Below are positions 1-64,000 of a DNA stretch of 64,000 nucleotides, in pieces; within the stretch, counting starts at the first letter, position 1; every line of letters starts with the position of its first letter. The stretch spans positions 216,304 to 280,303 of the forward strand of contig JACRGD010000005.1 in assembly GCA_016212525.1 (NCBI GenBank), read 5' to 3'. Below the pieces are notes generated by a model. It worked only from the letters and a program-made list of their open reading frames with translations, did no database searches and was not told the origin of the DNA. Origin of the DNA: Microcaldota archaeon. Lineage in GTDB: Archaea; Micrarchaeota; Micrarchaeia; Anstonellales; Bilamarchaeaceae. A program made the translations under genes and the position numbers.

Positions 1-315
1 TTTCTGTACTATTATCTCTATCGCAGAAACTTTGCTCTTAGAGCCATCTTCTGAGGTTAATTCCTCTGTGGATATGTTTATTGCCTTCAATTTAGTCGTG
101 GCCATGAATCTATTTCTAAATATTTCTACTACGTCTACTGCCTTGGAGATCAGTTTTCCTCTTGCCTTTATGACTACTTCCGGTGCTCCGTTATTGAATT
201 GTGTTACTAATGCCAACACATATCCCATGGTTCCTTTCTTTCCAATGAATACTGTGTTTCCATCTGCTCTTGCCGGTGGCTCTATCGGTGTGTCATTTTC
301 CATCTCTTGTTCCAT
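1..315 (-). CDS. albA: DNA/RNA-binding protein Alba (3' end beyond window)
   Basis: Alba is a small dimeric chromatin protein that coats DNA and also binds RNA in archaea. The 105 visible codons contain the family core: an NTVFIGKKGTMGYVLA segment around residues 20-35, then VVIKARGKLISKAVDVVEI and a RNRF segment. Alba proteins are about 90-100 residues after a short tail, so only the last residues should be missing past position 1. I chose the ATG at 315 because AAGGTGA lies 4 nt upstream; an ATG at 303 is an alternative. The N-terminal tail of about 18 residues is acidic and proline-containing and lies outside the fold. The plus-strand reading frame across it is a shadow. Confidence 0.9.
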   Translation of the reverse strand, partial: MEQEMENDTPIEPPARADGNTVFIGKKGTMGYVLALVTQFNNGAPEVVIKARGKLISKAVDVVEIFRNRFMATTKLKAINISTEELTSEDGSKSKVSAIEIIVQK

Positions 316-357
316 AAGTTCACCTTGTTTTCGTGATTGTTGGTATCGTGTATCTAG

Positions 358-1236
358 CTAATTATTGAATCTATTTAAACCTTTTGTCCAAATTCCGACC
401 AGTGTATTATAGATGATATATATCGGTGCTTGAGCTGAAAAAGCTACTTTATCAACATAACTCCAACTCGTCCTGGTTTTTTCATAGTCCTTTTTGGCAG
501 TGATTGCTTCAACTGTCAATCGTGTGCTATACTGTTCTCCCATCTCTGTTCTGAGTATTTTTAGGTTCAATTCTGCCGTTTTCTCATATTTGCTTTCAAT
601 GAGTGCTATTTGATTATCAATTCCATAAAGAACTGCCTTTATCGAATATTTTAATCCTTGATCTGGCGATATTGGAGTTATTGCCAACGCGCCGATTGAA
701 AGTAATATTGGTACTATTGCTGATTTTATTTTTCCAATAAAACTGTCTTTGACATTTATGTCCTCAAGTATATTTCTTCCATAGATAATTTTTCCTTCGT
801 GCTTTATTTTTTTGGCAAACTGTTCAATCGGTGCCACAGCAACGAAACTTCCAAGCTTCGGACTGTTTATCCTACCGCCTGCCCAATCTATGTCCTTTGG
901 GCCTATGATCTCAAAGGGTTTGTATAATCTTACTTCTTTTTCAAAAATCGCAAACATATCCTTTCTTTTTGTTGAACACACCTGATGTAGTTCTGTTCCG
1001 TATTTTTCATCCAATTGCCAGAATGTCTCTTCGATGCTTTTTTCGATCCGTTCGTTTTTGTCATCTGTCTTTAGCTGGATTATCATGTCTATGTCGCTGA
1101 TTCCGCATCGAAATTCGCCTCTTGCTACGCTCCCAAACAATAATACGAAATCAATATTCTCTCCGTGTTTTCTCGAAATCTCTTCCACAAATTCATCTAA
1201 AAATTTGTTTATTTTTATCATATCTTTATTTCGCAT
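358..1236 (-). CDS. Nucleotidyltransferase-fold protein (Pol beta superfamily)
   Basis: The N-terminal part (about residues 20-55) carries the nucleotidyltransferase signature GSVARGEFRCGISDIDM, that is GS-x-A-R-G-E followed by S-D-I-D, the metal-binding aspartate pair. This superfamily transfers nucleotides to proteins, RNA or small molecules. The remaining 230 or so residues, with a central hydrophobic stretch (about 170-200) and a C-terminal helical part, are not something I recognise. At 292 aa it is much longer than the minimal MNT antitoxin type, and no HEPN toxin partner lies next to it, so a toxin-antitoxin role is not supported. Substrate unknown. It is divergent from ABCE1, with 53 bp between the two starts. 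Confidence 0.7.
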   Translation of the reverse strand: MRNKDMIKINKFLDEFVEEISRKHGENIDFVLLFGSVARGEFRCGISDIDMIIQLKTDDKNERIEKSIEETFWQLDEKYGTELHQVCSTKRKDMFAIFEKEVRLYKPFEIIGPKDIDWAGGRINSPKLGSFVAVAPIEQFAKKIKHEGKIIYGRNILEDINVKDSFIGKIKSAIVPILLSIGALAITPISPDQGLKYSIKAVLYGIDNQIALIESKYEKTAELNLKILRTEMGEQYSTRLTVEAITAKKDYEKTRTSWSYVDKVAFSAQAPIYIIYNTLVGIWTKGLNRFNN

Positions 1237-1258
1237 CCAATGCTGTTGGGCTTCTCTA

Positions 1259-1265
1259 TTTAAAT
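1259..1265 (+). promoter_or_regulatory. TATA box of the ABCE1 gene (leaderless start)
   Basis: TTTAAAT ends 24 nt before the ATG at 1290. Archaeal transcription starts about 22-27 nt after the box, so the mRNA would begin at or next to the ATG. This supports 1290 as the start over upstream in-frame codons at 1122 and 1269. Confidence 0.6.
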
Positions 1266-1289
1266 TTCATGCGGTGCCTAAATCTTTTG

Positions 1290-3038
1290 ATGGTAACACG
1301 AGTTGCAGTGCTGGATCGGGACGTTTGCATCAAAGAACGTTGCGGTTATGTCTGTTCTAAGGTTTGTCCTCCCAATCGCATGGGTGAGGAATGCATCGTT
1401 GTCGATCAGTCTACCGGATTTCCCGTTATTAGCGAGGTTCTATGCATCGGGTGTGGTCTGTGTGTCAAGAAATGCCCTGTCCAATGTATCGACATAATAA
1501 ATGTGGCCCAGGAACTCGATAAACCCATATATCAGTATAGTATCAATACCTTCCGTCTTTATGGTCTTCCCCTTCCGGTTGAGGGCGCAGTTTCGATCGT
1601 GGGTAAAAACGGCATTGGAAAATCGACTGCCATCAAGTTGCTCACCCGCCAGATAAATCCCAATTTCGCGATTCTCGATAAGTCGCTTACTGAACAGGAA
1701 ATTTTACTTCGTCTGCCTCTTGAGACTCGGCGCTTCTTTAGTTCTACGTCATCGTCCGTTCGTTTTAGTCTCAAACCACAGCACATTGATCGGATTAAAG
1801 ATGCGTTTAAGGGTACTGTTGCCCAGCTCCTTGCAGCTATTTCTGGTCCTGCTGCGGTTTCCTCCGCAACCTCTCTATTTGCGCTTGATAAAATTCTCAC
1901 TCGCAATATCGCCCATCTTTCCGGTGGCGAACTACAGAAGGTTGCTATTGTTGCTGCTTATTTGAAGGATGCGGATATCTACTATTTTGATGAAGTTACC
2001 AACTACCTCGACATAGAAGAGCGTCTTCGTTGCGCAATTATTCTTAAGGATCTCTCTGTCCAGAAAAAAGTTCTTCTTGCCGAGCACGATCTGACCATAC
2101 TTGACTACGTTAGTGATTATGTTTATCTGGTCTACGGTGAAGAAAATGTCTATGGTGTTGTTTCACATGTTAAAAATGTCCGCTCTGGTATCAATGAATA
2201 TATAGAGGGATATCTTAAGGACGAAAATGTGCGATTTAGACAATACGAACTGACCTTCAATCGCCACAGCGAAGATCCTCTTAGGACTCCTGCTTTGGTT
2301 TCCTATCCTGCCTTTAAGAAAACCTTTTCCGAATTCTCGTTTTCAAGCGAGGCTGGCGAAATCAAGAAGGGCGAAATCCTGGGTCTTGTTGGTAAAAACG
2401 CGCTTGGTAAATCTCTCTTTGTAAAAATTCTTGCCAATGCAGAAAAAGCAGATGAGGGGGTCGGTGTTTCACTTCGCGTTTCATATAAGCCCCAGTATGT
2501 TTCCGCATCGGCAATTTCTGTTGCCGAGTTTTTCCGGTCAAGTGGTGTTTCAGGTTCGATTTTCGAAGAATGCAAATCGAAGCTCAACGTCTCAATGTTG
2601 ATGGAAAAACTTCTAACTGAGCTTTCGGGCGGTGAACTCCAGCGGGTTGCATTAACGGTTGCTCTTTCAACTCCTGCAGACCTCTATTTGTTTGATGAAC
2701 CGACTGCGTTTTTGGATGTCGAGCAGCGCTTTGAATTTGCATCTCTTTTGCGAAAGGTTATTACTGAAAATGAAAAAAGTGCCTTTGTTGTAGATCACGA
2801 TATTGTATTCATTGATGCGATAGCCAATCGACTCATGGTTTTCGAGGGACAAAGTTCAGTTTCAGGTCATGCCACTGCTCCCCTTAACAAACGCTCCGGT
2901 ATGAATGCATTCCTTAAGGCTGTCAATATGACTATGCGTCGGGATAGAGAGAACTTCCGACCTAGAATAAACAAACCCGGAAGCGCACTTGACAGCGAGC
3001 AAAAAGCTTCAGATCAGTTCTTCTATTATGAGCGCTGA
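1290..3038 (+). CDS. rli: ABCE1 / RLI ribosome-recycling ATPase
   Basis: ABCE1 splits post-termination ribosomes into subunits after release factor action and is universal in archaea and eukaryotes. The 582-aa protein has the full architecture: an N-terminal cysteine region (CGYVCSKVCP) and a ferredoxin-like CIGCGLCVKKCP motif for two 4Fe-4S clusters; NBD1 with Walker A GKNGIGKST, signature LSGGELQK and Walker B ending YYFDE; NBD2 with GKNALGKS, LSGGELQR and LYLFDEP. Length matches the family (about 590). Odd: NBD1 has DEVTNYLD where most relatives have DEPSSYLD. It is a functional partner of aRF1, encoded at 24.7-25.9 kb. The start is set by a TATA box, giving a likely leaderless mRNA; the 56 upstream in-frame codons look non-coding and overlap the divergent gene. 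Confidence 0.95.
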   Translation: MVTRVAVLDRDVCIKERCGYVCSKVCPPNRMGEECIVVDQSTGFPVISEVLCIGCGLCVKKCPVQCIDIINVAQELDKPIYQYSINTFRLYGLPLPVEGAVSIVGKNGIGKSTAIKLLTRQINPNFAILDKSLTEQEILLRLPLETRRFFSSTSSSVRFSLKPQHIDRIKDAFKGTVAQLLAAISGPAAVSSATSLFALDKILTRNIAHLSGGELQKVAIVAAYLKDADIYYFDEVTNYLDIEERLRCAIILKDLSVQKKVLLAEHDLTILDYVSDYVYLVYGEENVYGVVSHVKNVRSGINEYIEGYLKDENVRFRQYELTFNRHSEDPLRTPALVSYPAFKKTFSEFSFSSEAGEIKKGEILGLVGKNALGKSLFVKILANAEKADEGVGVSLRVSYKPQYVSASAISVAEFFRSSGVSGSIFEECKSKLNVSMLMEKLLTELSGGELQRVALTVALSTPADLYLFDEPTAFLDVEQRFEFASLLRKVITENEKSAFVVDHDIVFIDAIANRLMVFEGQSSVSGHATAPLNKRSGMNAFLKAVNMTMRRDRENFRPRINKPGSALDSEQKASDQFFYYER

Positions 3039-3110
3039 TTTTCTTTTTTCCCTTTTCTCTTTTTGTTTTGGCTATGTCTGTTTTATTAATCTTATTCGTG
3101 TTTTATTCGC

Positions 3111-4028
3111 ATGGCGTTACCCAAATTGCCCTCTAAAATATGGCTCAATGGCAAATTAGTCCCCTGGAAATCTGCAAAAATTCATGTTCTTACTCATGCG
3201 CTGCATTATGGCACTGCTATTTTTGAGGGGATGCGATGCTATTCCACTATTCAAGGTCCTGCTGTATTTCGTATGTCAGATCATTATAATCGCTTAATTA
3301 GTGGTGCCAAGTCCTATCAATTCAAAGTTAATTATTCACAATCTCAATTGTGTCTTGCCACTAAAAATCTGATTCGCAAAAATCATCTTTCTGAATGTTA
3401 TCTTAGGCCGATTTGTTATGCTGGTTATAAGGGAATTGGTCTTGATATCTCTGATGCTCCCTTTGAGTTTGCAATCATTCCCTACCCAATGGGAAATCTT
3501 TTTGGTGATAAATCCAGAAACGGCATCTCCTGCGGCATTTCGAGCTGGGCGCGTATCGACTCTAGGATCCTTTCGCCTCATGTAAAGGCCAGTGCTAACT
3601 ACCTAAATTCCGTTCTTGCAAAACTTGAAGCTAAAAACGCCGGATATGATGAGGCAGTGATGCTCTCCGAAGAAGGTCATGTGAGTGAGGGCAGCGGTGA
3701 AAATTTGTTTATGGTAAAAGACGAAATTTTGATAACTCCTCCTCTTCATGATGGTATTTTGGCAGGGATAACTAGGGATTCAATTATTGAACTCGCCCGA
3801 GAGCTTGGTATCTCTGTTGAAGAGCGATCCATTCTTAGAGATGAACTCTACGGCGCCGATGAGCTTTTCCTTTGCGGTACTGCTGCTGAAATAACTCCGG
3901 TTAAAAGTATCGATCGCCGTAAAATTTCCCGTGGTCCTGGTAAGATGACAAAAGAGCTTCATGATGCATTTTTTGCTATTGTTTCTGGAAAGGACGAGCG
4001 CTTTGTTCGCTGGCTCGATTTCGTCTAG
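3111..4028 (+). CDS. ilvE: Branched-chain amino acid aminotransferase
   Basis: PLP-dependent fold type IV transaminase that exchanges amino groups between glutamate and the 2-oxo acids of Val, Leu and Ile. The family opening (IWLNGKLVPW) is followed by HALHYGTAIFEGMRCY, the lysine-bearing segment VKASANYLNSVLAKLEAK, the GYDEAVMLSEEGHVSEGSGEN block and the C-terminal LFLCGTAAEITPV motif. At 305 aa it has the bacterial/archaeal IlvE length. The T-rich gap before it holds a TTTTATTAAT box about 30 nt upstream of the ATG. A second, more distant aminotransferase of this fold lies at 45.3-46.7 kb. Confidence 0.93.
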   Translation: MALPKLPSKIWLNGKLVPWKSAKIHVLTHALHYGTAIFEGMRCYSTIQGPAVFRMSDHYNRLISGAKSYQFKVNYSQSQLCLATKNLIRKNHLSECYLRPICYAGYKGIGLDISDAPFEFAIIPYPMGNLFGDKSRNGISCGISSWARIDSRILSPHVKASANYLNSVLAKLEAKNAGYDEAVMLSEEGHVSEGSGENLFMVKDEILITPPLHDGILAGITRDSIIELARELGISVEERSILRDELYGADELFLCGTAAEITPVKSIDRRKISRGPGKMTKELHDAFFAIVSGKDERFVRWLDFV

Positions 4029-4069
4029 CACCGTCTTGCTTTTAAATTTTCCCAGCTAGTTTTTTCCCG

Positions 4070-5683
4070 ATGGACTCAAGAACTTTTTTTATCTTCCTCG
4101 CAATCGTCGTTGTTCTGGGGTTCTATTTTATAGGAAATGAAATGTTTGATTTTCCTCTACTTATTTCCAAGACTTTTTTTCGAATGCTTGCGGCATATGT
4201 TTTGTCCTTGATCTTCTCCCTCTCTCTTGGTTTGATTATGAGTCAAAACAAAAAACTCTTCGTTGTTCTTTTTCCGATTTTGGATGTTCTTCAATCCGTA
4301 CCTATCCTGGGATTCTTGCCCTTTGCAGTTTTATTTATAATTCACAGTTTTCCGGTAGTGGGGGCCGAAATAGCAACTATTTTTCTTATCTTCACTTCTA
4401 TGACGTGGGCAATTTTGTTTAATGTTATTGAGGGTATGCGTTCTATCCCCTCTGATTTAAGAGACGCTTCGAAACTAAATGGTATTTCTGGTTTTAATTA
4501 TCTTTTTCATGTGGTTCTTCCTGCGCTATATGCCCCAGTCATCTCCGGTAGCATCACTGGCTGGGGTGGTGGATGGTACTTCTTAGTTGCGGGTGAATAC
4601 ATATCGTTTGGAAAGGATCCTCCTTATGTTCTTGAGGGAGTCGGTTCATATATTGCACAACACACTTATTCCGGTGATCTAATTCACTTTTTTATCGCCC
4701 TTTCTATTTTGGCGCTAATGGTCCTGTTTATGAATTTATTTTTCTGGCGCCCTCTTCTGTCCCGGGTTAGTCGTTATCTATATTCTGCCCCTGCCGTTTC
4801 TTCTGTCGATTACAATAAATTAATTCGATTTTTCGATTCCCTCTATGCTCGTTTTCGGGCTTTTTGCCTGAAACATTTGTTGTTTCTAGATCGAGTTCTT
4901 TTGTTTATGAATATCTCCCCATTTTCTCACGCAACTCCAGATCAGAAGCCGCTGATCCCCTACGACCTTTTCCTGATCATAGGCGTTCTTCTCTCTATTT
5001 TTTTAGTTTTTTCTGTTTCTGGAAAACCAATCTCAATTCTTTATGAACTTCCGATTTCTTTGATTTTAACTTTCCTTAGAATGGGGCTTGCATTTCTTAT
5101 TGCTTCTATCTGGACGCTGACTGTTGCGGTTTTAATTGGTCGAAATAAGAGAATCCTGGATCTCCTCATGCCCATATTCGATGTTTGTCAGTCTCTTCCC
5201 GCCATCGCTATCTTTCCTATTATTTTTGTTTTTGTCATTAAATTATTGGGTGTCCAGGTCGGAATTCAGGTTGCTTCTGTTCTTTTGCTCCTTACTGGCA
5301 TGCAATGGTATCTTTTGTTCAATCTAATCCGTGCTGTTTCAAGCATTCCTCAGGAATTTTTTGAGGTGTCTTCTGTTCTAAGCCTCTCTTTTTGGGCACG
5401 AACGCGTAATCTCATCTTACCTGCACTTATTCCTGCTTTTATAATCGGCAGTATTCAGGCGTTTGGTGGTGGATGGAATGCTACTATTGTCAGTGAGTAC
5501 ATTTCCTCAGGAACTTCAACTTATTATACTGATGGGATAGGTTATCGACTTGTAGTTTCCGCTGTGAATGGAGATGTTAGTGGTATTATCTTAGCGATAC
5601 TTGTTATGGTTCTTGCTATAATAATAATTAATAATCTTATTTGGAAGAAAGCACTTGCAAAAGCTGAACTCTACAAACTCTGA
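4070..5683 (+). CDS. NitT/TauT-type ABC transporter permease, two permease domains fused
   Basis: Membrane subunit of an ABC importer of the nitrate/sulfonate/taurine class. The 537-aa chain is an internal duplication: two halves of about 250 residues each carry a binding-protein-dependent permease domain. Matching motifs are LDVLQSVPILGFLPF and FDVCQSLPAIAIFPI, then GGGWYFLVAGEYISFG near residue 170 and GGGWNATIVSEYISSG near residue 475. One polypeptide can therefore supply both halves of the channel. It overlaps or abuts the ATPase gene downstream. I see no substrate-binding protein gene within the window, so the substrate cannot be named. Confidence 0.85.
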   Translation: MDSRTFFIFLAIVVVLGFYFIGNEMFDFPLLISKTFFRMLAAYVLSLIFSLSLGLIMSQNKKLFVVLFPILDVLQSVPILGFLPFAVLFIIHSFPVVGAEIATIFLIFTSMTWAILFNVIEGMRSIPSDLRDASKLNGISGFNYLFHVVLPALYAPVISGSITGWGGGWYFLVAGEYISFGKDPPYVLEGVGSYIAQHTYSGDLIHFFIALSILALMVLFMNLFFWRPLLSRVSRYLYSAPAVSSVDYNKLIRFFDSLYARFRAFCLKHLLFLDRVLLFMNISPFSHATPDQKPLIPYDLFLIIGVLLSIFLVFSVSGKPISILYELPISLILTFLRMGLAFLIASIWTLTVAVLIGRNKRILDLLMPIFDVCQSLPAIAIFPIIFVFVIKLLGVQVGIQVASVLLLLTGMQWYLLFNLIRAVSSIPQEFFEVSSVLSLSFWARTRNLILPALIPAFIIGSIQAFGGGWNATIVSEYISSGTSTYYTDGIGYRLVVSAVNGDVSGIILAILVMVLAIIIINNLIWKKALAKAELYKL

Positions 5684-5690
5684 TGATTCT

Positions 5691-6440
5691 ATGGTTTCTG
5701 TTCTGGAATTAAAAAACATTACAAAAAAATATTCGATCGATGGTAATGAAATTATTGCCAATGACGACATTTCCTTTAGTCTTAAAAAAAGAGAATCGAT
5801 AGCTCTGGTAGGTCCAAGTGGCTGTGGTAAGACAACTCTTATTCGCCTTATTGCAGGTCTTGAGGTTCCAACTTCTGGAGTTATTGAATTTGAGGGTAAG
5901 CCAATCACCGGACCAATACGGCAAATTATGATGGTGTTTCAATCCTTTGCTATTTTTCCCTGGAAAACCGTCCAAGAAAACGTCGAGCTGGCTCTTTTGG
6001 ATAAACCCGAATCCGAGCGCTCTTCAATAGCCACAAAATTCGTTGATCTTGTCGGTCTTGGTGGCTTTGAGGCAAGTTATCCTCGTGAATTGAGCGGTGG
6101 AATGAAGCAGCGTGTTGGTATTGCACGGGCAATCTGTCGTGAACCCGATATCCTTCTTCTTGACGAACCCTTCAGTGCGCTAGATGCACTTACTGCAAAC
6201 AATCTTAGAAATGAAGTTTTACGTTTTTACTTAAGCAAAAAAAATAAGCCCGATATTCTGATTCTTGTAACTCATAATATTGAAGAAGCGGTCTATATGG
6301 CTAATCGGGTCGTTGTCTTATCAAAAAGGCCCGGGAAGGTTCTGGGAGATATAAAGATAGATCTTCCATTTCCTCGTAATAAAAACGACCCTAAATTCGC
6401 TTCTTATGTGGATCAGGTTACTTCGCTCATAAGTAGTTAA
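5691..6440 (+). CDS. NitT/TauT-type ABC transporter ATPase
   Basis: ATP-hydrolysing subunit paired with the upstream fused permease. Motifs: Walker A GPSGCGKTT, Q-loop VFQSFAIFPWKTV, signature LSGGMKQRVGIARAI, Walker B DILLLDEPFSALD, and the switch histidine in THNIEEA. The FQ-x-x-x-IFPWKTV and SGGMKQRVGIARA forms are typical of the SsuB/TauB/NrtD group. I chose the ATG at 5691, 8 nt after the permease stop; longer frames begin with TTG inside the permease gene. The protein stops right after the ATPase domain at 249 aa, whereas many archaeal relatives continue into a C-terminal AAA-associated domain; here that domain is the next, convergent gene. Confidence 0.9.
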   Translation: MVSVLELKNITKKYSIDGNEIIANDDISFSLKKRESIALVGPSGCGKTTLIRLIAGLEVPTSGVIEFEGKPITGPIRQIMMVFQSFAIFPWKTVQENVELALLDKPESERSSIATKFVDLVGLGGFEASYPRELSGGMKQRVGIARAICREPDILLLDEPFSALDALTANNLRNEVLRFYLSKKNKPDILILVTHNIEEAVYMANRVVVLSKRPGKVLGDIKIDLPFPRNKNDPKFASYVDQVTSLISS

Positions 6441-6480
6441 TCTATTGTGGGCTTTTTTGATTGCGACCTTTCCTAATTGA

Positions 6481-7002
6481 TTATTCTTCTTCTTGTTCTT
6501 CTGATAATCCTGGTTCTTCTGTCCTAACTGGTAATCTAAATGTCTGTTTTGCACCTTCATATTCGAATATTTCCGAATATCCTCCCCACGAAAGGAGTAG
6601 TTTGTGGAATCTATTTTCGTCCTCTATTATGTTGGTGCCTTTTAGCTTCTGTATTATCTCTTTTCTGGTTATCGTTTTTTGAACTTTTAATATTTCCACT
6701 ATTGTTTTGAATGGTTCTATTTCCGATATTTGTTTTCTTAGTATTCTTTTTTTGTCTTCTATGGTGCCTAAATTTAGTGCTTCACCATAGACTGTTAATT
6801 GAACAACTCCTGCCTTTACTTTGACAAGACTTAGCACTTCTGCCATGTCAACTACATCTCCAAGGTCATCTAACTGGAGTCTGAGTTCTTCTGCTATGAA
6901 GGAGATTTTACTTTTTCCTCCATATGCATAAATCATTTCTACTAATCCTAATACTTCGCCTACGTTGGCATCTGGAAAGGGCAATGTTTTGTGCTTTACC
7001 AT
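6481..7002 (-). CDS. Stand-alone AAA-associated C-terminal domain protein
   Basis: The 173-aa protein matches the AAA-associated C-terminal domain normally fused to the end of archaeal nitrate/sulfonate-type ABC ATPases: an opening P-x-A-x-V-G-E-V-LGL segment, a winged-helix-like middle (ISFIAEELRLQLDDLGDVV), an LTVYGEAL segment, and the closing LLSWGGYSEIFEYEG motif. Its C-terminus is a run of glutamates. It faces the ATPase gene, stop to stop, with 40 bp between them. I infer that it regulates that transporter in trans. It is not a transcription factor by any motif I can see beyond the wing-like helices. Family match is strong by eye; the split arrangement is the oddity. Confidence 0.75.
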   Translation of the reverse strand: MVKHKTLPFPDANVGEVLGLVEMIYAYGGKSKISFIAEELRLQLDDLGDVVDMAEVLSLVKVKAGVVQLTVYGEALNLGTIEDKKRILRKQISEIEPFKTIVEILKVQKTITRKEIIQKLKGTNIIEDENRFHKLLLSWGGYSEIFEYEGAKQTFRLPVRTEEPGLSEEQEEE

Positions 7003-7067
7003 TTATATCTATTCCTCTAACTGAGTATCTGTTTATTAATTTATTTTATTTAGTTGAGCGTTTGTGT

Positions 7068-7523
7068 CTATATATGGCCAATACCTCGCAAATTTCCTAT
7101 CGTTTTTTTGATTTTATCACTGCCTTTTTTTGCAGGTTCTTTGGAATAAAGTATCACTAATGCCAACACTGTGCTCACACCTGCCTCTGCCCAGTATTCT
7201 ATCCCTACTAAGGTCCCTATTGCTGCAGTAAGCCACACTCCTGCTGCAGTTGTGAGGCCCGATGGTTTGCCTCCAGCTCCCTGTCTCCATATGACTCCTA
7301 GCCCTAAAAACCCAATTCCTGTTACTACCTGAGATATTATTCTTGTTGGATCCGAACCAGCAAACGGGAGAGTGGATATTATTGTGAAAATTGTACTTCC
7401 CAGTGAGATTAGTGCGAATGTTCTGGCTCCCGCAGGCTTATTTTTTCTTGTAAGTCCTATTAGAGCACCTACAATTGCAGATATTACAAGCTTGGCCAAC
7501 AGCGTTGTGTCAATTAAGTACAT
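7068..7523 (-). CDS. MgtC/SapB family membrane protein
   Basis: A 151-aa integral membrane protein with four or five hydrophobic segments. It has the MgtC/SapB N-terminal hallmark: LVISAIVGALIGLTR followed by GARTFALISLGS, then RIISQVVTGIGFLGLGVIW and GLTTAAGVWLTAAIGTLVG. The family is linked to magnesium and acid stress in bacteria, and its molecular activity is not settled. This copy lacks the C-terminal cytoplasmic domain of true MgtC (about 230 aa), so it belongs to the short form. It ends with a short basic tail. Confidence 0.85.
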   Translation of the reverse strand: MYLIDTTLLAKLVISAIVGALIGLTRKNKPAGARTFALISLGSTIFTIISTLPFAGSDPTRIISQVVTGIGFLGLGVIWRQGAGGKPSGLTTAAGVWLTAAIGTLVGIEYWAEAGVSTVLALVILYSKEPAKKGSDKIKKTIGNLRGIGHI

Positions 7524-7572
7524 TATTATCTCCTGTGTTTTAAATAGTCAAAAATCCTAATCCGTTTGGGTA

Positions 7573-7579
7573 TTTAAAT
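7573..7579 (+). promoter_or_regulatory. TATA box of the tRNA-Pro gene
   Basis: TTTAAAT inside a TATTTAAATA context lies 29 nt before the first base of the tRNA, as expected for an archaeal tRNA promoter with a short 5' leader. Confidence 0.5.
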
Positions 7580-7608
7580 ACTCCTCTTATGATATCAATA
7601 TTGTTTTT

Positions 7609-7755
7609 GGGGTCGTGGGCTAACCTGGTAGACTGGAGCCTTCGGGTCGCCAAGCGACCTTTAGGTCGCAAAGGCTTTGCGAGCAAAGCGAGCAAAAAGC
7701 CATTTTTGCTAGTGCGAATAAGGCTCTGATCTGAGTTCAAATCTCAGCGACCCCA
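7609..7755 (+). tRNA. tRNA-Pro (anticodon CGG), intron-containing
   Basis: The acceptor arms GGGGTCG (7609-7615) and CGACCCC (7748-7754) pair perfectly, with discriminator A at 7755. The T arm is CTGAG-TTCAAAT-CTCAG. The anticodon stem GAGCC (7636-7640) pairs with GGCTC (7722-7726). The mature loop reads TTCGGGA, giving anticodon CGG followed by G37, as expected for proline. Removing the intron leaves 73 nt. The D stem is weak: G-U, G-C, a C-A mismatch, then U-G. CCA is not encoded. The intron is listed separately. Confidence 0.85.
7647..7720 (+). other. 74-nt tRNA-Pro intron at position 37/38 with canonical BHB
   Basis: The junctions fit the archaeal splicing endonuclease substrate exactly. 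The central 4-bp helix is TTCG (7641-7644) with CGAA (7715-7718). The two 3-nt bulges are GGT and TAA, each cut after the second base (GG^T at 7646/7647 and TA^A at 7720/7721). The inner helix starts with C-G, G-U and C-G pairs. The intron interior is GC-rich and full of short self-complementary words (GGTCGC and GCGACC, GCTTTGC and GCAAAGC). Confidence 0.8.
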
Positions 7756-7765
7756 TACCAACATT

Positions 7766-7805
7766 AATTTACTTCGCTTCCTGTGCTTCCGGTCGCGAGT
7801 AAATT
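7766..7805. terminator. Bulged hairpin between tRNA-Pro and a convergent gene
   Basis: AATTTAC (7766-7772) pairs with GTAAATT (7799-7805), and after a one-base bulge TCGC pairs with GCGA (7795-7798). It lies 10 nt after the tRNA and 13 nt before the end of the convergent minus gene, so it could end either transcript. There is no strong T-run after it, so a processing or end-protecting role is also possible. Confidence 0.35.
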
Positions 7806-7818
7806 GGCTGATCAAATC

Positions 7819-8592
7819 TCAATGAGTTATGTTGCGATTCCTGCCTTTCTCTTCTTTTATCTGTGTTTCTATTTCTCCATATGTTTCTCGCCAGTTTTTT
7901 TCTATTTCTACTATTGTAAATTCCAACGTTCTTATGAAGAGATCTATAAATTGATTGTAGTTGTCTAAGTTGTCTCCTTCTGTGTTAAAATGGAGGTCTA
8001 TTTTTCCGTTCAGGTTTGGGTGTACTGTTTGACTCAAGTTATTTTCCATAAACAGCAGAAATGTGCATGTTTTCTTATCTGTCTCAAAATTTTTAGCTAG
8101 CTGTTTGAGTGTTAATCTCAAGCTTACGAACTGTTTTCTTATCTTTTCCTGTAATCTAATGTCGTTTATTTCTGAAATTTTTACCCTGTCCGTCAAAATT
8201 AAAAGGGTCTCGACTTTTTTGGGACTGATTTTAATCTCTCTTAAACTCGCTCCATGTTCCACTAATGTTCTGAGTATTGAATTGCATGCATGAATACGTC
8301 CATTTGTTAAGAGTAAGTAAATGTCTCGTATGCACATATCAATTGAACTACGACAAATGATCCAATAAGTCAAAATTAACCTCTGATTAGCTGTTTTATT
8401 TCTAATTTCCCCATTATTTTTGATTGATATTGTCCAATTAACGTATGACAAATATTCTTGGTCTATTTGCTCTAATTTTTTGTAGTATGCTGCTATTTTA
8501 TCTTCTAGTTCTTTCAGTTTGTTTTTATCAACGTTCTCTTCAAAACTCTCTCTACTTTTTTCTATTTCGGTCAGAATCCTATCAATTGTCAT
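7819..8592 (-). CDS. Hypothetical protein, helical, function unknown
   Basis: I do not recognise this 257-aa protein. Residues 1-50 are a charged coiled-coil-like helix (ESFEENVDKNKLKELEDK). The middle is helical and includes CRSSIDMCIRDIYLLLTNGRIHACNSILRTLVEHGASLRE (written here only as a landmark around residues 80-118), a layout of conserved-looking R, D, R and E residues reminiscent of HEPN-like or DUF5677-type proteins; that resemblance is weak. The C-terminus is polar. No signal peptide or membrane segment. It stands alone between tRNA-Pro and the divergent membrane-anchored gene at 8683. Confidence 0.55.
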   Translation of the reverse strand: MTIDRILTEIEKSRESFEENVDKNKLKELEDKIAAYYKKLEQIDQEYLSYVNWTISIKNNGEIRNKTANQRLILTYWIICRSSIDMCIRDIYLLLTNGRIHACNSILRTLVEHGASLREIKISPKKVETLLILTDRVKISEINDIRLQEKIRKQFVSLRLTLKQLAKNFETDKKTCTFLLFMENNLSQTVHPNLNGKIDLHFNTEGDNLDNYNQFIDLFIRTLEFTIVEIEKNWRETYGEIETQIKEEKGRNRNITH

Positions 8593-8682
8593 TTCCTTCT
8601 TTCTCTGTTTCTACTTAAAACTGCCTCTGTCTCAATCGAATACGCATATAAACTTTCCAGTTTAGCTTATATTCAGGTTTAT

Positions 8683-9795
8683 ATGGATGTAAAACAAGGC
8701 TGGGTCTATCTTTACTATGTCTTTGATATTGCTAATGAAATTCGACTCGAAAAACTTGAAAAAGTCTTCGGTAAGCGGCCTGTAGAGTCTCAATTTACCT
8801 ACAAACGAATAACTCCAAATCACGTTTCCTATTCCCAACCCCCTCTTTCAATAAAACTGGGAACTCGTCAAAAGGATTTAGGCGACGGGGTTAAACTTAA
8901 TTTCCGTATTTCTGCAAAGTTCTATGATTTTGGTGCTGTTAGTTTTAAGTTGTCCTTCCCTTTTTCAGGAACCTTTGCTGAACTAACAAAAATCAGTGCA
9001 CGAATAAATGGCAATTCCGACCTCGAAAAAGACATTCGACACGAGCTCGAACGAATAAAGGCAGAAATTCAGGATGTGCTTGTAGGGCCCGCTCCAAATA
9101 CTCTTTATGAGGACTATATCGTATTCCACATTCAGACTCTTGAGAAGCCTGCTCCTGCACTTGATTTCGTTACGCAAAATGCAAATGCTCTTGCCAAGAT
9201 CATCAGGTCTGACTCTGGGGAACTTAGCGACTCCCTTGTAAAGGAAACTCTTCGAAATTCGCTTTCTTACTACGTTGACGATCTTGTAATTCTGGACTGG
9301 AGCGCGGCACTTATTTTGGACCCATTTGAAATCACAGATACCCTCGAAATCATTGAATTTGCAACTATTGAGGCTCTTGAATTAAGAGTTTATGATTCTG
9401 TTTTGGAATCCGAGCTGGAAAAAACATATGCATCTATTGATAAGGTCAACTCTCAGCCTTGGTTCATTTTGGCGATCGAGCCTTTCTCTCCAGTTCTTAT
9501 GCGTCTTGAAGCCACCAGAATGGATGTCGTAGAGATAATCGATAAGGTTGAAAATACCCTAAAGCTCGTAGGTGATCCATATCCGGTGCGTGTCTATCGT
9601 TCTGCTGCCGAGAGTTTTAGAATTAAAGAATGGAAATCGAATGTTAAGGACAAGCTTGATACGATGGAAGAATTTTACGATACATTAGTTGGCCGAATCC
9701 AGACAAATCGACTTCTTCTCCTGGAATTTTTCATGCTTCTTATCTTCCTTGTTGAATTTGTGCTATTGCTGTTGCCCGTACTGGGTGTTAAATGA
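8683..9795 (+). CDS. Membrane-anchored protein, possibly RMD1/DUF155-like
   Basis: 370 aa. Soluble for most of its length, with one strong C-terminal membrane segment (about residues 342-367). The layout of the last 190 residues, an LDWSAALILD segment followed by long helices and an arginine-containing helix just before the membrane anchor (RIQTNRLLLLEFFMLL), recalls the RMD1/YagE (DUF155) family, in which a C-terminal helix pair ends in a membrane anchor. I hold this at low confidence. The TATAAAC box about 30 nt upstream fits the ATG at 8683. Its stop overlaps the start of lipA by 4 nt (ATGA), so the two are co-transcribed and translationally linked. Confidence 0.6.
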   Translation: MDVKQGWVYLYYVFDIANEIRLEKLEKVFGKRPVESQFTYKRITPNHVSYSQPPLSIKLGTRQKDLGDGVKLNFRISAKFYDFGAVSFKLSFPFSGTFAELTKISARINGNSDLEKDIRHELERIKAEIQDVLVGPAPNTLYEDYIVFHIQTLEKPAPALDFVTQNANALAKIIRSDSGELSDSLVKETLRNSLSYYVDDLVILDWSAALILDPFEITDTLEIIEFATIEALELRVYDSVLESELEKTYASIDKVNSQPWFILAIEPFSPVLMRLEATRMDVVEIIDKVENTLKLVGDPYPVRVYRSAAESFRIKEWKSNVKDKLDTMEEFYDTLVGRIQTNRLLLLEFFMLLIFLVEFVLLLLPVLGVK

Positions 9796-10739
9796 TGCTG
9801 TGCAATTCTGCTTCAGGACCTAACCCTATTTCTCTTAAATTTGTCACTGGTTCTGCTCTCAAAAAACCCGACTGGCTCAAAATTCGTTTTGAATCAAACT
9901 CCAACTCGTATCACATCGCCAATCTTGGTAAAACTTACAATCTACATTCGGTTTGTCAGAGTGCTCACTGCCCCAACCGCAGCGAGTGCTGGTCTGGCGG
10001 GACTGCGAGCTTCATGATTATGGGTGAAGAGTGCACTCGCGGTTGTCGATTCTGCGCAGTAAAAACAAATCTTGCACCAAAACCTCTCGATCCAAGCGAG
10101 CCGGAAAATCTTGCAACTGCTATTGCAACTCTGAATCTTCGCTATGCTGTCGTGACCTCTGTAGCTCGTGATGATCTAATCGATGAGGGCTCAAATCATT
10201 TTGCCTCTTGCATTCGTGCACTTAAGCGAAAGCAGCCCTCTCTTCTAGTCGAAGTTCTGGTTCCTGATTTTAAGGCAAAGCGTAACCTTCTTCAAAACAT
10301 AATCGATGCCCGGCCTGATGTCATTTCCCATAATCTCGAGACTGTTGAGCGTCTTACTCCCTTCGTTCGTGATCTTCGTGCCAAATATCGACAATCTCTT
10401 GAGGTTCTGCGTCTCTATCTGGAACTTTCAGGTGGCAAGATCATTACAAAGTCCGGACTGATGGTTGGTCTTGGTGAATCTGAATCGGAGGTTCATCAGA
10501 CAATGGTTGATCTTCGCGATGTTGGAGTTGAAATTTTGACCGTTGGCCAATATCTCCAGCCAACTTCTACGGCTCGTCACCTTCCTGTCAAGGAGTATGT
10601 TCATCCAGATCAATTCAAAAAATATGAAAAATTAGGTTATGATTTGGGTTTCAAATATGTTGCCAGCGGACCTTTTGTTCGCAGTTCATACAAGGCAGCC
10701 GAACCATTTATACAGAAGATTTTGGAAAGTCGGATTTAG
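9792..10739 (+). CDS. lipA: Lipoyl synthase
   Basis: Radical SAM enzyme that inserts two sulfurs into protein-bound octanoyl groups to make the lipoyl cofactor. Both cluster motifs are present: the auxiliary-cluster cysteines in CQSAHCPNRSECW, and the radical SAM CTRGCRFC. The C-terminal RSSY motif, which supplies the serine ligand of the auxiliary cluster, is also seen. Length (315 aa) is normal. It starts inside the stop of the preceding membrane-anchored gene; GGGTG lies 5 nt upstream. The substrate is presumably the E2 lipoyl domain encoded 3 kb downstream. Confidence 0.95.
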   Translation: MMLCNSASGPNPISLKFVTGSALKKPDWLKIRFESNSNSYHIANLGKTYNLHSVCQSAHCPNRSECWSGGTASFMIMGEECTRGCRFCAVKTNLAPKPLDPSEPENLATAIATLNLRYAVVTSVARDDLIDEGSNHFASCIRALKRKQPSLLVEVLVPDFKAKRNLLQNIIDARPDVISHNLETVERLTPFVRDLRAKYRQSLEVLRLYLELSGGKIITKSGLMVGLGESESEVHQTMVDLRDVGVEILTVGQYLQPTSTARHLPVKEYVHPDQFKKYEKLGYDLGFKYVASGPFVRSSYKAAEPFIQKILESRI

Positions 10740-10754
10740 ATTTTTATCGGCCCT

Positions 10755-11729
10755 TTATCGCGTTCTGTTGTTTCCCTTCAAGTATTCAGTTAACTGTCTT
10801 TTTAATTCATGTTCTACCTGTTTCAAATCTGCGACTGTTTTAGCCATTTCTATTCTTTGAGATGCCTCTTCTACCAGTTCATGGCATCTTGTGAATGTTT
10901 CAAGACTTTTTGCAATCGTTATCCGGTCCGACTCTTTGGTGGGGTGAGTGTTTCTCTCTTCCCACGCTCTGAAATGCTCATCGACAAGTTTGACCAACCT
11001 ATCTTGCAGTTCAAATTTTATTGCAATTTTTCCGTCCCTGTCTTCTGGTAGCCCATCGTAATAATTTGGATAGTCTACTATAATTACTATCTTGTCATCT
11101 GCCGGCTGTGCCATCGATTTATGATTGAATCCCCTTAGTACCAGATATGGTTTTGGATATCCTTCAAGGTTCCGGACGAGTTCTGCATCGCGCGCCAAAT
11201 TCAATCTAGTAAATGCGCCTTCCTTCTCCTTTATTGCTTTTTCTAGATCTACTGCTGATGCGGAGCAATCGATCTCGATGCATGCAGCATCATAGAATTT
11301 AATTATCCAGTCGATTTCCAAATTAAAAATTTCTCTTGTAACTGGTTCATAGGTATAATCTACTCTTTCTATCCCTGCTTCTCTTAAAAGACCCATTAAA
11401 ATTTTTTCATCTCTTGATATTGCGAGTTCATGCCAAAGTGTCTTACGCGTGCCTCCTACATAAGCTTCCACTTCTTTAGCCCCCATTTCTCTTCCTTCTT
11501 CAAACATACTCCAAAGTTTTTCTCTCATCCGAGCTCTTCCTTCTGGTTTTTTATTTAGTTTGGGATGAACTGCCTGAAGCACCAATTTTCTTTCTTCTGG
11601 GGTTATGGAGAGCATGTCCATAGATATACTTGCAACTCCATCCAAGAGTGGGCGCGCATTTCTTACGAATGCTGCGGGTGCAGGTGCATGTGGGTGAAAA
11701 TAATATCTTTTTTCTTTTAACTGGGTCAT
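10755..11729 (-). CDS. Conserved-looking soluble protein of unknown function
   Basis: 324 aa, no signal peptide or membrane segment, which I cannot assign. The N-terminus is notable (YYFHPHAPAPAAFVRNA). The middle contains IERVDYTYEPVTREIFNLEIDWIIKFYDAACIEIDC (a span around residues 118-153), followed by segments such as YPKPYLVLRGFNHKSMAQPADDK. The C-terminal 90 residues are charged helix, likely a coiled coil (VEEASQRIEMAKTVADLKQ). It stands alone, convergent with lipA and divergent from the pyruvate dehydrogenase operon. A TATAAAC box lies about 36 nt upstream of the start. Confidence 0.6.
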   Translation of the reverse strand: MTQLKEKRYYFHPHAPAPAAFVRNARPLLDGVASISMDMLSITPEERKLVLQAVHPKLNKKPEGRARMREKLWSMFEEGREMGAKEVEAYVGGTRKTLWHELAISRDEKILMGLLREAGIERVDYTYEPVTREIFNLEIDWIIKFYDAACIEIDCSASAVDLEKAIKEKEGAFTRLNLARDAELVRNLEGYPKPYLVLRGFNHKSMAQPADDKIVIIVDYPNYYDGLPEDRDGKIAIKFELQDRLVKLVDEHFRAWEERNTHPTKESDRITIAKSLETFTRCHELVEEASQRIEMAKTVADLKQVEHELKRQLTEYLKGNNRTR

Positions 11730-11847
11730 TTCAGTTCATTTCTCTTTTGTTATAATTAGTTTATATTTATATTAGTTCATCACGTTCTGACCTGTTATCA
11801 GATAAAATGATTTATTAAACTACTCTCGGTTATCCCCACTGATTCAT

Positions 11848-12912
11848 ATGCCAATTACCAAAGCCTTCGAAGGTAAAATCGATTATGTTCAGATACTTGA
11901 CAAGGATGGTAACATAGATCAAACTCTCGATCCAAAACTGCCAGACGAACTTTTAGATAAATTGTATCGTTTTATGGTTCTCGCCCGAACTTGGGATAAG
12001 AAATGTCTCGCTCTACAGCGAACTGGTCGAATGTATACTTATGCCCCCCTTGAAGGTCAGGAGGCCATCATTGTAGGTGCGGCTCTTGCGCTTAACAAAG
12101 AGGATTGGATTTTTCCAACCTATCGGGAATCCTTCCTCTATCACATTCGTGGTGCAGAGCTCTGGAAAATAAATTTGGGTTGGATGGGTATGGAAGACGG
12201 CCTTAAATTAGATAAGTCCATGCACTGCTTTCCTCTGGCAATTCCAATTGCAACTCAATTTCCGCACTCAGTTGGTGCGGCGTATGCTCTTAAGCAAAAA
12301 GGCATTAAGGCAGCCACTCTCTCCTTTGGCGGAGATGGCAGTACGAGCGAGGGCGATTTCCATGATGCCCTTAATTTTGCAGGTGTTCTAAACACTCCAT
12401 CTGTTTTCCTTGTTTCAAATAACGGCTTTGCAATTTCTGTTCCCAGAAAATGGCAGACCAAATCCGAGACTATTGCCCAGAAGGCATTGGCCTATGGCAT
12501 CAAGGGAGTCCAGATCGATGGCAATGATGTCTTATGCGTTTATTCGACAATCAAGCGTGCGCTTGATATGGCCCGGGATGGAAAAGGTCAGATGCTTATT
12601 GAAGCAGTTACTTATCGTATGGGACCTCATACTACTGCGGACGATCCAAAGAAATATCGCAATGAGGAAGAGGTTGCATATTGGCGCGAACGAGATCCGA
12701 TCAAGCGTTTTCAACTTTACCTAAAGGGACGCGGTCTTTGGAGTATGGAATACGAGCAGCGCATCCTTGAGGAATCCTCAAAATTAGTCGAGGATGCAGT
12801 TGCTAAATCTGAGGCATATCAGCCTGATCCAAAAGAAATTTTCCGATATGTCTTTGCCAATATGACTCCCGATCTGGAGGAGCAAATGCAACAATGCTTC
12901 GAGAAAAAGTAG
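11848..12912 (+). CDS. pdhA: Pyruvate (2-oxoacid) dehydrogenase E1 alpha
   Basis: Thiamine-diphosphate half of the E1 decarboxylase of the pyruvate/2-oxoacid dehydrogenase complex. The ThDP motif GDGSTSEGDFHDALN ends in SNN, about 30 residues after the GDG. Upstream are the family segments LEGQEAIIVG and FPTYRES. Length (354 aa) fits the Gram-positive/Thermoplasma-like heterotetrameric E1. It is the first gene of a four-gene operon. A TTATTAAAC box about 30 nt upstream predicts a very short leader. The true 2-oxoacid (pyruvate or branched-chain) is not decided by sequence; archaeal homologues include both kinds. Confidence 0.9.
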   Translation: MPITKAFEGKIDYVQILDKDGNIDQTLDPKLPDELLDKLYRFMVLARTWDKKCLALQRTGRMYTYAPLEGQEAIIVGAALALNKEDWIFPTYRESFLYHIRGAELWKINLGWMGMEDGLKLDKSMHCFPLAIPIATQFPHSVGAAYALKQKGIKAATLSFGGDGSTSEGDFHDALNFAGVLNTPSVFLVSNNGFAISVPRKWQTKSETIAQKALAYGIKGVQIDGNDVLCVYSTIKRALDMARDGKGQMLIEAVTYRMGPHTTADDPKKYRNEEEVAYWRERDPIKRFQLYLKGRGLWSMEYEQRILEESSKLVEDAVAKSEAYQPDPKEIFRYVFANMTPDLEEQMQQCFEKK

Positions 12913-12921
12913 GTGATTTTC

Positions 12922-13896
12922 ATGCGTATCAATATGGTTGAAGCGATAAATTCTGCCCTTGTGCAGGAAATGGAACGAGACAAAGACATCGTTGTTATGG
13001 GCGAAGATGTCGGTGTCGATGGCGGTGTTTTTAGGGTAACTGATGGTCTTTATTCCAAATTCGGCCGCGAGCGGGTTATCGATACGCCTCTTTCTGAAGC
13101 CGGTATAATCGGCGTTGCAACTGGCATGGCTGCGCTGGGCCTCAGGCCCGTTCCAGAGATCCAATTTCAGGGCTTCGAATATGTTGCATATCATCATTTT
13201 GCTCAGCATATTGCCCGATTGCGCAATCGGACTCGCGGCTCAGTAACTGTTCCGATGGTAGTTCGTCTTCCCTATAGTGGCGGAATCAAAGCTCTCGAGC
13301 ACCACAGCGAAAGTCTTGAAACTATTTATCTTCATGTTCCGGGTCTTAAGGTCGTTGCGCCTTCTTCGCCATCTGAGGCAAAAGGTCTTCTGGCCGCGGC
13401 GCTAGTTGATCCGGATCCGGTTCTTTATTTCGAACCAAAACGACTCTATCGCGCATTTAAGGAAGAAGTCTCTGAGGAAAGATACGAAATTCCAATTGGC
13501 AAGGCCAATGTTCTCAAAGAAGGTAATGATGTTACGCTGATTACCTGGGGCGCATATACGCACGTTTGCAAGGATGTCGTTCCTGAAGCCGAAAAACAAG
13601 GTGTTTCGATCGAACACATCGATTTGCGAAGTCTCTCTCCTTGTGATTGGCCTGCCATACTCAAATCCGTCCAAAAAACCGGTCGTTGTGTTGTTGTTCA
13701 TGAGGCTGTTAAGACTCTTGGTTTTGGTGCTGAGATTTCAGCTCGTATTATGGAAAAAGCATTCCTGTCTCTGGAAGCTCCAGTTAATCGAATTACTGCG
13801 TGGGACATAACCATCCCATATCCAAAAATGGAAGACTACTATTTCCCTGACAAGAAACGGATCCTATCTGGTATTTTGGAGACTGCCAGATATTAA
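12922..13896 (+). CDS. pdhB: Pyruvate (2-oxoacid) dehydrogenase E1 beta
   Basis: Second half of E1, forming the alpha2-beta2 tetramer. Family segments: MVEAINSALVQEMERD, VVMGEDVG, the DTPLSEAGIIGVATG block and GSVTVPMVVRLPYSGG. 324 aa. I moved the start to the ATG at 12922 because GGTGAT lies 5 nt upstream; a longer frame opens with GTG at 12913 directly after the pdhA stop and would bury the ribosome binding site. Spacing to pdhA is 9 nt and to pdhC 19 nt. Confidence 0.92.
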   Translation: MRINMVEAINSALVQEMERDKDIVVMGEDVGVDGGVFRVTDGLYSKFGRERVIDTPLSEAGIIGVATGMAALGLRPVPEIQFQGFEYVAYHHFAQHIARLRNRTRGSVTVPMVVRLPYSGGIKALEHHSESLETIYLHVPGLKVVAPSSPSEAKGLLAAALVDPDPVLYFEPKRLYRAFKEEVSEERYEIPIGKANVLKEGNDVTLITWGAYTHVCKDVVPEAEKQGVSIEHIDLRSLSPCDWPAILKSVQKTGRCVVVHEAVKTLGFGAEISARIMEKAFLSLEAPVNRITAWDITIPYPKMEDYYFPDKKRILSGILETARY

Positions 13897-13915
13897 CTTT
13901 GCGTGAGGTTTTATT

Positions 13916-15337
13916 ATGGTCAAAGAATTTATTTTTCCCGATGTCGGTGAAGGCATTCATGAAGGCAAGATCGTCAAATGGCATGCAAAAGTTGGCGATC
14001 AGGTAAAAGCGGATGTTACTATTGTCGAAGTCGAAACTGACAAAGCGATCGTTGAACTTCCCTCTCCTGCAACTGGAACTGTTCTTAAGATTAATCATGC
14101 TGAGGGTGAAACCGTCAAGGTTGGCGAAGTTTTGGTTGTGATTGGTTCGCCTGGTGAGTCTATTTCTACTTCAGGTCCCTCGGATTTGTCATCTTCAGTT
14201 GCTCGACCAAGCGCTGCTCAACAATCCCCTGTCGATCTGGCTTTCAAAGAACCTGATTCTTCTGTAGCACAAAAACAAATATCTGCGCCATTTAGTGTTC
14301 CTCGAGAGGAAACAAAGCCTCCAATGCCCGGTTCCACACAGACGGGTCCCATTGCATCTGCTCCTCTTTTTGCAAGTACTACTGAAATTTCCACTGTTGG
14401 CATTGTTCTTCCGGGCCAGATTTTAGCAACTCCCTCGACCAGAAAACTCGCCAGGGATTTAGGTTTAGATATCTCAAAAGTCAGGGGTACTGGGCCTGCG
14501 GGACGAATTACGGCTGAAGATGTTCGTTCTGTGGCTTCCGGTTCTGCTCCTTCGACACCCTCTGCGATCTCCAGTTCATCGGCCCTAGAGCAAACCCGGC
14601 CTGCCATGTCTTCTGTATCCGTTTCTGTTTCAGGTTCGGATCAGAGAATTCCTCTTTCGGGAATCCGCAAGGTCATATCCGATCGGATGGTCTACTCAAA
14701 AACACACATTCCCCACGCGTGCGGAATGGATTTTGCAGATGTTACTTCTTTAGTCGATTTTCGGGAACATGAGAAAAAAACTCTGGAAGCTCGCGGGATC
14801 AAACTTACCTACCTGCCATTTGTTGTCAAGGCGTGTGCGCTTGCTCTACGAAAATTCCCTTATCTAAACTCCAGCTTCGATGAGCAAAAACAGGAGATCG
14901 TTATTCGAAAAGACATTAACATTGGAATCGCTGTTGACACTTCAGAGGGACTAATCGTTCCGAACATAAAGAATGCCGATCAAAAATCTATCCTCCAGAT
15001 CGCCTGGGAGATCGAACATCTCGCCTCTCTTGCACGCGAGCGAAAACTCAAAGTCGAAGATATGCGAAACGGTACCTTTACTCTAACCAACATCGGAAGC
15101 GTAGGTGGCTTCTTCTCAACTCCGATAATCAATCCCCCTGAAGTCGGAATCATGGGTGTTCATCGCATTAAGGACATGGCATTGGTGGTCGATGGAAAGG
15201 TCGAGCCAAGAAAAGTTCTTGGTCTTTCGCTCTGTTTCGATCATCGGGTTGTCGATGGTGCAATGGCGACTCTATTTATGAATGAAGTCAAGCAATACCT
15301 GGAAGATCCGGCATTGATGCTTCTTAGTATGGTTTAG
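13916..15337 (+). CDS. pdhC: Dihydrolipoamide acyltransferase E2
   Basis: Core acyltransferase. Order: one lipoyl domain (residues 1-77) with the modified lysine in EVETDKAIVELPSP; a Ser/Pro/Ala-rich linker; the peripheral subunit-binding domain around residues 170-205 (TPSTRKLARDLGLDISKVRGTGPAGRI); a second Ser-rich linker; and the catalytic domain with FDHRVVDGA near the C-terminus (His and Asp of H-x-x-x-D-G). 473 aa. A GTGAGG sequence precedes the ATG. Its lysine is the likely target of both LipA and the LplA/accessory pair in this window. Confidence 0.93.
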   Translation: MVKEFIFPDVGEGIHEGKIVKWHAKVGDQVKADVTIVEVETDKAIVELPSPATGTVLKINHAEGETVKVGEVLVVIGSPGESISTSGPSDLSSSVARPSAAQQSPVDLAFKEPDSSVAQKQISAPFSVPREETKPPMPGSTQTGPIASAPLFASTTEISTVGIVLPGQILATPSTRKLARDLGLDISKVRGTGPAGRITAEDVRSVASGSAPSTPSAISSSSALEQTRPAMSSVSVSVSGSDQRIPLSGIRKVISDRMVYSKTHIPHACGMDFADVTSLVDFREHEKKTLEARGIKLTYLPFVVKACALALRKFPYLNSSFDEQKQEIVIRKDINIGIAVDTSEGLIVPNIKNADQKSILQIAWEIEHLASLARERKLKVEDMRNGTFTLTNIGSVGGFFSTPIINPPEVGIMGVHRIKDMALVVDGKVEPRKVLGLSLCFDHRVVDGAMATLFMNEVKQYLEDPALMLLSMV

Positions 15338-15346
15338 GTGTTTGTC

Positions 15347-16756
15347 ATGGTTATGGGTCAACTTAGTACAGAAACAGATCTTGTAATAATTGGCGCCGGA
15401 CCAGGCGGTTACACTGCAGCAATCCGGGCCGCTCAGCTTGGTCTTGATGTCCTTCTGGTCGAAAAAAACTACTTTGGCGGAACCTGCACTAATGTCGGTT
15501 GCATTCCTTCTAAAGCAATGATCCATGCTGCCGATGTCAAGTTTGAAGCAGAATCTGACTGGGCAAAAGAAATGGGTATTGACGCTAAAATCGCTCTCAA
15601 TTTCGCTCAGACTAAAAAATGGCGCGACAACGTGGTTCTCGAGTTGCGAAAAGGCATCGAAACCCTCTGCAAACTCCGTGGTGTGGATACTCTAAAGGGT
15701 GAGGCTTTTTTTACTTCTTCAAACACTCTTTCCGTGGAAACTGAAACGGGAATTCGTGCCGTAACTTTCAAAAAGGCAATAATTGCAACCGGTACAAAAA
15801 TCAAAGCTATTCCTAATCTTCCTTATGATCACCAAAAAATTATTTCTTCTGATGATGTTTTCTCTCTAACCGAACTTCCAAAGAATCTTATTGTTGTTGG
15901 TGGCGGCTACATTGCAGTTGAGATGGCAAATCTTTTCATGAAGTTAGGTTCAAATGTGACTCTTATTCATCGCGGCGACCGATTACTTAAGACTATGGAA
16001 CCAGAAATAACCGAAATCCTTCATCGTATGATGTCTGAATATGGCACTTCAATGCTACTAAATAGTGAAATTACTAAAACCGATGGCAACATTGCCTACG
16101 TTCGAACTCCCGAGGGCGAAAAAAAGATCGAATTTGATAAAATTCTGGTTGCTGCAGGGCGCTCCCCCAATCTTGCGAATCTGAATCTTGACAAAACAAA
16201 AGTTACTCTTAATTCTGATGGGCTAATTACTGTCAATAAGTCCATGCAAACTACCGACGAAAATATTTTTGCAATCGGTGACATTGTTCCAGGACCTCAA
16301 CTCGCCCATAAGGCATTTAAGGAAGGTAAAGTTGCTGCAGAGGCGATCTCGGGCTTAAAGAGCGAATTTGATACTCTTGCGATCCCGATGGTTGTCTTTT
16401 CCGATCCTGAAATCGCAGTTGTTGGTCTTTCCGAAAAAGAAGCTATTGATCGAGGCTACAAAGTTAAGGTCGGTAAAATGCCCTTTTCTGCCTCAGGTAA
16501 GGCCCGCTCGATAAACAAAACTGATGGTTTTGTAAAAATTGTTTCAACCTCTGAGGGAGTAATCCTAGGTGTCCATATTGTTGGTTATGGTGCTGGAAAT
16601 CTTATTGGAGAAGGAACACTGGCAATCGAAATGGCGGCTCTTCTTGAAGATCTAGCTGCTACGATACATCCACATCCGACCCTTCCCGAAGCGCTCGGCG
16701 AGGCGGCTGAAGATGCTCTTGGTACTGTTATTCACCTATACCGTGGCAAAAAATAG
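15347..16756 (+). CDS. lpdA: Dihydrolipoamide dehydrogenase E3
   Basis: FAD enzyme that reoxidises the E2 dihydrolipoyl group with NAD. FAD motif GAGPGGYTAA; redox-active disulfide in GGTCTNVGCIPSK; NAD motif VGGGYIAVEMA; second FAD motif FAIGDI; C-terminal catalytic pair in HPHPTLPEAL. I chose ATG 15347, 6 nt after AGGTG; the GTG at 15338 immediately after the pdhC stop is part of that site. It ends the operon and is followed by a hairpin pair and the convergent thioredoxin-like gene. Confidence 0.94.
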   Translation: MVMGQLSTETDLVIIGAGPGGYTAAIRAAQLGLDVLLVEKNYFGGTCTNVGCIPSKAMIHAADVKFEAESDWAKEMGIDAKIALNFAQTKKWRDNVVLELRKGIETLCKLRGVDTLKGEAFFTSSNTLSVETETGIRAVTFKKAIIATGTKIKAIPNLPYDHQKIISSDDVFSLTELPKNLIVVGGGYIAVEMANLFMKLGSNVTLIHRGDRLLKTMEPEITEILHRMMSEYGTSMLLNSEITKTDGNIAYVRTPEGEKKIEFDKILVAAGRSPNLANLNLDKTKVTLNSDGLITVNKSMQTTDENIFAIGDIVPGPQLAHKAFKEGKVAAEAISGLKSEFDTLAIPMVVFSDPEIAVVGLSEKEAIDRGYKVKVGKMPFSASGKARSINKTDGFVKIVSTSEGVILGVHIVGYGAGNLIGEGTLAIEMAALLEDLAATIHPHPTLPEALGEAAEDALGTVIHLYRGKK

Positions 16757-16809
16757 TCTGTCTTTCTGTGTAAGTCAAATCTTCTGCCTTAATTCGATCA
16801 TTCCTAAGG

Positions 16810-16854
16810 GCCGACTGGTTGGCTGGATTTACTTGGGATTTGGGGAGGTCCCAA
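16810..16854. terminator. Two adjacent hairpins between convergent genes
   Basis: GCCGA (16810-16814) pairs with TTGGC (16819-16823) around CTGG, and TTGGGA (16833-16838) pairs with TCCCAA (16849-16854). The second is followed by T-rich and then A-rich sequence. They lie between the ends of lpdA and the minus-strand thioredoxin-like gene, so a shared transcript-end signal is likely. Confidence 0.35.
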
Positions 16855-16895
16855 TTCGCTTTTGGGTTTAATTAAATAAAAAAATATTTTTGTTT

Positions 16896-17285
16896 CTATT
16901 TGCTCTCGTTATATTGACAGCCTGATCTCTGGGCCAATTCTTTGAAGCTAACCTCGCCCTCTACTCGTTCGCCGTTTGCGAACTCCCAGGTTGGATATCC
17001 TACGATTCCTGCTGCTTTGCATTGTGCTGTTTCTGAATTTCCATCCGGTTCGGAGCATTCGACATACTTGATCTTGGACCAAGAATCACCAAAGCTTTTC
17101 TTTTGGGCATTGCAGTGCGGACACCAGAAAGCTCCATACATAGTGGTATTTTTCTCTCCTAGACATATGGCGAGTGCCTCTATCTTTTCTTTGTTTGGTG
17201 CAGGTGCTGCTGTAAAATATGCATATGCCATTACTGCCAATATGACTACTGCTGCGATTATGATTGCCTTGTTGTCTATTTTCAT
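16896..17285 (-). CDS. Membrane-anchored thioredoxin-like protein
   Basis: 129 aa. One N-terminal membrane anchor (about residues 6-25) is followed by a thioredoxin-like domain with the redox motif FWCPHC preceded by MYGA. The pattern YGAFWCPHC plus later paired cysteines (CSEPDGNSETAQC) and the cis-proline region GYPTWEFANG matches the thioredoxin-like domain that partners or is fused to VKOR. It probably makes or reshuffles disulfides outside the membrane. No VKOR gene is seen in the window. The start is the ATG at 17285, with GTGAT 4 nt upstream overlapping the end of tdh; a TTG-initiated longer frame is less likely. Confidence 0.8.
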   Translation of the reverse strand: MKIDNKAIIIAAVVILAVMAYAYFTAAPAPNKEKIEALAICLGEKNTTMYGAFWCPHCNAQKKSFGDSWSKIKYVECSEPDGNSETAQCKAAGIVGYPTWEFANGERVEGEVSFKELAQRSGCQYNESK

Positions 17286-17289
17286 GTAA

Positions 17290-18324
17290 TCACGGTTCAA
17301 TTACTACTTTCATGCCCTCTCGTTTAATTAGCGTTTCAAATCCTTTTTCTATATCTGTTAATTTAAACTTGTGGGTTACTAGTTTTTTAAGGTCTATTTT
17401 GCCCGAACTAAGCAACGATTTGGCAGTATACCACGTATCGAACATCTTACGTCCATTGATTCCGCTTAATTTTATTCCTTTGAAGACTATCTGAGTCATA
17501 TCTACTTCAAATGGTTTTGGAAATACTCCCAATATTGATGCTCTCCCCCCTGCTCGCAAGGTTTGGATTCCCATATTGAACGCTTCGGAAGTTCCAGCCA
17601 TCTCTAAAAATACGTCTGCTCCTCTGCCATCCGTCTCAGACATTATCGTTTTTTTCACGTCTTTTTCTTTGGACGTATCAACTATTACATCAGCTCCAAA
17701 ATCTTTTGCGAATTTGAGTCTTAACTCGTGTCTATCTATTGCGATGATTTTTGCTGCTCCTGCTGCTTTGCATAGGCCCACCGCACAGACTCCAATCGGA
17801 CCCATCCCAAAGATCGTTACTGTTTTGCCTGCTATTTCGCCATCAAATACGGTGTGAACCGCATTTCCCAGTGGCTCCTGTGCAGTTGCAACCCAATGCG
17901 GAATTTTTTTGTCATTTTTCCACGCATTTCTATATGGCAATGCAACGTACTCTGCGAATGTTCCGTTGGTATCTACTCCCAGTATTTTCACATTTTCACA
18001 AATGTGTTCATTTCCTGTCCTGCACTGAAAGCAATATCCACAAGATATATGGGTTTCTGCAGAAACATGATCTCCCATTACTAGCCCATTCGTGTTCTTC
18101 CCCACTTCAACTATTTCTCCGGACATCTCATGTCCGAATATATATGGTATGTTCTTTCCTATCCTTTTTTGGGCCCACTCATCCCATTTGTAAATGTGCA
18201 TATCTGTACCGCAAATTGATGTTGCCTTGACTTTTACGAGTACTTGATCTTCCTTTATTTTTGGAACCTGGGTTTCTCTTATTTCAAGACCTTCTTCGGG
18301 CTGTGTTTTCCAGACTGCTTTCAT
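17290..18324 (-). CDS. tdh: L-threonine 3-dehydrogenase
   Basis: Zinc medium-chain dehydrogenase that oxidises threonine to 2-amino-3-ketobutyrate with NAD. Diagnostic for Tdh rather than a generic alcohol dehydrogenase is ICGTDMHIYKWDEWAQKRI. Catalytic-zinc residues are C and H in this region and GHE in FGHEMSGEIV; the structural zinc site is CGYCFQCRTGNEHIC; the NAD motif is GMGPIGVCAVG. 344 aa, normal. The product is used by Kbl, encoded divergently about 0.6 kb away. It is followed at once by the thioredoxin-like gene. Confidence 0.93.
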   Translation of the reverse strand: MKAVWKTQPEEGLEIRETQVPKIKEDQVLVKVKATSICGTDMHIYKWDEWAQKRIGKNIPYIFGHEMSGEIVEVGKNTNGLVMGDHVSAETHISCGYCFQCRTGNEHICENVKILGVDTNGTFAEYVALPYRNAWKNDKKIPHWVATAQEPLGNAVHTVFDGEIAGKTVTIFGMGPIGVCAVGLCKAAGAAKIIAIDRHELRLKFAKDFGADVIVDTSKEKDVKKTIMSETDGRGADVFLEMAGTSEAFNMGIQTLRAGGRASILGVFPKPFEVDMTQIVFKGIKLSGINGRKMFDTWYTAKSLLSSGKIDLKKLVTHKFKLTDIEKGFETLIKREGMKVVIEP

Positions 18325-18452
18325 TTGTATCGCTCTCCATGCCTGTTATTCTTTTCTATTTCTTTTCTATTTGATTAGGTTGATCGATTAATGATGCTCT
18401 GATCTGTAGTTGCTTTGTTAACTATTAAAGCCTATCTGAACTATTTTTCTAT

Positions 18453-18812
18453 ATGCGTATTGTTTACAAAAGTGTTACATATTCCATCTTGGCATTTGGA
18501 TCTTTAGTTCTCGTTTCTTTTCTCTGGAAAAGCCCCTTTCTATTAACTCTCTTGCTTCTTTTTACTGCTTCCCTTATGATCGTAGTTTCCAAGAATCTCG
18601 AAGATATCCTGCTTTTTATTGTCGGGGGTATGTTTGGAGTTGTCTCCGAGGCATTTGCAATTTCCCAGGGCGCTTGGTCATATCCACTTCCGTTCGCTTT
18701 TGGAGTTCCTTTGTGGTTATTTTGTATCTGGGGAATCGCGGCACTTTATATTAACAAACTCTACAAGGGTATTTGCGAATTTGGTTTTAAGCGAAAGTTA
18801 CCCTCGAGTTAA
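18453..18812 (+). CDS. Small integral membrane protein, unknown
   Basis: 119 aa with about four hydrophobic segments (roughly residues 9-25, 28-46, 50-70 and 82-102). A GVVSEAFAISQGAWSYPLP segment with a glutamate and the G-x-W-x-Y pattern, then FGVPLWLFCIWG, recalls small membrane families of the DUF2878/carotenoid-related type; the match is weak. It sits between the divergent tdh and kbl. TATTAAAG ends 22 nt before the ATG, so it is probably leaderless with its own promoter. Confidence 0.6.
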   Translation: MRIVYKSVTYSILAFGSLVLVSFLWKSPFLLTLLLLFTASLMIVVSKNLEDILLFIVGGMFGVVSEAFAISQGAWSYPLPFAFGVPLWLFCIWGIAALYINKLYKGICEFGFKRKLPSS

Positions 18813-18920
18813 TGTTCTAAAGTATTCTGGTTCAGTTGTGTTACGTTTTTTATCGTAATTTTATTTTCTTATACCCTATATTTTAATTCTTGTTCATTTT
18901 AGTTCCTCTAGTGACCTTTT

Positions 18921-20111
18921 ATGAACGACAAACTTGAGCAAGAACTTAAATCCGAATTGGCCCAGCTGGAATCCCAGAATCTTCTCTGGAAACCCCGAAC
19001 TCTTAATGGTCCATCGTGTGTCCGGGCGAAAATCGAAGGAAAAGATGTTGTGATGCTTTGTTCCAACAATTATTTGGGTCTTGCGAATCATCGTTCTTTA
19101 AGAAAAGCAGCCCTATCGGCCATCAAATCACACGGTGCCGGTAGTGGTTCTGTCCGTCCGATTGCCGGGACAATGGACCTTCATCTTCGTTTGGAAGAAC
19201 TTATTGCAAAATTCAAGCACACCGAAGCTGCACTATATTACAATTCCGGTTTTACTGCAAATAGTGGTGCTTTACCTGCTCTTTTGCGCGAGGGTGATAT
19301 AGTTATTTCTGATGAACTAAATCACGGTTCTATCATTGATGGTCTACGACTGACCAAAGCCGAACGTCAGGTCTATTCTCATAATGACATGAGTGCATTG
19401 GAAACAAAACTCAAAGAAGCATCTGCTAAAAACCCCAAGCGAATTTTGATTGTTACTGATGGTGTTTTCTCGATGGATGGTGATATCGCGCCTCTGGATC
19501 AGATCGTCAAACTATCTGAACAATATGGTGCAATTACCTATGTGGATGATGCTCACGGTGATGGTGTTCTTGGCGATCATGGTCGGGGAATAGTTAGTCA
19601 CTTCAAACTCGAGGGTCGAGTCGATTTTGAAATGGGAACCTTCTCTAAGGCATTTGGAACTATGGGTGGTTTAATTGCAACCAGCAAAGTTGCACGAGAA
19701 TATCTTCTAAACAAATCCCGAACCTGGCTACTGACCGGGTCCCATGGCCCGGCAACTGTTGCGGCATCTATTGCTGCATTGGAACTTCTCGAAAAAGATG
19801 ATCGGTTAGTTCAAAAACTCTGGAAGAATACCAAATACTACAAAAAACAGCTCAAATCACTGGGCTTCGATCTGGGAAAGAGTGAAACTCCAATAACCCC
19901 GATCATGACTTACGACTCGGCTAAAGCCCAGCAAATGAGTAAACTTCTCTTTGATGAAGGAGTCTATGCACTACCAATCGTTTTCCCGATGGTTGCCAAA
20001 GACAAAGCACGCATCCGAACCATGATCACTGCTGAACATAAGCGCGAAGACCTCGATTTCGCAATTGAAAAAATCGAAAAAGTTGGTCGTACTTTGGGTC
20101 TTATCTCATAA
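18921..20111 (+). CDS. kbl: Glycine C-acetyltransferase (2-amino-3-ketobutyrate CoA ligase)
   Basis: PLP enzyme that splits 2-amino-3-ketobutyrate with CoA into glycine and acetyl-CoA. Segments: CSNNYLGLANH, GSGSVRPIAGTMDLHLRLEE, the VTDGVFSMDGDIAPL block, DDAHGDGVLG with the PLP-binding aspartate and histidine, and the lysine in MGTFSKAFGTMGG. 396 aa, family length. Together with tdh it completes threonine breakdown, joining pyruvate dehydrogenase as a second acetyl-CoA source encoded here. Confidence 0.93.
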   Translation: MNDKLEQELKSELAQLESQNLLWKPRTLNGPSCVRAKIEGKDVVMLCSNNYLGLANHRSLRKAALSAIKSHGAGSGSVRPIAGTMDLHLRLEELIAKFKHTEAALYYNSGFTANSGALPALLREGDIVISDELNHGSIIDGLRLTKAERQVYSHNDMSALETKLKEASAKNPKRILIVTDGVFSMDGDIAPLDQIVKLSEQYGAITYVDDAHGDGVLGDHGRGIVSHFKLEGRVDFEMGTFSKAFGTMGGLIATSKVAREYLLNKSRTWLLTGSHGPATVAASIAALELLEKDDRLVQKLWKNTKYYKKQLKSLGFDLGKSETPITPIMTYDSAKAQQMSKLLFDEGVYALPIVFPMVAKDKARIRTMITAEHKREDLDFAIEKIEKVGRTLGLIS

Positions 20112-20142
20112 TTTACGTTTTTAATCTTTCCTTATTTATTTT

Positions 20143-20886
20143 TTATCTCAGCTTATTCCATTCGTTGCTCTGATATTTTGTTCTTACTAACTCTTGCGTT
20201 CTGTTTATCTCATCTTTTGTGAGTCCATCAAATTCAATCTCCTTTTCATTTGTAAATCCTTTTAGGAGTGCTCTATATAGCTCATCTTTCGAGATTGGTT
20301 TTTGCTGATAAACCGAAGTAACTCTTTCCTTTACCGTCGCAATCATCTTATCCTTAATTTTCTCATCTGAAACCCTCAGAACAGAAAACATTTTCTCAAC
20401 GTCAACTTTATGAAGAATTGTTCCATGCTGTAACAAAACTCCATTTCTTCTTGTTTGTGCATTTCCAGAAATTTTCCTCCCCTTTACTACTATGTCATTT
20501 ATTGGCTTGAACTCGGATTCAATTCCCAAATCCTTAAGCGCGTCGATGATCCATCCACAAATTACTTTATATGATGCAATTATGTCTTTTGGAAATTCAG
20601 ATTCGTTTGCGATTATGCTATAAGTTATTTCTCCTTCGTTATCATGATAAACAGCCCCGCCTCCTGTTCTTCGCCTTACGATTCCCACTTCCATCTGGGT
20701 GCATTTTTTCACGTCTACTTCCTTCTCAAGTATCTGAAAATATCCGATTGAAACTGAGCTTGGTTTCCAGCCGTAAAATCTTATTGTTGGTTTTTGTCCT
20801 TTTTTTACGGCTTCGCTTATTGCCTCATCTATCGCCATGTTCGTTGCAGCATCATTTTCAGTGTATTCTATTATTCTCCATTTCAT
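20143..20886 (-). CDS. lplA: Lipoate-protein ligase, catalytic subunit
   Basis: Attaches free lipoate (through lipoyl-AMP) to lipoyl-domain lysines. Motifs: RRRTGGGAVYHD, the NDI motif, the lysine in GRKISGNAQ and LQHGTILHKVD. At 247 aa it lacks the C-terminal accessory domain of E. coli LplA, which is encoded by the gene just upstream (4 nt gap). This is the two-part arrangement known from Thermoplasma. Confidence 0.92.
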   Translation of the reverse strand: MKWRIIEYTENDAATNMAIDEAISEAVKKGQKPTIRFYGWKPSSVSIGYFQILEKEVDVKKCTQMEVGIVRRRTGGGAVYHDNEGEITYSIIANESEFPKDIIASYKVICGWIIDALKDLGIESEFKPINDIVVKGRKISGNAQTRRNGVLLQHGTILHKVDVEKMFSVLRVSDEKIKDKMIATVKERVTSVYQQKPISKDELYRALLKGFTNEKEIEFDGLTKDEINRTQELVRTKYQSNEWNKLR

Positions 20887-20890
20887 TGGA

Positions 20891-21169
20891 TCAGCCCGTT
20901 AATTTCTTTATGAGTCTTGCAAAATCAGCTGGCTTTACCCCAAGATATTCGGTTTTTTGACTTTCCCTGGCTATTAATTCCTCTATCTCCTTCTCAGACT
21001 TATCAGTTATCTTTACTCCAACTAAACTTTGTTCTATTTTATCTATTGATTCTTCGGGATGAATAAAAAAATCACCACTTATTATTATCTTGGTTATTTT
21101 TCCATTTTCGGATTCCATGTCAATGCATACTAATTTTCCGTTTTCTATTTTTTCCTCAATTCGCTTCAT
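20891..21169 (-). CDS. lplB: Lipoate-protein ligase accessory subunit (C-terminal domain)
   Basis: 92 aa. Segments GKLVCIDMESENGKITKIIISGDFFIHPEESI and a final helix with LGVKPADFARLIKKL match the small domain that closes over the LplA active site and is required for activation. It precedes lplA on the same strand, 4 nt apart. I use the Thermoplasma-style name lplB; it should not be confused with the bacterial sugar permease of that name. Confidence 0.85.
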   Translation of the reverse strand: MKRIEEKIENGKLVCIDMESENGKITKIIISGDFFIHPEESIDKIEQSLVGVKITDKSEKEIEELIARESQKTEYLGVKPADFARLIKKLTG

Positions 21170-21216
21170 GTTCTCTTCCCTCTGCTAAAATATAATAAAT
21201 ATTTGGTTATACTTTT

Positions 21217-21957
21217 ATGTTCGTGGAAGAAATAATTATTGATGGGAAAAAATATCTGGTCCATACTTATTTTTCAAATAATCGTTCTGCAAGAATTACT
21301 CTTAGAGAGGGAAATGTTCTCAATGTCTCTCTCCCCACTCGCTGGCCTAAGACTGAGCAGATTCGTATCTCTCAAAATCTCATATCTCGTGCCATAAAAT
21401 CAATTTCTGCTGGTAAATGGTGTGTTCCTCTCTCCAAGAACACTCTTTTGACTTCCGGTTCTTCTTTTTCTTTTTTTGGCTATGGTCGTTTGCGTGTTTT
21501 TTTTGTTTTAGCCTCTTCTGATGAGGTTCTATCTAATTCAGATTCCTTAACTGTTCATTCCTCTTGTTCTGACCCAAGTCAATTTACTCAACACTGCAAC
21601 TCCCTTCTTAAGCTCAAACTTCTTGATTTGGCTCTACCTAAAATTCGAGATCGTATTGAGTATTTTAACTCTTCTTTTTTTAAGACAAAAATTTCAAAAA
21701 TTTCAATTCGTGATAATTCTGGTATTTGGGGCAGCTGTTCAGCCAAATCAAAAATCTCTCTTAATTATAAACTTCTCTTTTTACCATCCGAAATTGTTGA
21801 CTATGTAATTGTTCACGAACTGGCACACACACAGTTCTCTTCTCACGGGCCGCGATTTTGGTCTTTAGTCAAGTCTGTGATGCCTGACTATGAAAACCGA
21901 AAACGATGGTTAAAACTACACGGCTCGAATGAAATTGCACTTCTTCGCTCCTGTTAA
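21217..21957 (+). CDS. YgjP-like zinc metallopeptidase
   Basis: 246 aa. The C-terminal half has the family layout: SIRDNSGIWGSCSAKSKISL, then the zinc motif VIVHELAHTQFSSHGPRFW, in which H-E-x-x-H plus a downstream H bind zinc, and the closing helix with DYENRKRWL. This is the DUF45/M48-related group also related to SprT/WSS1 proteases; a role in protein quality control is inferred from the family. The last 29 nt overlap an open frame of the next gene, but that gene's likely start is 70 nt downstream. Confidence 0.88.
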   Translation: MFVEEIIIDGKKYLVHTYFSNNRSARITLREGNVLNVSLPTRWPKTEQIRISQNLISRAIKSISAGKWCVPLSKNTLLTSGSSFSFFGYGRLRVFFVLASSDEVLSNSDSLTVHSSCSDPSQFTQHCNSLLKLKLLDLALPKIRDRIEYFNSSFFKTKISKISIRDNSGIWGSCSAKSKISLNYKLLFLPSEIVDYVIVHELAHTQFSSHGPRFWSLVKSVMPDYENRKRWLKLHGSNEIALLRSC

Positions 21958-21999
21958 TTCATACGGGATTCTTTTTTTGTCTCATCTATCAACAACGCA

Positions 22000-22006
22000 T
22001 TTAAAT
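22000..22006 (+). promoter_or_regulatory. TATA box deciding the start at 22028
   Basis: TTTAAAT ends 21 nt before the ATG at 22028, the same distance as for the GluRS gene. It makes the upstream in-frame codons at 21929 and 22010 unlikely starts. Confidence 0.5.
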
Positions 22007-22027
22007 GTTATGTGGTTAATCGATCTG

Positions 22028-24148
22028 ATGTCCTCTCAAAAATTAGGTATTTTCACTCTGGTTTTATTCTGCTTTTTGTCACTTTCTTTTTCAATTAATC
22101 TTTCCCAGTACCTTTATTCAAATGAGAGGCCGAGCCAGCTTGTTTATACTAATTTTACCTATTTGGATGAAAATTTTTCCATTGTTTCGATCGGTTCAAA
22201 CAATCTGTTTCTGTTGTCTTCAGATAATTTGACTCTAAATTCGTCCAAAATTGATGAGGCTCTTAAAAATTACTATTTCAAAAATTACTATCCTTCTGAT
22301 TCCGATCTCTCTGATCTTCGAAATCTTATAATTGCCTTTAATCGAAGTAGAAATGATGGTGGGGAAGGGTACCTTGCCGGGAAAGAAGAGTATGTTTGTC
22401 GTGACGACGTTCTGGTCTCCAATGGAAAAGTCAAAGTTCTTGGAACTCCTCTTCGTTGCACTGATAACACCTCGTGCATTCGAATTTCTCAAATGCTGTT
22501 TGGTGTTTGGTCGGAATCGGGATTGCAGCTTGGCTCCCCCCAATTTATCTATAATAATTTGGTCGAATTCACTCCCTATTCTATCAAAATGGACGATGCT
22601 TTGGGTTTAATGCTTGGGCGACTGGATTCTTTATCTGAAAATAACGTGTATGATAATCTTGAGTTTATACGTAATACTTCAGATAATCTGACTCTTTATT
22701 CCGCAAAGGTCGAATCTACTTTATTTAGAAGTCCTCGACTTAGTGATCCTGCTGATCGTTCTGCCTGTTATGGTGCGTGTTTTGGTGTCTGTCCTCCTAT
22801 GGATCTTAATCAGTCTCTTATTGTTCTTATTAAAAAGTCCGCTTCTAATCTCTCAAACAAATCACGTCCCATTCAACAATATCGCTCCGTTTCTTCCACA
22901 TTATTCCAAAATACTTTGGCTCGTATCTCGTTTAATCACAATGAAACTACTGCAAAGGTTTATCTCGACATTTACCAGTCTCTAAATCAAAGCATTCGGA
23001 GCTCAGTTGCTCTTGGTACTGCCGCATCATCGGTTGTTTCAAACAGCACCCTTTCTTCAAAGTTAGATCGTATGCTCTACCTTAACCGTACTGTTCTTTC
23101 ACAAATCGCTCTGAGGAATTTCTCAAATTTGGATTTGTATCTTCCTGAAATTCGTGAATTGTCAAAATCAATCTCAAATGATTCTACCAATCTGCTTTCA
23201 CAGTATAATTCTACTTTGACTCGAATGAATGAGGCCAACAGGTTGCTTCTTTTACTAGAATCTCGAGATACCGATCCTGTTCTTTCACTTCAGTCAAACT
23301 CAATAAAAAATCGTACTCTGAGCCTCAATAACAATTTCCGTTCAGGTCTTGCATCTGCGCAGCTTACCTATCTCGGTCAACAATATACTGAGATAATAAA
23401 TGAGTCTAGTGTCTTATTGGCCACTGATACTCAGGTTCCCGTCTCTGGCTTCGCTTCTGCGTTTAGGTCCTTTACTAAAAATGTTAATTATCAACTCGCA
23501 AATGCCATAAAAATTATTCCAAACCTTTCTACGGTCGACTTTATTGCCAACCATAATTACTACTTTGGTTTATTGAGTTTCTCAGTATTCCTTTGTATCT
23601 CCAGTCTATTATTTTTGATATTCTTTTATTTAGGGTCTTCAGTCAAACAACAGTTATCTCCCCTTCGAAGGATATTTTTCTTCTCCTTTTTTTCCATACT
23701 TGCATTGGTCTGTGTTTTTAGTGTTTTGTTTTACTCGTTTTTACAGAAGACTTCCTTCGATGCCACTCTCCCTGAATACGCGGCTGATTTCAATCGGTTT
23801 AATTCAACTTCTATTGTTCTTGATCTTAGAAATACTTCTGACTCACAATCCTTGGCACTCCAAAACTGTGCTTCTTCTTTGGCTGCATCTATCGGGTTAA
23901 AGAACAAATCTACTTCTACCTACTTGTTTGGTTCCAGTTCGTGCACTGTTGCTGATAGCAATCTCAATTATTCATTATCAAATTCCGCTTGTGTTCGCTC
24001 ATTAGCAAATAAGTCTTCAGTTATCTATCTCTCGTCCTCACCCTCTTCAGTTCTGCCTGTCTTCTATATTGGTTATCAAAACCGGCTGCAACTTTCTGCT
24101 ACCGAAAACTACTTTAGAACATGCCCTATATCATCTATCTTTGAGTGA
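22028..24148 (+). CDS. Large surface-exposed membrane protein, unknown
   Basis: 706 aa. One N-terminal membrane segment (about residues 6-26), a large Ser/Asn/Thr-rich region with many N-x-S/T sequons, two membrane segments near residues 512-536 and 548-572, and a C-terminal domain of about 130 residues. Cysteines cluster in CYGACFGVCPP near residue 243 and in two pairs near residues 120-150. Topology suggests two extracytoplasmic domains, probably glycosylated. The C-terminal domain (IVLDLRNTSDSQSLALQNC and onward) resembles the domain of the next gene. I recognise no family. Leaderless start by the TATA box at 22000. Confidence 0.6.
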   Translation: MSSQKLGIFTLVLFCFLSLSFSINLSQYLYSNERPSQLVYTNFTYLDENFSIVSIGSNNLFLLSSDNLTLNSSKIDEALKNYYFKNYYPSDSDLSDLRNLIIAFNRSRNDGGEGYLAGKEEYVCRDDVLVSNGKVKVLGTPLRCTDNTSCIRISQMLFGVWSESGLQLGSPQFIYNNLVEFTPYSIKMDDALGLMLGRLDSLSENNVYDNLEFIRNTSDNLTLYSAKVESTLFRSPRLSDPADRSACYGACFGVCPPMDLNQSLIVLIKKSASNLSNKSRPIQQYRSVSSTLFQNTLARISFNHNETTAKVYLDIYQSLNQSIRSSVALGTAASSVVSNSTLSSKLDRMLYLNRTVLSQIALRNFSNLDLYLPEIRELSKSISNDSTNLLSQYNSTLTRMNEANRLLLLLESRDTDPVLSLQSNSIKNRTLSLNNNFRSGLASAQLTYLGQQYTEIINESSVLLATDTQVPVSGFASAFRSFTKNVNYQLANAIKIIPNLSTVDFIANHNYYFGLLSFSVFLCISSLLFLIFFYLGSSVKQQLSPLRRIFFFSFFSILALVCVFSVLFYSFLQKTSFDATLPEYAADFNRFNSTSIVLDLRNTSDSQSLALQNCASSLAASIGLKNKSTSTYLFGSSSCTVADSNLNYSLSNSACVRSLANKSSVIYLSSSPSSVLPVFYIGYQNRLQLSATENYFRTCPISSIFE

Positions 24149-24152
24149 TTTC

Positions 24153-24617
24153 ATGGATTCTCTGAAAAAATATCTTGTGATTTTTTTTGGTATTTGCGTT
24201 TTACTCTTTACGATCTACTATCTTTCTGTTTTTCTTAAACGTGATTTTAGTCCGGGTAAGGAAGTTGATCCAGATACTTTTAAGGAAATTTTTCGTACTA
24301 GTAAGGACATTGTTATTTTGATGGATGTTCGTTCTGTTTCAGATGACCAACTCAGAAGAAACATTCTGCAATGTGGAGTTGATTTTGCAGGAAGCAGTGG
24401 TTTTGCTGATAAAAACGTTACTTATCTTTCTGCTTCTGATGATGGTTGTATCTCTCCTAGCGGTTCCCACCCCTCTTCGTTCTGTTACGATTCTCTTACT
24501 GATGTTCTGACTATTGACATCGTGAGTGGTTCATCTACTCATTATTATGCAAATGGCATGGTTGTAGGGGTTAATGGAAATTACACTCTAAGTTCCTGTT
24601 CCATAAAGAGATCGTAA
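24153..24617 (+). CDS. Membrane-anchored protein sharing a domain with its upstream neighbour
   Basis: 154 aa. One N-terminal membrane segment (about residues 7-27) followed by an extracytoplasmic domain with five cysteines. The segment IVILMDVRSVSDDQLRRNIL followed by QC, DFAGSSG, DKNVTYL and a DGC motif runs parallel to the C-terminal domain of the preceding protein (LDLRNTSDSQ, QNCASSL, KSTSTYL, SSC). The start at 24153 has GTGAT 3 nt upstream, overlapping the previous stop, so the two are an operon. Function unknown. Confidence 0.6.
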   Translation: MDSLKKYLVIFFGICVLLFTIYYLSVFLKRDFSPGKEVDPDTFKEIFRTSKDIVILMDVRSVSDDQLRRNILQCGVDFAGSSGFADKNVTYLSASDDGCISPSGSHPSSFCYDSLTDVLTIDIVSGSSTHYYANGMVVGVNGNYTLSSCSIKRS

Positions 24618-24685
24618 TCTTTTTATCTTTATTTTGCTTTTTTGGATCTGTTTTTGTCCGACTGTGGCTCTGATTTAACTTTAAA

Positions 24686-25894
24686 TTATTGCCTTGTTTT
24701 GTATCTTAGTAGTGCACCTATGCCTCCAAAACCTGTTAAAAACTGATTTCCTTCAACGGTGTTTGTCGATATCATTTCTATTGGTATTTCTGCCTGGTGT
24801 GCCAAATTTGACAAATCATCGAGCAAAAGTTCCTCACTGGTTATTTTGCTCGTTCCATTGCAGTTTTTGCACGTTATGCTTCCCTCAGGTTTCTCTCTAG
24901 AAACTTTTTCATCGGTCGTTCCGCATTGTGTGCAGGTATATTTGCCTACTTTGTGTGTAAGTCCTTCAGAAATAAGTATTTTTTCGGCCTGTCGTGTAAG
25001 TATTGCATTTCTGACTTCTTTGTCTCCGTATGTAGCAAGTCCATCACTTACGACCTCTTTTATGAATCGATCTACTAATATCTTCTCTTTTACTGCCTCT
25101 TGTTGTAGTAATATTCCTTCACTTTTAGCAAGGACCTCTCTAACTCCATAATCATCAGTATATCCTGTGTCTACTACTCCCATGATTTTGATTTGGTAGT
25201 TGAATGGAGACATTTTTATGAAAAATTCCTTTGTAGGTCCTGGTCCTCCAACTACGACTCCTTTCACTCGATTCAGAAGTCCTTCGTCCATTGCTTCTCC
25301 GACTTTTTTGTAGTAGTACTCTATCTCTTCTTCTATTATTCTTTGATATCTTCTCTGACTTTGTCCTCCCTTATTTATCTTTGCATGAGCCTGGGACTGT
25401 AATTTCTTAACTACGCTGATATTTGTTCCTCGCACTATTGCGATCGTTGCTTCTCTACCATCCAAGACTACTATGCCATAACTATCCGTTACTTCAGATA
25501 GTCCTTGAAGGGGTTCTAAGAAAAATTTGCTATCGCATCTATATGCTCCTATATTCAATTTTTCCGGCGGTTCAAGTGAAAACAATTCGATGTCTGTTTT
25601 TGCTGGGTTGTCCGATACGTTTCCACAAAAAACAGCCAATCCATTTTCCGGTGTTTTTTTGAATAATTTCAGGTGATTAATTATGCGATCTAATGCTCCT
25701 ATTACATTTGTTCTTGTGCTTTTTGATTTAATATTGCTGGCCTGGCTCATTTCCTCTCTTAATCTATTTCCCATTTCATGTACTGGTGAACCTGCAGGGA
25801 TGTAAACGGTTACTAATTCAGTACCGCTTCCTCGAAGCGCTTCTAATTTTCGTAACTCCTTTTTTAGTAAATACATTTTTTCTGAATCTGCCAT
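24686..25894 (-). CDS. prf1: Peptide chain release factor aRF1
   Basis: Recognises all three stop codons and triggers peptide release. Stop-codon recognition motif NIKSKSTR (residues 54-61), YRCDSKF, and the catalytic GGQ loop in KINKGGQSQRRY. The C-terminal domain carries a C-x2-C...C-x2-C zinc-type mini-domain (CTQCGTTDEK, then CKNC), as in archaeal forms. 402 aa, normal. A GGTG site lies 8 nt before the ATG. It works with ABCE1, encoded at 1.3-3.0 kb. Confidence 0.95.
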   Translation of the reverse strand: MADSEKMYLLKKELRKLEALRGSGTELVTVYIPAGSPVHEMGNRLREEMSQASNIKSKSTRTNVIGALDRIINHLKLFKKTPENGLAVFCGNVSDNPAKTDIELFSLEPPEKLNIGAYRCDSKFFLEPLQGLSEVTDSYGIVVLDGREATIAIVRGTNISVVKKLQSQAHAKINKGGQSQRRYQRIIEEEIEYYYKKVGEAMDEGLLNRVKGVVVGGPGPTKEFFIKMSPFNYQIKIMGVVDTGYTDDYGVREVLAKSEGILLQQEAVKEKILVDRFIKEVVSDGLATYGDKEVRNAILTRQAEKILISEGLTHKVGKYTCTQCGTTDEKVSREKPEGSITCKNCNGTSKITSEELLLDDLSNLAHQAEIPIEMISTNTVEGNQFLTGFGGIGALLRYKTRQ

Positions 25895-26368
25895 TTTTAT
25901 TACACCGATTTAATTCTTTATCTGATTCTCTATTCCTTTTTATTCAATATCTTGTTCGTCGATCTCTTAATCTGTTGTTAATATTTAATTTCCGTCCATG
26001 TTTTGATTCTTCTATCTGCTTTATTTATTATAGTCGTCGAATGCTTTTTAATAACGTGTTTCTGCCCATTCTTTCTTTTCGTATTCCTTTTTCTTTTGAT
26101 TATTTTTGTTTGTTCTATTGATCTATTTCTCAGAGCAGATTTTTCATTTTTTAATTGGTTTTTCTTGCTGTTTTTTATGACGTAAAATTCTTTCTTTTGA
26201 GTAATTGTTTTTGTTTTTTTCAACTGTTTCCTTTTTAAATTTTCGTATTCAATTATCCTCTAATATTGGTATCTCCTCTAAAATTATGTTTCTTTTTAGA
26301 GGCTATTAAAGATAAAATCGTCAAAAGTTAGTAAAAAATTTATCTACCAAAATTTGGAAGGTAAGAAG
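25895..26368. promoter_or_regulatory. 474-bp divergent intergenic region with leader hairpin
   Basis: Very T-rich on the plus strand. The left end holds the aRF1 promoter. The right end serves the hydrogenase-like operon: a TTTTTAAAT box near 26232-26240, then a perfect 9-bp hairpin (CCTCTAAAA 26275-26283 with TTTTAGAGG 26294-26302, 10-nt loop) and a second ATTAAAG box near 26305. If the first box is used, the hairpin lies in a leader of about 110 nt. A minus-strand frame of 81 codons here is K/N-rich low-complexity sequence and is not called. Confidence 0.45.
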
Positions 26369-28348
26369 ATGATTGATCTATCCATTCAAACTGTTCCGGT
26401 TCTTTTGTTTGTGTTGGGATTTTTCTCCCTGGGCGCATTGTTTTCACTAATTTTAGGCCGCAATGGTTCTTTGGTGCGCTTGCTGGGTCTGGGTTTTTGT
26501 ATTTTGGGTTCTTTGGCTGGAATTGTTGCGGGGGTTCTTCCTCTGCTTGGTCAAGCATCTAATCCGCTTACTATCGCTGTTCTTCCCTTTGTGGGTTCGC
26601 TATCCTTTCACCTAGATTCTCTCTCAGGTCTCTTTGTTGCAATGATCTCTTTGGTGAGTACGGCTGTTTGTATTTACTCTTTTTCTTATATTTTAGAATA
26701 TGAATCAAAGGGTTACTCTCTAGGTCGACTTCTGTTCCTCATCAACATCTTCGTTTTGTCTATGATTTTGGTTGTTACTGCTCAAAACGGTCTTCTCTTT
26801 ATGGTATTTTGGGAAATAATGGCAATGAGTTCCTTCTTTCTTGTTATCTATGAACAAAAAAGTGAAGCTGTCAAATCCGCCGGTCTTCTCTACCTTATCA
26901 TAGCTCATGTTGGTGCAGCGTTTTTGATTATGATGTTTTTGGCGTTTGCCGGAGCTTCGGGAAGTTTTGACTTCTCATCGTTTTCGCACGGAAACTTTAC
27001 TCCTTTATTGGCCAATGTGATCTTTGTTTTTGCTCTTTTGGGCTTCGGTTCTAAGGCAGGTATAATTCCTCTGCATGTTTGGCTACCTCAAGCACATCCC
27101 CAGGCACCAAGTAATATCTCTGCCTTGATGTCTGGTGTAATGTTGAAGGTTGCCATATATGGGTTAATTCGTGTTTTGTTTGATTTTTTGGGTGGCTTTG
27201 GGATCCCAACTTCGTGGGGTGTATTGGTTCTAGTTCTCGGTATGATGTCTTCTCTTTTGGGCGTTCTTTATGCTCTAGGTCAACGTGATATAAAACGACT
27301 TCTTGCAATGAGCAGTATTGAGAATATTGGTATTATTTTCCTGTCTTTGGGTGCTGCGCTTTTGTTACATTCGATTGGTCAAAATGCACTCGCGTCCGTT
27401 GCTTTATTTGCAGCTCTTTTCCATTCTCTAAACCATGCCTTCTTCAAGAGCTTGCTTTTCATGGGTGCCGGTGCGGTTGCTCATGTTACTCATACTCGTG
27501 ATATGGAAAAATTGGGCGGACTAGTAAAACTAATGCCTCTAACCGCAGTCTTATTCTTTATCGGTGCCCTTTCGATTTCTGCAGTTCCTCCCTTTAACGG
27601 ATTTGCAAGCGAATGGGTTACCTTCCAGGTGCTTATTACCGCAGCTCTTGGTTCGGGTCCTCTGACTCTTCTATTTGGTTTAAGTGCAGTTGCTCTTGCG
27701 ATTACGGGCGCTCTTGCTTTGGCTGTTTTTGTAGAATCCTTTGGAATTGTGTTCTTGGGTATGCCCAGAACTCATAGTGCATCTGAGGCCAAAGAAGTTC
27801 CAAGTACGATGCTTCTTGGTATGGGTCTGATGGCAGTGTTCTGTATTTTGGCCGGTGTGTTTCCCATCTATACTTCAACGTTTATTTCTGCTGCTGTTTC
27901 TTCTACTGTCCTTAGTGACACTCATCTGATTCCAGCAAATTTATCTACTCTGCCAAATTTTGAAATCCTTATTTTACTGGCTTTGTTTGCTGGCTTGGCT
28001 CTTTTGGTTTACTTCATATCCAAAACGTTATTTGGGAATCCAAATGAGACCAAAATAACTTGGGATTGCGGTTTCTACCAAGTAACTCCAAGGATGCAAT
28101 ATGGAGCTATTGGTTTTTCTATGCCCGTTAGGCGTGTTTTTGCAAAACTTACTAATCCCTTCGACAAATCTTCTGTTGGATTGAGTTTTGATGTTTTTGA
28201 TGATCTGATTTATCAGCCTATTAATCGAGTCTTCCTTCACGTTTCGTCTCTTACTCGGCTCGTACATACTGGCCAGCTTTCTACCTATCTGTTCTACCTT
28301 GTATTTACTCTGCTAGGTATTCTGATCTATGCAGTTTTCTTAATGTGA
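26369..28348 (+). CDS. hyfB: Antiporter-like membrane subunit HyfB-like (NuoL/M family)
   Basis: Proton/ion-pumping membrane subunit of group 4 hydrogenase-like complexes. 659 aa, about 15 or more membrane segments. Pumping residues are in place: the glutamate in VFWEIMAMSS and lysines in GFGSKAGIIPLHVWLPQAHPQAP and in GVMLKVAIYG. The C-terminal WDCGFYQVTPRMQYGAIGF motif is typical of HycC/HyfB rather than NuoL. The start at 26369 has GGAAGGT 6 nt upstream; a TTG at 26354 is a false start. First gene of the operon hyfB, hyfCE, hyfF, hyfG, hyfI. Confidence 0.88.
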   Translation: MIDLSIQTVPVLLFVLGFFSLGALFSLILGRNGSLVRLLGLGFCILGSLAGIVAGVLPLLGQASNPLTIAVLPFVGSLSFHLDSLSGLFVAMISLVSTAVCIYSFSYILEYESKGYSLGRLLFLINIFVLSMILVVTAQNGLLFMVFWEIMAMSSFFLVIYEQKSEAVKSAGLLYLIIAHVGAAFLIMMFLAFAGASGSFDFSSFSHGNFTPLLANVIFVFALLGFGSKAGIIPLHVWLPQAHPQAPSNISALMSGVMLKVAIYGLIRVLFDFLGGFGIPTSWGVLVLVLGMMSSLLGVLYALGQRDIKRLLAMSSIENIGIIFLSLGAALLLHSIGQNALASVALFAALFHSLNHAFFKSLLFMGAGAVAHVTHTRDMEKLGGLVKLMPLTAVLFFIGALSISAVPPFNGFASEWVTFQVLITAALGSGPLTLLFGLSAVALAITGALALAVFVESFGIVFLGMPRTHSASEAKEVPSTMLLGMGLMAVFCILAGVFPIYTSTFISAAVSSTVLSDTHLIPANLSTLPNFEILILLALFAGLALLVYFISKTLFGNPNETKITWDCGFYQVTPRMQYGAIGFSMPVRRVFAKLTNPFDKSSVGLSFDVFDDLIYQPINRVFLHVSSLTRLVHTGQLSTYLFYLVFTLLGILIYAVFLM

Positions 28349-28357
28349 GTGATTCTT

Positions 28358-30007
28358 ATGGTTGTCTCTCTTAACACAATTTTAGTTGCTATTGGGCAAT
28401 TGTTGTTTTTTTTCGGTCTTTCTCCTCTATTGGTAGGAATAATCCGAAAAGTAAAAGCCCGTTTTCAGGCTCGTCAGGGTGCATCTATCTTCCAACCCTA
28501 CTTTGACCTAATAAAATTCTTAATGAAGGGTTCAGTTAAGAGCAATGTCGCTTCTTGGATTTTTGATCTTTCGCCAATTTTGAATTTTGCGTGTGTTGCT
28601 GTGGCTGCAATTTTACTCCCCATCTTTAGTGGTGAAACACTGCTTCCTTCGAACCTTATCGTATTCATTTATCTGTTTGCAATAGGGCGCTTCCTTATGA
28701 CTTTGAGTGGTCTTGATGCCGGAAGTGCCTTTGGAGGGCTTGGTTCAAGTCGTGAGATGCTTTTGGCGGGAATAATAGAGCCTGCTATGATTATTCTTTG
28801 TTTGTTTTTAGCTGTCTCTCCTATTTCTGGCCTTGATGTTCATGCCATTTTCTTGACTACTACTTCCAATTGGCCTCTTTCCCTACTATCTCCCCAATCT
28901 GGTCTTGCTGCGCTGGCCCTTTTCATAATTATCCTTGCAGAAATGAAAAGAATTCCATTTGATAATCCAGCAACTCATCTTGAATTGACTATGGTTCATG
29001 AAGCTATGATTTTGGAAAATTCGGGTCCTAATTTGGCCCTTATGGAGTGGAGTAATTGGACAAAAATGTTCCTCTTCTTTGCTCTGTTTACTGGTCTTTT
29101 CCTTCCTCTCTCTTCTTACTGGTCTTCCTACACTTCTGTAGCTTTGGTTCTTTTATCCTCCATGGTTCTCTCTATTCTAGTTGCATCTATAGAAAGCATG
29201 GTTGTGAAGGTGCGACTTTTCCGGGTACCTGAACTTTTGACATTTGCACTCATTTGTGCACTCCTGGCTTTTCTTTCATCAAAATACCCTTCTTCCGGGG
29301 GCTCTAAGAGTATTGAAATTTTACTTTCAATAGTTATGTTACTATCATCTGTGGTATTTCTCTTAAGTGCGAATCTTATGCGCAGATTAAAGTTATTTTT
29401 CATTGGTAGTCTTTCTTTGTGTCTGATCCTCTCACTTGTTGCTCTTTCAGAGGGGTCCTTTGACACTTATTTCCGACTTGGTTCGGCAGTTCTTCTTAAG
29501 CTCGTAGTGGCGCCTATTTTGCTCCTTATGATATTCAAAAGCATATCAGAAAAATCAAAGTCAGCTCAATTTAATGTTTCTAAAAAAATCTCTCATAGTT
29601 TTTCAAAAACGTTCCATTTAGATCCTATTTCACTTGCTCCGGCGTCGAGTTTTGGGCCGATGGTATTGGCAGGTTTATTAATTTTATTGTCCTTTGTGAT
29701 CTCTAATATATTTGGACTTTCAAATATTTTATTCCCAATTTCTCTTTCAATAATCTTTATTGGTCTTTTGATTCTTACGGTAAAGACTCATTTGTTATTA
29801 CAGCTGTTTGGTCTTCTTATTCTCGAAAATGGCATCGTCCTTCTTTCCCTAGCTGTGCCTTCTGAAATACCTTTTGTTGGTGAAGCTACTGCTTTGATGG
29901 ATGGTGTTATTCTTGTTTCAGTTGCAGTTGCACTGATTCTTAAGACCAAAGAAACCTCGGGAACTCTGGACTCTAGAGAATTGAGTGAATTATCTGAAAA
30001 AAGGTGA
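28358..30007 (+). CDS. Fused HyfC (NuoH-like) and HyfE (NuoK-like) membrane subunit
   Basis: 549 aa. Residues 1 to about 310 are HyfC-like: an RQGASIFQPYFDLIKFL motif, GLGSSREMLLAGIIEPA and EMKRIPFDNPATHLELTMVHEAM, the loop that in complex I contacts the soluble arm. Residues about 320-549 are HyfE-like with a LLILENGIVLLSLA segment containing the conserved membrane glutamate. The two are separate genes in E. coli hyf. The membrane junction lies around residues 310-330 with no stop or frameshift visible. Start at 28358 with GTGAT overlapping the hyfB stop. Confidence 0.82.
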   Translation: MVVSLNTILVAIGQLLFFFGLSPLLVGIIRKVKARFQARQGASIFQPYFDLIKFLMKGSVKSNVASWIFDLSPILNFACVAVAAILLPIFSGETLLPSNLIVFIYLFAIGRFLMTLSGLDAGSAFGGLGSSREMLLAGIIEPAMIILCLFLAVSPISGLDVHAIFLTTTSNWPLSLLSPQSGLAALALFIIILAEMKRIPFDNPATHLELTMVHEAMILENSGPNLALMEWSNWTKMFLFFALFTGLFLPLSSYWSSYTSVALVLLSSMVLSILVASIESMVVKVRLFRVPELLTFALICALLAFLSSKYPSSGGSKSIEILLSIVMLLSSVVFLLSANLMRRLKLFFIGSLSLCLILSLVALSEGSFDTYFRLGSAVLLKLVVAPILLLMIFKSISEKSKSAQFNVSKKISHSFSKTFHLDPISLAPASSFGPMVLAGLLILLSFVISNIFGLSNILFPISLSIIFIGLLILTVKTHLLLQLFGLLILENGIVLLSLAVPSEIPFVGEATALMDGVILVSVAVALILKTKETSGTLDSRELSELSEKR

Positions 30008-30012
30008 ATTAC

Positions 30013-31476
30013 ATGCTTGAACTAATCATATTTGCTCCTCTGATATTTGGTCTATTGGCGTATCTGCTATCTTCACGTCCACGTATGGCAGAATATCTGG
30101 CGCTTTTAGGTTCTTTATTGTCTTTAGGTTTTGCTCTTCTTTCTGTTTATTCATATATCCCCTTTGTAACAACTGTTACTGATTTCTATGGCCTACTACA
30201 CTTTGATGCAATGTCTGCATTTTTCACTCTTATAACTGCTCTTGTTTCTCCACTTGTTTTCTTCTATTCCATAGGATATATGCGGGTGGAAGTTGCACAC
30301 AAGGAAGTTGACGAGCGGACTCTTGGAAAATATTATGCCCTCTTAAGTCTCTTTTTGTCTGCTATGTTTGCGGCTACTTTGGCTTCAAATTTTCTTGTGA
30401 TCTGGGGTGCTATTGAGGCAACTACTCTGGCATCGGCATTTTTGATTAGCTTTTATAATACTCCAGAATCCGTTGAAGCTTCCTGGAAATTCTTTGTTAT
30501 TAATTCGGTCGGAATAACTGTTGCCTTTATTGGAATTTTACTGCTGGGTATGGGACTATCGCATGGTGGTGTCATCAGTTTAGATTTAGATTCGTTGATT
30601 AGTTCGGCAACTATCGTAGATCCTCTGATTCTTAAGGTGGCGATTGTTTTCATCTTTATTGGTTTTGGAACAAAAGTTGGTTTTGTTCCCTTACATGCGT
30701 GGTTGCCAGATGCCCACAGTCAGGCTCCAACTCCAGTTAGTGCTCTTCTTTCGGGTGTTCTTCTAAATGTTGCACTATATGCCATTATCCGTACTTATCA
30801 GATAGTTCTTCCAAACTCCGAACTTGCAAGTTTCGTATCCTCTCTTTTCCTATTTTTTGGTACTCTCTCTCTTGGTTTTGCAGCAATGCGTCTCTATCAT
30901 CAAAAGAACCTCAAACGTCTCCTTGCATATTCAAGTATTGAGAATATGGGAGTTGTCGCACTTGCATTGGGCTTTGGGGGTTCGATTGGATTCTTCGCTG
31001 CGTTTTTCCACCTATTATCTCATTCCCTTGCAAAACCACTCGCTTTCCTTGTTGGGGGTATTGTAACTACTGCATATCATACAAAAGACATCGACAAAAT
31101 CAAGGGTGCAGGCGATTCGATTCCCCTGTTTGGTACCTTGCTTATGCTTGTTCTCCTCGGAGTTGCCGGTAACATTCCGTTTGGTACTTTCTTTTCCGAA
31201 ATAGCACTCATAGCAGCTGGTTTCTCTTCGGGTAATTATCTTTTGGTTTTACTTGTAGTTGTCTTTATCATTGCTGCCTTTGGTAGTATGCTTCTTAAGA
31301 GTCTTGAAATGATTATTGGTCCAAAGGTTGAAAGCGCGGCTTCGTTTAAGCCTGATCTTACTATGGCAATGGCAACTGTGATTTTGATGTTGTTGGTTTT
31401 GGTTGCTGCATTTGCACCCCCAGCTCAACTTCTTTCTATTATTCAATTATCTATCAAGGCACTTGGAGGTATGTGA
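30013..31476 (+). CDS. hyfF: Antiporter-like membrane subunit HyfF-like (NuoM/N family)
   Basis: 487 aa, about 14 membrane segments. The second pump module of the complex: glutamate in VIWGAIEATTLASAFLI, lysine in GFGTKVGFVPLHAWLPDAHSQAP, and SGVLLNVALYAIIRTY with asparagine where HyfB has a lysine. The IEATTL form marks it as HyfF rather than NuoM. Start at 30013 with GGTGA 5 nt upstream overlapping the previous stop. Stop is one base before the hyfG start. Confidence 0.88.
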   Translation: MLELIIFAPLIFGLLAYLLSSRPRMAEYLALLGSLLSLGFALLSVYSYIPFVTTVTDFYGLLHFDAMSAFFTLITALVSPLVFFYSIGYMRVEVAHKEVDERTLGKYYALLSLFLSAMFAATLASNFLVIWGAIEATTLASAFLISFYNTPESVEASWKFFVINSVGITVAFIGILLLGMGLSHGGVISLDLDSLISSATIVDPLILKVAIVFIFIGFGTKVGFVPLHAWLPDAHSQAPTPVSALLSGVLLNVALYAIIRTYQIVLPNSELASFVSSLFLFFGTLSLGFAAMRLYHQKNLKRLLAYSSIENMGVVALALGFGGSIGFFAAFFHLLSHSLAKPLAFLVGGIVTTAYHTKDIDKIKGAGDSIPLFGTLLMLVLLGVAGNIPFGTFFSEIALIAAGFSSGNYLLVLLVVVFIIAAFGSMLLKSLEMIIGPKVESAASFKPDLTMAMATVILMLLVLVAAFAPPAQLLSIIQLSIKALGGM

Positions 31477-31477
31477 A

Positions 31478-33034
31478 ATGGATGCTAACATTATGCAATT
31501 TGAAAAAAAATTGAGGTCTAGTTCGACTTACAAAAAGTTTGATGTTTCTGATGATGGTTCAGTTCTGCGCTTGGAAGTTTCTCCTTCGGATATGATTTCC
31601 TTATCTAAGGATTGTGTTTCTGCCGGTGCCCTTTATGATTCGGCATTTATTTCTTTGGGAAAAAATTCATCCTTCACTACTTATTATGTATTTAGAGTTC
31701 CTGAATTGCCCCGTATTTTGGTTTTAGTTGCAAATGGCAAAGAATTCCATTCCATCACTTCCGCTGTTCCTGCTGCTATTTTAGATGAACGGAAAATGCA
31801 GGATCTTACTGGTCTTAAGCTCCAAGGAATTCCTGATTCTCGGGCATTGATATTCCATCCAGAAGCTGGACTTCCAAAATCCCGACCACTAAATCCGGGT
31901 TGCGGTTTTGAATCAATGCAGAAAGACTATCCCATGGTTGGAACTGGTGCTGAGGGCGAATTTGAAATTCCGGTTGGTCCTGTTCATGCCGGTATTATAG
32001 AACCTGGCCACTTCCGTTTCCAGGTCGTTGGCGAACCAATCTTAAAATTGGAAGCCCGTCTTTTCTTTCTCCACAGGGGTTTGGAAAACATCGCAGAAGG
32101 AAAATCCTATTCCGAGGCTGTACCTCTGGTAGAGCAGATTGCAGGTGATGAAACCATTGCAAATACTGTTGCATATGTCCAGGCAGTCGAATCATTTCAG
32201 GGAATGAAAGTTCCAACTCGTGCTAAATATATTCGTACTATTCTTATGGAATTAGAGCGCATCTACAGTCATTTGGCCGATCTTGGAGGCATGCCTACTG
32301 ATGTCGGTTTTTATTTGGCCGCCTCACGGTTTGCAATTTTGAGAGAATCTATGATGCGTCTAAATATGGATCTCACCGGGAGCCGTTTCCTTCGGGGTAT
32401 TTGCACTGTCGGTGGACTTATTCGGGATTTAGATGATCAAAAGATTCAGGAAGTTTCTTCCAAGCTTCATTCATTCCTATCTAATCTGGATGCCATTGAG
32501 GTAGCGACTCTCTCATCATCTACTTTTATTGATCGGGCATATTCTACCGGGACCGTTCCAAATGCTCTTGCAACTGAACTTGCCCTAGTTGGCCCTGCTG
32601 CTCGCGCTGCGGGTGTCTCGTGCGATGTTCGAATTCAATTCCCTTATGCTGCATATGATGAAGTTCATGTTATGGAAGCTATCGAGCGCGATGGAGATGT
32701 TCTTTCGCGGTTTTTAGTTAAAATCAACGAAGTCAAGGTTTCGGCTGCAATTGTCTTGGAATTAATCGAGAAACTAAAACCCGGTCCGATCATGACCACC
32801 GAATCTGCTCCTAAGTCTGACTTTTTGGGCTTTGGATGGTCCGAAGCTCCAAGGGGTTCGTGTATGTTCATGGTCGAGGGAACTTCTAACGGTCGAATAA
32901 AGCGCCTCGCGGTTCGTACTGCGTCGTTCAAGAATTGGCGTGCTGCAGAAAAGGCTGTTCTGGGTAACATCGTTCCTGATTTCCCGCTTGTAAATAAAAG
33001 TTTCAACCTTGCCTATGCAGGTAATGATCTCTAA
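31478..33034 (+). CDS. hyfG: Hydrogenase large-subunit-like protein lacking NiFe cysteines (HyfG-like)
   Basis: 518 aa: a NuoC-like N-terminal domain (about residues 1-140) fused to a NuoD/large-subunit-like domain. The latter has GPVHAGIIEPGHFRFQVVGE and HRGLE, as in HyfG/HycE. The first NiFe motif (R-x-C-G-x-C in active enzymes) reads QIAGDETIA, and the second (D-P-C-x-x-C at the C-terminus) reads SFNLAYAGNDL. No cysteine occupies any of the four ligand positions, and no maturation tail follows. It is therefore not a NiFe hydrogenase; it resembles Ehr-type relatives or complex I NuoCD. GGAGGT lies 7 nt upstream of the start. Confidence 0.85.
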   Translation: MDANIMQFEKKLRSSSTYKKFDVSDDGSVLRLEVSPSDMISLSKDCVSAGALYDSAFISLGKNSSFTTYYVFRVPELPRILVLVANGKEFHSITSAVPAAILDERKMQDLTGLKLQGIPDSRALIFHPEAGLPKSRPLNPGCGFESMQKDYPMVGTGAEGEFEIPVGPVHAGIIEPGHFRFQVVGEPILKLEARLFFLHRGLENIAEGKSYSEAVPLVEQIAGDETIANTVAYVQAVESFQGMKVPTRAKYIRTILMELERIYSHLADLGGMPTDVGFYLAASRFAILRESMMRLNMDLTGSRFLRGICTVGGLIRDLDDQKIQEVSSKLHSFLSNLDAIEVATLSSSTFIDRAYSTGTVPNALATELALVGPAARAAGVSCDVRIQFPYAAYDEVHVMEAIERDGDVLSRFLVKINEVKVSAAIVLELIEKLKPGPIMTTESAPKSDFLGFGWSEAPRGSCMFMVEGTSNGRIKRLAVRTASFKNWRAAEKAVLGNIVPDFPLVNKSFNLAYAGNDL

Positions 33035-33047
33035 AGAGGTGTAATCT

Positions 33048-33584
33048 ATGTTTGGTATCTCATCTTTTTTCGGCAAACACTGCGATCTTATAACTGAGGA
33101 TTCTTCGGACCCGCAGATAAAGGAGTTAGCTCGCTTACTTAAGGCCCGCTCTTCATCCCCATTTGCTCGTTCTATTCATGTGCGAATGGTTGATGCTGGC
33201 TCATCTAATGATGTGGAGCTGGAAGAAGGTCTTACTGGAAGTCCGCAGGTCGATGCAGAGCGATTCGGGATTCACTTTGTGGCATCTCCCCGTCATGCCG
33301 ATGTTTTGATCGTAAGTGGACCTGTAACTGTCAATGCAAAACTCTCTGTAAAAAAGACTTATGAGGCAATGGCACATCCAAAAGCAGTTGTTGCTGCTGG
33401 CGATGGTGCGTGTACTGGTGGTCTGTTTTCTGGTGGCTATGCAATTGCAGGTACTGGTGCAGTTAGTGAGGTTATTCCCGTCGATGTTTGCGTTCCTGGT
33501 AATCCTCCTTCTCCATATGCAATTATAATTGGTATTTTGAAGGCTGGCGAAGCCATCCAACAAAAATCGAAAACCTCTCGTTAA
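33048..33584 (+). CDS. hyfI: NuoB/HyfI-like small subunit with degenerate iron-sulfur site
   Basis: 178 aa. The fold markers ERFGIHFVASPRHADVLIVSGPVT, AMAHPKAVVAAGDGAC and IPVDVCVPGNPPSPYAI place it in the NuoB/HycG family, which holds the 4Fe-4S cluster next to the active or quinone site. The ligands are gone: GSCNGC is replaced by GSSNDV; the third cysteine position aligns with glycine in GDGACTGG (a cysteine sits two residues later); PGCPP is PGNPP. Last gene of the operon; no NuoI/HyfH ferredoxin gene follows. Confidence 0.83.
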   Translation: MFGISSFFGKHCDLITEDSSDPQIKELARLLKARSSSPFARSIHVRMVDAGSSNDVELEEGLTGSPQVDAERFGIHFVASPRHADVLIVSGPVTVNAKLSVKKTYEAMAHPKAVVAAGDGACTGGLFSGGYAIAGTGAVSEVIPVDVCVPGNPPSPYAIIIGILKAGEAIQQKSKTSR

Positions 33585-33636
33585 TTTCTCTCTTTTATCT
33601 ATTTTTGTTTTATTCTTCCTTTTCCAAGCACTTTCC

Positions 33637-34122
33637 CTATATTTTGGTTTCCTTTACTTCCCTGGCCATCTTATCTGCGTAATTTTTTAGTTTCGTTGCT
33701 ACTTCTGGGTATTTTATCGATAGGATTCTGGCTGCAAGAATTCCTGCATTTTTGGCGTTTCCTATTCCTACTGTCGCTACTGGAATCCCACCTGGCATCT
33801 GTACTATTGAAAGTAATGAGTCCATTCCGTGAAGTGCCTTTGATTCGATGGGGACTCCTATTACTGGCAATGTTGTAATTGCTGCCGCAACTCCTGGAAG
33901 ATGTGCTGCTCCGCCCGCCCCACAAATCAAAACCTCAAACCCGCGTCCTTTTGCGGCCTTTACATATTCAAAAAGAAGATCTGGTGCGCGATGGGCCGAA
34001 ATAACTCTCATTTCACAAGCTACTCCGAATTCTTCTAAGCTTTTCTGGGCTTCTTTCATGGTTTCCAGGTCGCTTTTGCTTCCCATTATTATTCCAACTA
34101 GGGGTTTTTTTGATTCGGACAT
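33637..34122 (-). CDS. purE: N5-CAIR mutase, purine biosynthesis
   Basis: Converts N5-carboxyaminoimidazole ribonucleotide to CAIR in de novo purine synthesis. The signature [31 protein letters not shown] and the [12 protein letters not shown] segment are all present. 161 aa, class I PurE length. It ends just after the hydrogenase-like operon, convergent with it. No purK is seen in the window, so whether it is the class I (PurK-dependent) or the class II form is not settled by context. Confidence 0.94.
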
Positions 34123-34184
34123 AAATAGAAAAGGGTGAAAAGAAATAAATTACTGCTCTTTATTTATGACTCTATACACGTTCT

Positions 34185-35336
34185 CTATCCGAGAATTCTT
34201 ACTACTGGATCGTAAGCGATCATTTCGTCTATGCCAAGATATTCATTAGAAACTCGCATTTCCCGTCCATCAAATCCAATTAATGAAATAGTGCTTCCTT
34301 CTTGAGTTAGTTCTCTGATTTCATCTATTCCCACTAATGCCTTCGCAGTTGCTCTTGCATTAACTAATGTTAGCTCCGTATCTAGACAGACCATGTGCCT
34401 GCTTTCTTTTACTCCACCTACATGTCTTCCTGCATATACTATTGATCCTGCATCATCAGAAGATAGTTCTACTCCTTGTTCAGTGTGTGCTACCGTTACG
34501 CTAAATCCCTGATTTGGAAACAGTCTGAACAAATATCTTGGTCCATCTGGGGTTAGTGGTGCCAATCGTGCATCTACGCAACAGACTCCCCCTAATTCCA
34601 AGTGCGGGTGATATGGGTCAAGTATTTTTCTCAATTTAAATGGATCATAAGCAAAAATTGCATGTGCATAATGTCTGTCTAATGGCATTTGCTCGTCTCT
34701 TGCCATTCTGATGACTTTTGCCAGTTGTCTATTTAATTCTCTTAATTTTATGTGTTCTTTAATTGATCTATACTCTTTTGGCCTATTCATGGCAACTGTA
34801 TTGATACCATTTCCGCATACTGCTGCGATAACTACTATGTGTTTTCTATCAATTATTTCTCGCAATTCAGGATCGTCCAATATTTTTTGCGCTTGGTACT
34901 GTGCATTTATCATTTCTGCCTCAGGAGATTCACGTCCACATACTTCTGGAGTTATCCTTTCCACTAGCTTATTGACTATTTTAGGTTCTCCTGGTATCGT
35001 TCCCCCATTTTCTACTGCTATCTTTTTTGCTGCTACGGCTCCACATTTAAAAAGTCCTCCGTGGCCCATTATTAAGAATGGGCTAGTGGGGACCAATTGC
35101 TCAAGTATTCGTTTTATCTCTCTTCTGTTTCCGTTTGTAAGATCTGCTGCTTGACCTGCTATTCTAATGAATGATCCGCCGCTTAAAATTGAGGGTCTAT
35201 CCCTCGCTGCAAATCCATCTGTTCTACTTGCAAACCCATCTACTAATACTCCGAGTGATTCAAAAGTTGAAATTCTACTTTGACAACGAATCCTTTCTCT
35301 TACTTCAGGGATATTTACTTTTCTTAGGTTTGACAT
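34185..35336 (-). CDS. Beta-carbonic-anhydrase-like protein, apparently duplicated and rearranged
   Basis: 383 aa, not a standard family member. Residues about 28-185 read like a beta-carbonic anhydrase: FIRIAGQAADLTN (compare R-N-A-G-N), LIMGHGGLFKCGAVAA (zinc His and Cys, with a longer spacing than the usual H-x-x-C), and AQYQAQKILDDPELREII. The first zinc motif C-x-D-x-R is replaced here by GFASR. A second half from about residue 245 begins with CCVDARLAP, a good C-x-D-x-R match, followed by LFRLFPNQG. Whether the two halves build one zinc site is inference. The ATG follows GAGGGG with a 6-nt gap. Function unknown. Confidence 0.55.
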   Translation of the reverse strand: MSNLRKVNIPEVRERIRCQSRISTFESLGVLVDGFASRTDGFAARDRPSILSGGSFIRIAGQAADLTNGNRREIKRILEQLVPTSPFLIMGHGGLFKCGAVAAKKIAVENGGTIPGEPKIVNKLVERITPEVCGRESPEAEMINAQYQAQKILDDPELREIIDRKHIVVIAAVCGNGINTVAMNRPKEYRSIKEHIKLRELNRQLAKVIRMARDEQMPLDRHYAHAIFAYDPFKLRKILDPYHPHLELGGVCCVDARLAPLTPDGPRYLFRLFPNQGFSVTVAHTEQGVELSSDDAGSIVYAGRHVGGVKESRHMVCLDTELTLVNARATAKALVGIDEIRELTQEGSTISLIGFDGREMRVSNEYLGIDEMIAYDPVVRILG

Positions 35337-35628
35337 ACTAACCCCTCATTCAAGTGGTTTAGTCTAATTTATCTAGTGGTTGTTTGTGTTTAAATACGCT
35401 TTGTTTATTTCTGCCTATTAACTCCTCATCAATTTTTTCTTTCTTCTTTATTTTCTATTTGATCTATTTTCGTTTGCTTATCTGATTCTGATCGTGAGCA
35501 AACTATATGTAATGTTAATCTCAGTATTTTTAAGCTTTTCGTTTTTCTACACAATTTAACACACTAGAAAGAGAGGGTATGATCCATTATTTTATTCAAC
35601 TGTACAATTTAAAAACTAATTCCCCATT

Positions 35629-36528
35629 TTACTCCTTTATTTCCACCTCATCTACTATCCCATCTCCATCTTCATCAAATCCCTCTACTACCTTAGCAAT
35701 TACTCCTGGGTCATAACTATTTCCCAGATCAAGCTCTCTCGATTTTTTTACTATTGCCATGACCGCCGCTCGTGTTCCCTGCTGATTTACTCCGCCTATG
35801 ACCAAAATCCACGAATCCGGGTTATTGGGGTTTTTCACCAACTCAATCAATCCAACGTTTTCCGAGTATGTTCTCCCAGAAAGTTCGCTTTTTATCTCTG
35901 CGTTTTCGACTCCAAATCGAACTGGTAATTTGTCGTTGATCTGCGCCACGATTGTATTTACCTTGGGTCCGCCTGCTAAAATCAGGCTTTTTTGAAGCTC
36001 GCTCTCCTTGATTTGGGTATCTAATCGATAAAGTGGAAAATCAAACGTCGCATACCTGCCAAGAAACATCGATAATTCCAGCATTCCCAGGTCGCTTGCC
36101 CTCGCACGATACTTTCCGTGCGGGTCAGGTGATCCCAATACCATAAGCCCGTCGAAGAACTCGTTTTTTATGAATGGTCTTAGGTAGTTTGGAACAGCTC
36201 GGTTTTGTTCTGGTTCGTGTGTTTTCCATTCCTCTCCAAAAACCACCGATGCAGCATTCATACTCGTCTTATATCTTTTGGCTACTGCTCCATTGACCTC
36301 CAGATAATCCACAAAAACCAGCAATTTCGCCGTTTCTAGGCGTCTGATATGATAATACACTCTTTGAATGGTAACTCCCATCTCCCGTGCTATTTCAGCA
36401 GCATAAACTGGCTTCTTAGCTGCGAATCGAAGTATTTTGACTCGCTCTAGGCTCAGTGCACTTATCTGTTCCTCCATGAGTCCTGTGCTATCTATTCTTC
36501 GCCTTCCTTCATCGTCTATCAGTATCAT
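35629..36528 (-). CDS. Winged-helix regulator with S-layer-like domain and EF-hand-like tail
   Basis: 299 aa. Residues about 25-90 form an ArsR-type winged helix (ALSLERVKILRFA, AAEIAREMGVTIQRVYYHIRRLE). Residues about 115-280 (DGLMVLGSPDPHG, ILAGGPKVNTIV, WILVIGGVNQQGTRAAVMAI) resemble the C-terminal domain of methanogen-type S-layer proteins; this is by eye. The last residues contain a textbook EF-hand/dockerin-type loop, DEDGDGIVDEVE, with Asp at 1, 3, 5 and 9, Gly at 6 and Glu at 12. No membrane segment. Divergent from glmS across an AT-rich dyad. Ligand and targets unknown; calcium sensing is inference. The 290 bp downstream of it (35337-35628) are T-rich with no gene I can support. Confidence 0.7.
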   Translation of the reverse strand: MILIDDEGRRRIDSTGLMEEQISALSLERVKILRFAAKKPVYAAEIAREMGVTIQRVYYHIRRLETAKLLVFVDYLEVNGAVAKRYKTSMNAASVVFGEEWKTHEPEQNRAVPNYLRPFIKNEFFDGLMVLGSPDPHGKYRARASDLGMLELSMFLGRYATFDFPLYRLDTQIKESELQKSLILAGGPKVNTIVAQINDKLPVRFGVENAEIKSELSGRTYSENVGLIELVKNPNNPDSWILVIGGVNQQGTRAAVMAIVKKSRELDLGNSYDPGVIAKVVEGFDEDGDGIVDEVEIKE

Positions 36529-36545
36529 CTAAACAAACCACTAAA

Positions 36546-36572
36546 AATATTTTTTAATACTATTAAAATATT
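36546..36572. promoter_or_regulatory. AT-only inverted repeat between regulator and glmS
   Basis: AATATT-TT-TTAATA-C-TATTAA-AATATT: two nested 6-bp arms around a central C, with a 2-nt offset in the left arm. It lies 18 nt upstream of the regulator start and 43 nt upstream of glmS, beside the TTTATAAAT promoter box at 36585-36593. It could be the operator for the neighbouring winged-helix protein, though AT-rich DNA produces such repeats by chance. Confidence 0.35.
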
Positions 36573-36615
36573 ATTTATAGAACCTTTATAAATTCTTCCG
36601 CTTCTTTTCATTCCC

Positions 36616-38358
36616 ATGTGTGGCATCATTGGTTATGTTGGTCATAGATCTGCTTCAAAAATCCTCACCGATGGTCTTAAGTGTCTCGAATATCGGGGCT
36701 ATGACTCGGTAGGTATCGCCGTTTTAAATGGTCAAAATCTTGAAATTCGAAAAGATAAGGGTATGGTTGCCGATGTTTCTTCCGGTTCCAGATTCGATTC
36801 GCTTTCCGGTTCGATCGGTATTGGTCATTCTCGCTGGGCCACTCATGGTGGTGTTTCCAAAGAAAACTCCCACCCTCACTCAGATTGTACTGGCTCGATA
36901 GCCATTATTCACAATGGTGTTATTGAAAACTATCAGGAGCTCAAATCAAGCCTGCTGTCAAAAGGCCACAAATTCGCCTCACAAACCGATTCCGAAGTGG
37001 TTTCCCACTTATTCGAGGAAAATCTCAAACAATTCCCAACTCCGCTTATCGCCTTTTCCAAAACAATCTCTGCTCTTGAGGGGTCTTATGCCATCGTCCT
37101 TCTCTCCAAATCCTCCCCAGATGTCCTGTTTCTGGCCCGAAAAAACAGCCCGCTTGTAGTTGGTAAGGGTGCAGGCGAAAACTTCTGTGCCTCTGATTTT
37201 TCTGCTTTACTCACCTACACCCGGGAATTCCTGGTACTTGAAGATTCTCAGATCGCCACTATAGATCGAGATTCAATAGCCCTCTACGACCTTCTTCTGA
37301 CCCCAAAGACTCCCTCCTTCTTAACTATTGATTGGGATGTACAGACCGCAGAGCGCTCCGGTCATCCTCATTTTATGATAAAAGAGATTCTCGAGCAACC
37401 TGATGTAGTAAGCGCGGCATTTTCTGCAGATGTTTCCCAAGTGCTGCCTCTTTTGGAAAAATTTGAAAAAATCCACATAATCGCTTCCGGAACATCGTAT
37501 CACGCAGGTCTGCTCTTCTCTATTCTTCTAAATAAGTACAAGTCAGGCAAATTCGCTAATGTTTTTATCGCAAGTGAATATCAGAATCAGGTCTTACCCG
37601 ATTCAAATGCCCTGATTTTTGCCATAAGTCAGAGTGGAGAAACTGCAGATGTTCTTCAGGCCCTTCGTTATTCGACTTCACCACACAAGGTTTGTATCAC
37701 CAACACTCAAGGTTCATCCATAACTCGACTTTGTTCTCATTCCATTTATCTTAATGCAGGTCCCGAATCTTCTGTCGCTGCAACAAAGACCTTCCTTGCA
37801 CAGCTCTGTGTCATATACAAACTGCTCTTTGGTGATCGATATCGGGATTCTATTAGATCCACCATTCTCGCTTCGACTAAACACTCAGCTAAGATTCAGG
37901 AATTCTCCAAATCTATAATCACAAACAGGTTCATTTTCTTCCTCTCCCGCGGTCTCTGTTTGCCTCTGGGTTTTGAGGGCTCGCTTAAACTAAAGGAAAT
38001 CAGCTACCTCCACTCCCAGGCATATCCTGCCGGCGAGTTAAAGCACGGGACTTTGAGCTTAATCGAAAAAGGTGTTTGTGCTCTGTTCCTAGCACCAAAA
38101 ACTCCTGATGCGACTAAGTTATTTGGTAATCTCAAAGAAGTCAAGGCTCGAGGTGGAACTATTTTTACTCTTACGGATGATCCTTCTTTCAAATCCGAAT
38201 CAGATATGTCGCTTGATATTGTTCCACAGACAGATCCTCTTCTATATCCCTTCTCGTTCGTTGTCCCTTTACAGTTGCTTGCATACTACTCGAGCGTTTC
38301 ATTGGGTATAAATCCAGATCGGCCTAGAAATCTGGCAAAATCAGTTACTGTGGAGTAA
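36616..38358 (+). CDS. glmS: Glutamine-fructose-6-phosphate aminotransferase (isomerizing)
   Basis: Makes glucosamine-6-phosphate, the first step to UDP-GlcNAc for surface glycans. The N-terminal glutaminase begins MCGIIGYVGH with catalytic Cys2; GHSRWATHG follows. Two SIS sugar-binding domains follow with ASGTSYHAG, ISQSGETADVLQALR and the C-terminal ELKHG and NPDRPRNLAKSVTVE. 580 aa, slightly shorter than the bacterial enzyme (about 610). TTTATAAAT ends 22 nt before the ATG, so a very short leader or leaderless mRNA. Confidence 0.95.
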   Translation: MCGIIGYVGHRSASKILTDGLKCLEYRGYDSVGIAVLNGQNLEIRKDKGMVADVSSGSRFDSLSGSIGIGHSRWATHGGVSKENSHPHSDCTGSIAIIHNGVIENYQELKSSLLSKGHKFASQTDSEVVSHLFEENLKQFPTPLIAFSKTISALEGSYAIVLLSKSSPDVLFLARKNSPLVVGKGAGENFCASDFSALLTYTREFLVLEDSQIATIDRDSIALYDLLLTPKTPSFLTIDWDVQTAERSGHPHFMIKEILEQPDVVSAAFSADVSQVLPLLEKFEKIHIIASGTSYHAGLLFSILLNKYKSGKFANVFIASEYQNQVLPDSNALIFAISQSGETADVLQALRYSTSPHKVCITNTQGSSITRLCSHSIYLNAGPESSVAATKTFLAQLCVIYKLLFGDRYRDSIRSTILASTKHSAKIQEFSKSIITNRFIFFLSRGLCLPLGFEGSLKLKEISYLHSQAYPAGELKHGTLSLIEKGVCALFLAPKTPDATKLFGNLKEVKARGGTIFTLTDDPSFKSESDMSLDIVPQTDPLLYPFSFVVPLQLLAYYSSVSLGINPDRPRNLAKSVTVE

Positions 38359-38430
38359 GCTGTCTCTTCTTTCCTGTTGTTTCTTTTTTACCAGATCCGA
38401 CTACTCTGAGCTATTTATTTTGTCTATTCT

Positions 38431-40056
38431 CTACTGCTTCTTCTTTAAGAATACTTTGGCTGCTATTGCCAATATTACCAGAACTACAATTGCGATTCCG
38501 GCAATGACCAATATACTCATTCCTTTTTCCTGAACTTCAAAATTTGTAATCCCGTCATTATATCCCATTTTTTTAATTAATATGGAGTGTTTTCCTGCTG
38601 TTAAATTCAGGTTTAATTTAGTATTTCCTGCTATCTCCTTACCATCTAGTATTGCTTTAAATCGACCTAACGGTTCTCCAGTTTCTTGGTCGTTAATTGT
38701 GATCTTTATTGCAGTTCCTTCTATTCTTGGGGTTGAAGCACTGATTAATATGTTTGAGTTGGGCGTATTTGGATCATACACAAATCCTACTTGTCCTATC
38801 GCATCGTCTCCTTCACCTATCTTGCAGTATATGACATTGAGTCCTGGGTTAAGCGCTTTTTTTGGATCCTGGTACATCGTCCAATTTTGGTCTCCGGTTG
38901 ACTCTGTTTTTATCCACTCTTGTTCGTTTATTTTTACGTAGGCATCTTCTCCATTTTGACTTATTCTTTTACCTTTGATCTCCAGCTCTTTGTTTCCGAT
39001 TACTATGCCCTCCATCGGGTATTGAATGGAACATGATTTTTCTGTTGTGTATGCGTATATTCCTTTGTCTGCGGATCCAAATATTAACTGCCCGTTATAT
39101 ACTAGTGGTGATCCGGCTATGCTTCCCGAGGGTGCCTTCCATATCTCTTCGCCGCTTTCTGTGCTAATGACATAGACTCCCTTATTTCCTGATCCGAAAA
39201 ATACTGCTTCGCGGTCGCCTATGGTTCCCCTCTCGGGTTCTCCAAATGCTGCGAGTCCAAGGTCTGTTTTCCAAATTACTGTGCCATCGTTAGGATCTAT
39301 TTTGTATATTTTTCCATCTATCGTTCCTAAATAAATCCCGTCATCTATCTTTATGATGTCTGTAGTTACTCCAGAATAGACATTTGTGCTCCAGACTCTG
39401 TTTCCTGTGACTGAATCTATCGCAACTATCTCTCCCCTATCTGTTCCTGCGTAAACTCTCCCGTCGCTTACTTCTGGTTTCGATAATCCGTATTTTCCTT
39501 GTTTTGATTGATATCTCCAAATAAGGGTTCCTCTTTCTGATATCTTAACCAGGTTTTCTTCCTGACCCAGGTATATTCCGTCTTCTAAATATTTTGGTTC
39601 TGTTCCTGTTCCCGTGTGGTGAAATATTAAATTTCTTATTGCTCCTGATTTTTCAAGGATTACTACTCCTTGGTTGGTATTTATTGCAATTCCTCTGGAG
39701 CTCACATCTGTTCCGTATACTCGTGTTATGTTTGCCTGCGCGGAACTTAGTGCCACTTCAAAAACAATATTTCCTGTTGCATCCAACTCGGTTATTCTTC
39801 CGGTGTCTGCGGTTACTATTATTTGGTTGTTGTCCACATCTAGGTCTATTGGCATTCTTTGTAGATCTTTTTTCCATCTTAATGCAGGCCCTACACTATT
39901 AAATACGAAGACTTTTCCTTCTTCGCTTACTAACACAGTTCCTCCGCCGATGACTTTTGGTTTTTCTAAAATAATTCCCTGTGCATTATATTGCCAGGAG
40001 AGTGCTGAAAAACCTAAAGAAATCATAATTAAGATGGATAAAAGAAGTCGCCTCAT
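38431..40056 (-). CDS. Exported PQQ-type beta-propeller protein with C-terminal anchor
   Basis: 541 aa. N-terminal signal peptide (MRRLLLSILIMISLGFSALS), then a run of propeller blades of the PQQ/BamB type (repeats such as GRVYAGTDRGEIVAIDSVTG, GTIDGKIYKIDPNDG and FGSADKGIYAYTTE, about 30-40 residues apart), an Ig-like/PEGA-like section near residues 470-500 (LTAGKHSILIKKMGYND) and a C-terminal membrane helix followed by KKKQ. It would sit outside the cell on a single anchor. It lies 4 nt after the L11 gene on the same strand. Ligand unknown. Confidence 0.8.
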   Translation of the reverse strand: MRRLLLSILIMISLGFSALSWQYNAQGIILEKPKVIGGGTVLVSEEGKVFVFNSVGPALRWKKDLQRMPIDLDVDNNQIIVTADTGRITELDATGNIVFEVALSSAQANITRVYGTDVSSRGIAINTNQGVVILEKSGAIRNLIFHHTGTGTEPKYLEDGIYLGQEENLVKISERGTLIWRYQSKQGKYGLSKPEVSDGRVYAGTDRGEIVAIDSVTGNRVWSTNVYSGVTTDIIKIDDGIYLGTIDGKIYKIDPNDGTVIWKTDLGLAAFGEPERGTIGDREAVFFGSGNKGVYVISTESGEEIWKAPSGSIAGSPLVYNGQLIFGSADKGIYAYTTEKSCSIQYPMEGIVIGNKELEIKGKRISQNGEDAYVKINEQEWIKTESTGDQNWTMYQDPKKALNPGLNVIYCKIGEGDDAIGQVGFVYDPNTPNSNILISASTPRIEGTAIKITINDQETGEPLGRFKAILDGKEIAGNTKLNLNLTAGKHSILIKKMGYNDGITNFEVQEKGMSILVIAGIAIVVLVILAIAAKVFLKKKQ

Positions 40057-40060
40057 CGTT

Positions 40061-40531
40061 TCATCCCTTTAGGACTGAGTCGTGTTTGCCCTGATCTAGT
40101 TCTTTGAGGACTTCTTTGGCTGATTTTCCATCTACTTTAATTCCCATACTTACGCATGAACCCAGTATCTCTCTGACTGTACTTGTTATGTCTTTTCCAA
40201 GTGAATTTCTCTTGGATTTGGCTATCTTTACTGCCTTTTCAAGACTTATCTCTCCGCCAGAGGTATCTTTATTTCCCGATCCTTTCTCAACTCCAGCTTC
40301 TTTTTTTATCAATTCTGCAGTTGGTGGGGTTCCTACCTCTATTGTAAACTGTTTAGTTTTTGGATCTACGATCACTTTTACTGGCACTTTCATGCCCTTG
40401 AAGTCTTTTGTAGCTTCATTTATTTTTGCTATTACCTGGCCTGCATTAACTCCTAATGGCCCCAATGCCGGTCCCAATGGCGGTCCTGCTGTTGCCGCTC
40501 CTCCTTCTACAATTGCATCGATAGTTTTCAT
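40061..40531 (-). CDS. rpl11: Ribosomal protein L11
   Basis: Large-subunit stalk-base protein that binds the GTPase centre of 23S rRNA. The N-terminal VEGGAATAGPPLGPALGPLG and the C-terminal RNA-binding domain with LGKDITSTVREILGSCVSMGI are clear. 156 aa, archaeal length. GAGGTCA precedes the ATG. Its usual partners L1, L10 and L12 are not adjacent; instead an exported propeller gene follows and a repeat protein precedes. Confidence 0.95.
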   Translation of the reverse strand: MKTIDAIVEGGAATAGPPLGPALGPLGVNAGQVIAKINEATKDFKGMKVPVKVIVDPKTKQFTIEVGTPPTAELIKKEAGVEKGSGNKDTSGGEISLEKAVKIAKSKRNSLGKDITSTVREILGSCVSMGIKVDGKSAKEVLKELDQGKHDSVLKG

Positions 40532-40598
40532 AATTTGACCTCTTTAATTAATTGTTATTTGCTTTTATTTAGTTTTATCTGTTTTTAATATTTCATTT

Positions 40599-41969
40599 TT
40601 ATATGCCTACCAGTTCCTGGAACAATTCTTTCAGTTTTCCTATGAATCCGTTGCCTTTTATGCCCATATTTATCCTGGGCATTTCAAATCGTATTGGTTC
40701 CTCTGTTTGGTCTTCTTGCGATTCGTCCGATTTTGACTCTGTCCTTTTTGTTTGATTATCCTCTACGTCTTCTTTGAGTTCCTTTATCTGTATCTTTCTC
40801 TCTTTTATCCTTACTTCTCTTCTTATTTTAGGTGATTTTGAGATTTTTGAGAGCTCCGTAACTACTGTCCGGTCTTCTATTTGATCTATCTGATTCTCAA
40901 GTTTCTCCAATGCTTGTTTTCTTTCTGCTTTGGTTCTCGCTGTTTTTGCAAGCACTAGCAATATTCTGTGGTCTAATATTCTATTCAATGCAATTTCTCT
41001 CGCCTTTTGGTTCTTGCTGTTTCGAACTATTTGTGCTAAAAGTTCGGGATTGTTTATTTTTTCTGCCCTGGCTGCGGCTAATTCCAATGCTTTTTCGCGG
41101 TCTCCTTCGTACGAGGTGTTTTTTATTATTGTTAGTAATCTTTCCGGATATTGACCTAAAAATTCGATCGAAATCGATCTGCTTTTTGGATTTTTACTAT
41201 AACTTCCAACTGCGATTATGCCTGCAAGATTTTGTGATAGCTCTCTGGCTAATATTTTTGTTATTGTTTCACTTTTACCTCTATTATTGTTCTGTAGCAT
41301 TTCCGTTTCTTCGATTAATTGCCTGGTTCCTGCTTCGCCCTGCTCATCCGCGACTATTTTTGCCACTTTTTTCAATGTTATTTCTAATCTTTCGGATGTT
41401 TCGGTTACGTCTTGGGCATCTATTTCTCTTTCTAGAACTTCCAATCTGGTGTCCTGGTAACTGCCTCCTAAAAAAACTCTTTTGAGGTCTCTTTCGGTTC
41501 CTATTCTGGTTACTGCCATTTCCCTTATTTCACGATCGGGGTGTTCGCGTGCAAGATTAACCAGAACTTCTGAATTTTCTGTTTCATCTACTCTGTTTCC
41601 AAGTACACTTAGCGCGGCACTTTTTACTGCTTCACTGTCTGTGGTTTCTATTATGTTGACTAGTGCAGTTTCTTCATTATTGAGGGATCCTACTGCGGCT
41701 ATCCTTGCTTCTTCTTTTTTGGCGTTCATTGCAAAGTATTCCAGCCATCGGGATTCCTTGAGATTTTTTACTTCTCTCATTCCCAATGCTACTTTGTCGC
41801 TTTGATCGCTCTCCATAAGCTGCTCTATTGTTGTAACATCAAAGTCGCCTATTTCGTTTTCTTCTTCTGTAAGCATTCTTTTTTGTGATTCTAAATTGTT
41901 TTCTTGTTCTATTTCTTGTGTGGATTCGTAATATTTTTGCTTACCTATTTTTTTCATCTTATAGCTCAT
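40599..41969 (-). CDS. HEAT-like repeat protein, unknown
   Basis: 456 aa, soluble, almost entirely helical. Repeating helix pairs of about 25-35 residues (for example EARIAAVGSLNNEETALVNI, SEAVKSAALSVLGNR, DREIREMAVTRIG, DREKALELAAARAEKI, QKAREIALNRILDHR) resemble HEAT or similar alpha-solenoids. The last 90 residues are charged and probably disordered, then a short amphipathic end. Probably a scaffold or binding protein; no catalytic motif seen. GGTGA lies 6 nt before the ATG. It sits between dphB and L11, same strand. Confidence 0.65.
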   Translation of the reverse strand: MSYKMKKIGKQKYYESTQEIEQENNLESQKRMLTEEENEIGDFDVTTIEQLMESDQSDKVALGMREVKNLKESRWLEYFAMNAKKEEARIAAVGSLNNEETALVNIIETTDSEAVKSAALSVLGNRVDETENSEVLVNLAREHPDREIREMAVTRIGTERDLKRVFLGGSYQDTRLEVLEREIDAQDVTETSERLEITLKKVAKIVADEQGEAGTRQLIEETEMLQNNNRGKSETITKILARELSQNLAGIIAVGSYSKNPKSRSISIEFLGQYPERLLTIIKNTSYEGDREKALELAAARAEKINNPELLAQIVRNSKNQKAREIALNRILDHRILLVLAKTARTKAERKQALEKLENQIDQIEDRTVVTELSKISKSPKIRREVRIKERKIQIKELKEDVEDNQTKRTESKSDESQEDQTEEPIRFEMPRINMGIKGNGFIGKLKELFQELVGI

Positions 41970-42012
41970 CCGATTTCACCTTTTTCTCCCGGTTTTCTCA
42001 CGCTAACTGCAT

Positions 42013-42735
42013 TTATAAATTTTTTGGTCGGAATCCACTTAGGTACTCCTCCTCTACTATGTGAAGTTTAGCGGGTACTATTACGACGAACGGAGGACTT
42101 CCAACATTCTGTTTTTTTATCTCTTGCGCGTTTGTGAATGTTATTTTCTGATTGTTATCTCCTGCTTTTGATATTACAATCAAATCTCCGAATTCTGAGA
42201 GCTGCTCAACTGCGTATTCTGCACTCATTGGTTGTGGTTCTGTATCCAGTAAAACCAGCGTGTGCGCGTTCCTCCCCCTGTTCTCTCGTACTATTTCGAG
42301 CGCAGATGTTGGTCTGTAATTGGGTCTTGGGTTGACTAGGGTTGCAGTTCTTCCAAATCTATATACCTGAAGTCCAGATATCGCAGGTGCCACCGAGAAA
42401 ATCGATGAATTATGTACTACTTCGATTTCAACTCCCTTTTCCTTTGCATCCATAACTAAAGTTATGTGTGTTGTGGCGATCAGTGGATCTCCTGAAACAA
42501 GCAATACTACCTTCGCTTTTTTTGCCCGCTCTACCAAAAACGAGCTTTCGAGTTTGGATCGATCCAGCATTATAATTTTTTTATTGACTCTCGTTTCGAG
42601 GTCAGTTATTTTCTCTGCTGATAGTGGGTTCGTATAAGTCTCTATGTAAGCTTCTTGTGCTTCCTGGAGTTTCTCCAACCCATTTGTCGTTATGTCAAAT
42701 GCCACTCCCAATCCTACTAATGTCAATCCCATCAT
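42013..42735 (-). CDS. dphB: Diphthine synthase
   Basis: SAM-dependent methylation of the modified histidine of elongation factor 2 on the way to diphthamide. Tetrapyrrole-methylase fold: LTLVGLGVAFDITTNGLE, ETYTNPL, LLVSGDPLIATTH, VVHNSSIFSV and the GLQVYRFGRTATLV segment, all typical of Dph5. 240 aa. Starts 7 nt after the DUF192 gene. Confidence 0.93.
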   Translation of the reverse strand: MMGLTLVGLGVAFDITTNGLEKLQEAQEAYIETYTNPLSAEKITDLETRVNKKIIMLDRSKLESSFLVERAKKAKVVLLVSGDPLIATTHITLVMDAKEKGVEIEVVHNSSIFSVAPAISGLQVYRFGRTATLVNPRPNYRPTSALEIVRENRGRNAHTLVLLDTEPQPMSAEYAVEQLSEFGDLIVISKAGDNNQKITFTNAQEIKKQNVGSPPFVVIVPAKLHIVEEEYLSGFRPKNL

Positions 42736-42742
42736 TATCAGC

Positions 42743-43225
42743 TCATTTGACCTCTGTTAAATCTATTGTACTGTCTCCTATTTTTATTCCCTTTATTTTC
42801 GAAAATCCCGCGTTTACTTCCAGTACATATCTTGATGCTTCCCTTGGCATATAGTTGGGACAGTTAAATGCACTTTTGCATGGTTCCATCTGAACTATGT
42901 CCACTAATGTTCCATCGCTCGCAAAATGTAGTGCTTCAAGCAGGATCGTTGTGTTCATCATCCAGAACGAATGTTTTTTTGATTCTCCAAATACAAAGAG
43001 CATGCCTTCAGTTTCATCGAGCGTTTTTCTTCCCATCAGGCCTTTCATCTGGGTTCCGATATCGTTTGCGATTTCAGCATTCACGATTATCCTGCGGCCG
43101 TCCCGGGTTCGTATTGTTATCCTTTTTTTCTGTGCTCTTGATGGTATTATGCAAATCAACACGGCTCCTAATATCACGATTATGCTTATTATGATTCCTG
43201 CGACAATTATCTTTTCTAGCGCCAT
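42743..43225 (-). CDS. DUF192 family protein, membrane-anchored
   Basis: 160 aa. One N-terminal membrane segment (about residues 5-28), then a DUF192 domain: QMKGLMGRKTLDETEGMLFVF, HSFWMMNTTILLEALHFASDGTLVDI, and PREASRYVLEVNAGFSKIKGI. The family is widespread and its function is not known. First gene of a minus-strand run DUF192-dphB-HEAT-like-L11-propeller with small gaps (7, 43, 67 and 4 nt). Confidence 0.85.
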   Translation of the reverse strand: MALEKIIVAGIIISIIVILGAVLICIIPSRAQKKRITIRTRDGRRIIVNAEIANDIGTQMKGLMGRKTLDETEGMLFVFGESKKHSFWMMNTTILLEALHFASDGTLVDIVQMEPCKSAFNCPNYMPREASRYVLEVNAGFSKIKGIKIGDSTIDLTEVK

Positions 43226-43274
43226 ATTTTTGTGATCCCGTGCCGTTCTATTATTTATTTTATTGTTTTATGCC

Positions 43275-44216
43275 TCATTTTTCATTGTTGACTATTTTTG
43301 GTACTTTGCTTTTTGTATCAAATATCATGGACTCTGCCATATGTCCGTTTGTGGTGGTCGTTATTCCCTTTAGTAATTCGCCCTCTGTTACTCCTGTTGC
43401 TACGAATACTACTTCATTTGAACTTACAAGTTCGTCTATGGTATATATCTTATCGAAATCAGTTGCTTTTATTCCCATTTTCTGAGCTCTTTGTTTTTCC
43501 TCTTCGTTTCTGAATTTTAGGCGGCCTTCCATATAGCCGCCAGCGCATTTAAGTGCCGCAGCCGCCAGTACTCCCTCTGGAGCTGCTCCTATTCCAAGGA
43601 GCATGTCTGTCTTTGTATGCTCAAAAGCCGTCATCACTGCGCCAAAAACGTCTCCTTCTGCTATGAGTTTAATCTTGGCTCCCTTTGCCTGGACTCTTTT
43701 TATTATTTCTGCATGTCTGGGTCGATCAAGAACAACTACGGTTATCTGGTCCATCGGTTTGCCTGTTTTCTTATGTATTGCCTCGAGATTTTCTTCAACT
43801 GTTTTTGATAATGAAACTACGTTGCCGATTTTTGGTCCAACTGCTATTTTTTCCATGTATGTGTCTGGGGCATGAAACAGGCAACCTGAAGGTGCTGCTG
43901 CTAATACGCAGATCGCTCCGGGTTTGTTTTCAGCTGCTAAATTGGTGCCATCTAAAGGATCAACTGCGATATCTATTTTCGGACCGCTGCCATCACCTAA
44001 TTTTTCTCCAATAAAAAGCATCGGAGCCTCGTCTCTCTCACCTTCGCCTATGACAACGGTTCCGTCAAATTTAATGTCGTTAAATGTCTCTCTCATGGCT
44101 GTTGTTGCGGCATCATCTGCTGCGTGCCGGTCTCCTTTGCCTACCCATGCATGGCTTGCTATTGCAGCCGCTTCTGTGACTTTTAGAAACGCTGATTCAA
44201 GGTCTATGATTCGCAT
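43275..44216 (-). CDS. glpX: Fructose-1,6-bisphosphatase class II
   Basis: Hydrolyses fructose 1,6-bisphosphate in gluconeogenesis. GlpX-type motifs: GKGDRHAADDAATTAMR, VVIGEGERDEAPML, the metal/substrate site DIAVDPLDGTNL, and GIGAAPEGVLAAAALKC. 313 aa. This is the bacterial/cyanobacterial class II enzyme, not the bifunctional aldolase/phosphatase most archaea use. Gene order with FBA (24 nt apart) suggests joint expression. Confidence 0.94.
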   Translation of the reverse strand: MRIIDLESAFLKVTEAAAIASHAWVGKGDRHAADDAATTAMRETFNDIKFDGTVVIGEGERDEAPMLFIGEKLGDGSGPKIDIAVDPLDGTNLAAENKPGAICVLAAAPSGCLFHAPDTYMEKIAVGPKIGNVVSLSKTVEENLEAIHKKTGKPMDQITVVVLDRPRHAEIIKRVQAKGAKIKLIAEGDVFGAVMTAFEHTKTDMLLGIGAAPEGVLAAAALKCAGGYMEGRLKFRNEEEKQRAQKMGIKATDFDKIYTIDELVSSNEVVFVATGVTEGELLKGITTTTNGHMAESMIFDTKSKVPKIVNNEK

Positions 44217-44240
44217 GTTGTTTTCCTCTCCTATTTATCT

Positions 44241-45248
44241 TTATTTGTAGAATTTTTTAGCCTCTTCTAATGTTATTGGTTTGTAGTCATGTGCATGGCC
44301 TGCAGATCCAAATGCCAAGTATCTTTCCTTCACTATTGTTATCATTGCATCTCTTGCAGGAGTTAAATATTCTCGGGGATCGAACTTGTCCGGATGAAGT
44401 GTTAAAAATTTACGAACTGCTGCAGTCGCTGCTAATCTAAGATCAGTGTCAACATTTACCTTCCTTACTCCCGCTGCAATCCCTTCCTTTATTGCCCATA
44501 GCGGAACTCCGAATGTCGGAGTCATTTTTCCCCCGTATTTGTTTATTTCTTCTATCAATTCCTGTGGAACTGAAGATGATCCGTGCATTACCATATGAAG
44601 GTTTGGACAGCGTCTATGTATTTCCCGAATCACATCCATCGCAAGCAAATTTTTGTCCGGGTCTGGCTTAATTTTGAACTTGTATGCTCCATGCGAGGTT
44701 CCTATTGCGACTGCAAGTGCATCCACACCCGTTTTTGAGAGAAAGTCCTGAACCTGATTCGGGTCTGTAAGATGAATTTTTCCAGATCCAACTCCATCTT
44801 CTATGCCGCCTAGCGTGCCCAATTCGCCCTCGACCGTTACGCCGAATTTGTGTGCATATTCTACAACCTCGCGAGTAACCTTTACATTCTCTTCATATGT
44901 CGTTGGTGTTTTTCCGTCTTCTCTTAGCGAACCATCAATCATTACTGATGTAAATCCAAGTGATATGGCCGTCTTAGCCGAATCGAGATTATTTCCGTGA
45001 TCCAGGTGTACTGCGATTGGTAAATCTGCGTATTTCTCCGCACATGCCATCATTATATTTCTAAGAAATATCAGATCGCTGTACTTGAGTGCTCCTCGGG
45101 ATGCTGCTATTATAACTGGAGATTTAACTTCAGCTGCACCTCTCATGATCGCCTGAGCCTGTTCCATGTTGTTTACGTTAAAGTGCGGAACTCCGTAGCC
45201 CCCTTTTGCTGCCTCGTCAAGAATCTGCTTCATTGGTACTAATGGCAT
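44241..45248 (-). CDS. fba: Fructose-bisphosphate aldolase class II
   Basis: Zinc-dependent aldolase joining DHAP and glyceraldehyde-3-phosphate. AVHLDHGNN, SVMIDGSLREDG, VEGELGTLGGIEDG, AIGTSHGAYKF and MHGSSSVP carry the metal and phosphate ligands. 335 aa. Bacterial-type, unusual for an archaeon. A GAGGG sequence lies shortly before the ATG. Together with glpX it gives a complete FBP-to-F6P branch. Confidence 0.94.
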   Translation of the reverse strand: MPLVPMKQILDEAAKGGYGVPHFNVNNMEQAQAIMRGAAEVKSPVIIAASRGALKYSDLIFLRNIMMACAEKYADLPIAVHLDHGNNLDSAKTAISLGFTSVMIDGSLREDGKTPTTYEENVKVTREVVEYAHKFGVTVEGELGTLGGIEDGVGSGKIHLTDPNQVQDFLSKTGVDALAVAIGTSHGAYKFKIKPDPDKNLLAMDVIREIHRRCPNLHMVMHGSSSVPQELIEEINKYGGKMTPTFGVPLWAIKEGIAAGVRKVNVDTDLRLAATAAVRKFLTLHPDKFDPREYLTPARDAMITIVKERYLAFGSAGHAHDYKPITLEEAKKFYK

Positions 45249-45319
45249 ATCTAACCCTCATTATCTCTAGTGGCGTATGGATAAATATAAAGATTACGCT
45301 GTGATGGCATGGTTACTCT

Positions 45320-46672
45320 TTATGCGACCATCTTCAGTTTTCTTAGTCCTGCTTGCTCTTCTCCTCTTGGAGCCCGGAATCGTGTGTCATATTTTTGCCC
45401 CGGTAATCCTTCTGCCTGAGTCAAGATTTTCTCTCTTGATTTTTCGGGAACTGTGATTCCTATGGCGCGATCCACAAACCGGTCTTCTTTATGTGTTGTT
45501 CCGTTGTCTCGATCTATGACAAATGCAGATCCTCTTTCTAGGAAGTGATATATTGCCTGAAGTGACCTAGTTACTTTTCCAGGTTTTCTATCTCCTATTG
45601 GCAGGTCCTCTATTTCTTTAGCACCCTTTCTCTTGACCCCCACGCCTACGATCGGTGTTACTTTTGCAGCCGTTCCCCAGGCCATCGCCTCATCCGCATC
45701 AAGAAGATCGTTCAATGTTATTGGTTCTTCCAGTACTCCTTTAAGACCAAGATCGGCAGCTAATAGTCTTCCTGCTTCTAGCATGTTATATCTAGTTATT
45801 CCAGGAAGAATCATGAAATTTAATGCGGGTGTTATTAACCAGCCGTCTTTTACTATTGCTATATTTGCACTTGTGAGTTCAGTTACTATATCCTGTCCTC
45901 TTCTGTCCCTTCCAATTAGAAGTGCATCATTGTAGCCTAATCTATTCGCATTGTTTTTGAGAGGTGTTCTTTTTCCACCATAATTAGCAGCTGCTTTTGC
46001 ATAGTCCGTAGAACCTCTTAGTTCCGCAACTACCGGGTCCTCATATACAAAAATCTTCATTCCATTTTCAAATACTCCCGGTCCCATGTATTCTCGAGGC
46101 CACCACTGGCCGTGCAATGTAAACTCTGGTAAATTTGTTGTGCTTGTAGATACTCCCATCCCGCCTGGACCAATGCCTGCAATCGGCCTTAAATACCTAA
46201 CTAAAAACCCTAGTTCAAGATTTTTCTCTAGCATTTGGATGGTCAAATCTGTCGCTTCGCTTATTGAGATGGCACCTGTTCGCATTCCCTTTTCTAGCAC
46301 TGGTATTTTTATTCCAAATTCATTTGGATGCTCACGGCTCATGAGATATGCTTCTTCATATGGAACTGAGGGTCGAAATTCAAGTCCATCATCTATTCTT
46401 CTGGTTTTCTGATTCCCATACATTATCTCATAATTGATGGCTAATCTGGCACAATGCGGTCTTATTTCGTTGACTACGACTACTAGTCTCCCATCCTCTA
46501 GCTGAGTAACCTCAGTACTTCCTCCTTCAAATACTGCAGTTCCGTAACTGTCTTTGTGTCTATGTTTACCCCCTACAGGATCTAGATAATCATATTTTCC
46601 ACCTTCGACATCGTAAGTTACAAATTCCCTGTTTCTCAATTCAACTAGTGCATTTGGTTGTGTGTTTATCAT
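45320..46672 (-). CDS. Fold type IV (branched-chain-type) aminotransferase, long form
   Basis: 450 aa, about 145 longer than IlvE at 3.1 kb. Core: FLVRYLRPIAG, the lysine segment STDYAKAAANYGGKRTPLKNN, GYNDALLIGRD, VTELTSANIAIV and MAWGTAAKVTPIVGVG, which follow the class IV layout with the PLP lysine in YAKAAANY. The VTELTSAN form in place of VSEGSGEN resembles the eukaryotic/bacterial BCAT2-like branch. The N-terminal 150 residues (YDYLDPVGGKHRHKDSYGTAVFEGG) differ from IlvE. Substrate not decided by sequence. Confidence 0.75.
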   Translation of the reverse strand: MINTQPNALVELRNREFVTYDVEGGKYDYLDPVGGKHRHKDSYGTAVFEGGSTEVTQLEDGRLVVVVNEIRPHCARLAINYEIMYGNQKTRRIDDGLEFRPSVPYEEAYLMSREHPNEFGIKIPVLEKGMRTGAISISEATDLTIQMLEKNLELGFLVRYLRPIAGIGPGGMGVSTSTTNLPEFTLHGQWWPREYMGPGVFENGMKIFVYEDPVVAELRGSTDYAKAAANYGGKRTPLKNNANRLGYNDALLIGRDRRGQDIVTELTSANIAIVKDGWLITPALNFMILPGITRYNMLEAGRLLAADLGLKGVLEEPITLNDLLDADEAMAWGTAAKVTPIVGVGVKRKGAKEIEDLPIGDRKPGKVTRSLQAIYHFLERGSAFVIDRDNGTTHKEDRFVDRAIGITVPEKSREKILTQAEGLPGQKYDTRFRAPRGEEQAGLRKLKMVA

Positions 46673-46821
46673 AAGAACCCTCTTGCCTCTCCTCTCTGCA
46701 ATGGGGTTATATTAATCTTTTTGGGATTCATGTTAAAATTCGGTAAAAGACGTAATGCTTTTTAGTGAAAACTCGGTTTGGAATTATTAAAATTAAAAGT
46801 TAAAAAAAATAATTCTCTTCT

Positions 46822-48921
46822 CTATGCTGCTTTCTGCATGACTTGCATCTTGTCTTCTTCTACTCCCTTTGTTTTGGCAGTAGTTCCAACGTGCAAGACT
46901 TGTTCGTGTCTAGAGCTGTCTCGGTAAATGGTAATTCCTTTGCACTTGAGCTTCCAGGCTAGCAAATAGACGTTTTTGACATCATCGACCGTTGAATTTG
47001 CAGCCATATTGATGGTCTTACTCACTGCCAATTCAACGTTTTCCTGGAATGCAGCCTGCATTCTTACGTGCGCATCTGGAGCAAGATCATATGCGACCCT
47101 AAATACGTCCTTGACGTCCTGTGGTAGTCCTTCAATGTCCTTTAAGCTTCCCTTTTCCATTACTTCTCTGATTAGGTCTTCGCTATACAATCCCCTTACC
47201 TTGAGGACTTGTTCGAACACTGGATCTAAGTAGTGATATTGTCCAGTTCTGACTGTTTTAAGGAATGATATTGCAAAAACCGGTTCAATTCCGCTTGATG
47301 TATCGGCAATCATTGATATTGTTCCAGTTGGTGCTATCGATGTGCACGTTGCATTTCTCATGGCATCATATTTCTGTGAAAGCGGACTATTTTTGAAATT
47401 CGGGAATGCTCCTCTTGCTCTTCCTAGTTCATGGCTCATCTTGCGGCACTCGTCATTTATGAACTTCATTATTTCTCGTCCTACTTCATATCCTTGTTCA
47501 GAATCGTATCTTATGCCCATCATGTAGAGCATTCTTGCAAAGCCCATTACGCCAAGTCCGATTCGTCGGTTCTTAAGTGTCTGTTCTTTGATCTGAGGAA
47601 TCGGATAAACATTCATATCTATTACGTTGTCCAAAAACTCAAATGCTAGTCTTACTACGTATCTTAATCTCTCCCATTTTATTTTTTTCTTCCAATCTCC
47701 CTTACTCCAGTTAAGATCTACAAATTTCACCATGTTTATGCTGCCTAGATTACACGACTCGAAATCAGGCATTGGTACTTCGCCACAGGGATTGGTTGCG
47801 TGTATCGGTTCATTTGGAGTTGGGTTAGTCCTATTTATCTCATCGATAAACAAGACTCCTGGTTCGGCCGATTTCCATGCTGAATATGCAATCATATCAA
47901 ATAATCCCCTGGCACTGATTTTTCTTAGTGCTCTGCCATCTCTGGGATTCTTAAGTTCATATTCCTGATTATTTTCGACTGCGCTCATGAATGCGTCATC
48001 TGCCATGACACTGACATTGAAGTTCTCCATTACTCCAGGGGTTTGTTTCATCATTATGAATTCCTCAATGTCCGGGTGCCAAACGTGGAATGTAGCCATG
48101 TTTGCGCCTCTTCTCTTTCCGCCTTGCTTTACTACATTCGTTGCATTGTCAAAAGGACTCATAAATGATATCGGTCCTGATGCAATTCCGTTGGTACTTC
48201 TTACGAAGTCTCCCTTTGGTCTTATGTAAGAGAAACAGAATCCTGTTCCCCCTCCTGTCTTATGTACCATTGCCTGCCATTTGACTGCTTCAAATATCTG
48301 TTCTATATCGTCTTTGACTGGCAAAATAAAACATGCTGCAAGCTGTCCTGAAGTTGTACCTGCGTTCATGAGGGTTGGTGAATTTGGTAAAAATTCAAAA
48401 TTTGTCATTACTTCGTAGAATGCTTCCTCATATTGTCTTATCGCCCGATCATCAGCACCGTAATTTTTCTCATTCGATGCTAGGTGTTTTGCAACTCTCC
48501 TAAATAGTTGACTTGGAGACTCAATTATTTTTCCCGTTTCGTCTCTCAGCAAATATCTCTTTTCAAGAACCTGAACTGCATTTACTGGCATTTTAAGGTC
48601 GTCATAGACTCCCATCATGGTTTTCATTTCACGTTCGACATTTTTTGTGTGCCTATATAATATATACGCTTTCGCAGTCGCTGCGTGGCCTGTTTCGATG
48701 AGTGCCTTTTCAACGTGATCCTGAACCTCTTCAACTGTTGGTATGTCCTTTTCCGTATATTTCGCATTTAGGAGTTCGTGTACTCGATTTGCTACTCTTT
48801 CTGCTTCTGCCTTATCATTTCCGCCTACTGACTGAGCAGCTTTAAAAATTGCTTCTGCAACTTTTTGTTTATCAAAATCTACTATCGATCCGTCTCTTTT
48901 TCTTATCTTTGATACACTCAT
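46822..48921 (-). CDS. nrdJ: Adenosylcobalamin-dependent (class II) ribonucleotide reductase
   Basis: Makes deoxyribonucleotides. N-terminal ATP-cone (residues 1-90, IRKRDGSIVDFDKQKV). Catalytic barrel: LPNSPTLMNAGT, LAACFILPV (first redox cysteine), HKTGGGTGFCFS, NPCGEVPMPDFESCNLGSINM (N-x-C-x-E plus second redox cysteine region), and TSIAPTGTISMIADTSSGIEP. 699 aa. The family's C-terminal cysteine tail that passes electrons is not seen: the protein ends in a short charged tail with no C-x-x-C. Class II assignment rests on the sequence type and absence of an NrdB gene here. Confidence 0.88.
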   Translation of the reverse strand: MSVSKIRKRDGSIVDFDKQKVAEAIFKAAQSVGGNDKAEAERVANRVHELLNAKYTEKDIPTVEEVQDHVEKALIETGHAATAKAYILYRHTKNVEREMKTMMGVYDDLKMPVNAVQVLEKRYLLRDETGKIIESPSQLFRRVAKHLASNEKNYGADDRAIRQYEEAFYEVMTNFEFLPNSPTLMNAGTTSGQLAACFILPVKDDIEQIFEAVKWQAMVHKTGGGTGFCFSYIRPKGDFVRSTNGIASGPISFMSPFDNATNVVKQGGKRRGANMATFHVWHPDIEEFIMMKQTPGVMENFNVSVMADDAFMSAVENNQEYELKNPRDGRALRKISARGLFDMIAYSAWKSAEPGVLFIDEINRTNPTPNEPIHATNPCGEVPMPDFESCNLGSINMVKFVDLNWSKGDWKKKIKWERLRYVVRLAFEFLDNVIDMNVYPIPQIKEQTLKNRRIGLGVMGFARMLYMMGIRYDSEQGYEVGREIMKFINDECRKMSHELGRARGAFPNFKNSPLSQKYDAMRNATCTSIAPTGTISMIADTSSGIEPVFAISFLKTVRTGQYHYLDPVFEQVLKVRGLYSEDLIREVMEKGSLKDIEGLPQDVKDVFRVAYDLAPDAHVRMQAAFQENVELAVSKTINMAANSTVDDVKNVYLLAWKLKCKGITIYRDSSRHEQVLHVGTTAKTKGVEEDKMQVMQKAA

Positions 48922-48971
48922 CTTAACACCCGCGTTGTAATCTCCCTATGATCTTATTTCTTATCCTATTT

Positions 48972-48991
48972 TTGCTCTTTTCCTAGAGCAA
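48972..48991 (-). promoter_or_regulatory. Hairpin at the 5' end of the nrdJ leader
   Basis: TTGCTC and GAGCAA pair (6 bp) around an 8-nt loop. On the minus strand a TTTTATAAAG box lies about 18 nt before the hairpin, so it would start at or near the mRNA 5' end, with a further 50 nt to the ATG. No cobalamin riboswitch is apparent. Confidence 0.35.
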
Positions 48992-49161
48992 GATGTTTAG
49001 TTCAATTGCCTTTATAAAAGTCGCTCCTTTCTTCGTAATTCAGTTAAACGTTTGCAACCAGTAAAAGAAACAGTTTCTTTATTCCTTGTTTTTCTCTCTC
49101 GTGTTTTTTCTGATTTATTTCTTCAACCTAATTTTCCTCTTGTTTTTAAATGGGCCAATGC

Positions 49162-49680
49162 TTATTTTTTGTTTATTTTTTGCGGTTGCATATTACTTCC
49201 TATTAACCCGAGCGTGTAACTGATCAGAATTCCTATACTTATCATCCCAACTCCACATAATGCTGAATATAGGATGCCTGTAAATCCGCTCGTGTCTCCT
49301 AATATTGCGGTTGCAAGCACTGCTTCCGTTGGCTTAAACGTTCTGATGTTTAGTTGTCCTCCTAATGCCATCATTCCTATAATCACGTTCAATATTATTC
49401 CTATGAATCCTCCTGCAGCGTATGCTATTGCAGATGCTGCCGCAGCAGCGTTGTTGTTCAAATTATATCTTTTTACTGCTCTTTTGCCCGTCCAGATGTA
49501 CAGGTAAATAAAAATCGGTATCAAAAGATAACTATATCCCAGTTGTATCTTTCTTACCGAATCCAAATATTCTCCGCTTGTGAAAATCGTAAGAATTTCA
49601 AGTCCTATTCCAAATATTGATAGTATTAATGATATTACTATTGGCGTCAAGGAAGCTCTAATTATCTTTGCAGTTTCCAT
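49162..49680 (-). CDS. Integral membrane protein, unknown
   Basis: 172 aa with four or five hydrophobic segments (about residues 12-34, 46-64, 80-105 and 135-163). A KRYNLNNNAAAAASAIAYAAGGFIG segment with an alanine run is the only striking feature. I do not recognise the family. Own transcription unit between nrdJ and gltX. The 240 bp between this gene and nrdJ (48922-49161) hold the nrdJ promoter and leader only. Confidence 0.6.
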   Translation of the reverse strand: METAKIIRASLTPIVISLILSIFGIGLEILTIFTSGEYLDSVRKIQLGYSYLLIPIFIYLYIWTGKRAVKRYNLNNNAAAAASAIAYAAGGFIGIILNVIIGMMALGGQLNIRTFKPTEAVLATAILGDTSGFTGILYSALCGVGMISIGILISYTLGLIGSNMQPQKINKK

Positions 49681-49789
49681 TTTTGTTTCACCTGGTCAGG
49701 ACTAACTACAAATGTAATATTTATAAATTAAGAGCGTCTCTGCGCTCTCGAACTTTATCCTTATTTTTCTATCTGTCTCTATTTGTGAT

Positions 49790-51487
49790 TTAACAACTAA
49801 ATACAAACCGCAATCCCGCGGTGTTTTTTTTGTCCAGTCTGCAAAATCCGAACCTTTCAAACTGAACTATTTCTCCCATGTTAATTTCTTTTGCAGCTAA
49901 CTCTACGATGCCTTCTATTTTTTCTAGGCTATTTGGATCAAATTCTCCGCTCTCGTTAAAGAGATCTTTTGGTTTTAGTACTTCGCATTTTTCGCGCTCA
50001 TGTCCGACCCACTGTAGCTTCTTATCGACTTTGCCCTCTGGCATTATCTGTGTAATTAGTCGTCCATCTTTTCGTTCCACTAATTTGACATTACAAAAGT
50101 CCTTAAGTCTGAAAATTTCTCCTATCTGGATTGTTTTCGCATCCTCCTGCGAAACGAATGCTTTATTTCCGACCTTTATCTTTCGAACTCCAATCTCCTT
50201 CTTGGGGTGAAGTTTTAGTTCCAGTTCCTTATCTGTCGCTCCATCTATCTCTACTTCTATTGGGTTTGGCACAAAGAAAAAGTGTTTCGATTCCGGATCA
50301 AGCATTTTTCGATTTAATGTGAGTAGCGCTTCCCAGTCCGGTTCGCTTTCGACTTTTGAAAGTCCAAATGACTGCACAAATTCCTTTACTGCTTTTGGTA
50401 GGAGTCCTCGGCGTTCGAGTCCCTTGATTGTTGGAAGTCGTGGGTCGTCCCAACCCAAAACCTTTCCTTCTTTGACTAATGGGAGTAGAAGTCTCTTGCT
50501 AATTGGTGCATTTTTGATCGCCAGCCTTGAAAATCCGATCATTTCTGGTCTCTTCCAGCCTAGTATCGCAAACAACTCTGAGTAAAGTTCGTCTCTAAGT
50601 TCGTACTCTTTAGATCTCATTGAGTGGGTTATCCCCTCCAAATGGTCCATTACCACTACTGCCAGATCATATCCAGGCCAGACTCGGTACTTTGCCAATT
50701 GCCGATAGTGCTTCGTGTCGATTATTCGGGCCAGTGCCGGATCTCTCATTACTGTGTTTAGTGCCTTAAGATCGCCCTTAAATCGAAGTATCGCCTCGCC
50801 TTCCTTGGAAACGCCCTCGATCATTTTCTCCCATGCCTCCAAATTTGCTTGGATTGATATGTTTCTGCAATGGCATTCAGTTCCGTCTTCCCTGTTTTTG
50901 CTTATCGTTTCTTGGCTACATGTGCAAACATATGCCCTTTCCTTCTTCATCAGTTCTACTGCCGTTTCGTATATCTTTGGCATATTATCCGAGGTAAACG
51001 TTTCTTTCTCAAATGGTATTCCAAGCCATGTTAGGCCTTCCTTAATCGCTTCTACGAACTGATACGACTCTTTTTCCGGATTCGTATCGTCAAATCTAAG
51101 AATCATTTTTCCGCCATAGACTCGTGCTGCCTCATAATCTAACCATGCGGCTTTTGCATGCCCTATGTGCGGATAGCCTGATGGTTCGGGAGGGAACCGA
51201 GTCACTACTTTTCCTTCGATCGCATTCGGAAGCTCGAGCGTTTTCTTTTCCTCTTTTTTCTCAACATAAGTAAACTGAGTCATCTCTTTCTCTATTTCTG
51301 ATTTGGAAAGTTTTGCAACTCTGGTTGCTTCTGAGATTATTGTTGCCATGGTTTTTTTCATATCTGCCTTTGAGTCTGGGGCCTCGCCGATTACCTTGCC
51401 CACTACTGAGCCGGGGTTGGCTTTACCATAATCAAAAGCGTTCTTTAGGACGTGTTTGCGTATAATTAGTTCTAATTCGGATGACAT
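49790..51487 (-). CDS. gltX: Glutamyl-tRNA synthetase (archaeal type)
   Basis: Charges tRNA-Glu, and in archaea also tRNA-Gln before amidation. Class I motifs: RFPPEPSGYPHIGHAKAA (HIGH) and the KMSKS equivalent in APISKRLLLPL. The beta-barrel C-terminal half shows the GlnRS/archaeal-GluRS relationship. 565 aa. I chose the ATG at 51487 over 51505: the TATA box at 51509-51515 ends only 3 nt before the upstream ATG, so that codon would not be transcribed, whereas 51487 is 21 nt from the box, as for other leaderless genes here. Confidence 0.93.
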   Translation of the reverse strand: MSSELELIIRKHVLKNAFDYGKANPGSVVGKVIGEAPDSKADMKKTMATIISEATRVAKLSKSEIEKEMTQFTYVEKKEEKKTLELPNAIEGKVVTRFPPEPSGYPHIGHAKAAWLDYEAARVYGGKMILRFDDTNPEKESYQFVEAIKEGLTWLGIPFEKETFTSDNMPKIYETAVELMKKERAYVCTCSQETISKNREDGTECHCRNISIQANLEAWEKMIEGVSKEGEAILRFKGDLKALNTVMRDPALARIIDTKHYRQLAKYRVWPGYDLAVVVMDHLEGITHSMRSKEYELRDELYSELFAILGWKRPEMIGFSRLAIKNAPISKRLLLPLVKEGKVLGWDDPRLPTIKGLERRGLLPKAVKEFVQSFGLSKVESEPDWEALLTLNRKMLDPESKHFFFVPNPIEVEIDGATDKELELKLHPKKEIGVRKIKVGNKAFVSQEDAKTIQIGEIFRLKDFCNVKLVERKDGRLITQIMPEGKVDKKLQWVGHEREKCEVLKPKDLFNESGEFDPNSLEKIEGIVELAAKEINMGEIVQFERFGFCRLDKKNTAGLRFVFSC

Positions 51488-51508
51488 GCTATGTTCTTGC
51501 TGCATTTT

Positions 51509-51515
51509 ATTTAAA
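51509..51515 (-). promoter_or_regulatory. TATA box of the gltX gene
   Basis: TTTAAAT on the minus strand, 21 nt before the ATG at 51487. It implies a leaderless mRNA and rules out the ATG at 51505. Confidence 0.55.
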
Positions 51516-51582
51516 TCCTATTTGCTTCTTTGATCTTACTCGATTTTATACTCGGTACTCATTCCCATCTTTGATACATGCC

Positions 51583-51722
51583 TTTATATATCTTTATTTA
51601 CACCTATATTCTCAGAACAAAACAAAAATAAGAATCGAAAAACGGAGGTGTGAATAAATGAACGGAAAACTTAATCAAGTATTTGAAGCATCCGCTACTT
51701 CTATTATGTTGTGTCACACCTC
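51583..51722 (+). promoter_or_regulatory. TATA box and inverted repeat that can hide a ribosome binding site
   Basis: TTTATATA (51583-51590) predicts transcription from about 51615. The strong ribosome binding site GGAGGTGTGA lies at 51644-51653 ahead of the ATG at 51658. GAGGTGTGA (51645-51653) is perfectly complementary over 9 bp to TCACACCTC (51714-51722), 60 nt downstream, inside the small ORF. Pairing would block initiation; translating ribosomes would keep it open. Confidence 0.45.
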
Positions 51723-51750
51723 TTTGATCGTAAGATCCGATCTTATATAA
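51658..51750 (+). CDS. Possible 30-aa leader peptide
   Basis: A 30-codon frame from ATG 51658 to TAA 51750, with the best Shine-Dalgarno sequence in the window (GGAGGTG) 8 nt upstream. The peptide is MNGKLNQVFEASATSIMLCH and ten more residues, with no clear membrane segment or run of one amino acid. Its coding stretch contains the complement of its own ribosome binding site. It could be a regulatory leader peptide or an accident inside a structured RNA. Confidence 0.3.
   Translation: MNGKLNQVFEASATSIMLCHTSLIVRSDLI
51731..51745. promoter_or_regulatory. Perfect 7-1-7 palindrome next to a TATA-like box
   Basis: TAAGATC-C-GATCTTA is a perfect dyad, and its right end overlaps TTATATAA (51743-51750). 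This is the layout of an operator over a promoter. The nearest candidate regulator is the small HTH protein starting at 51921. Confidence 0.4.
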
Positions 51751-51896
51751 GCAAGAAAAAAGGAAACCCTCTTGGGTTTGTGTGACTCCAAATTCTTGCG
51801 ATTGCCCCAAAAGAGCAATGATTTTCACCGCATTATTTCTTCTTTGTCTGCGGTAGTTCCTCTCATGTTGTGCTGAGGTGGCCATCAAGGCCCCTC
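51751..51896 (+). ncRNA. Run of hairpins, possible structured RNA
   Basis: Four consecutive foldable elements in 146 nt: GCAAGAA (51751) with TTCTTGC (51793-51799) enclosing the perfect AAACCC-TCTT-GGGTTT hairpin (51764-51779); ATTGC (51801) with GCAAT (51815); ACCGCA (51827) with TGCGGT (51849); and GAGG-T-GGCC-ATCAA-GGCC-CCTC (51875-51896). It matches neither SRP RNA nor RNase P RNA in any conserved motif I know. It may be the 5' leader of the HTH gene or a separate RNA. Confidence 0.35.
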
Positions 51897-51920
51897 TTAT
51901 TATAATGTCTGGGTGATGTT

Positions 51921-52178
51921 TTGTCAAATGGTCCTGGTGGCGTTGCCGCCAATTTTTCAGAGGAATCTGTTTCGATTCCCTTAGGTTCGACGTATATGGT
52001 TTCAGTAAATAAAAAAGGTCGTTTTAGAAAGTCCTTTGATTCCAAGCGATTCGAGGAGATCGTTAGGTTGTACTTCCTCGAGAAGCTTTCGGTGCGTAAG
52101 ATCGCGTCCTTGACGGGTCTTTCCCACATGACTGTCTATCGAATGCTGAGCGACCCTAACGTCGCGATCTTGGTCTGA
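51921..52178 (+). CDS. Small helix-turn-helix DNA-binding protein
   Basis: Up to 85 aa. The C-terminal half is a resolvase/homeodomain-like HTH: FEEIVRLYFLEKLSVRKIASLTGLSHMTVYRMLSDPN (landmark, about residues 44-80), with the typical G-L-S turn. The N-terminal 35 residues have no clear fold. The start is uncertain: TTG at 51921 has GGTGAT 3 nt upstream; the first in-frame ATG, at 51996, would give 60 aa and still keep the HTH. It sits just upstream of the ribosomal operon. A regulator role is inferred. Confidence 0.6.
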   Translation: MSNGPGGVAANFSEESVSIPLGSTYMVSVNKKGRFRKSFDSKRFEEIVRLYFLEKLSVRKIASLTGLSHMTVYRMLSDPNVAILV

Positions 52179-52258
52179 TGCCCTCTGGGTTCGGATTTTG
52201 GATCGTTATCTTCTTCTTTACTTTTTTGCATTTTCCGTCTTCTCCTTCAGGGAGTCTT

Positions 52259-52351
52259 TTTAAATGTTTTTGTCTATATTAATCCTGCTCGGAACAAACA
52301 CCTCCTTTCCATTAGTGGAGATTTGTTCAAAATATCGAGAGCTTTTCTCTC
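52259..52351 (+). promoter_or_regulatory. Promoter and two leader hairpins of the ribosomal operon
   Basis: TTTAAAT (52259-52265) predicts a start near 52288. The transcript then begins with a hairpin (GAACAAA 52292-52298 with TTTGTTC 52322-52328, plus an inner CTCC/GGAG pair) and a second one (GAGAG 52337-52341 with CTCTC 52347-52351). About 95 nt more lead to S17. The inner CTCC/GGAG pairing resembles Shine-Dalgarno sequence but is too far from any start. Confidence 0.45.
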
Positions 52352-52448
52352 TACACTCGTGTTCTTGAGGAAAAGTTTAGCAAATTAGATGGTGTTCGCG
52401 CACTGGTCTAGTAAATATAATGAACATTTCAAAAATTGGTGATTATAA

Positions 52449-52757
52449 ATGGCAGAAAAATGTGATGATAGTAAATGCTTCATGCACGGCGATGTTAAGG
52501 TTCGTGGTGAGCGTTTATTCGGAAAAGTAGTTAGTGCAAAGAGCAAGAAAACTGTGGTGGTAGAACGGTCTGCAGTAAAATTCTTTCCAAAATATGCTAA
52601 ATGGGCTCGTGGCAGATCCAGAATTGCAGCTCATAACCCTTCCTGCCTAAGCGCAAAGGTTGGTGACATGGTTCACTTGGCCGAATGCAGAAAACTTAGT
52701 AAGACTAAGGCATGGACAGTTGTTGAGATCGATTCTTCTGAAGGTGCTTCAATATGA
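52449..52757 (+). CDS. rps17: Ribosomal protein S17
   Basis: Primary 16S rRNA-binding protein. 102 aa; GKVVSAKSKKTVVVER, a FPKYAKWARGRSRIAAHNP segment and KVGDMVHLAECRKLSKTKAWTVVEI are typical. GGTGAT lies 6 nt before the ATG. It is the first gene of the operon here; the genes that usually precede it (L22, S3, L29) are not in the window. The next gene starts inside its stop (ATGA). Confidence 0.95.
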   Translation: MAEKCDDSKCFMHGDVKVRGERLFGKVVSAKSKKTVVVERSAVKFFPKYAKWARGRSRIAAHNPSCLSAKVGDMVHLAECRKLSKTKAWTVVEIDSSEGASI

Positions 52758-53152
52758 AAGGACTCACAAGTAAAATTTCAAAAACTCTGACTACTGGCAC
52801 TATGATGACCTGCAGCGATAACAGCGGTGCAAAGGTTGTCTATGTTATTGGTGCAATGCGATATAAGGGTACTCGATCCAAATACCCAAAGGTCGGTATT
52901 GGCGACATCGTAATTGCTTCGGTTAAGAAAGGAAAACCAGACATGGTTAAAAAAGTCGTAAAAGCGCTCATAATCCGACAGAAGAAGGAATTCAGACGTG
53001 CGAACGGAATGCGGGTTTGTTTTGAAGACAATGCTGCAATTCTGATCAATGATGATTATCTTCCAGTTGGTACTGAAATCAAGGGTGTTGTGGCAAGGGA
53101 GATCGCAGAGCGATTCCCGAAGGTTGCTGCCATTTCTGCAGGTGTTGTATAA
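52754..53152 (+). CDS. rpl14: Ribosomal protein L14
   Basis: Intersubunit-bridge protein. 132 aa, archaeal length. TCSDNSGAKVVYVIGAMRYKGTRSKYPKVGIGD and the C-terminal FEDNAAILINDDYLPVGTEIKG block are diagnostic. Overlaps S17 by 4 nt and L24 by 1 nt. Confidence 0.96.
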   Translation: MKGLTSKISKTLTTGTMMTCSDNSGAKVVYVIGAMRYKGTRSKYPKVGIGDIVIASVKKGKPDMVKKVVKALIIRQKKEFRRANGMRVCFEDNAAILINDDYLPVGTEIKGVVAREIAERFPKVAAISAGVV

Positions 53153-53685
53153 TGAAATCTGATACTGAACGAAAACATTTCTATAGCGAAAAGCTTCATA
53201 AGCGAAAGGATCGTCTTAATGTTCATCTTTCGAAAGATCTACGATCGAAACTCAAGACGAAAAAGCGTGCGCTTCTGGTTCACAAGAACGACCGGGTCAA
53301 GATCCTGCGTGGTCCTGAAACCGGCAAAGAAGTCAAAGTTGTAAGAGTGAATATTAATGCCCGAAAAGTTTATCTCGAAGGAGTGGTTGTAAAGAACTCC
53401 AAAGGAAAAGAAGTTTTGATTCCTATCGAACCTTCGAACTTGCTCCTAGTTGGTCTTGAATCTACTCCCGAGCGAAAGGAAATTTTCAGGGAAGATGCCT
53501 TTATTGTTGCAAAAAAGGAAGTTAAGAAAGAAGACGACAAAAAGGATGAGAAAAAGACAGTTGTTTCAGAGCCAAAAACTTCTGAAAAAACGCAGCCTGT
53601 CTCTCAGAAGTCAGCTCATCAGGATACCACGGCTCAGGAAGCCAGAGCTCATGCTGCCCAAGATAAGCAGCACAAGAACTACTAA
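53152..53685 (+). CDS. rpl24: Ribosomal protein L24
   Basis: Early 23S rRNA assembly protein (eukaryotic L26 type). The KOW motif appears as VHKNDRVKILRGPETGKEVKVVRVN, followed by VYLEGVVVKNSKGKEV. 177 aa; the last 60 residues are a Lys/Glu/Ser-rich tail beyond the normal domain (about 120 aa), probably disordered. Starts on the last base of the L14 stop. Confidence 0.93.
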   Translation: MKSDTERKHFYSEKLHKRKDRLNVHLSKDLRSKLKTKKRALLVHKNDRVKILRGPETGKEVKVVRVNINARKVYLEGVVVKNSKGKEVLIPIEPSNLLLVGLESTPERKEIFREDAFIVAKKEVKKEDDKKDEKKTVVSEPKTSEKTQPVSQKSAHQDTTAQEARAHAAQDKQHKNY

Positions 53686-53697
53686 AGGTGAATATTT

Positions 53698-54420
53698 ATG
53701 GCAAAACTAGGTGGAACTAAACACGTAAAAAGATTGGCAACTCCAAAGGCAGTTCCGATCACAGATAAGAAAGAAAGTACTTGGATACTTAGGACTTTCC
53801 CAGGACCGCACCCAAAGCGGGCTTCTATTGGTCTTGGTGTCTTGCTTCGAGATGTACTCAAGGTAGCTCCTACTCTTAAGGAAGTAAAACAGATTTTAAA
53901 TCGACAATCTCCTAGATTGGTTCGGGTGGATCATCGTCCAAGAACTGACGTCCGATTCCCTGTTGGTCTTATGGACGTAGTTCGATTTGATACTGCCGAT
54001 AAATTCTATCGAATTATAGTCGATTCAAAAGGTCGGCTTATTCCAGTTGAAATAAAGAAGGCAGAAGCCGATTCCAAGCTCCTTAAGGTGGTTGGAAAAA
54101 ACGTTCTTAAGGGCGGAAAGATCTCTCTGGCTCTTCATGATGGCCGAAATCTCTTTGCAGACAACCACATAAATGTGGGTGATAGCATCGTGTTTTCTCT
54201 TAATGATGGTAAACTCAAATCCACCATCAAACTCGCTCCTGGTGCAAAATGCCTCATTAGCGAAGGTAAGCATGCTGGTGCAGTTGTTACTCTTAAGGAA
54301 ATTGTCAACCGACAGGCCGGTAAGCCATCTGAAGCCTTGGTTTCAAACGAATCGGGCGACTTCATTACTGTTGCAAAATACTTGTTTGCAGTAGATGGTT
54401 CGTTCAAGACAAGTGGGTGA
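53698..54420 (+). CDS. rps4e: Ribosomal protein S4e
   Basis: Archaeal/eukaryotic-only small-subunit protein. 240 aa: S4-like N-terminus (HVKRLATPKAVPITDKKESTW), LGVLLRDVLKVAPTLKEVKQIL, VDHRPRTDVRFPVGLMDVV, and a KOW-type C-terminal half with APGAKCLISEGKHAGAVVTLKEI. AGGTGA lies 7 nt upstream. Confidence 0.95.
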   Translation: MAKLGGTKHVKRLATPKAVPITDKKESTWILRTFPGPHPKRASIGLGVLLRDVLKVAPTLKEVKQILNRQSPRLVRVDHRPRTDVRFPVGLMDVVRFDTADKFYRIIVDSKGRLIPVEIKKAEADSKLLKVVGKNVLKGGKISLALHDGRNLFADNHINVGDSIVFSLNDGKLKSTIKLAPGAKCLISEGKHAGAVVTLKEIVNRQAGKPSEALVSNESGDFITVAKYLFAVDGSFKTSG

Positions 54421-54425
54421 AAAGA

Positions 54426-54941
54426 ATGACTGATAATCCAATGAGAAAAATATTGATTGACAAGGTAACTGTCAACATCGGTGTCGGATCTCCAGGCGAC
54501 CGGCTTGAAAATGCAAAAACGCTTCTCTCTAAATTGAGTGGTGCCGGGACTCCTGTCGAGACCAAGGCCCGCAAGAGAGATCCTGTTTTCAAACTCAGAA
54601 AGGGTCTTCCAATTGGTGCAAAGATCACTCTTCGTGGTGCTCCTGCGAAAACCTTTTTGGAAAAGGCTCTCGCTGCAAAAAGACGAACTCTCAAAGAATC
54701 CAATTTCGATAGACGAGGGAACTTTGCTTTCGGTGTTCATGAATATATCGATTTCCCGGGTGCTAAATACGACCCGACGATCGGTATGTTTGGTTTTGAC
54801 ATTTGCGTTACTCTTCGACGACCCGGAAATTCCGTGGCTCTGCGGAGATTATCTCCCTCAAAAATAGGGGCAAAACATTTGATTACTCCCCACGAGGCGA
54901 GAGAATTTATAAAAAATTCCTTTAACGTAAAATTTGAGTGA
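54426..54941 (+). CDS. rpl5: Ribosomal protein L5
   Basis: 5S rRNA-binding protein. 171 aa. [23 protein letters not shown], the [23 protein letters not shown] block and the C-terminal [24 protein letters not shown] are typical of the archaeal L11e/L5 form. Start at 54426 with GGGTGA 5 nt upstream, overlapping the S4e stop; a GTG at 54417 is part of that site. Confidence 0.95.
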
Positions 54942-54946
54942 TTTTT

Positions 54947-55108
54947 ATGAAGCTAACTACTGAAGAGCGATATAAAGGAAAAGGCAAGCGAGTCTGCAGA
55001 AACTGCGGAAATTCGAGAGCCTTGATTAGAAAGTATCGTCTGTTTGTATGCAGAAGATGCTTTAGGGAAATGGCCGAGATGATCGGCTTTAGAAAATACG
55101 GAGGATGA
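54947..55108 (+). CDS. rps14: Ribosomal protein S14 (zinc-binding)
   Basis: 53-aa protein, too short for many gene callers. Two C-x-x-C knuckles: CRNCG (residues 17-21) and CRRC (35-38), then [15 protein letters not shown] at the end, the standard zinc-type S14/S29. GTGAT lies 5 nt upstream, overlapping the L5 stop. Its 3' end GGAGGATGA contains the ribosome binding site for S8. Confidence 0.95.
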
Positions 55109-55112
55109 AATT

Positions 55113-55496
55113 ATGTCTGATCATTTGGCAGATGCACTGAACATTCTTAAGACTCATGAACTGGCTGGTCTTTCGACCTGCAATCTCAAAGCGAGTAAGG
55201 TCGTCGGAGAGATCTTGCGAGTACTTGCTGAAAACAAGTATCTTAAGTCCTATGAGATGGTTGAAGATGGACGAGGCGGATACTACCAGGTCGTCTTAGA
55301 TGGAAGAATTAACGATTGTGGTGTTATAAAACCTAGAGCTCCAGTTAAACGAGCACACTGGGCTAAAAAGGAGCAGCAATACATTCCTGGTTTTGGTGTC
55401 GGTCTTTTGATCGTAACCACCCCCAACGGAATCATGACAAATTCGGAAGCTGATAAACAGCATGTTGGCGGTAGGCTTTTGGCCTATGTTTATTAG
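55113..55496 (+). CDS. rps8: Ribosomal protein S8
   Basis: 16S rRNA-binding protein. 127 aa; HLADALNILKTHELAGLSTC, the middle VLDGRINDCGVIKPRAP and the end IPGFGVGLLIVTTPNGIMTN with GGRLLAYVY. GGAGG in the end of S14 lies about 8 nt before the ATG. Confidence 0.95.
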   Translation: MSDHLADALNILKTHELAGLSTCNLKASKVVGEILRVLAENKYLKSYEMVEDGRGGYYQVVLDGRINDCGVIKPRAPVKRAHWAKKEQQYIPGFGVGLLIVTTPNGIMTNSEADKQHVGGRLLAYVY

Positions 55497-55505
55497 GTGT
55501 TTCTG

Positions 55506-55997
55506 ATGATATCTGTTCCTGATGGCGTTCAAGTTAAAGTCGATGGTCGAACTGTTTGGGCTAAGGGTCCTATGGGCGAGGTCCAAAAGATTTTGCCAAA
55601 AGAGGTTGCCATAAAGCTCGATGGAAAAAACATTTCCGTGAGTTCATTGGACAAATCTCTTGTTGGTACTTCCGAAGCAATCGTCACGAATGTTCTTTTT
55701 GGCGTTTCTTCCGGATACAAAAAGTCTTTCAAGCTTTTGCATGCACACTTTCCAATTTCCGTTGAGGTCAAAGGTAAAGACATTGTAATTAAGAACTTCC
55801 TTGGCGAAAAGCAACCTAGAAAAACCGTGGTTGTTGGAAATACTAAGGTGGATGCAAAGGGTCAGAACGTTACTCTGTCTGGTCCGGATAAAGAAGCTCT
55901 TGGTCAGACTCTTGCAAATCTTCGAACTGCAATGAGAATCAAGGATAAGGATGGCCGTGTATTCCAGGATGGAATTTACGAGGTAGCCTCCGAGTAG
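55506..55997 (+). CDS. rpl6: Ribosomal protein L6
   Basis: Large-subunit protein near the factor-binding site. 163 aa; two similar domains: VPDGVQVKVDGRTVWAKGPMGEV, GVSSGYKKSFKLLHAHFPISVEV, and IKNFLGEKQPRKTVVVG, with the end IKDKDGRVFQDGIYEV. Start at 55506, 6 nt after AGGTG; the GTG at 55497 is part of that site. Confidence 0.95.
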   Translation: MISVPDGVQVKVDGRTVWAKGPMGEVQKILPKEVAIKLDGKNISVSSLDKSLVGTSEAIVTNVLFGVSSGYKKSFKLLHAHFPISVEVKGKDIVIKNFLGEKQPRKTVVVGNTKVDAKGQNVTLSGPDKEALGQTLANLRTAMRIKDKDGRVFQDGIYEVASE

Positions 55998-56025
55998 AAA
56001 GGTAAAAACTAAGGTGAAATGATTT

Positions 56026-56391
56026 ATGGTCACTGGAAAAAAGAAAAAACCAACATTCAATGTGCCGAACTTGGGTTTCTTTAAGAGCGTTAAAGCTCGA
56101 TGGAGAAAGCCCCGAGGTACTCACAATAAGAAAAGAATGAAATTCAAGTGGGCTGGCGCACTTCCAAAAATCGGCTATCGAAACAGTGTCGAGATTAGAG
56201 GCGTTCATCCATGCGGAAAGCGGGAGGTTTTAGTTTCCCATCTTTCTCAGATGAATGGTCTTAAGGATGTTGCGATCAGAATCTCTTCTGGCGTAGGTGC
56301 CAAGAAGCGTCTTGCAATTGTTGATAAAGCAACTTCTTTGAAGTTGCCGATTCTCAACGCAAGGCCAGCCAAATCAGATTCAAAAAAGTAG
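56026..56391 (+). CDS. rpl32e: Ribosomal protein L32e
   Basis: Archaeal/eukaryotic-only protein. 121 aa; FKSVKARWRKPRGTHNKKRMKFKW, GYRNSVEIRGVHPCGKREVLVSH and the IRISSGVGAKKRLAIVDKA segment. A GGTGA sequence lies upstream, with a second out-of-frame ATG at 56019 between it and the start. 28 nt separate it from L6. Confidence 0.93.
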   Translation: MVTGKKKKPTFNVPNLGFFKSVKARWRKPRGTHNKKRMKFKWAGALPKIGYRNSVEIRGVHPCGKREVLVSHLSQMNGLKDVAIRISSGVGAKKRLAIVDKATSLKLPILNARPAKSDSKK

Positions 56392-56400
56392 GTGTATGAT

Positions 56401-56964
56401 ATGACTCTTGCTACTGTACGAAGACTTGCAGCTGATCTTCTTTGCGTCGGAGAGAACAAAATAAAAATCTCTCCAGATGGTATGAAAGAAGCTGAGGGTG
56501 CATTAACCCGATCAGATGTTCGGTCTTTAATAGAAAAAGGAATTGTAAAAAAGCTTCCAAATCAGGGTCGTGCCAGTGCCCGAAAGCGCGATAAGCGAAG
56601 TGCTGGTCGTACTCGTGGTGCTCGTGTTGGTTCAAAGACTCTCTGGATGGAAAAAGTTCGTGCGCAGCGAAAACTGCTCTTTGAGCTTCTCGATTCAGGC
56701 GTTCTGAAAAAGACCGAAAAATGGTCTATCTATAGGAAAGTGAAGAGCGGCCTCTTTAGAAATAAAAAGGCAATGGTTCTCTACCTAAAGGATAATGGTT
56801 TAGTTCCAAAGGATTTCGAACCTTCTCCAAGGGCAGCTCCTAAGGGCGTAGCTAGCAAGAAGAGTGTTTCTTCTTCATCTGCTCCAGCTCAAAAGAAATC
56901 TTCAGTTCCTACGGGATCTTCTACTTCAAAAGTAGTAAAAAAAGAAAAAGGTGAAAAGAAATGA
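56401..56964 (+). CDS. rpl19e: Ribosomal protein L19e
   Basis: Archaeal/eukaryotic-only protein. 187 aa; TVRRLAADLLCVGENKIKISPDG, SLIEKGIVKKLPNQGRASAR, and the basic SAGRTRGARVGSKTLWMEKVRAQR block. The C-terminal 40 residues are a Ser/Ala/Lys tail. Start at 56401, after AGGTG; a GTG at 56392 is rejected. Confidence 0.94.
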   Translation: MTLATVRRLAADLLCVGENKIKISPDGMKEAEGALTRSDVRSLIEKGIVKKLPNQGRASARKRDKRSAGRTRGARVGSKTLWMEKVRAQRKLLFELLDSGVLKKTEKWSIYRKVKSGLFRNKKAMVLYLKDNGLVPKDFEPSPRAAPKGVASKKSVSSSSAPAQKKSSVPTGSSTSKVVKKEKGEKK

Positions 56965-57461
56965 CTCGCGCAAAAGGTCCAGCTTTTACTGTTGCATTTA
57001 GACGACGAAGGGATGGTAAAACCAACTTTGCAAAAAGACTGGCTTTGGTAAAGAGCGGTCTTCCAAGGATGGTTGTAAGAAGAAGTAACAAGAATCTTCT
57101 TGTTCAGTTCGTTACTTTCGATCCAAAAGGAGATAAGACTCTACTTAGTTTCGACGGTTTCCATTTGGCTAAAAATCACAAATGGATATCAAAGCGAAAC
57201 GTGTGGACTGCATATCTTGTTGGTCTTGCTGCAGGCAAAATGGCTCAAAAGAAAGGCGTCAAAGATTTCGTTTTTGATATGGGTCTTTACACTCCTTCAA
57301 AGGGTTCAGTTGTTTTTGCTGCTCTTAAGGGCGCAGTTGATTCTGGATTAACCAGCACTTCAATGAGCGAAGAAAAAGTCCCTACGGAGAAACTCTCCAA
57401 TCCTCCTGAAGCTCTAAAAGCTTCGTTTGAGGATGTCAAGAAAAAGCTTTCTAGCGGGTGA
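56961..57461 (+). CDS. rpl18: Ribosomal protein L18
   Basis: 5S rRNA-binding protein. 166 aa; FRRRRDGKTNFAKRLALVKSG, LPRMVVRRSNKNLLVQFV, and TAYLVGLAAGKMAQKKGVKDFVFD. The C-terminal part is the extended archaeal type. Its ATG overlaps the L19e stop by 4 nt. Confidence 0.94.
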   Translation: MTRAKGPAFTVAFRRRRDGKTNFAKRLALVKSGLPRMVVRRSNKNLLVQFVTFDPKGDKTLLSFDGFHLAKNHKWISKRNVWTAYLVGLAAGKMAQKKGVKDFVFDMGLYTPSKGSVVFAALKGAVDSGLTSTSMSEEKVPTEKLSNPPEALKASFEDVKKKLSSG

Positions 57462-57466
57462 TATTT

Positions 57467-58093
57467 ATGGCAGAAAAAGTTAAGATCGTAAATAAGGATT
57501 CATGGACTCCAAAAACTCTTCTTGGTCAGAAGGTAAAAAATGGGGAAATAACTCATTTTGAACAAATTTTGGAACTCGGTCGGCCTGTTTTAGAGCCAGA
57601 GATCATCGATGTACTTTTGACTGATCTCGAGTGCGAAACTCTCCAGATCAAATCCACTCAGAGAGTTACTGACTCCGGTAAGCGAACTAAATTCCGAGTC
57701 GTAGCTGTTATTGGTGATAAAAAAGGCCATGTTGGTTTGGGTGTGGGTAAGAGTGATGAACTTAAGCCTGCTCTGGACTATGCTGTACGAGATGCAAAAA
57801 AACACATGATCTCAGTTAGAACTGGCTGCGGCAGCTGGGAATGTAAATGTTCCTTTAAACACTCTGTAGCTTCTAAAACTGAAGGTAAGGAAGGTAGCAC
57901 CATCGTGACCATTAAACCTGCTCCAAGAGGTCTTGGCCTTGCATCTAACGATGTAGTTAAGAAGGTTTTGAGCATGGCCGGTGTGGCTGACGTTTGGAGT
58001 TCTACTCAAGGTGGAAAGAACGTCTATAATATGGCCGTTGCAACAATGAAGGCTCTTGATGGTTTGAACTTACTCAAACCGAGAGCGCAATAA
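57467..58093 (+). CDS. rps5: Ribosomal protein S5
   Basis: Decoding-fidelity protein of the small subunit. 208 aa; the double-stranded-RNA-like domain TKFRVVAVIGDKKGHVGLGVGKS, then TIVTIKPAPRGLGLASNDVVKKVLSMAGV. Start at 57467 with GGGTGAT 4 nt upstream overlapping the L18 stop. Confidence 0.95.
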   Translation: MAEKVKIVNKDSWTPKTLLGQKVKNGEITHFEQILELGRPVLEPEIIDVLLTDLECETLQIKSTQRVTDSGKRTKFRVVAVIGDKKGHVGLGVGKSDELKPALDYAVRDAKKHMISVRTGCGSWECKCSFKHSVASKTEGKEGSTIVTIKPAPRGLGLASNDVVKKVLSMAGVADVWSSTQGGKNVYNMAVATMKALDGLNLLKPRAQ

Positions 58094-58105
58094 TTGGTGA
58101 TTTTG

Positions 58106-58537
58106 ATGAAACTAGCTGTAGTTCGTGTTCGTGGTGTGCGCAAGATAAGCCCCCGAATTAATAAGACCTTTGTTCACCTAAGGCTTCTGAGGCCAAACCA
58201 CTGTGTTCTTGTCGATGACACTCCACAGAATATGGGTATGCTTCTTAAGGTAAAGGACTATGTAACTTTCGGTCCTATTGATGAAGTTACTTTGTTGAAA
58301 CTTCTTACAAAGAAGGGCGAAAAAGGTTCGGCATTGGTTCGATCTCTCGTTAAAAGCGAGGAATTGACCAAGATGTCAAAGGAAATTTTTGGCGGTAAAA
58401 AAACTGCCGAATTTGTAGATCCTGTATTCAGACTACGACCTCCTTCAAAGGGCTATAAAAATATAAAGCGACCCTACCCAGAAGGCGATCTTGGATCTAG
58501 GGAAGAGATGAACTCTCTTATAAAGCGCATGATTTAA
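58106..58537 (+). CDS. rpl30: Ribosomal protein L30
   Basis: 143 aa, the long archaeal form. KLAVVRVRGVRKISPRINKTFVHLRL, the middle MLLKVKDYVTFGPIDEVTL and a C-terminal RLRPPSKGYKNIKRPYPEGDLG segment. Start at 58106 with GGTGAT 5 nt upstream; TTG and GTG codons just before it are part of that site. Confidence 0.94.
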   Translation: MKLAVVRVRGVRKISPRINKTFVHLRLLRPNHCVLVDDTPQNMGMLLKVKDYVTFGPIDEVTLLKLLTKKGEKGSALVRSLVKSEELTKMSKEIFGGKKTAEFVDPVFRLRPPSKGYKNIKRPYPEGDLGSREEMNSLIKRMI

Positions 58538-58548
58538 GGTTGATACTT

Positions 58549-58992
58549 ATGAGTAAACGCAAAGAAGGACAAAAGAAAGGATATCTGGGTCACCGATCCC
58601 ACGGTCGCGGAAATGTAAAGAACCGAAGAGGTAGCGGTAATCGTGGTGGTCGAGGTATGGCTGGTATCGATAAGCACAAATGGTCCTGGGCAATGAAGTA
58701 TGATAAAAACCACTTTGATAAGCATGGTTTTGTTCGACCTCAGGGAACATCGGTTGACGTTGATACAATTAACCTTTACTACATAAATCAGCGTGCAATG
58801 CTAAACCAGTTGGAGAAGAAAAACGGCAAACTCTACTTCGAATTTGACGGTAAAATTCTCGCAGTTGGAAATCTCTCTGTTCCCGTAGTCATTCGTGCCT
58901 CTGCCTGGAGTAAGGGTGTAGAAGCCAAAGTTAAGACTGCAGGGGGGGAGCTTGTCAAGCTAGGTAAAGCTGCCGCTAAACCTGCAGCCTAA
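58549..58992 (+). CDS. rpl15: Ribosomal protein L15
   Basis: 147 aa. The glycine/arginine-rich N-terminus (YLGHRSHGRGNVKNRRGSGNRGGRG) and the VRPQGTSVDVDTINLYYI segment are typical (archaeal L15/L27A). Last ribosomal gene. The 240 nt after it are T-rich and hold the secY promoter. Confidence 0.95.
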   Translation: MSKRKEGQKKGYLGHRSHGRGNVKNRRGSGNRGGRGMAGIDKHKWSWAMKYDKNHFDKHGFVRPQGTSVDVDTINLYYINQRAMLNQLEKKNGKLYFEFDGKILAVGNLSVPVVIRASAWSKGVEAKVKTAGGELVKLGKAAAKPAA

Positions 58993-59172
58993 TTTTACTC
59001 CTTTATATTTATTATTTATCTTTATTTGCTCAAAGTATTATTTTTCCTTGATACTTCTTTCTTGATTTATTTTTCATTTTGTTTTCATTGAGTATTTTTT
59101 CCATGTTTTATTTTTCTGTGGTTTTATATTGTTTTTATTTCAACATTGTGTTTCTTCAATTTTGACGGAACG

Positions 59173-59180
59173 TTTATAAA
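59173..59180 (+). promoter_or_regulatory. TATA box of secY
   Basis: TTTATAAA lies about 54 nt before the secY ATG, predicting a leader of about 30 nt that contains a GGTG site. It suggests secY can be transcribed apart from the ribosomal genes, from which it is separated by 241 bp. Confidence 0.5.
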
Positions 59181-59233
59181 ATAAGTCTCAGAAGAACTAA
59201 TTTAATTCATGATTACTTTTTGTGGTGTATTTA

Positions 59234-60718
59234 ATGGGAATTGTAGAACTATTGCAATCTGTTGCCAAATATCTTCCTGAAGTCAAAGGTCCTCCAAAGC
59301 CTCTGCTAATAAAGCAAAAGCTATTTTGGACTGGTGTTGCGCTTGTACTGTTTTTCATGATGTACAATACTCTGGCTTTCGGTATTCGTGAGCCGGATGC
59401 AAAACTTGATTTCCTTCAAACTATCACTGCAAGTAGAACTGGTACTCTTTTGACTGCAGGTATTGGTCCTATTGTCCTTGCAGGTATTTTCCTCCAATTA
59501 TTCGTGGGTGCAGGAGTTATCAAAATCGATCTTAAGGACACAAAAGATCGTCAGAAATTTCAGGAATCCCAAAAAGTTCTTGCAATTGTTCTTGCTTTTG
59601 TGGAGGCTATTGTTTTCGTCATTAGCGGACGAACGCTAATCGTTCCTCTTTTTGGAGAGCTTGCGGCCGCAGCTCCCATTACTACTGCGCTTGTAGTTTT
59701 ACAGATCGCACTTGGTTCAATTCTGGTTCTTTATCTTGATGAAATGGTTACTAAATACGGCATCGGTAGCGGTATCAGTGTCTTTATCGCTGCAAACGTT
59801 TCATATACGATTATTCAGCAAGTGATCGGGTTGATCTTTGATGCATCTTCTGCCTCTAGTATCGTAAGTATTGTTTCCACTGGAGGTGCAAATGTTTTAT
59901 CAGAAGTCCTTATCGCTTTATTACCCCTCTGGTTCACTATTTTGGTCTTCTTTGTCGTGGCTTATGCCGAATCTATGAAGGTCGAAATTCCCATCTCCTT
60001 CGAGCGGGTTCGGGGTATGATTCCAAAACTGCCACTTAAATTTTTCTACGTTTCAAACATTCCAATTATTTTTGCCAGTGCTCTTTTGATTAATGTTCAG
60101 TTATTCGCAGGCGGGGCACTCACGGCATTTTATTATGATAAAGGAGTTGCAAAGCTTGACTTTTCCGGAGGTTATGATTTTGCTAAGCATGGGATAATGC
60201 CTCTGATTGCATATACCGATCCACAGGGCAATATTGTTGATGGTGCACTTTCCGTTCTAACTCCCCTATATGGAAGGAATATTTATTACAATTTCAACCT
60301 CACTAGTCCCATATTTGGCATTCCTCTTTGGCTTCACGCACTTCTCTACGTAATTTCATTATCATTCATTTGTGTGATGTTCGGTATGTTCTGGGTGGAA
60401 GTTGCCAATATGGATGCAAAAAGTATGGCTGGTCAACTCACTAGTTCTGGTCTTCAAATTCCTGGATTTAGGCGTGATCCAAGAATGCTTGAGCAGATGC
60501 TAAACAAACACATCTACCCGCTTACTATTTTGGGTTCTTTCTGTGTTGGTCTTCTGGCCAGTATTGCAGATATGACTGGTGCTCTTGGTACAGGAACGGG
60601 TATTTTGCTTACTGTCGGCATCCTTCATAAGATCTACGAAGACTTTGAAAAAGAAAAATTCTTTGATATGTATCCTTCATTCAATTCTCTTGTGGGCAGT
60701 GGCGAAAGTTCTCAATAA
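59234..60718 (+). CDS. secY: Protein translocase subunit SecY
   Basis: Central channel of the Sec translocon (archaeal/Sec61-alpha type). 494 aa, ten membrane segments. LLTAGIGPIVLAGIFLQLFVGAG, DLKDTKDRQKFQESQKVLA, DEMVTKYGIGSGISVFIAANV, FFVVAYAESMKVEIPISFERVRG, and FRRDPRMLEQMLNKHIYPLTILGSF (a landmark near residue 412) all fit. Start at 59234 after TGGTG; GTG at 59222 is rejected. Confidence 0.95.
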   Translation: MGIVELLQSVAKYLPEVKGPPKPLLIKQKLFWTGVALVLFFMMYNTLAFGIREPDAKLDFLQTITASRTGTLLTAGIGPIVLAGIFLQLFVGAGVIKIDLKDTKDRQKFQESQKVLAIVLAFVEAIVFVISGRTLIVPLFGELAAAAPITTALVVLQIALGSILVLYLDEMVTKYGIGSGISVFIAANVSYTIIQQVIGLIFDASSASSIVSIVSTGGANVLSEVLIALLPLWFTILVFFVVAYAESMKVEIPISFERVRGMIPKLPLKFFYVSNIPIIFASALLINVQLFAGGALTAFYYDKGVAKLDFSGGYDFAKHGIMPLIAYTDPQGNIVDGALSVLTPLYGRNIYYNFNLTSPIFGIPLWLHALLYVISLSFICVMFGMFWVEVANMDAKSMAGQLTSSGLQIPGFRRDPRMLEQMLNKHIYPLTILGSFCVGLLASIADMTGALGTGTGILLTVGILHKIYEDFEKEKFFDMYPSFNSLVGSGESSQ

Positions 60719-60773
60719 TTTTTTTGTTTTTTATGTCTTTCGATTTTGGCCTTTTTTATTTAATGGTGAAACT

Positions 60774-61304
60774 ATGATTATTGTTATGGGTCTTCCTGGT
60801 GCTGGAAAATCTACTGTTCTAAAATCACTCAAAACCGAATACGAGATACTTAATTGGGGCGATTTGATGTTTGAGATCGAAAAACGCGAGTTTGGAATCC
60901 AGAATCGTGATGAAATGCGCAAGATTCCGATTGACAAACAGAAATGGGTTCAGGAAATGGTTGCAAAGGCACTCTCAAAAATGACTGGTAAGATCCTTCT
61001 GGACACTCACTGCTCCGTTTCGACTCCTTCTGGTTATTTTCCTGGTTTGCCGTTTAATCTTCTCAATTTGCTTCCTGTCGAAGCGTTGGTTTTAATAACT
61101 GCAAATCCCTCAGATGTAGCCAAAAGACGCGTTGCAGATCCAACTCGTAAACGGGATCAGGATGATGTTGCACTTCACGATCAGATGAACAAGTCTTATC
61201 TTGCTGCGTATTCTGCATTTAGCGGGGCACCTGCAGTCATAATCGAAAACAAAGAAGGCAAACTTGAAGATGCAGTTGCAAAATTACACTCTTTACTCAA
61301 GTAA
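60774..61304 (+). CDS. adkA: Adenylate kinase, archaeal type
   Basis: Interconverts ATP, AMP and ADP. P-loop GLPGAGKST (residues 6-14), VLKSLKTEYEILNWGDLMFE, LDTHCSVSTPSGYFPGLP and the arginine-rich RRVADPTRKRDQDD segment match archaeal AdkA. 176 aa, slightly shorter than the usual 190. GGTGA lies 4 nt upstream. Located after secY, as in many archaeal operons. Confidence 0.9.
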   Translation: MIIVMGLPGAGKSTVLKSLKTEYEILNWGDLMFEIEKREFGIQNRDEMRKIPIDKQKWVQEMVAKALSKMTGKILLDTHCSVSTPSGYFPGLPFNLLNLLPVEALVLITANPSDVAKRRVADPTRKRDQDDVALHDQMNKSYLAAYSAFSGAPAVIIENKEGKLEDAVAKLHSLLK

Positions 61305-61371
61305 TTTTTCTTCACATCCTCTCTCCCAGCATTTACATATCATTTAAACTCTTTATTTCCATATTTTCTTT

Positions 61372-62646
61372 ATGATTGACATACGTTTAGTTAGAGAAAA
61401 CATCGTACTTGTTGAACAAGCGCTCATAAACCGTAATTCTTCGCCAGAAGTCATGAATGTTCTTTCCAACATAAAACAGCTCGATTCCAAATGGAGGACT
61501 GTAAAAAAAGAAGAAGAACTTCTCCGTGCCGAAAGAAATAAATTAAGTCTTGCCATCAATGATAAAAAGAAAAAAGGCGAAAATACTGATACCGAAATCA
61601 AACGTTCTGGTGAAGTCGCTGCAAGAATCAAACAAATCACTGTCGAAACAGGTGATTTTGAAGCCCAGATCAAAGGTGAATTGTTGGGTATTCCCAATAT
61701 CCCCGATGCCTCTGTTCCTATCGGTTCGGATGAAACCCACAACCCCGAGGTTCGAAAATGGGGTGCTCCAAAGAAACATTCTCCCGATGTTCTAGATCAT
61801 CATGCTTGGGGTGAGGCAAGCAAATTAATCGATTTCGAGCGTGGAGTCAAGCTTGCAGGTCATCGATTTACGGTTACCTATGGTCAGATCGCCAAACTAG
61901 AGCGTGCATTGATCAATTTCATGCTTTCTGAACATGTCAAAAAAGGATATCTGGAAGTTGCTCCTCCCTATTTAGTTAATTCAAAATCCATGACCGGGAC
62001 TGGTCAATTGCCTAAATTTCGGGAAGATCTCTATTCAACTCAGGATGATTTATGGATGATTCCAACTGCAGAAGTTCCATTAACTAATCTTTACGCTGAT
62101 GAGGTGCTTGATGAATCTTCGCTCCCGCGTAAGATTACTGCCTACACTCCCTGCTTTAGAAAGGAGGCAGGTTCTTATGGTAAGGACATTCGTGGCCTAA
62201 TTAGACAACATCAATTTAGCAAAGTCGAATTGGTAAAATTTTCCAAACCAGAAAACAGCTTCAACGAACTGGAATCTCTTCTTGGCGATGCCGAACATAT
62301 CCTCAGGTTACTCGAGCTTCCTTATCGCGTAATTGCTCTTTGTACTGGCGATATGGGCTTTGGAAGCGCAAAAACATATGATATTGAAGTCTGGGTTCCA
62401 TCTCAGGACAAGTATCGTGAAATTTCTTCATGTTCGAATTTCACCGATTTCCAGGCCAGGCGTGCAAATATACGCTATAGAGCTGCAAATGGAGAAACTA
62501 AATTCGTTCATACTCTCAATGGTAGTGGCCTTGCAGTCGGTCGAACGATGGTTGCGATTCTCGAAAATTACCAGGAAGATAAGAAAACCGTAGTTATGCC
62601 TCAGGTTCTACGGGAATTTATGGGTTGTGAAACTATTGATTTTTAA
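61372..62646 (+). CDS. serS: Seryl-tRNA synthetase
   Basis: Class II synthetase charging tRNA-Ser. N-terminal coiled-coil arm (about residues 30-105). Catalytic core: IPTAEVPLTNLY, CFRKEAGSYGKDIRGLIRQHQFSKVEL (motif 2), and the motif 3 end TLNGSGLAVGRTMVAILENYQ. 424 aa. This is the common bacterial/eukaryotic type, not the rare methanogen type. A TTTAAA box lies about 28 nt before the ATG. Confidence 0.95.
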   Translation: MIDIRLVRENIVLVEQALINRNSSPEVMNVLSNIKQLDSKWRTVKKEEELLRAERNKLSLAINDKKKKGENTDTEIKRSGEVAARIKQITVETGDFEAQIKGELLGIPNIPDASVPIGSDETHNPEVRKWGAPKKHSPDVLDHHAWGEASKLIDFERGVKLAGHRFTVTYGQIAKLERALINFMLSEHVKKGYLEVAPPYLVNSKSMTGTGQLPKFREDLYSTQDDLWMIPTAEVPLTNLYADEVLDESSLPRKITAYTPCFRKEAGSYGKDIRGLIRQHQFSKVELVKFSKPENSFNELESLLGDAEHILRLLELPYRVIALCTGDMGFGSAKTYDIEVWVPSQDKYREISSCSNFTDFQARRANIRYRAANGETKFVHTLNGSGLAVGRTMVAILENYQEDKKTVVMPQVLREFMGCETIDF

Positions 62647-62679
62647 TTCTGGTCTTCTCATCCTTTCTTGGTGAACTTT

Positions 62680-63123
62680 GTGTGTGATTGGAAAAAACTC
62701 GCTATTTTTACTGTTTTGATGGTTATTGTTGCTCAAGTAGTACATGTAGTTGAAGCACTTTTGACTATGAATTATTATCTTGATCCAGTCTATTTCCAAG
62801 TTTGGAGTAAAGTTATGATGCCAACTGCTGGTCCGCCACCATCCTCATTTTATTTGATTTCACTATTATTCGCAGTGATAACTTGGGTTTTCTTCGGAAT
62901 CGTTTATGAAAAACTCTCAGGTGCACTTACTGAAAAAGACGCATTAAAAAAAGGCGTACTGTTTGGCGGTCTGATGTATCTGGTTGCGGGCATTCCAATG
63001 ATTCTTGTAATGTATCTTTTAGTCAACGTTCCAGTTGGAATTCTTATTGCCTGGGCGATTTCAGCTCTTGTACTTGATTTGATTGCTGGAATTATGGCAG
63101 CAAAAATTTACGGGGGAAAGTAA
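62680..63123 (+). CDS. Small integral membrane protein, unknown
   Basis: 147 aa with four hydrophobic segments (about residues 6-28, 58-77, 90-115 and 120-141), no recognisable family. The frame opens with TTG at 62668, but GGTGA at 62670-62674 would place the real start at GTG 62680, 5 nt later; the frame has no earlier ATG. Confidence 0.6.
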   Translation: MCDWKKLAIFTVLMVIVAQVVHVVEALLTMNYYLDPVYFQVWSKVMMPTAGPPPSSFYLISLLFAVITWVFFGIVYEKLSGALTEKDALKKGVLFGGLMYLVAGIPMILVMYLLVNVPVGILIAWAISALVLDLIAGIMAAKIYGGK

Positions 63124-63156
63124 CGTCATTATTTTTATTTCGGAGCTAGTTTAGTC

Positions 63157-63900
63157 ATGCCAAAACGTGAGTCAAAAGTGATTTATTTATGCAAAAGTTC
63201 TGATGGTTCTATTACCTACACCTACGATGATCAGTTCATTTATGCCCAGGCCAAAGACGGAATTCGTCGTCTGGATCTGTTCGACAAACACTATTACAAA
63301 CTTCGTGTCTTTGATGGTGTTCCTGTTCTTGAAATCGATGGTCTGCGGATGCAGCTCGTTCGCGATTTCGAAACTCCTCTTGACTACGCAAAAGAAGTCA
63401 TCAAAGAATTAAAAATTCCAAAATCCGGTTCTTTTTCTGTTCTAGATACCTGCATGGGTCTTGGCTATACTGCTTCAGAAGCTTCGCGTCAAAGCGGTGT
63501 AAAAACTGTAACTACTTGCGAATTTTCCGATGCCGTTCTTACTCTTGCAAAATGGAATCCCTTTAGTTCCCAACTATTCAAGCTAAATGGAAAAATCAAA
63601 GTCTTATGTGGCGATAGTTTTGACTTGATTAAAGATTTTGAATCAAATTCCTTCGATTTTGTGATCCATGATCCGCCCCGAATTTCCCATGCTCCTCAGC
63701 TCTATTCAATTGAATTTTATGAGCAGCTCTATCGCGTCTCTAAACCAGGTGCCCATCTTTTTCATTATGTGGGTTCGGTTGGAAAAGCACGCGGAAAAGA
63801 CATCTCTTCACATACTATGTCTAATCTGAGATCTGCCGACTTCGTTTCCATGATCTATGTTCCAAGGCTTCAGGGAATTTTATTTAAAAAGCCCAAGTGA
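63157..63900 (+). CDS. Predicted SAM-dependent methyltransferase (archaeal COG2521-like)
   Basis: 247 aa. The SAM-binding motif SVLDTCMGLGYTA (about residue 103), followed by an acidic residue at the end of strand 2 (TTCEFS), GDSFDLIKDF, and the catalytic-type loop FVIHDPPR. The N-terminal 90 residues form a separate small domain. The combination resembles a conserved archaeal methyltransferase group of unknown substrate. DPPR is in the position of the NPPY motif, which may indicate an RNA or polar amine substrate. Confidence 0.7.
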   Translation: MPKRESKVIYLCKSSDGSITYTYDDQFIYAQAKDGIRRLDLFDKHYYKLRVFDGVPVLEIDGLRMQLVRDFETPLDYAKEVIKELKIPKSGSFSVLDTCMGLGYTASEASRQSGVKTVTTCEFSDAVLTLAKWNPFSSQLFKLNGKIKVLCGDSFDLIKDFESNSFDFVIHDPPRISHAPQLYSIEFYEQLYRVSKPGAHLFHYVGSVGKARGKDISSHTMSNLRSADFVSMIYVPRLQGILFKKPK

Positions 63901-63913
63901 GATGATTTATCTA

Positions 63914-64000
63914 ATGTCCATAATTTCCGTTTCCCATCTAAGCAAGACTTTTACTGAAAGAAACAACCTCATAACTGCTCTTGATGATGTGAGTCTTGAA
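63914..64000 (+). CDS. ABC transporter ATP-binding protein (5' end only)
   Basis: The 29 visible codons (ISVSHLSKTFTERNNLITAL, then DDVSLE) are the usual first strand and helix of an ABC ATPase before Walker A. The gene continues past the window. ATG 63914 is preferred over the in-frame ATG at 63902, which lies on top of a purine-rich site next to the previous stop. Substrate class cannot be told. Confidence 0.7.
   Translation, partial: MSIISVSHLSKTFTERNNLITALDDVSLE

Follow-up and report, generated by a model that had tools for sequence, protein, structure and literature searches.

The window analysed here, a stretch of 64,000 nucleotides from a Micrarchaeota genome, holds a five-gene Ehr-type operon, hyfB-hyfC/E-hyfF-hyfG-hyfI (26354-33584, + strand), whose genes share one strand, overlap or almost abut, and end with hyfI. 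No HyfA/HyfH/NuoI ferredoxin-type gene was found among the open reading frames in or beside the operon, no flavin subunit in or near it, and none of the Mrp-only small subunits within it. The features of the locus, with the evidence for each, are as follows.

24686-25894, - strand: aRF1, archaeal release factor and left synteny anchor (PF03463-5); the same neighbour occurs in G010, G015, G001, G062, G047 and others.
26354-28348, + strand: hyfB-like antiporter-like subunit (NuoL/HyfB), 664 aa (PF00361 1.4e-52; HyfB NF005086 1.5e-189).
28349-30007, + strand: hyfC (NuoH-like) fused to a hyfE/NuoK-like domain, 552 aa (PF00146 5e-35; PF00420 7e-7; 7z0s_D 3.9e-37).
30004-31476, + strand: hyfF-like antiporter-like subunit, 490 aa (PF00361 7.4e-50; HyfF 3.8e-105).
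31478-33034, + strand: hyfG-like large subunit (NuoC-NuoD fusion), 518 aa counted from the ATG at 31478 in a reading frame open from 31403 (PF00346 8.9e-40; PF00329 2e-6; PF00374 2.7e-8).
32141-32164, + strand: former N-terminal NiFe CxxC..H site, AGDETIAN, with A/S, E and N replacing the ligands (HycE/MbhL alignment, 14 orthologues).
32993-33016, + strand: former C-terminal NiFe CxxC site, NKSFNLAY (alignments including 14 orthologues).
33048-33584, + strand: hyfI/nuoB-like small subunit without the cluster cysteines, 178 aa (exact ORF bounds; Pfam, NuoB family, solved relatives, alignments).
33192-33224, + strand: former CxxC loop, DAGSSNDVELE (C1 to S53, C2 to V56), DxGS[SP]NDVExE in 14/14 orthologues.
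33393-33425, + strand: former third-ligand loop, AAGDGACTGGL (C3 to G120), GDGA[CV] in 14/14 orthologues.
33495-33509, + strand: former fourth-ligand loop, PGNPP (C4 to N152), G[NS]PP in 14/14 orthologues.
33637-34122, - strand: purE, AIR carboxylase class (PF00731 4.5e-66), which adjoins a canonical beta-CA gene in G010 and G015.
34185-35336, - strand: beta-CA-like family B protein (GHGGxxxCGAV ... CVDAR), 383 aa, the sole family B copy in the genome (profile match, alignments).
36616-38358, + strand: glmS-like gene, right synteny anchor (PF01380 4.7e-35), in an order shared with G010 and G015.

Profile matches identify the 178-aa product of 33048-33584 as a true NuoB/HyfI homologue. It matches PF01058 at E=1.4e-21 in the Pfam search and the NuoB family at E=1.9e-29 in the family profile search that a first-pass annotation of this DNA had called for, and its closest solved relatives are MbhJ (6cfw_J, 2.8e-25) and formate hydrogenlyase subunit 7 (7z0s_G). 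That annotation had claimed that all four cluster cysteines are replaced (in GSSNDV, by glycine in GDGACTGG and in PGNPP), with a cysteine two residues from the third site. Both claims are borne out when the protein is aligned, without any gap, to the small subunits of bacterial Ehr (GSCNGCELE / GDCA / PGCPP): S53, V56, G120 and N152 occupy the ligand positions, and the non-aligned Cys122 lies two residues past the third. Simple displacement of the third cysteine by an indel is ruled out, since the alignment is gapless and residue 122 is valine in G116 and G146. With Cys122 kept in 12/14 orthologues, the HyfI family thus has no universal cysteine.

The first-pass annotation had also named a case that would count against it, in which orthologues retain the cysteines and this copy alone decays. 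The opposite was found. HyfI orthologues are present in 14 of the 301 Micrarchaeota genomes searched, across several families (two more, G068 and G069, have contigs that stop within the operon), and a cysteine occurs at none of the four ligand positions in any of the 14, which places the loss beyond chance or sequencing error. The three loops are nearly invariant, the first site being S or P and the fourth N or S, and HyfI is the best conserved of the five subunits, with a mean pairwise identity of 63% against 51-54% for the others. Six pairs were compared for dN/dS, of which four had saturated dS; the two unsaturated pairs gave 0.066 and 0.19, and the cysteine-free pattern is therefore shared under purifying selection, as had been proposed for checking. 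Decay or assembly error is ruled out by the 14 genomes, the conservation and the purifying selection. In the gene tree the Micrarchaeota HyfI proteins form one clade (support 100/100) on a long stem, and the tree is at odds with taxonomy, placing G047 apart from the same-genus G063/G064.

The large subunit had likewise been thought to lack its NiFe site, and the alignments agree: the four former cysteine positions of HyfG are A/S222, E225, N506 and Y513, all invariant except for the A/S alternation. Because the ligands of both HyfG and HyfI are lost and a ferredoxin-type gene is missing, no recognisable Fe-S or NiFe site is left in the encoded complex. The proposal that a machine resembling complex I is put to a redox-free use thereby gains sequence support, from the conserved cysteine-free loops, the NiFe loss and the missing ferredoxin-type gene. 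That the predicted complex lacks redox cofactors is well supported; that it would lack any cofactor whatever, we infer from its sequence.

Whether any known Ehr shares this double loss had been left as a question, which can be answered in part. Eight plasmid-borne bacterial Ehr operons (from Rhizobium, Azospirillum, Cupriavidus, Paraburkholderia, Ciceribacter, Methylocalor and Rhodococcus) share the NiFe-site replacements of HyfG but keep all four small-subunit cysteines. Against this comparison set, made up of plasmid-borne bacterial Ehr only, the double loss of NiFe site and small-subunit cluster appears confined to the Micrarchaeota clade. In the open-access literature we found no description of a cysteine-free Ehr/NuoB (an earlier mention in Marreiros et al. 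2013 is possible), of a Micrarchaeota Ehr, or of a carbonic anhydrase tied to Ehr or Micrarchaeota.

Several operon-free genomes of the same genus (L006, L008; G001, G005, G006, G011, G012) encode a group 4 hydrogenase of the Mbh-like kind; its cysteines are intact, as read in two of the five. No genome found in the order has both the Ehr operon and an Mbh-like hydrogenase. The small subunit of one of these hydrogenases (L008 1-1857; G005:C7, about 53438-55294) bears an apparent intein-like insertion that ends ...VVAN|CNGC, immediately ahead of the first cluster cysteine.

The membrane arm of the Micrarchaeota operon has kept its charged ion-path residues, with almost no exception across orthologues of HyfB, HyfF and HyfC. 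HyfB retains E154 in TM5, K234 in TM7, K265 in TM8, H357/H361/K365 and E420, all kept in orthologues save for K265, which is N in one. HyfF retains E138, K224, H231, H340, K344 and E399, with N255 at the TM8 lysine position, and the acidic loop of HyfC (E198/D205/E212/E218/E233) is kept in 14/14 orthologues.

Beyond the operon itself, the locus holds a link to carbonic anhydrase (CA), new here and absent from the first-pass annotation, which suggests the machine's likely role. A beta-CA-like gene flanks the operon in 11/11 assessable genomes of the order, G078 standing outside the count because its contig breaks inside hyfB. Among operon carriers in and outside the order, such neighbours lie within about 3 kb of the operon and are of several types, namely family A, family B and a Pro_CA protein (the L014 protein matches Pro_CA at 7e-8, the protein beside the G116 operon at 6e-5); G004 has an extra Pro_CA-type gene. 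Outside the order, a CA-like neighbour occurs in G116 and a putative one in G146, with none seen in G229 and G276. The G146 neighbour is counted as putative because its hhalign comparison with canonical CA was not significant (prob 0.5), leaving it CA-like by motif. In G276, a secretion-type ATPase gene adjoining the operon carries an apparent large intein-like insertion (L013 10626-14486; 1287 aa).

A Pfam search of families A and B returned no significant match, and the two were instead compared with known proteins by fold and by profile. The AlphaFold model of family A (pLDDT 83) has a single PDB match below E=0.001, the Porphyridium tandem beta-CA 1ddz (E 8e-5, prob 1.00, with a modest TM-score of 0.41). 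Its active-site C, D, R, H and C are invariant in 15 sequences, and at the profile level it matches canonical CA weakly (prob 28); by predicted fold, family A is a tandem beta-CA. For family B the predicted model is poor (pLDDT 48), and its CxDxR half, one half only, matches the canonical beta-CA profile (prob 93.5, E 2.3e-7). Family B proteins (L105 5013-6203, L103 4284-5465, window 34185-35336) resemble a tandem beta-CA with split ligands, the H...C pair (GHGGxxxCGAV) in the first half and CxDxR in the second.

Within the order, families A/B occur in 12/12 genomes that bear the operon and in 11/72 of the others (Fisher 1e-8, shared ancestry ignored). Since they also adjoin canonical CA where the operon is missing, they are not partners dedicated to it, and since most of the CA-like genes run on the strand opposite to the operon, in convergent or divergent orientation, they share no transcript with it. 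Clusters of divergent CA-like genes around a canonical one are common in Micrarchaeota (G015:C69, G032:C25, G017:C46, G073:C34, others).

In its order, the operon replaces the canonical soluble beta-CA, and does so at the locus where operon-free relatives have that gene. A canonical beta-CA (PF00484, E<1e-20) occurs in 0/12 operon-bearing and 53/72 operon-free genomes of the order (Fisher p=1.2e-6, uncorrected for relatedness), and the exclusion recurs, again with shared ancestry ignored, within family f1 (p=0.003) and family f5 (p=7e-5). Phylum-wide it is weak (1/14 operon-bearing vs 97/287 others at E<=1e-10), since beta-CA is missing from most genomes of two large families; G276 retains one elsewhere in its genome (1.1e-23). 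Where the window reads aRF1-[hyf operon]-purE-CA_B-HTH-glmS, the same-genus G010 reads aRF1-purE-[canonical CA]-CA_B-HTH-glmS, and G015 and G001 are arranged in a related way. Within family f5, the contrast is between aRF1-CA_A-[hyf operon] and aRF1-[canonical CA]-CA_A. The conflict between gene tree and taxonomy (G047 vs G063/G064) suggests more than one such replacement.

The reading we favour, with a probability of roughly 0.55, is that a redox-free, ion-gradient-coupled machine of the complex I family may have taken over the carbonic-anhydrase role, working by analogy like DAB but on a whole Ehr. We infer the CO2/bicarbonate role from genome context, and with it a putative physical partnership with the CA-like protein, the substrate, the direction and the ion. 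More tentatively, and at somewhat under even odds, we propose in full that a complete complex I-type machine, performing no redox chemistry, might use an ion gradient to hydrate CO2 vectorially, or to accumulate bicarbonate, by way of a beta-CA-like protein coupled to it, and might repeatedly have displaced the housekeeping CA in Micrarchaeota.

We envisage a model where the NiFe site was lost first, a loss common to bacterial Ehr, and the last Fe-S cluster later, at the base of the Micrarchaeota clade, so that the complex would no longer be an electron carrier. The two former cofactor sites at the HyfG-HyfI interface would have been kept as conserved non-cysteine polar loops, probably as a ligand pocket or a structural or conformational switch. 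H+ or Na+ running down its gradient through the HyfB/HyfF/HyfC arm would cause a conformational change, and this change would power the accumulation of bicarbonate or the hydration of CO2 in one direction. The flanking CA-like protein would probably be the catalytic partner, much as DabA is to DabB. The ion gradient would serve as energy source; an A/V-type ATPase is present in every operon carrier tested.

Other explanations deserve weighing. The complex could be a redox-free, Mrp-like ion antiporter (H+/Na+ or K+) serving pH homeostasis, with HyfG/HyfI as a regulatory cap and a link to bicarbonate through pH buffering. The intact Lys, Glu and His residues of the antiporter-like subunits fit this, as do their solved homologues, which include Mrp and Mbh antiporter subunits. 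However, an antiporter does not predict that the operon should replace canonical beta-CA at the same locus, the operon lacks the small subunits peculiar to Mrp, and conservation is highest in the peripheral small subunit, beyond what a mere cap would need; we regard this account as unlikely, if one to take seriously.

Import of HCO3- together with an ion by the complex would make a cytosolic CA dispensable, and the CA-like proteins would then act apart. Such a transporter would account for the loss of canonical CA and for neighbours on the opposite strand, and it has a precedent in the DAC homologue MpsAB, proposed as a Na+/HCO3- symporter (PMC13144422, introduction). Against it, Pfam and family profile searches of the operon proteins recognised no anion-transport module, and the conserved catalytic C, D, R, H and C of family A suggest that CO2 hydration persists there. 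We consider it decidedly unlikely.

It is improbable that electron transfer, to a quinone for instance, continues in the complex by way of another metal or an organic cofactor bound in the altered loops. These loops do conserve potential ligands (D55, D119, N152 or S, and C122 in 12/14), and HyfG retains a Q-site-like His170, yet C122 is not universal, a NuoI, flavin or ferredoxin subunit is absent in or near the operon, and no NuoD-like gene besides this hyfG turned up in those genomes of the order that bear the operon.

We give just as little credence to hitchhiking, whereby the Ehr was inserted beside a CA cluster and the association is inherited synteny without functional meaning. The locus is indeed ancestral, as the aRF1, purE and glmS neighbours are shared with operon-free relatives. 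But the CA-like neighbours belong to different families, on either side and in several arrangements, loss of canonical CA goes along with the operon, and the mismatch of gene tree and taxonomy implies that placement by CA genes apparently happened more than once. Finally, a decaying or non-functional Ehr, to which the loss of every cofactor ligand might point, is scarcely credible given intact five-gene operons in divergent genomes, selection at low dN/dS on a best-conserved subunit whose loops are cysteine-free in 14/14, and an intact ion path.

In complex I, electron transfer near NuoB/NuoD is coupled to distant ion movement by a mechanism that is debated. If the redox-free, CA-replacing machine that we favour is real, it would be a relative that has the coupling parts but no electron carriers, and it would mean that the conformational and ion-moving half can work alone and be attached to other chemistry. 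To our knowledge, the role of the Ehr family is not established; the CA link offers a concrete, testable function for one of its members. It also suggests an unrecognised inorganic-carbon route in DPANN archaea.

Among known systems, respiratory complex I (NADH, F420H2 and ferredoxin types) has a NuoI subunit and a NuoB that carries the N2 ligands, neither of which the Micrarchaeota operon encodes. Group 4 NiFe hydrogenases (Mbh, Hyc/Hyf) and Mbs/Mbx share homologous subunits (MbhJ, HycG, HycE, MbhH), whereas the Micrarchaeota complex lacks the two large-subunit CxxC motifs, the proximal [4Fe-4S] ligands and the ferredoxin-like subunit of the hydrogenases. Mrp antiporters have redox-free antiporter-like subunits in common with it but no NuoB/NuoCD/NuoH-type subunits. 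Cyanobacterial NDH-1MS (CupA/CupB) ties complex I architecture to CO2 hydration, as proposed here; it is, however, ferredoxin-driven (PMC13144422), and no Fe-S ligand is left in the Micrarchaeota complex.

The closest functional parallel may be DAB/DAC (DabA-DabB), in which a NuoL-type membrane subunit works with a tandem beta-CA-like protein, without redox cofactors and as a stand-in for CA, features that sequence and genomic linkage suggest here as well. For DAB2, the NuoL-like subunit and the beta-CA-like DabA have been proposed to carry out CO2 hydration coupled to the proton-motive force without electron transfer (PMC13144422). DabA itself (PF10070) is ruled out as partner by its absence from the order (0/84 genomes), the membrane part here is an entire Ehr, NuoH-, NuoCD- and NuoB-like subunits included, and the CA-like proteins come from other families and are not co-transcribed. 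With DabA absent and a whole Ehr in the membrane, the machine would work in a DAB-like way and yet not be a DAB.

Ehr are defined by loss of the NiFe ligands, with electron transfer still assumed (PMC6349859; PMC10432482), and the operon has this trait, since its large subunit resembles that of group 4 hydrogenases but has none of the cysteines that would ligate NiFe. With Ehr such as those of rhizobia, Geobacter, Nitrospira and AOA it shares the gene order hyfB-C-E-F-G-I, though with C and E fused, the lack of a HyfA/H subunit and the same NiFe-ligand replacement (SGDxT ... NKSFNxSYxGxDL). We place it as a variant within the broad Ehr family, the four-cysteine trait being drawn from the eight operons and not from a verified published definition. 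Against the bacterial Ehr examined, the Micrarchaeota operon alone combines the loss of all four small-subunit cysteines with a fused hyfC/E and CA-like flanks.
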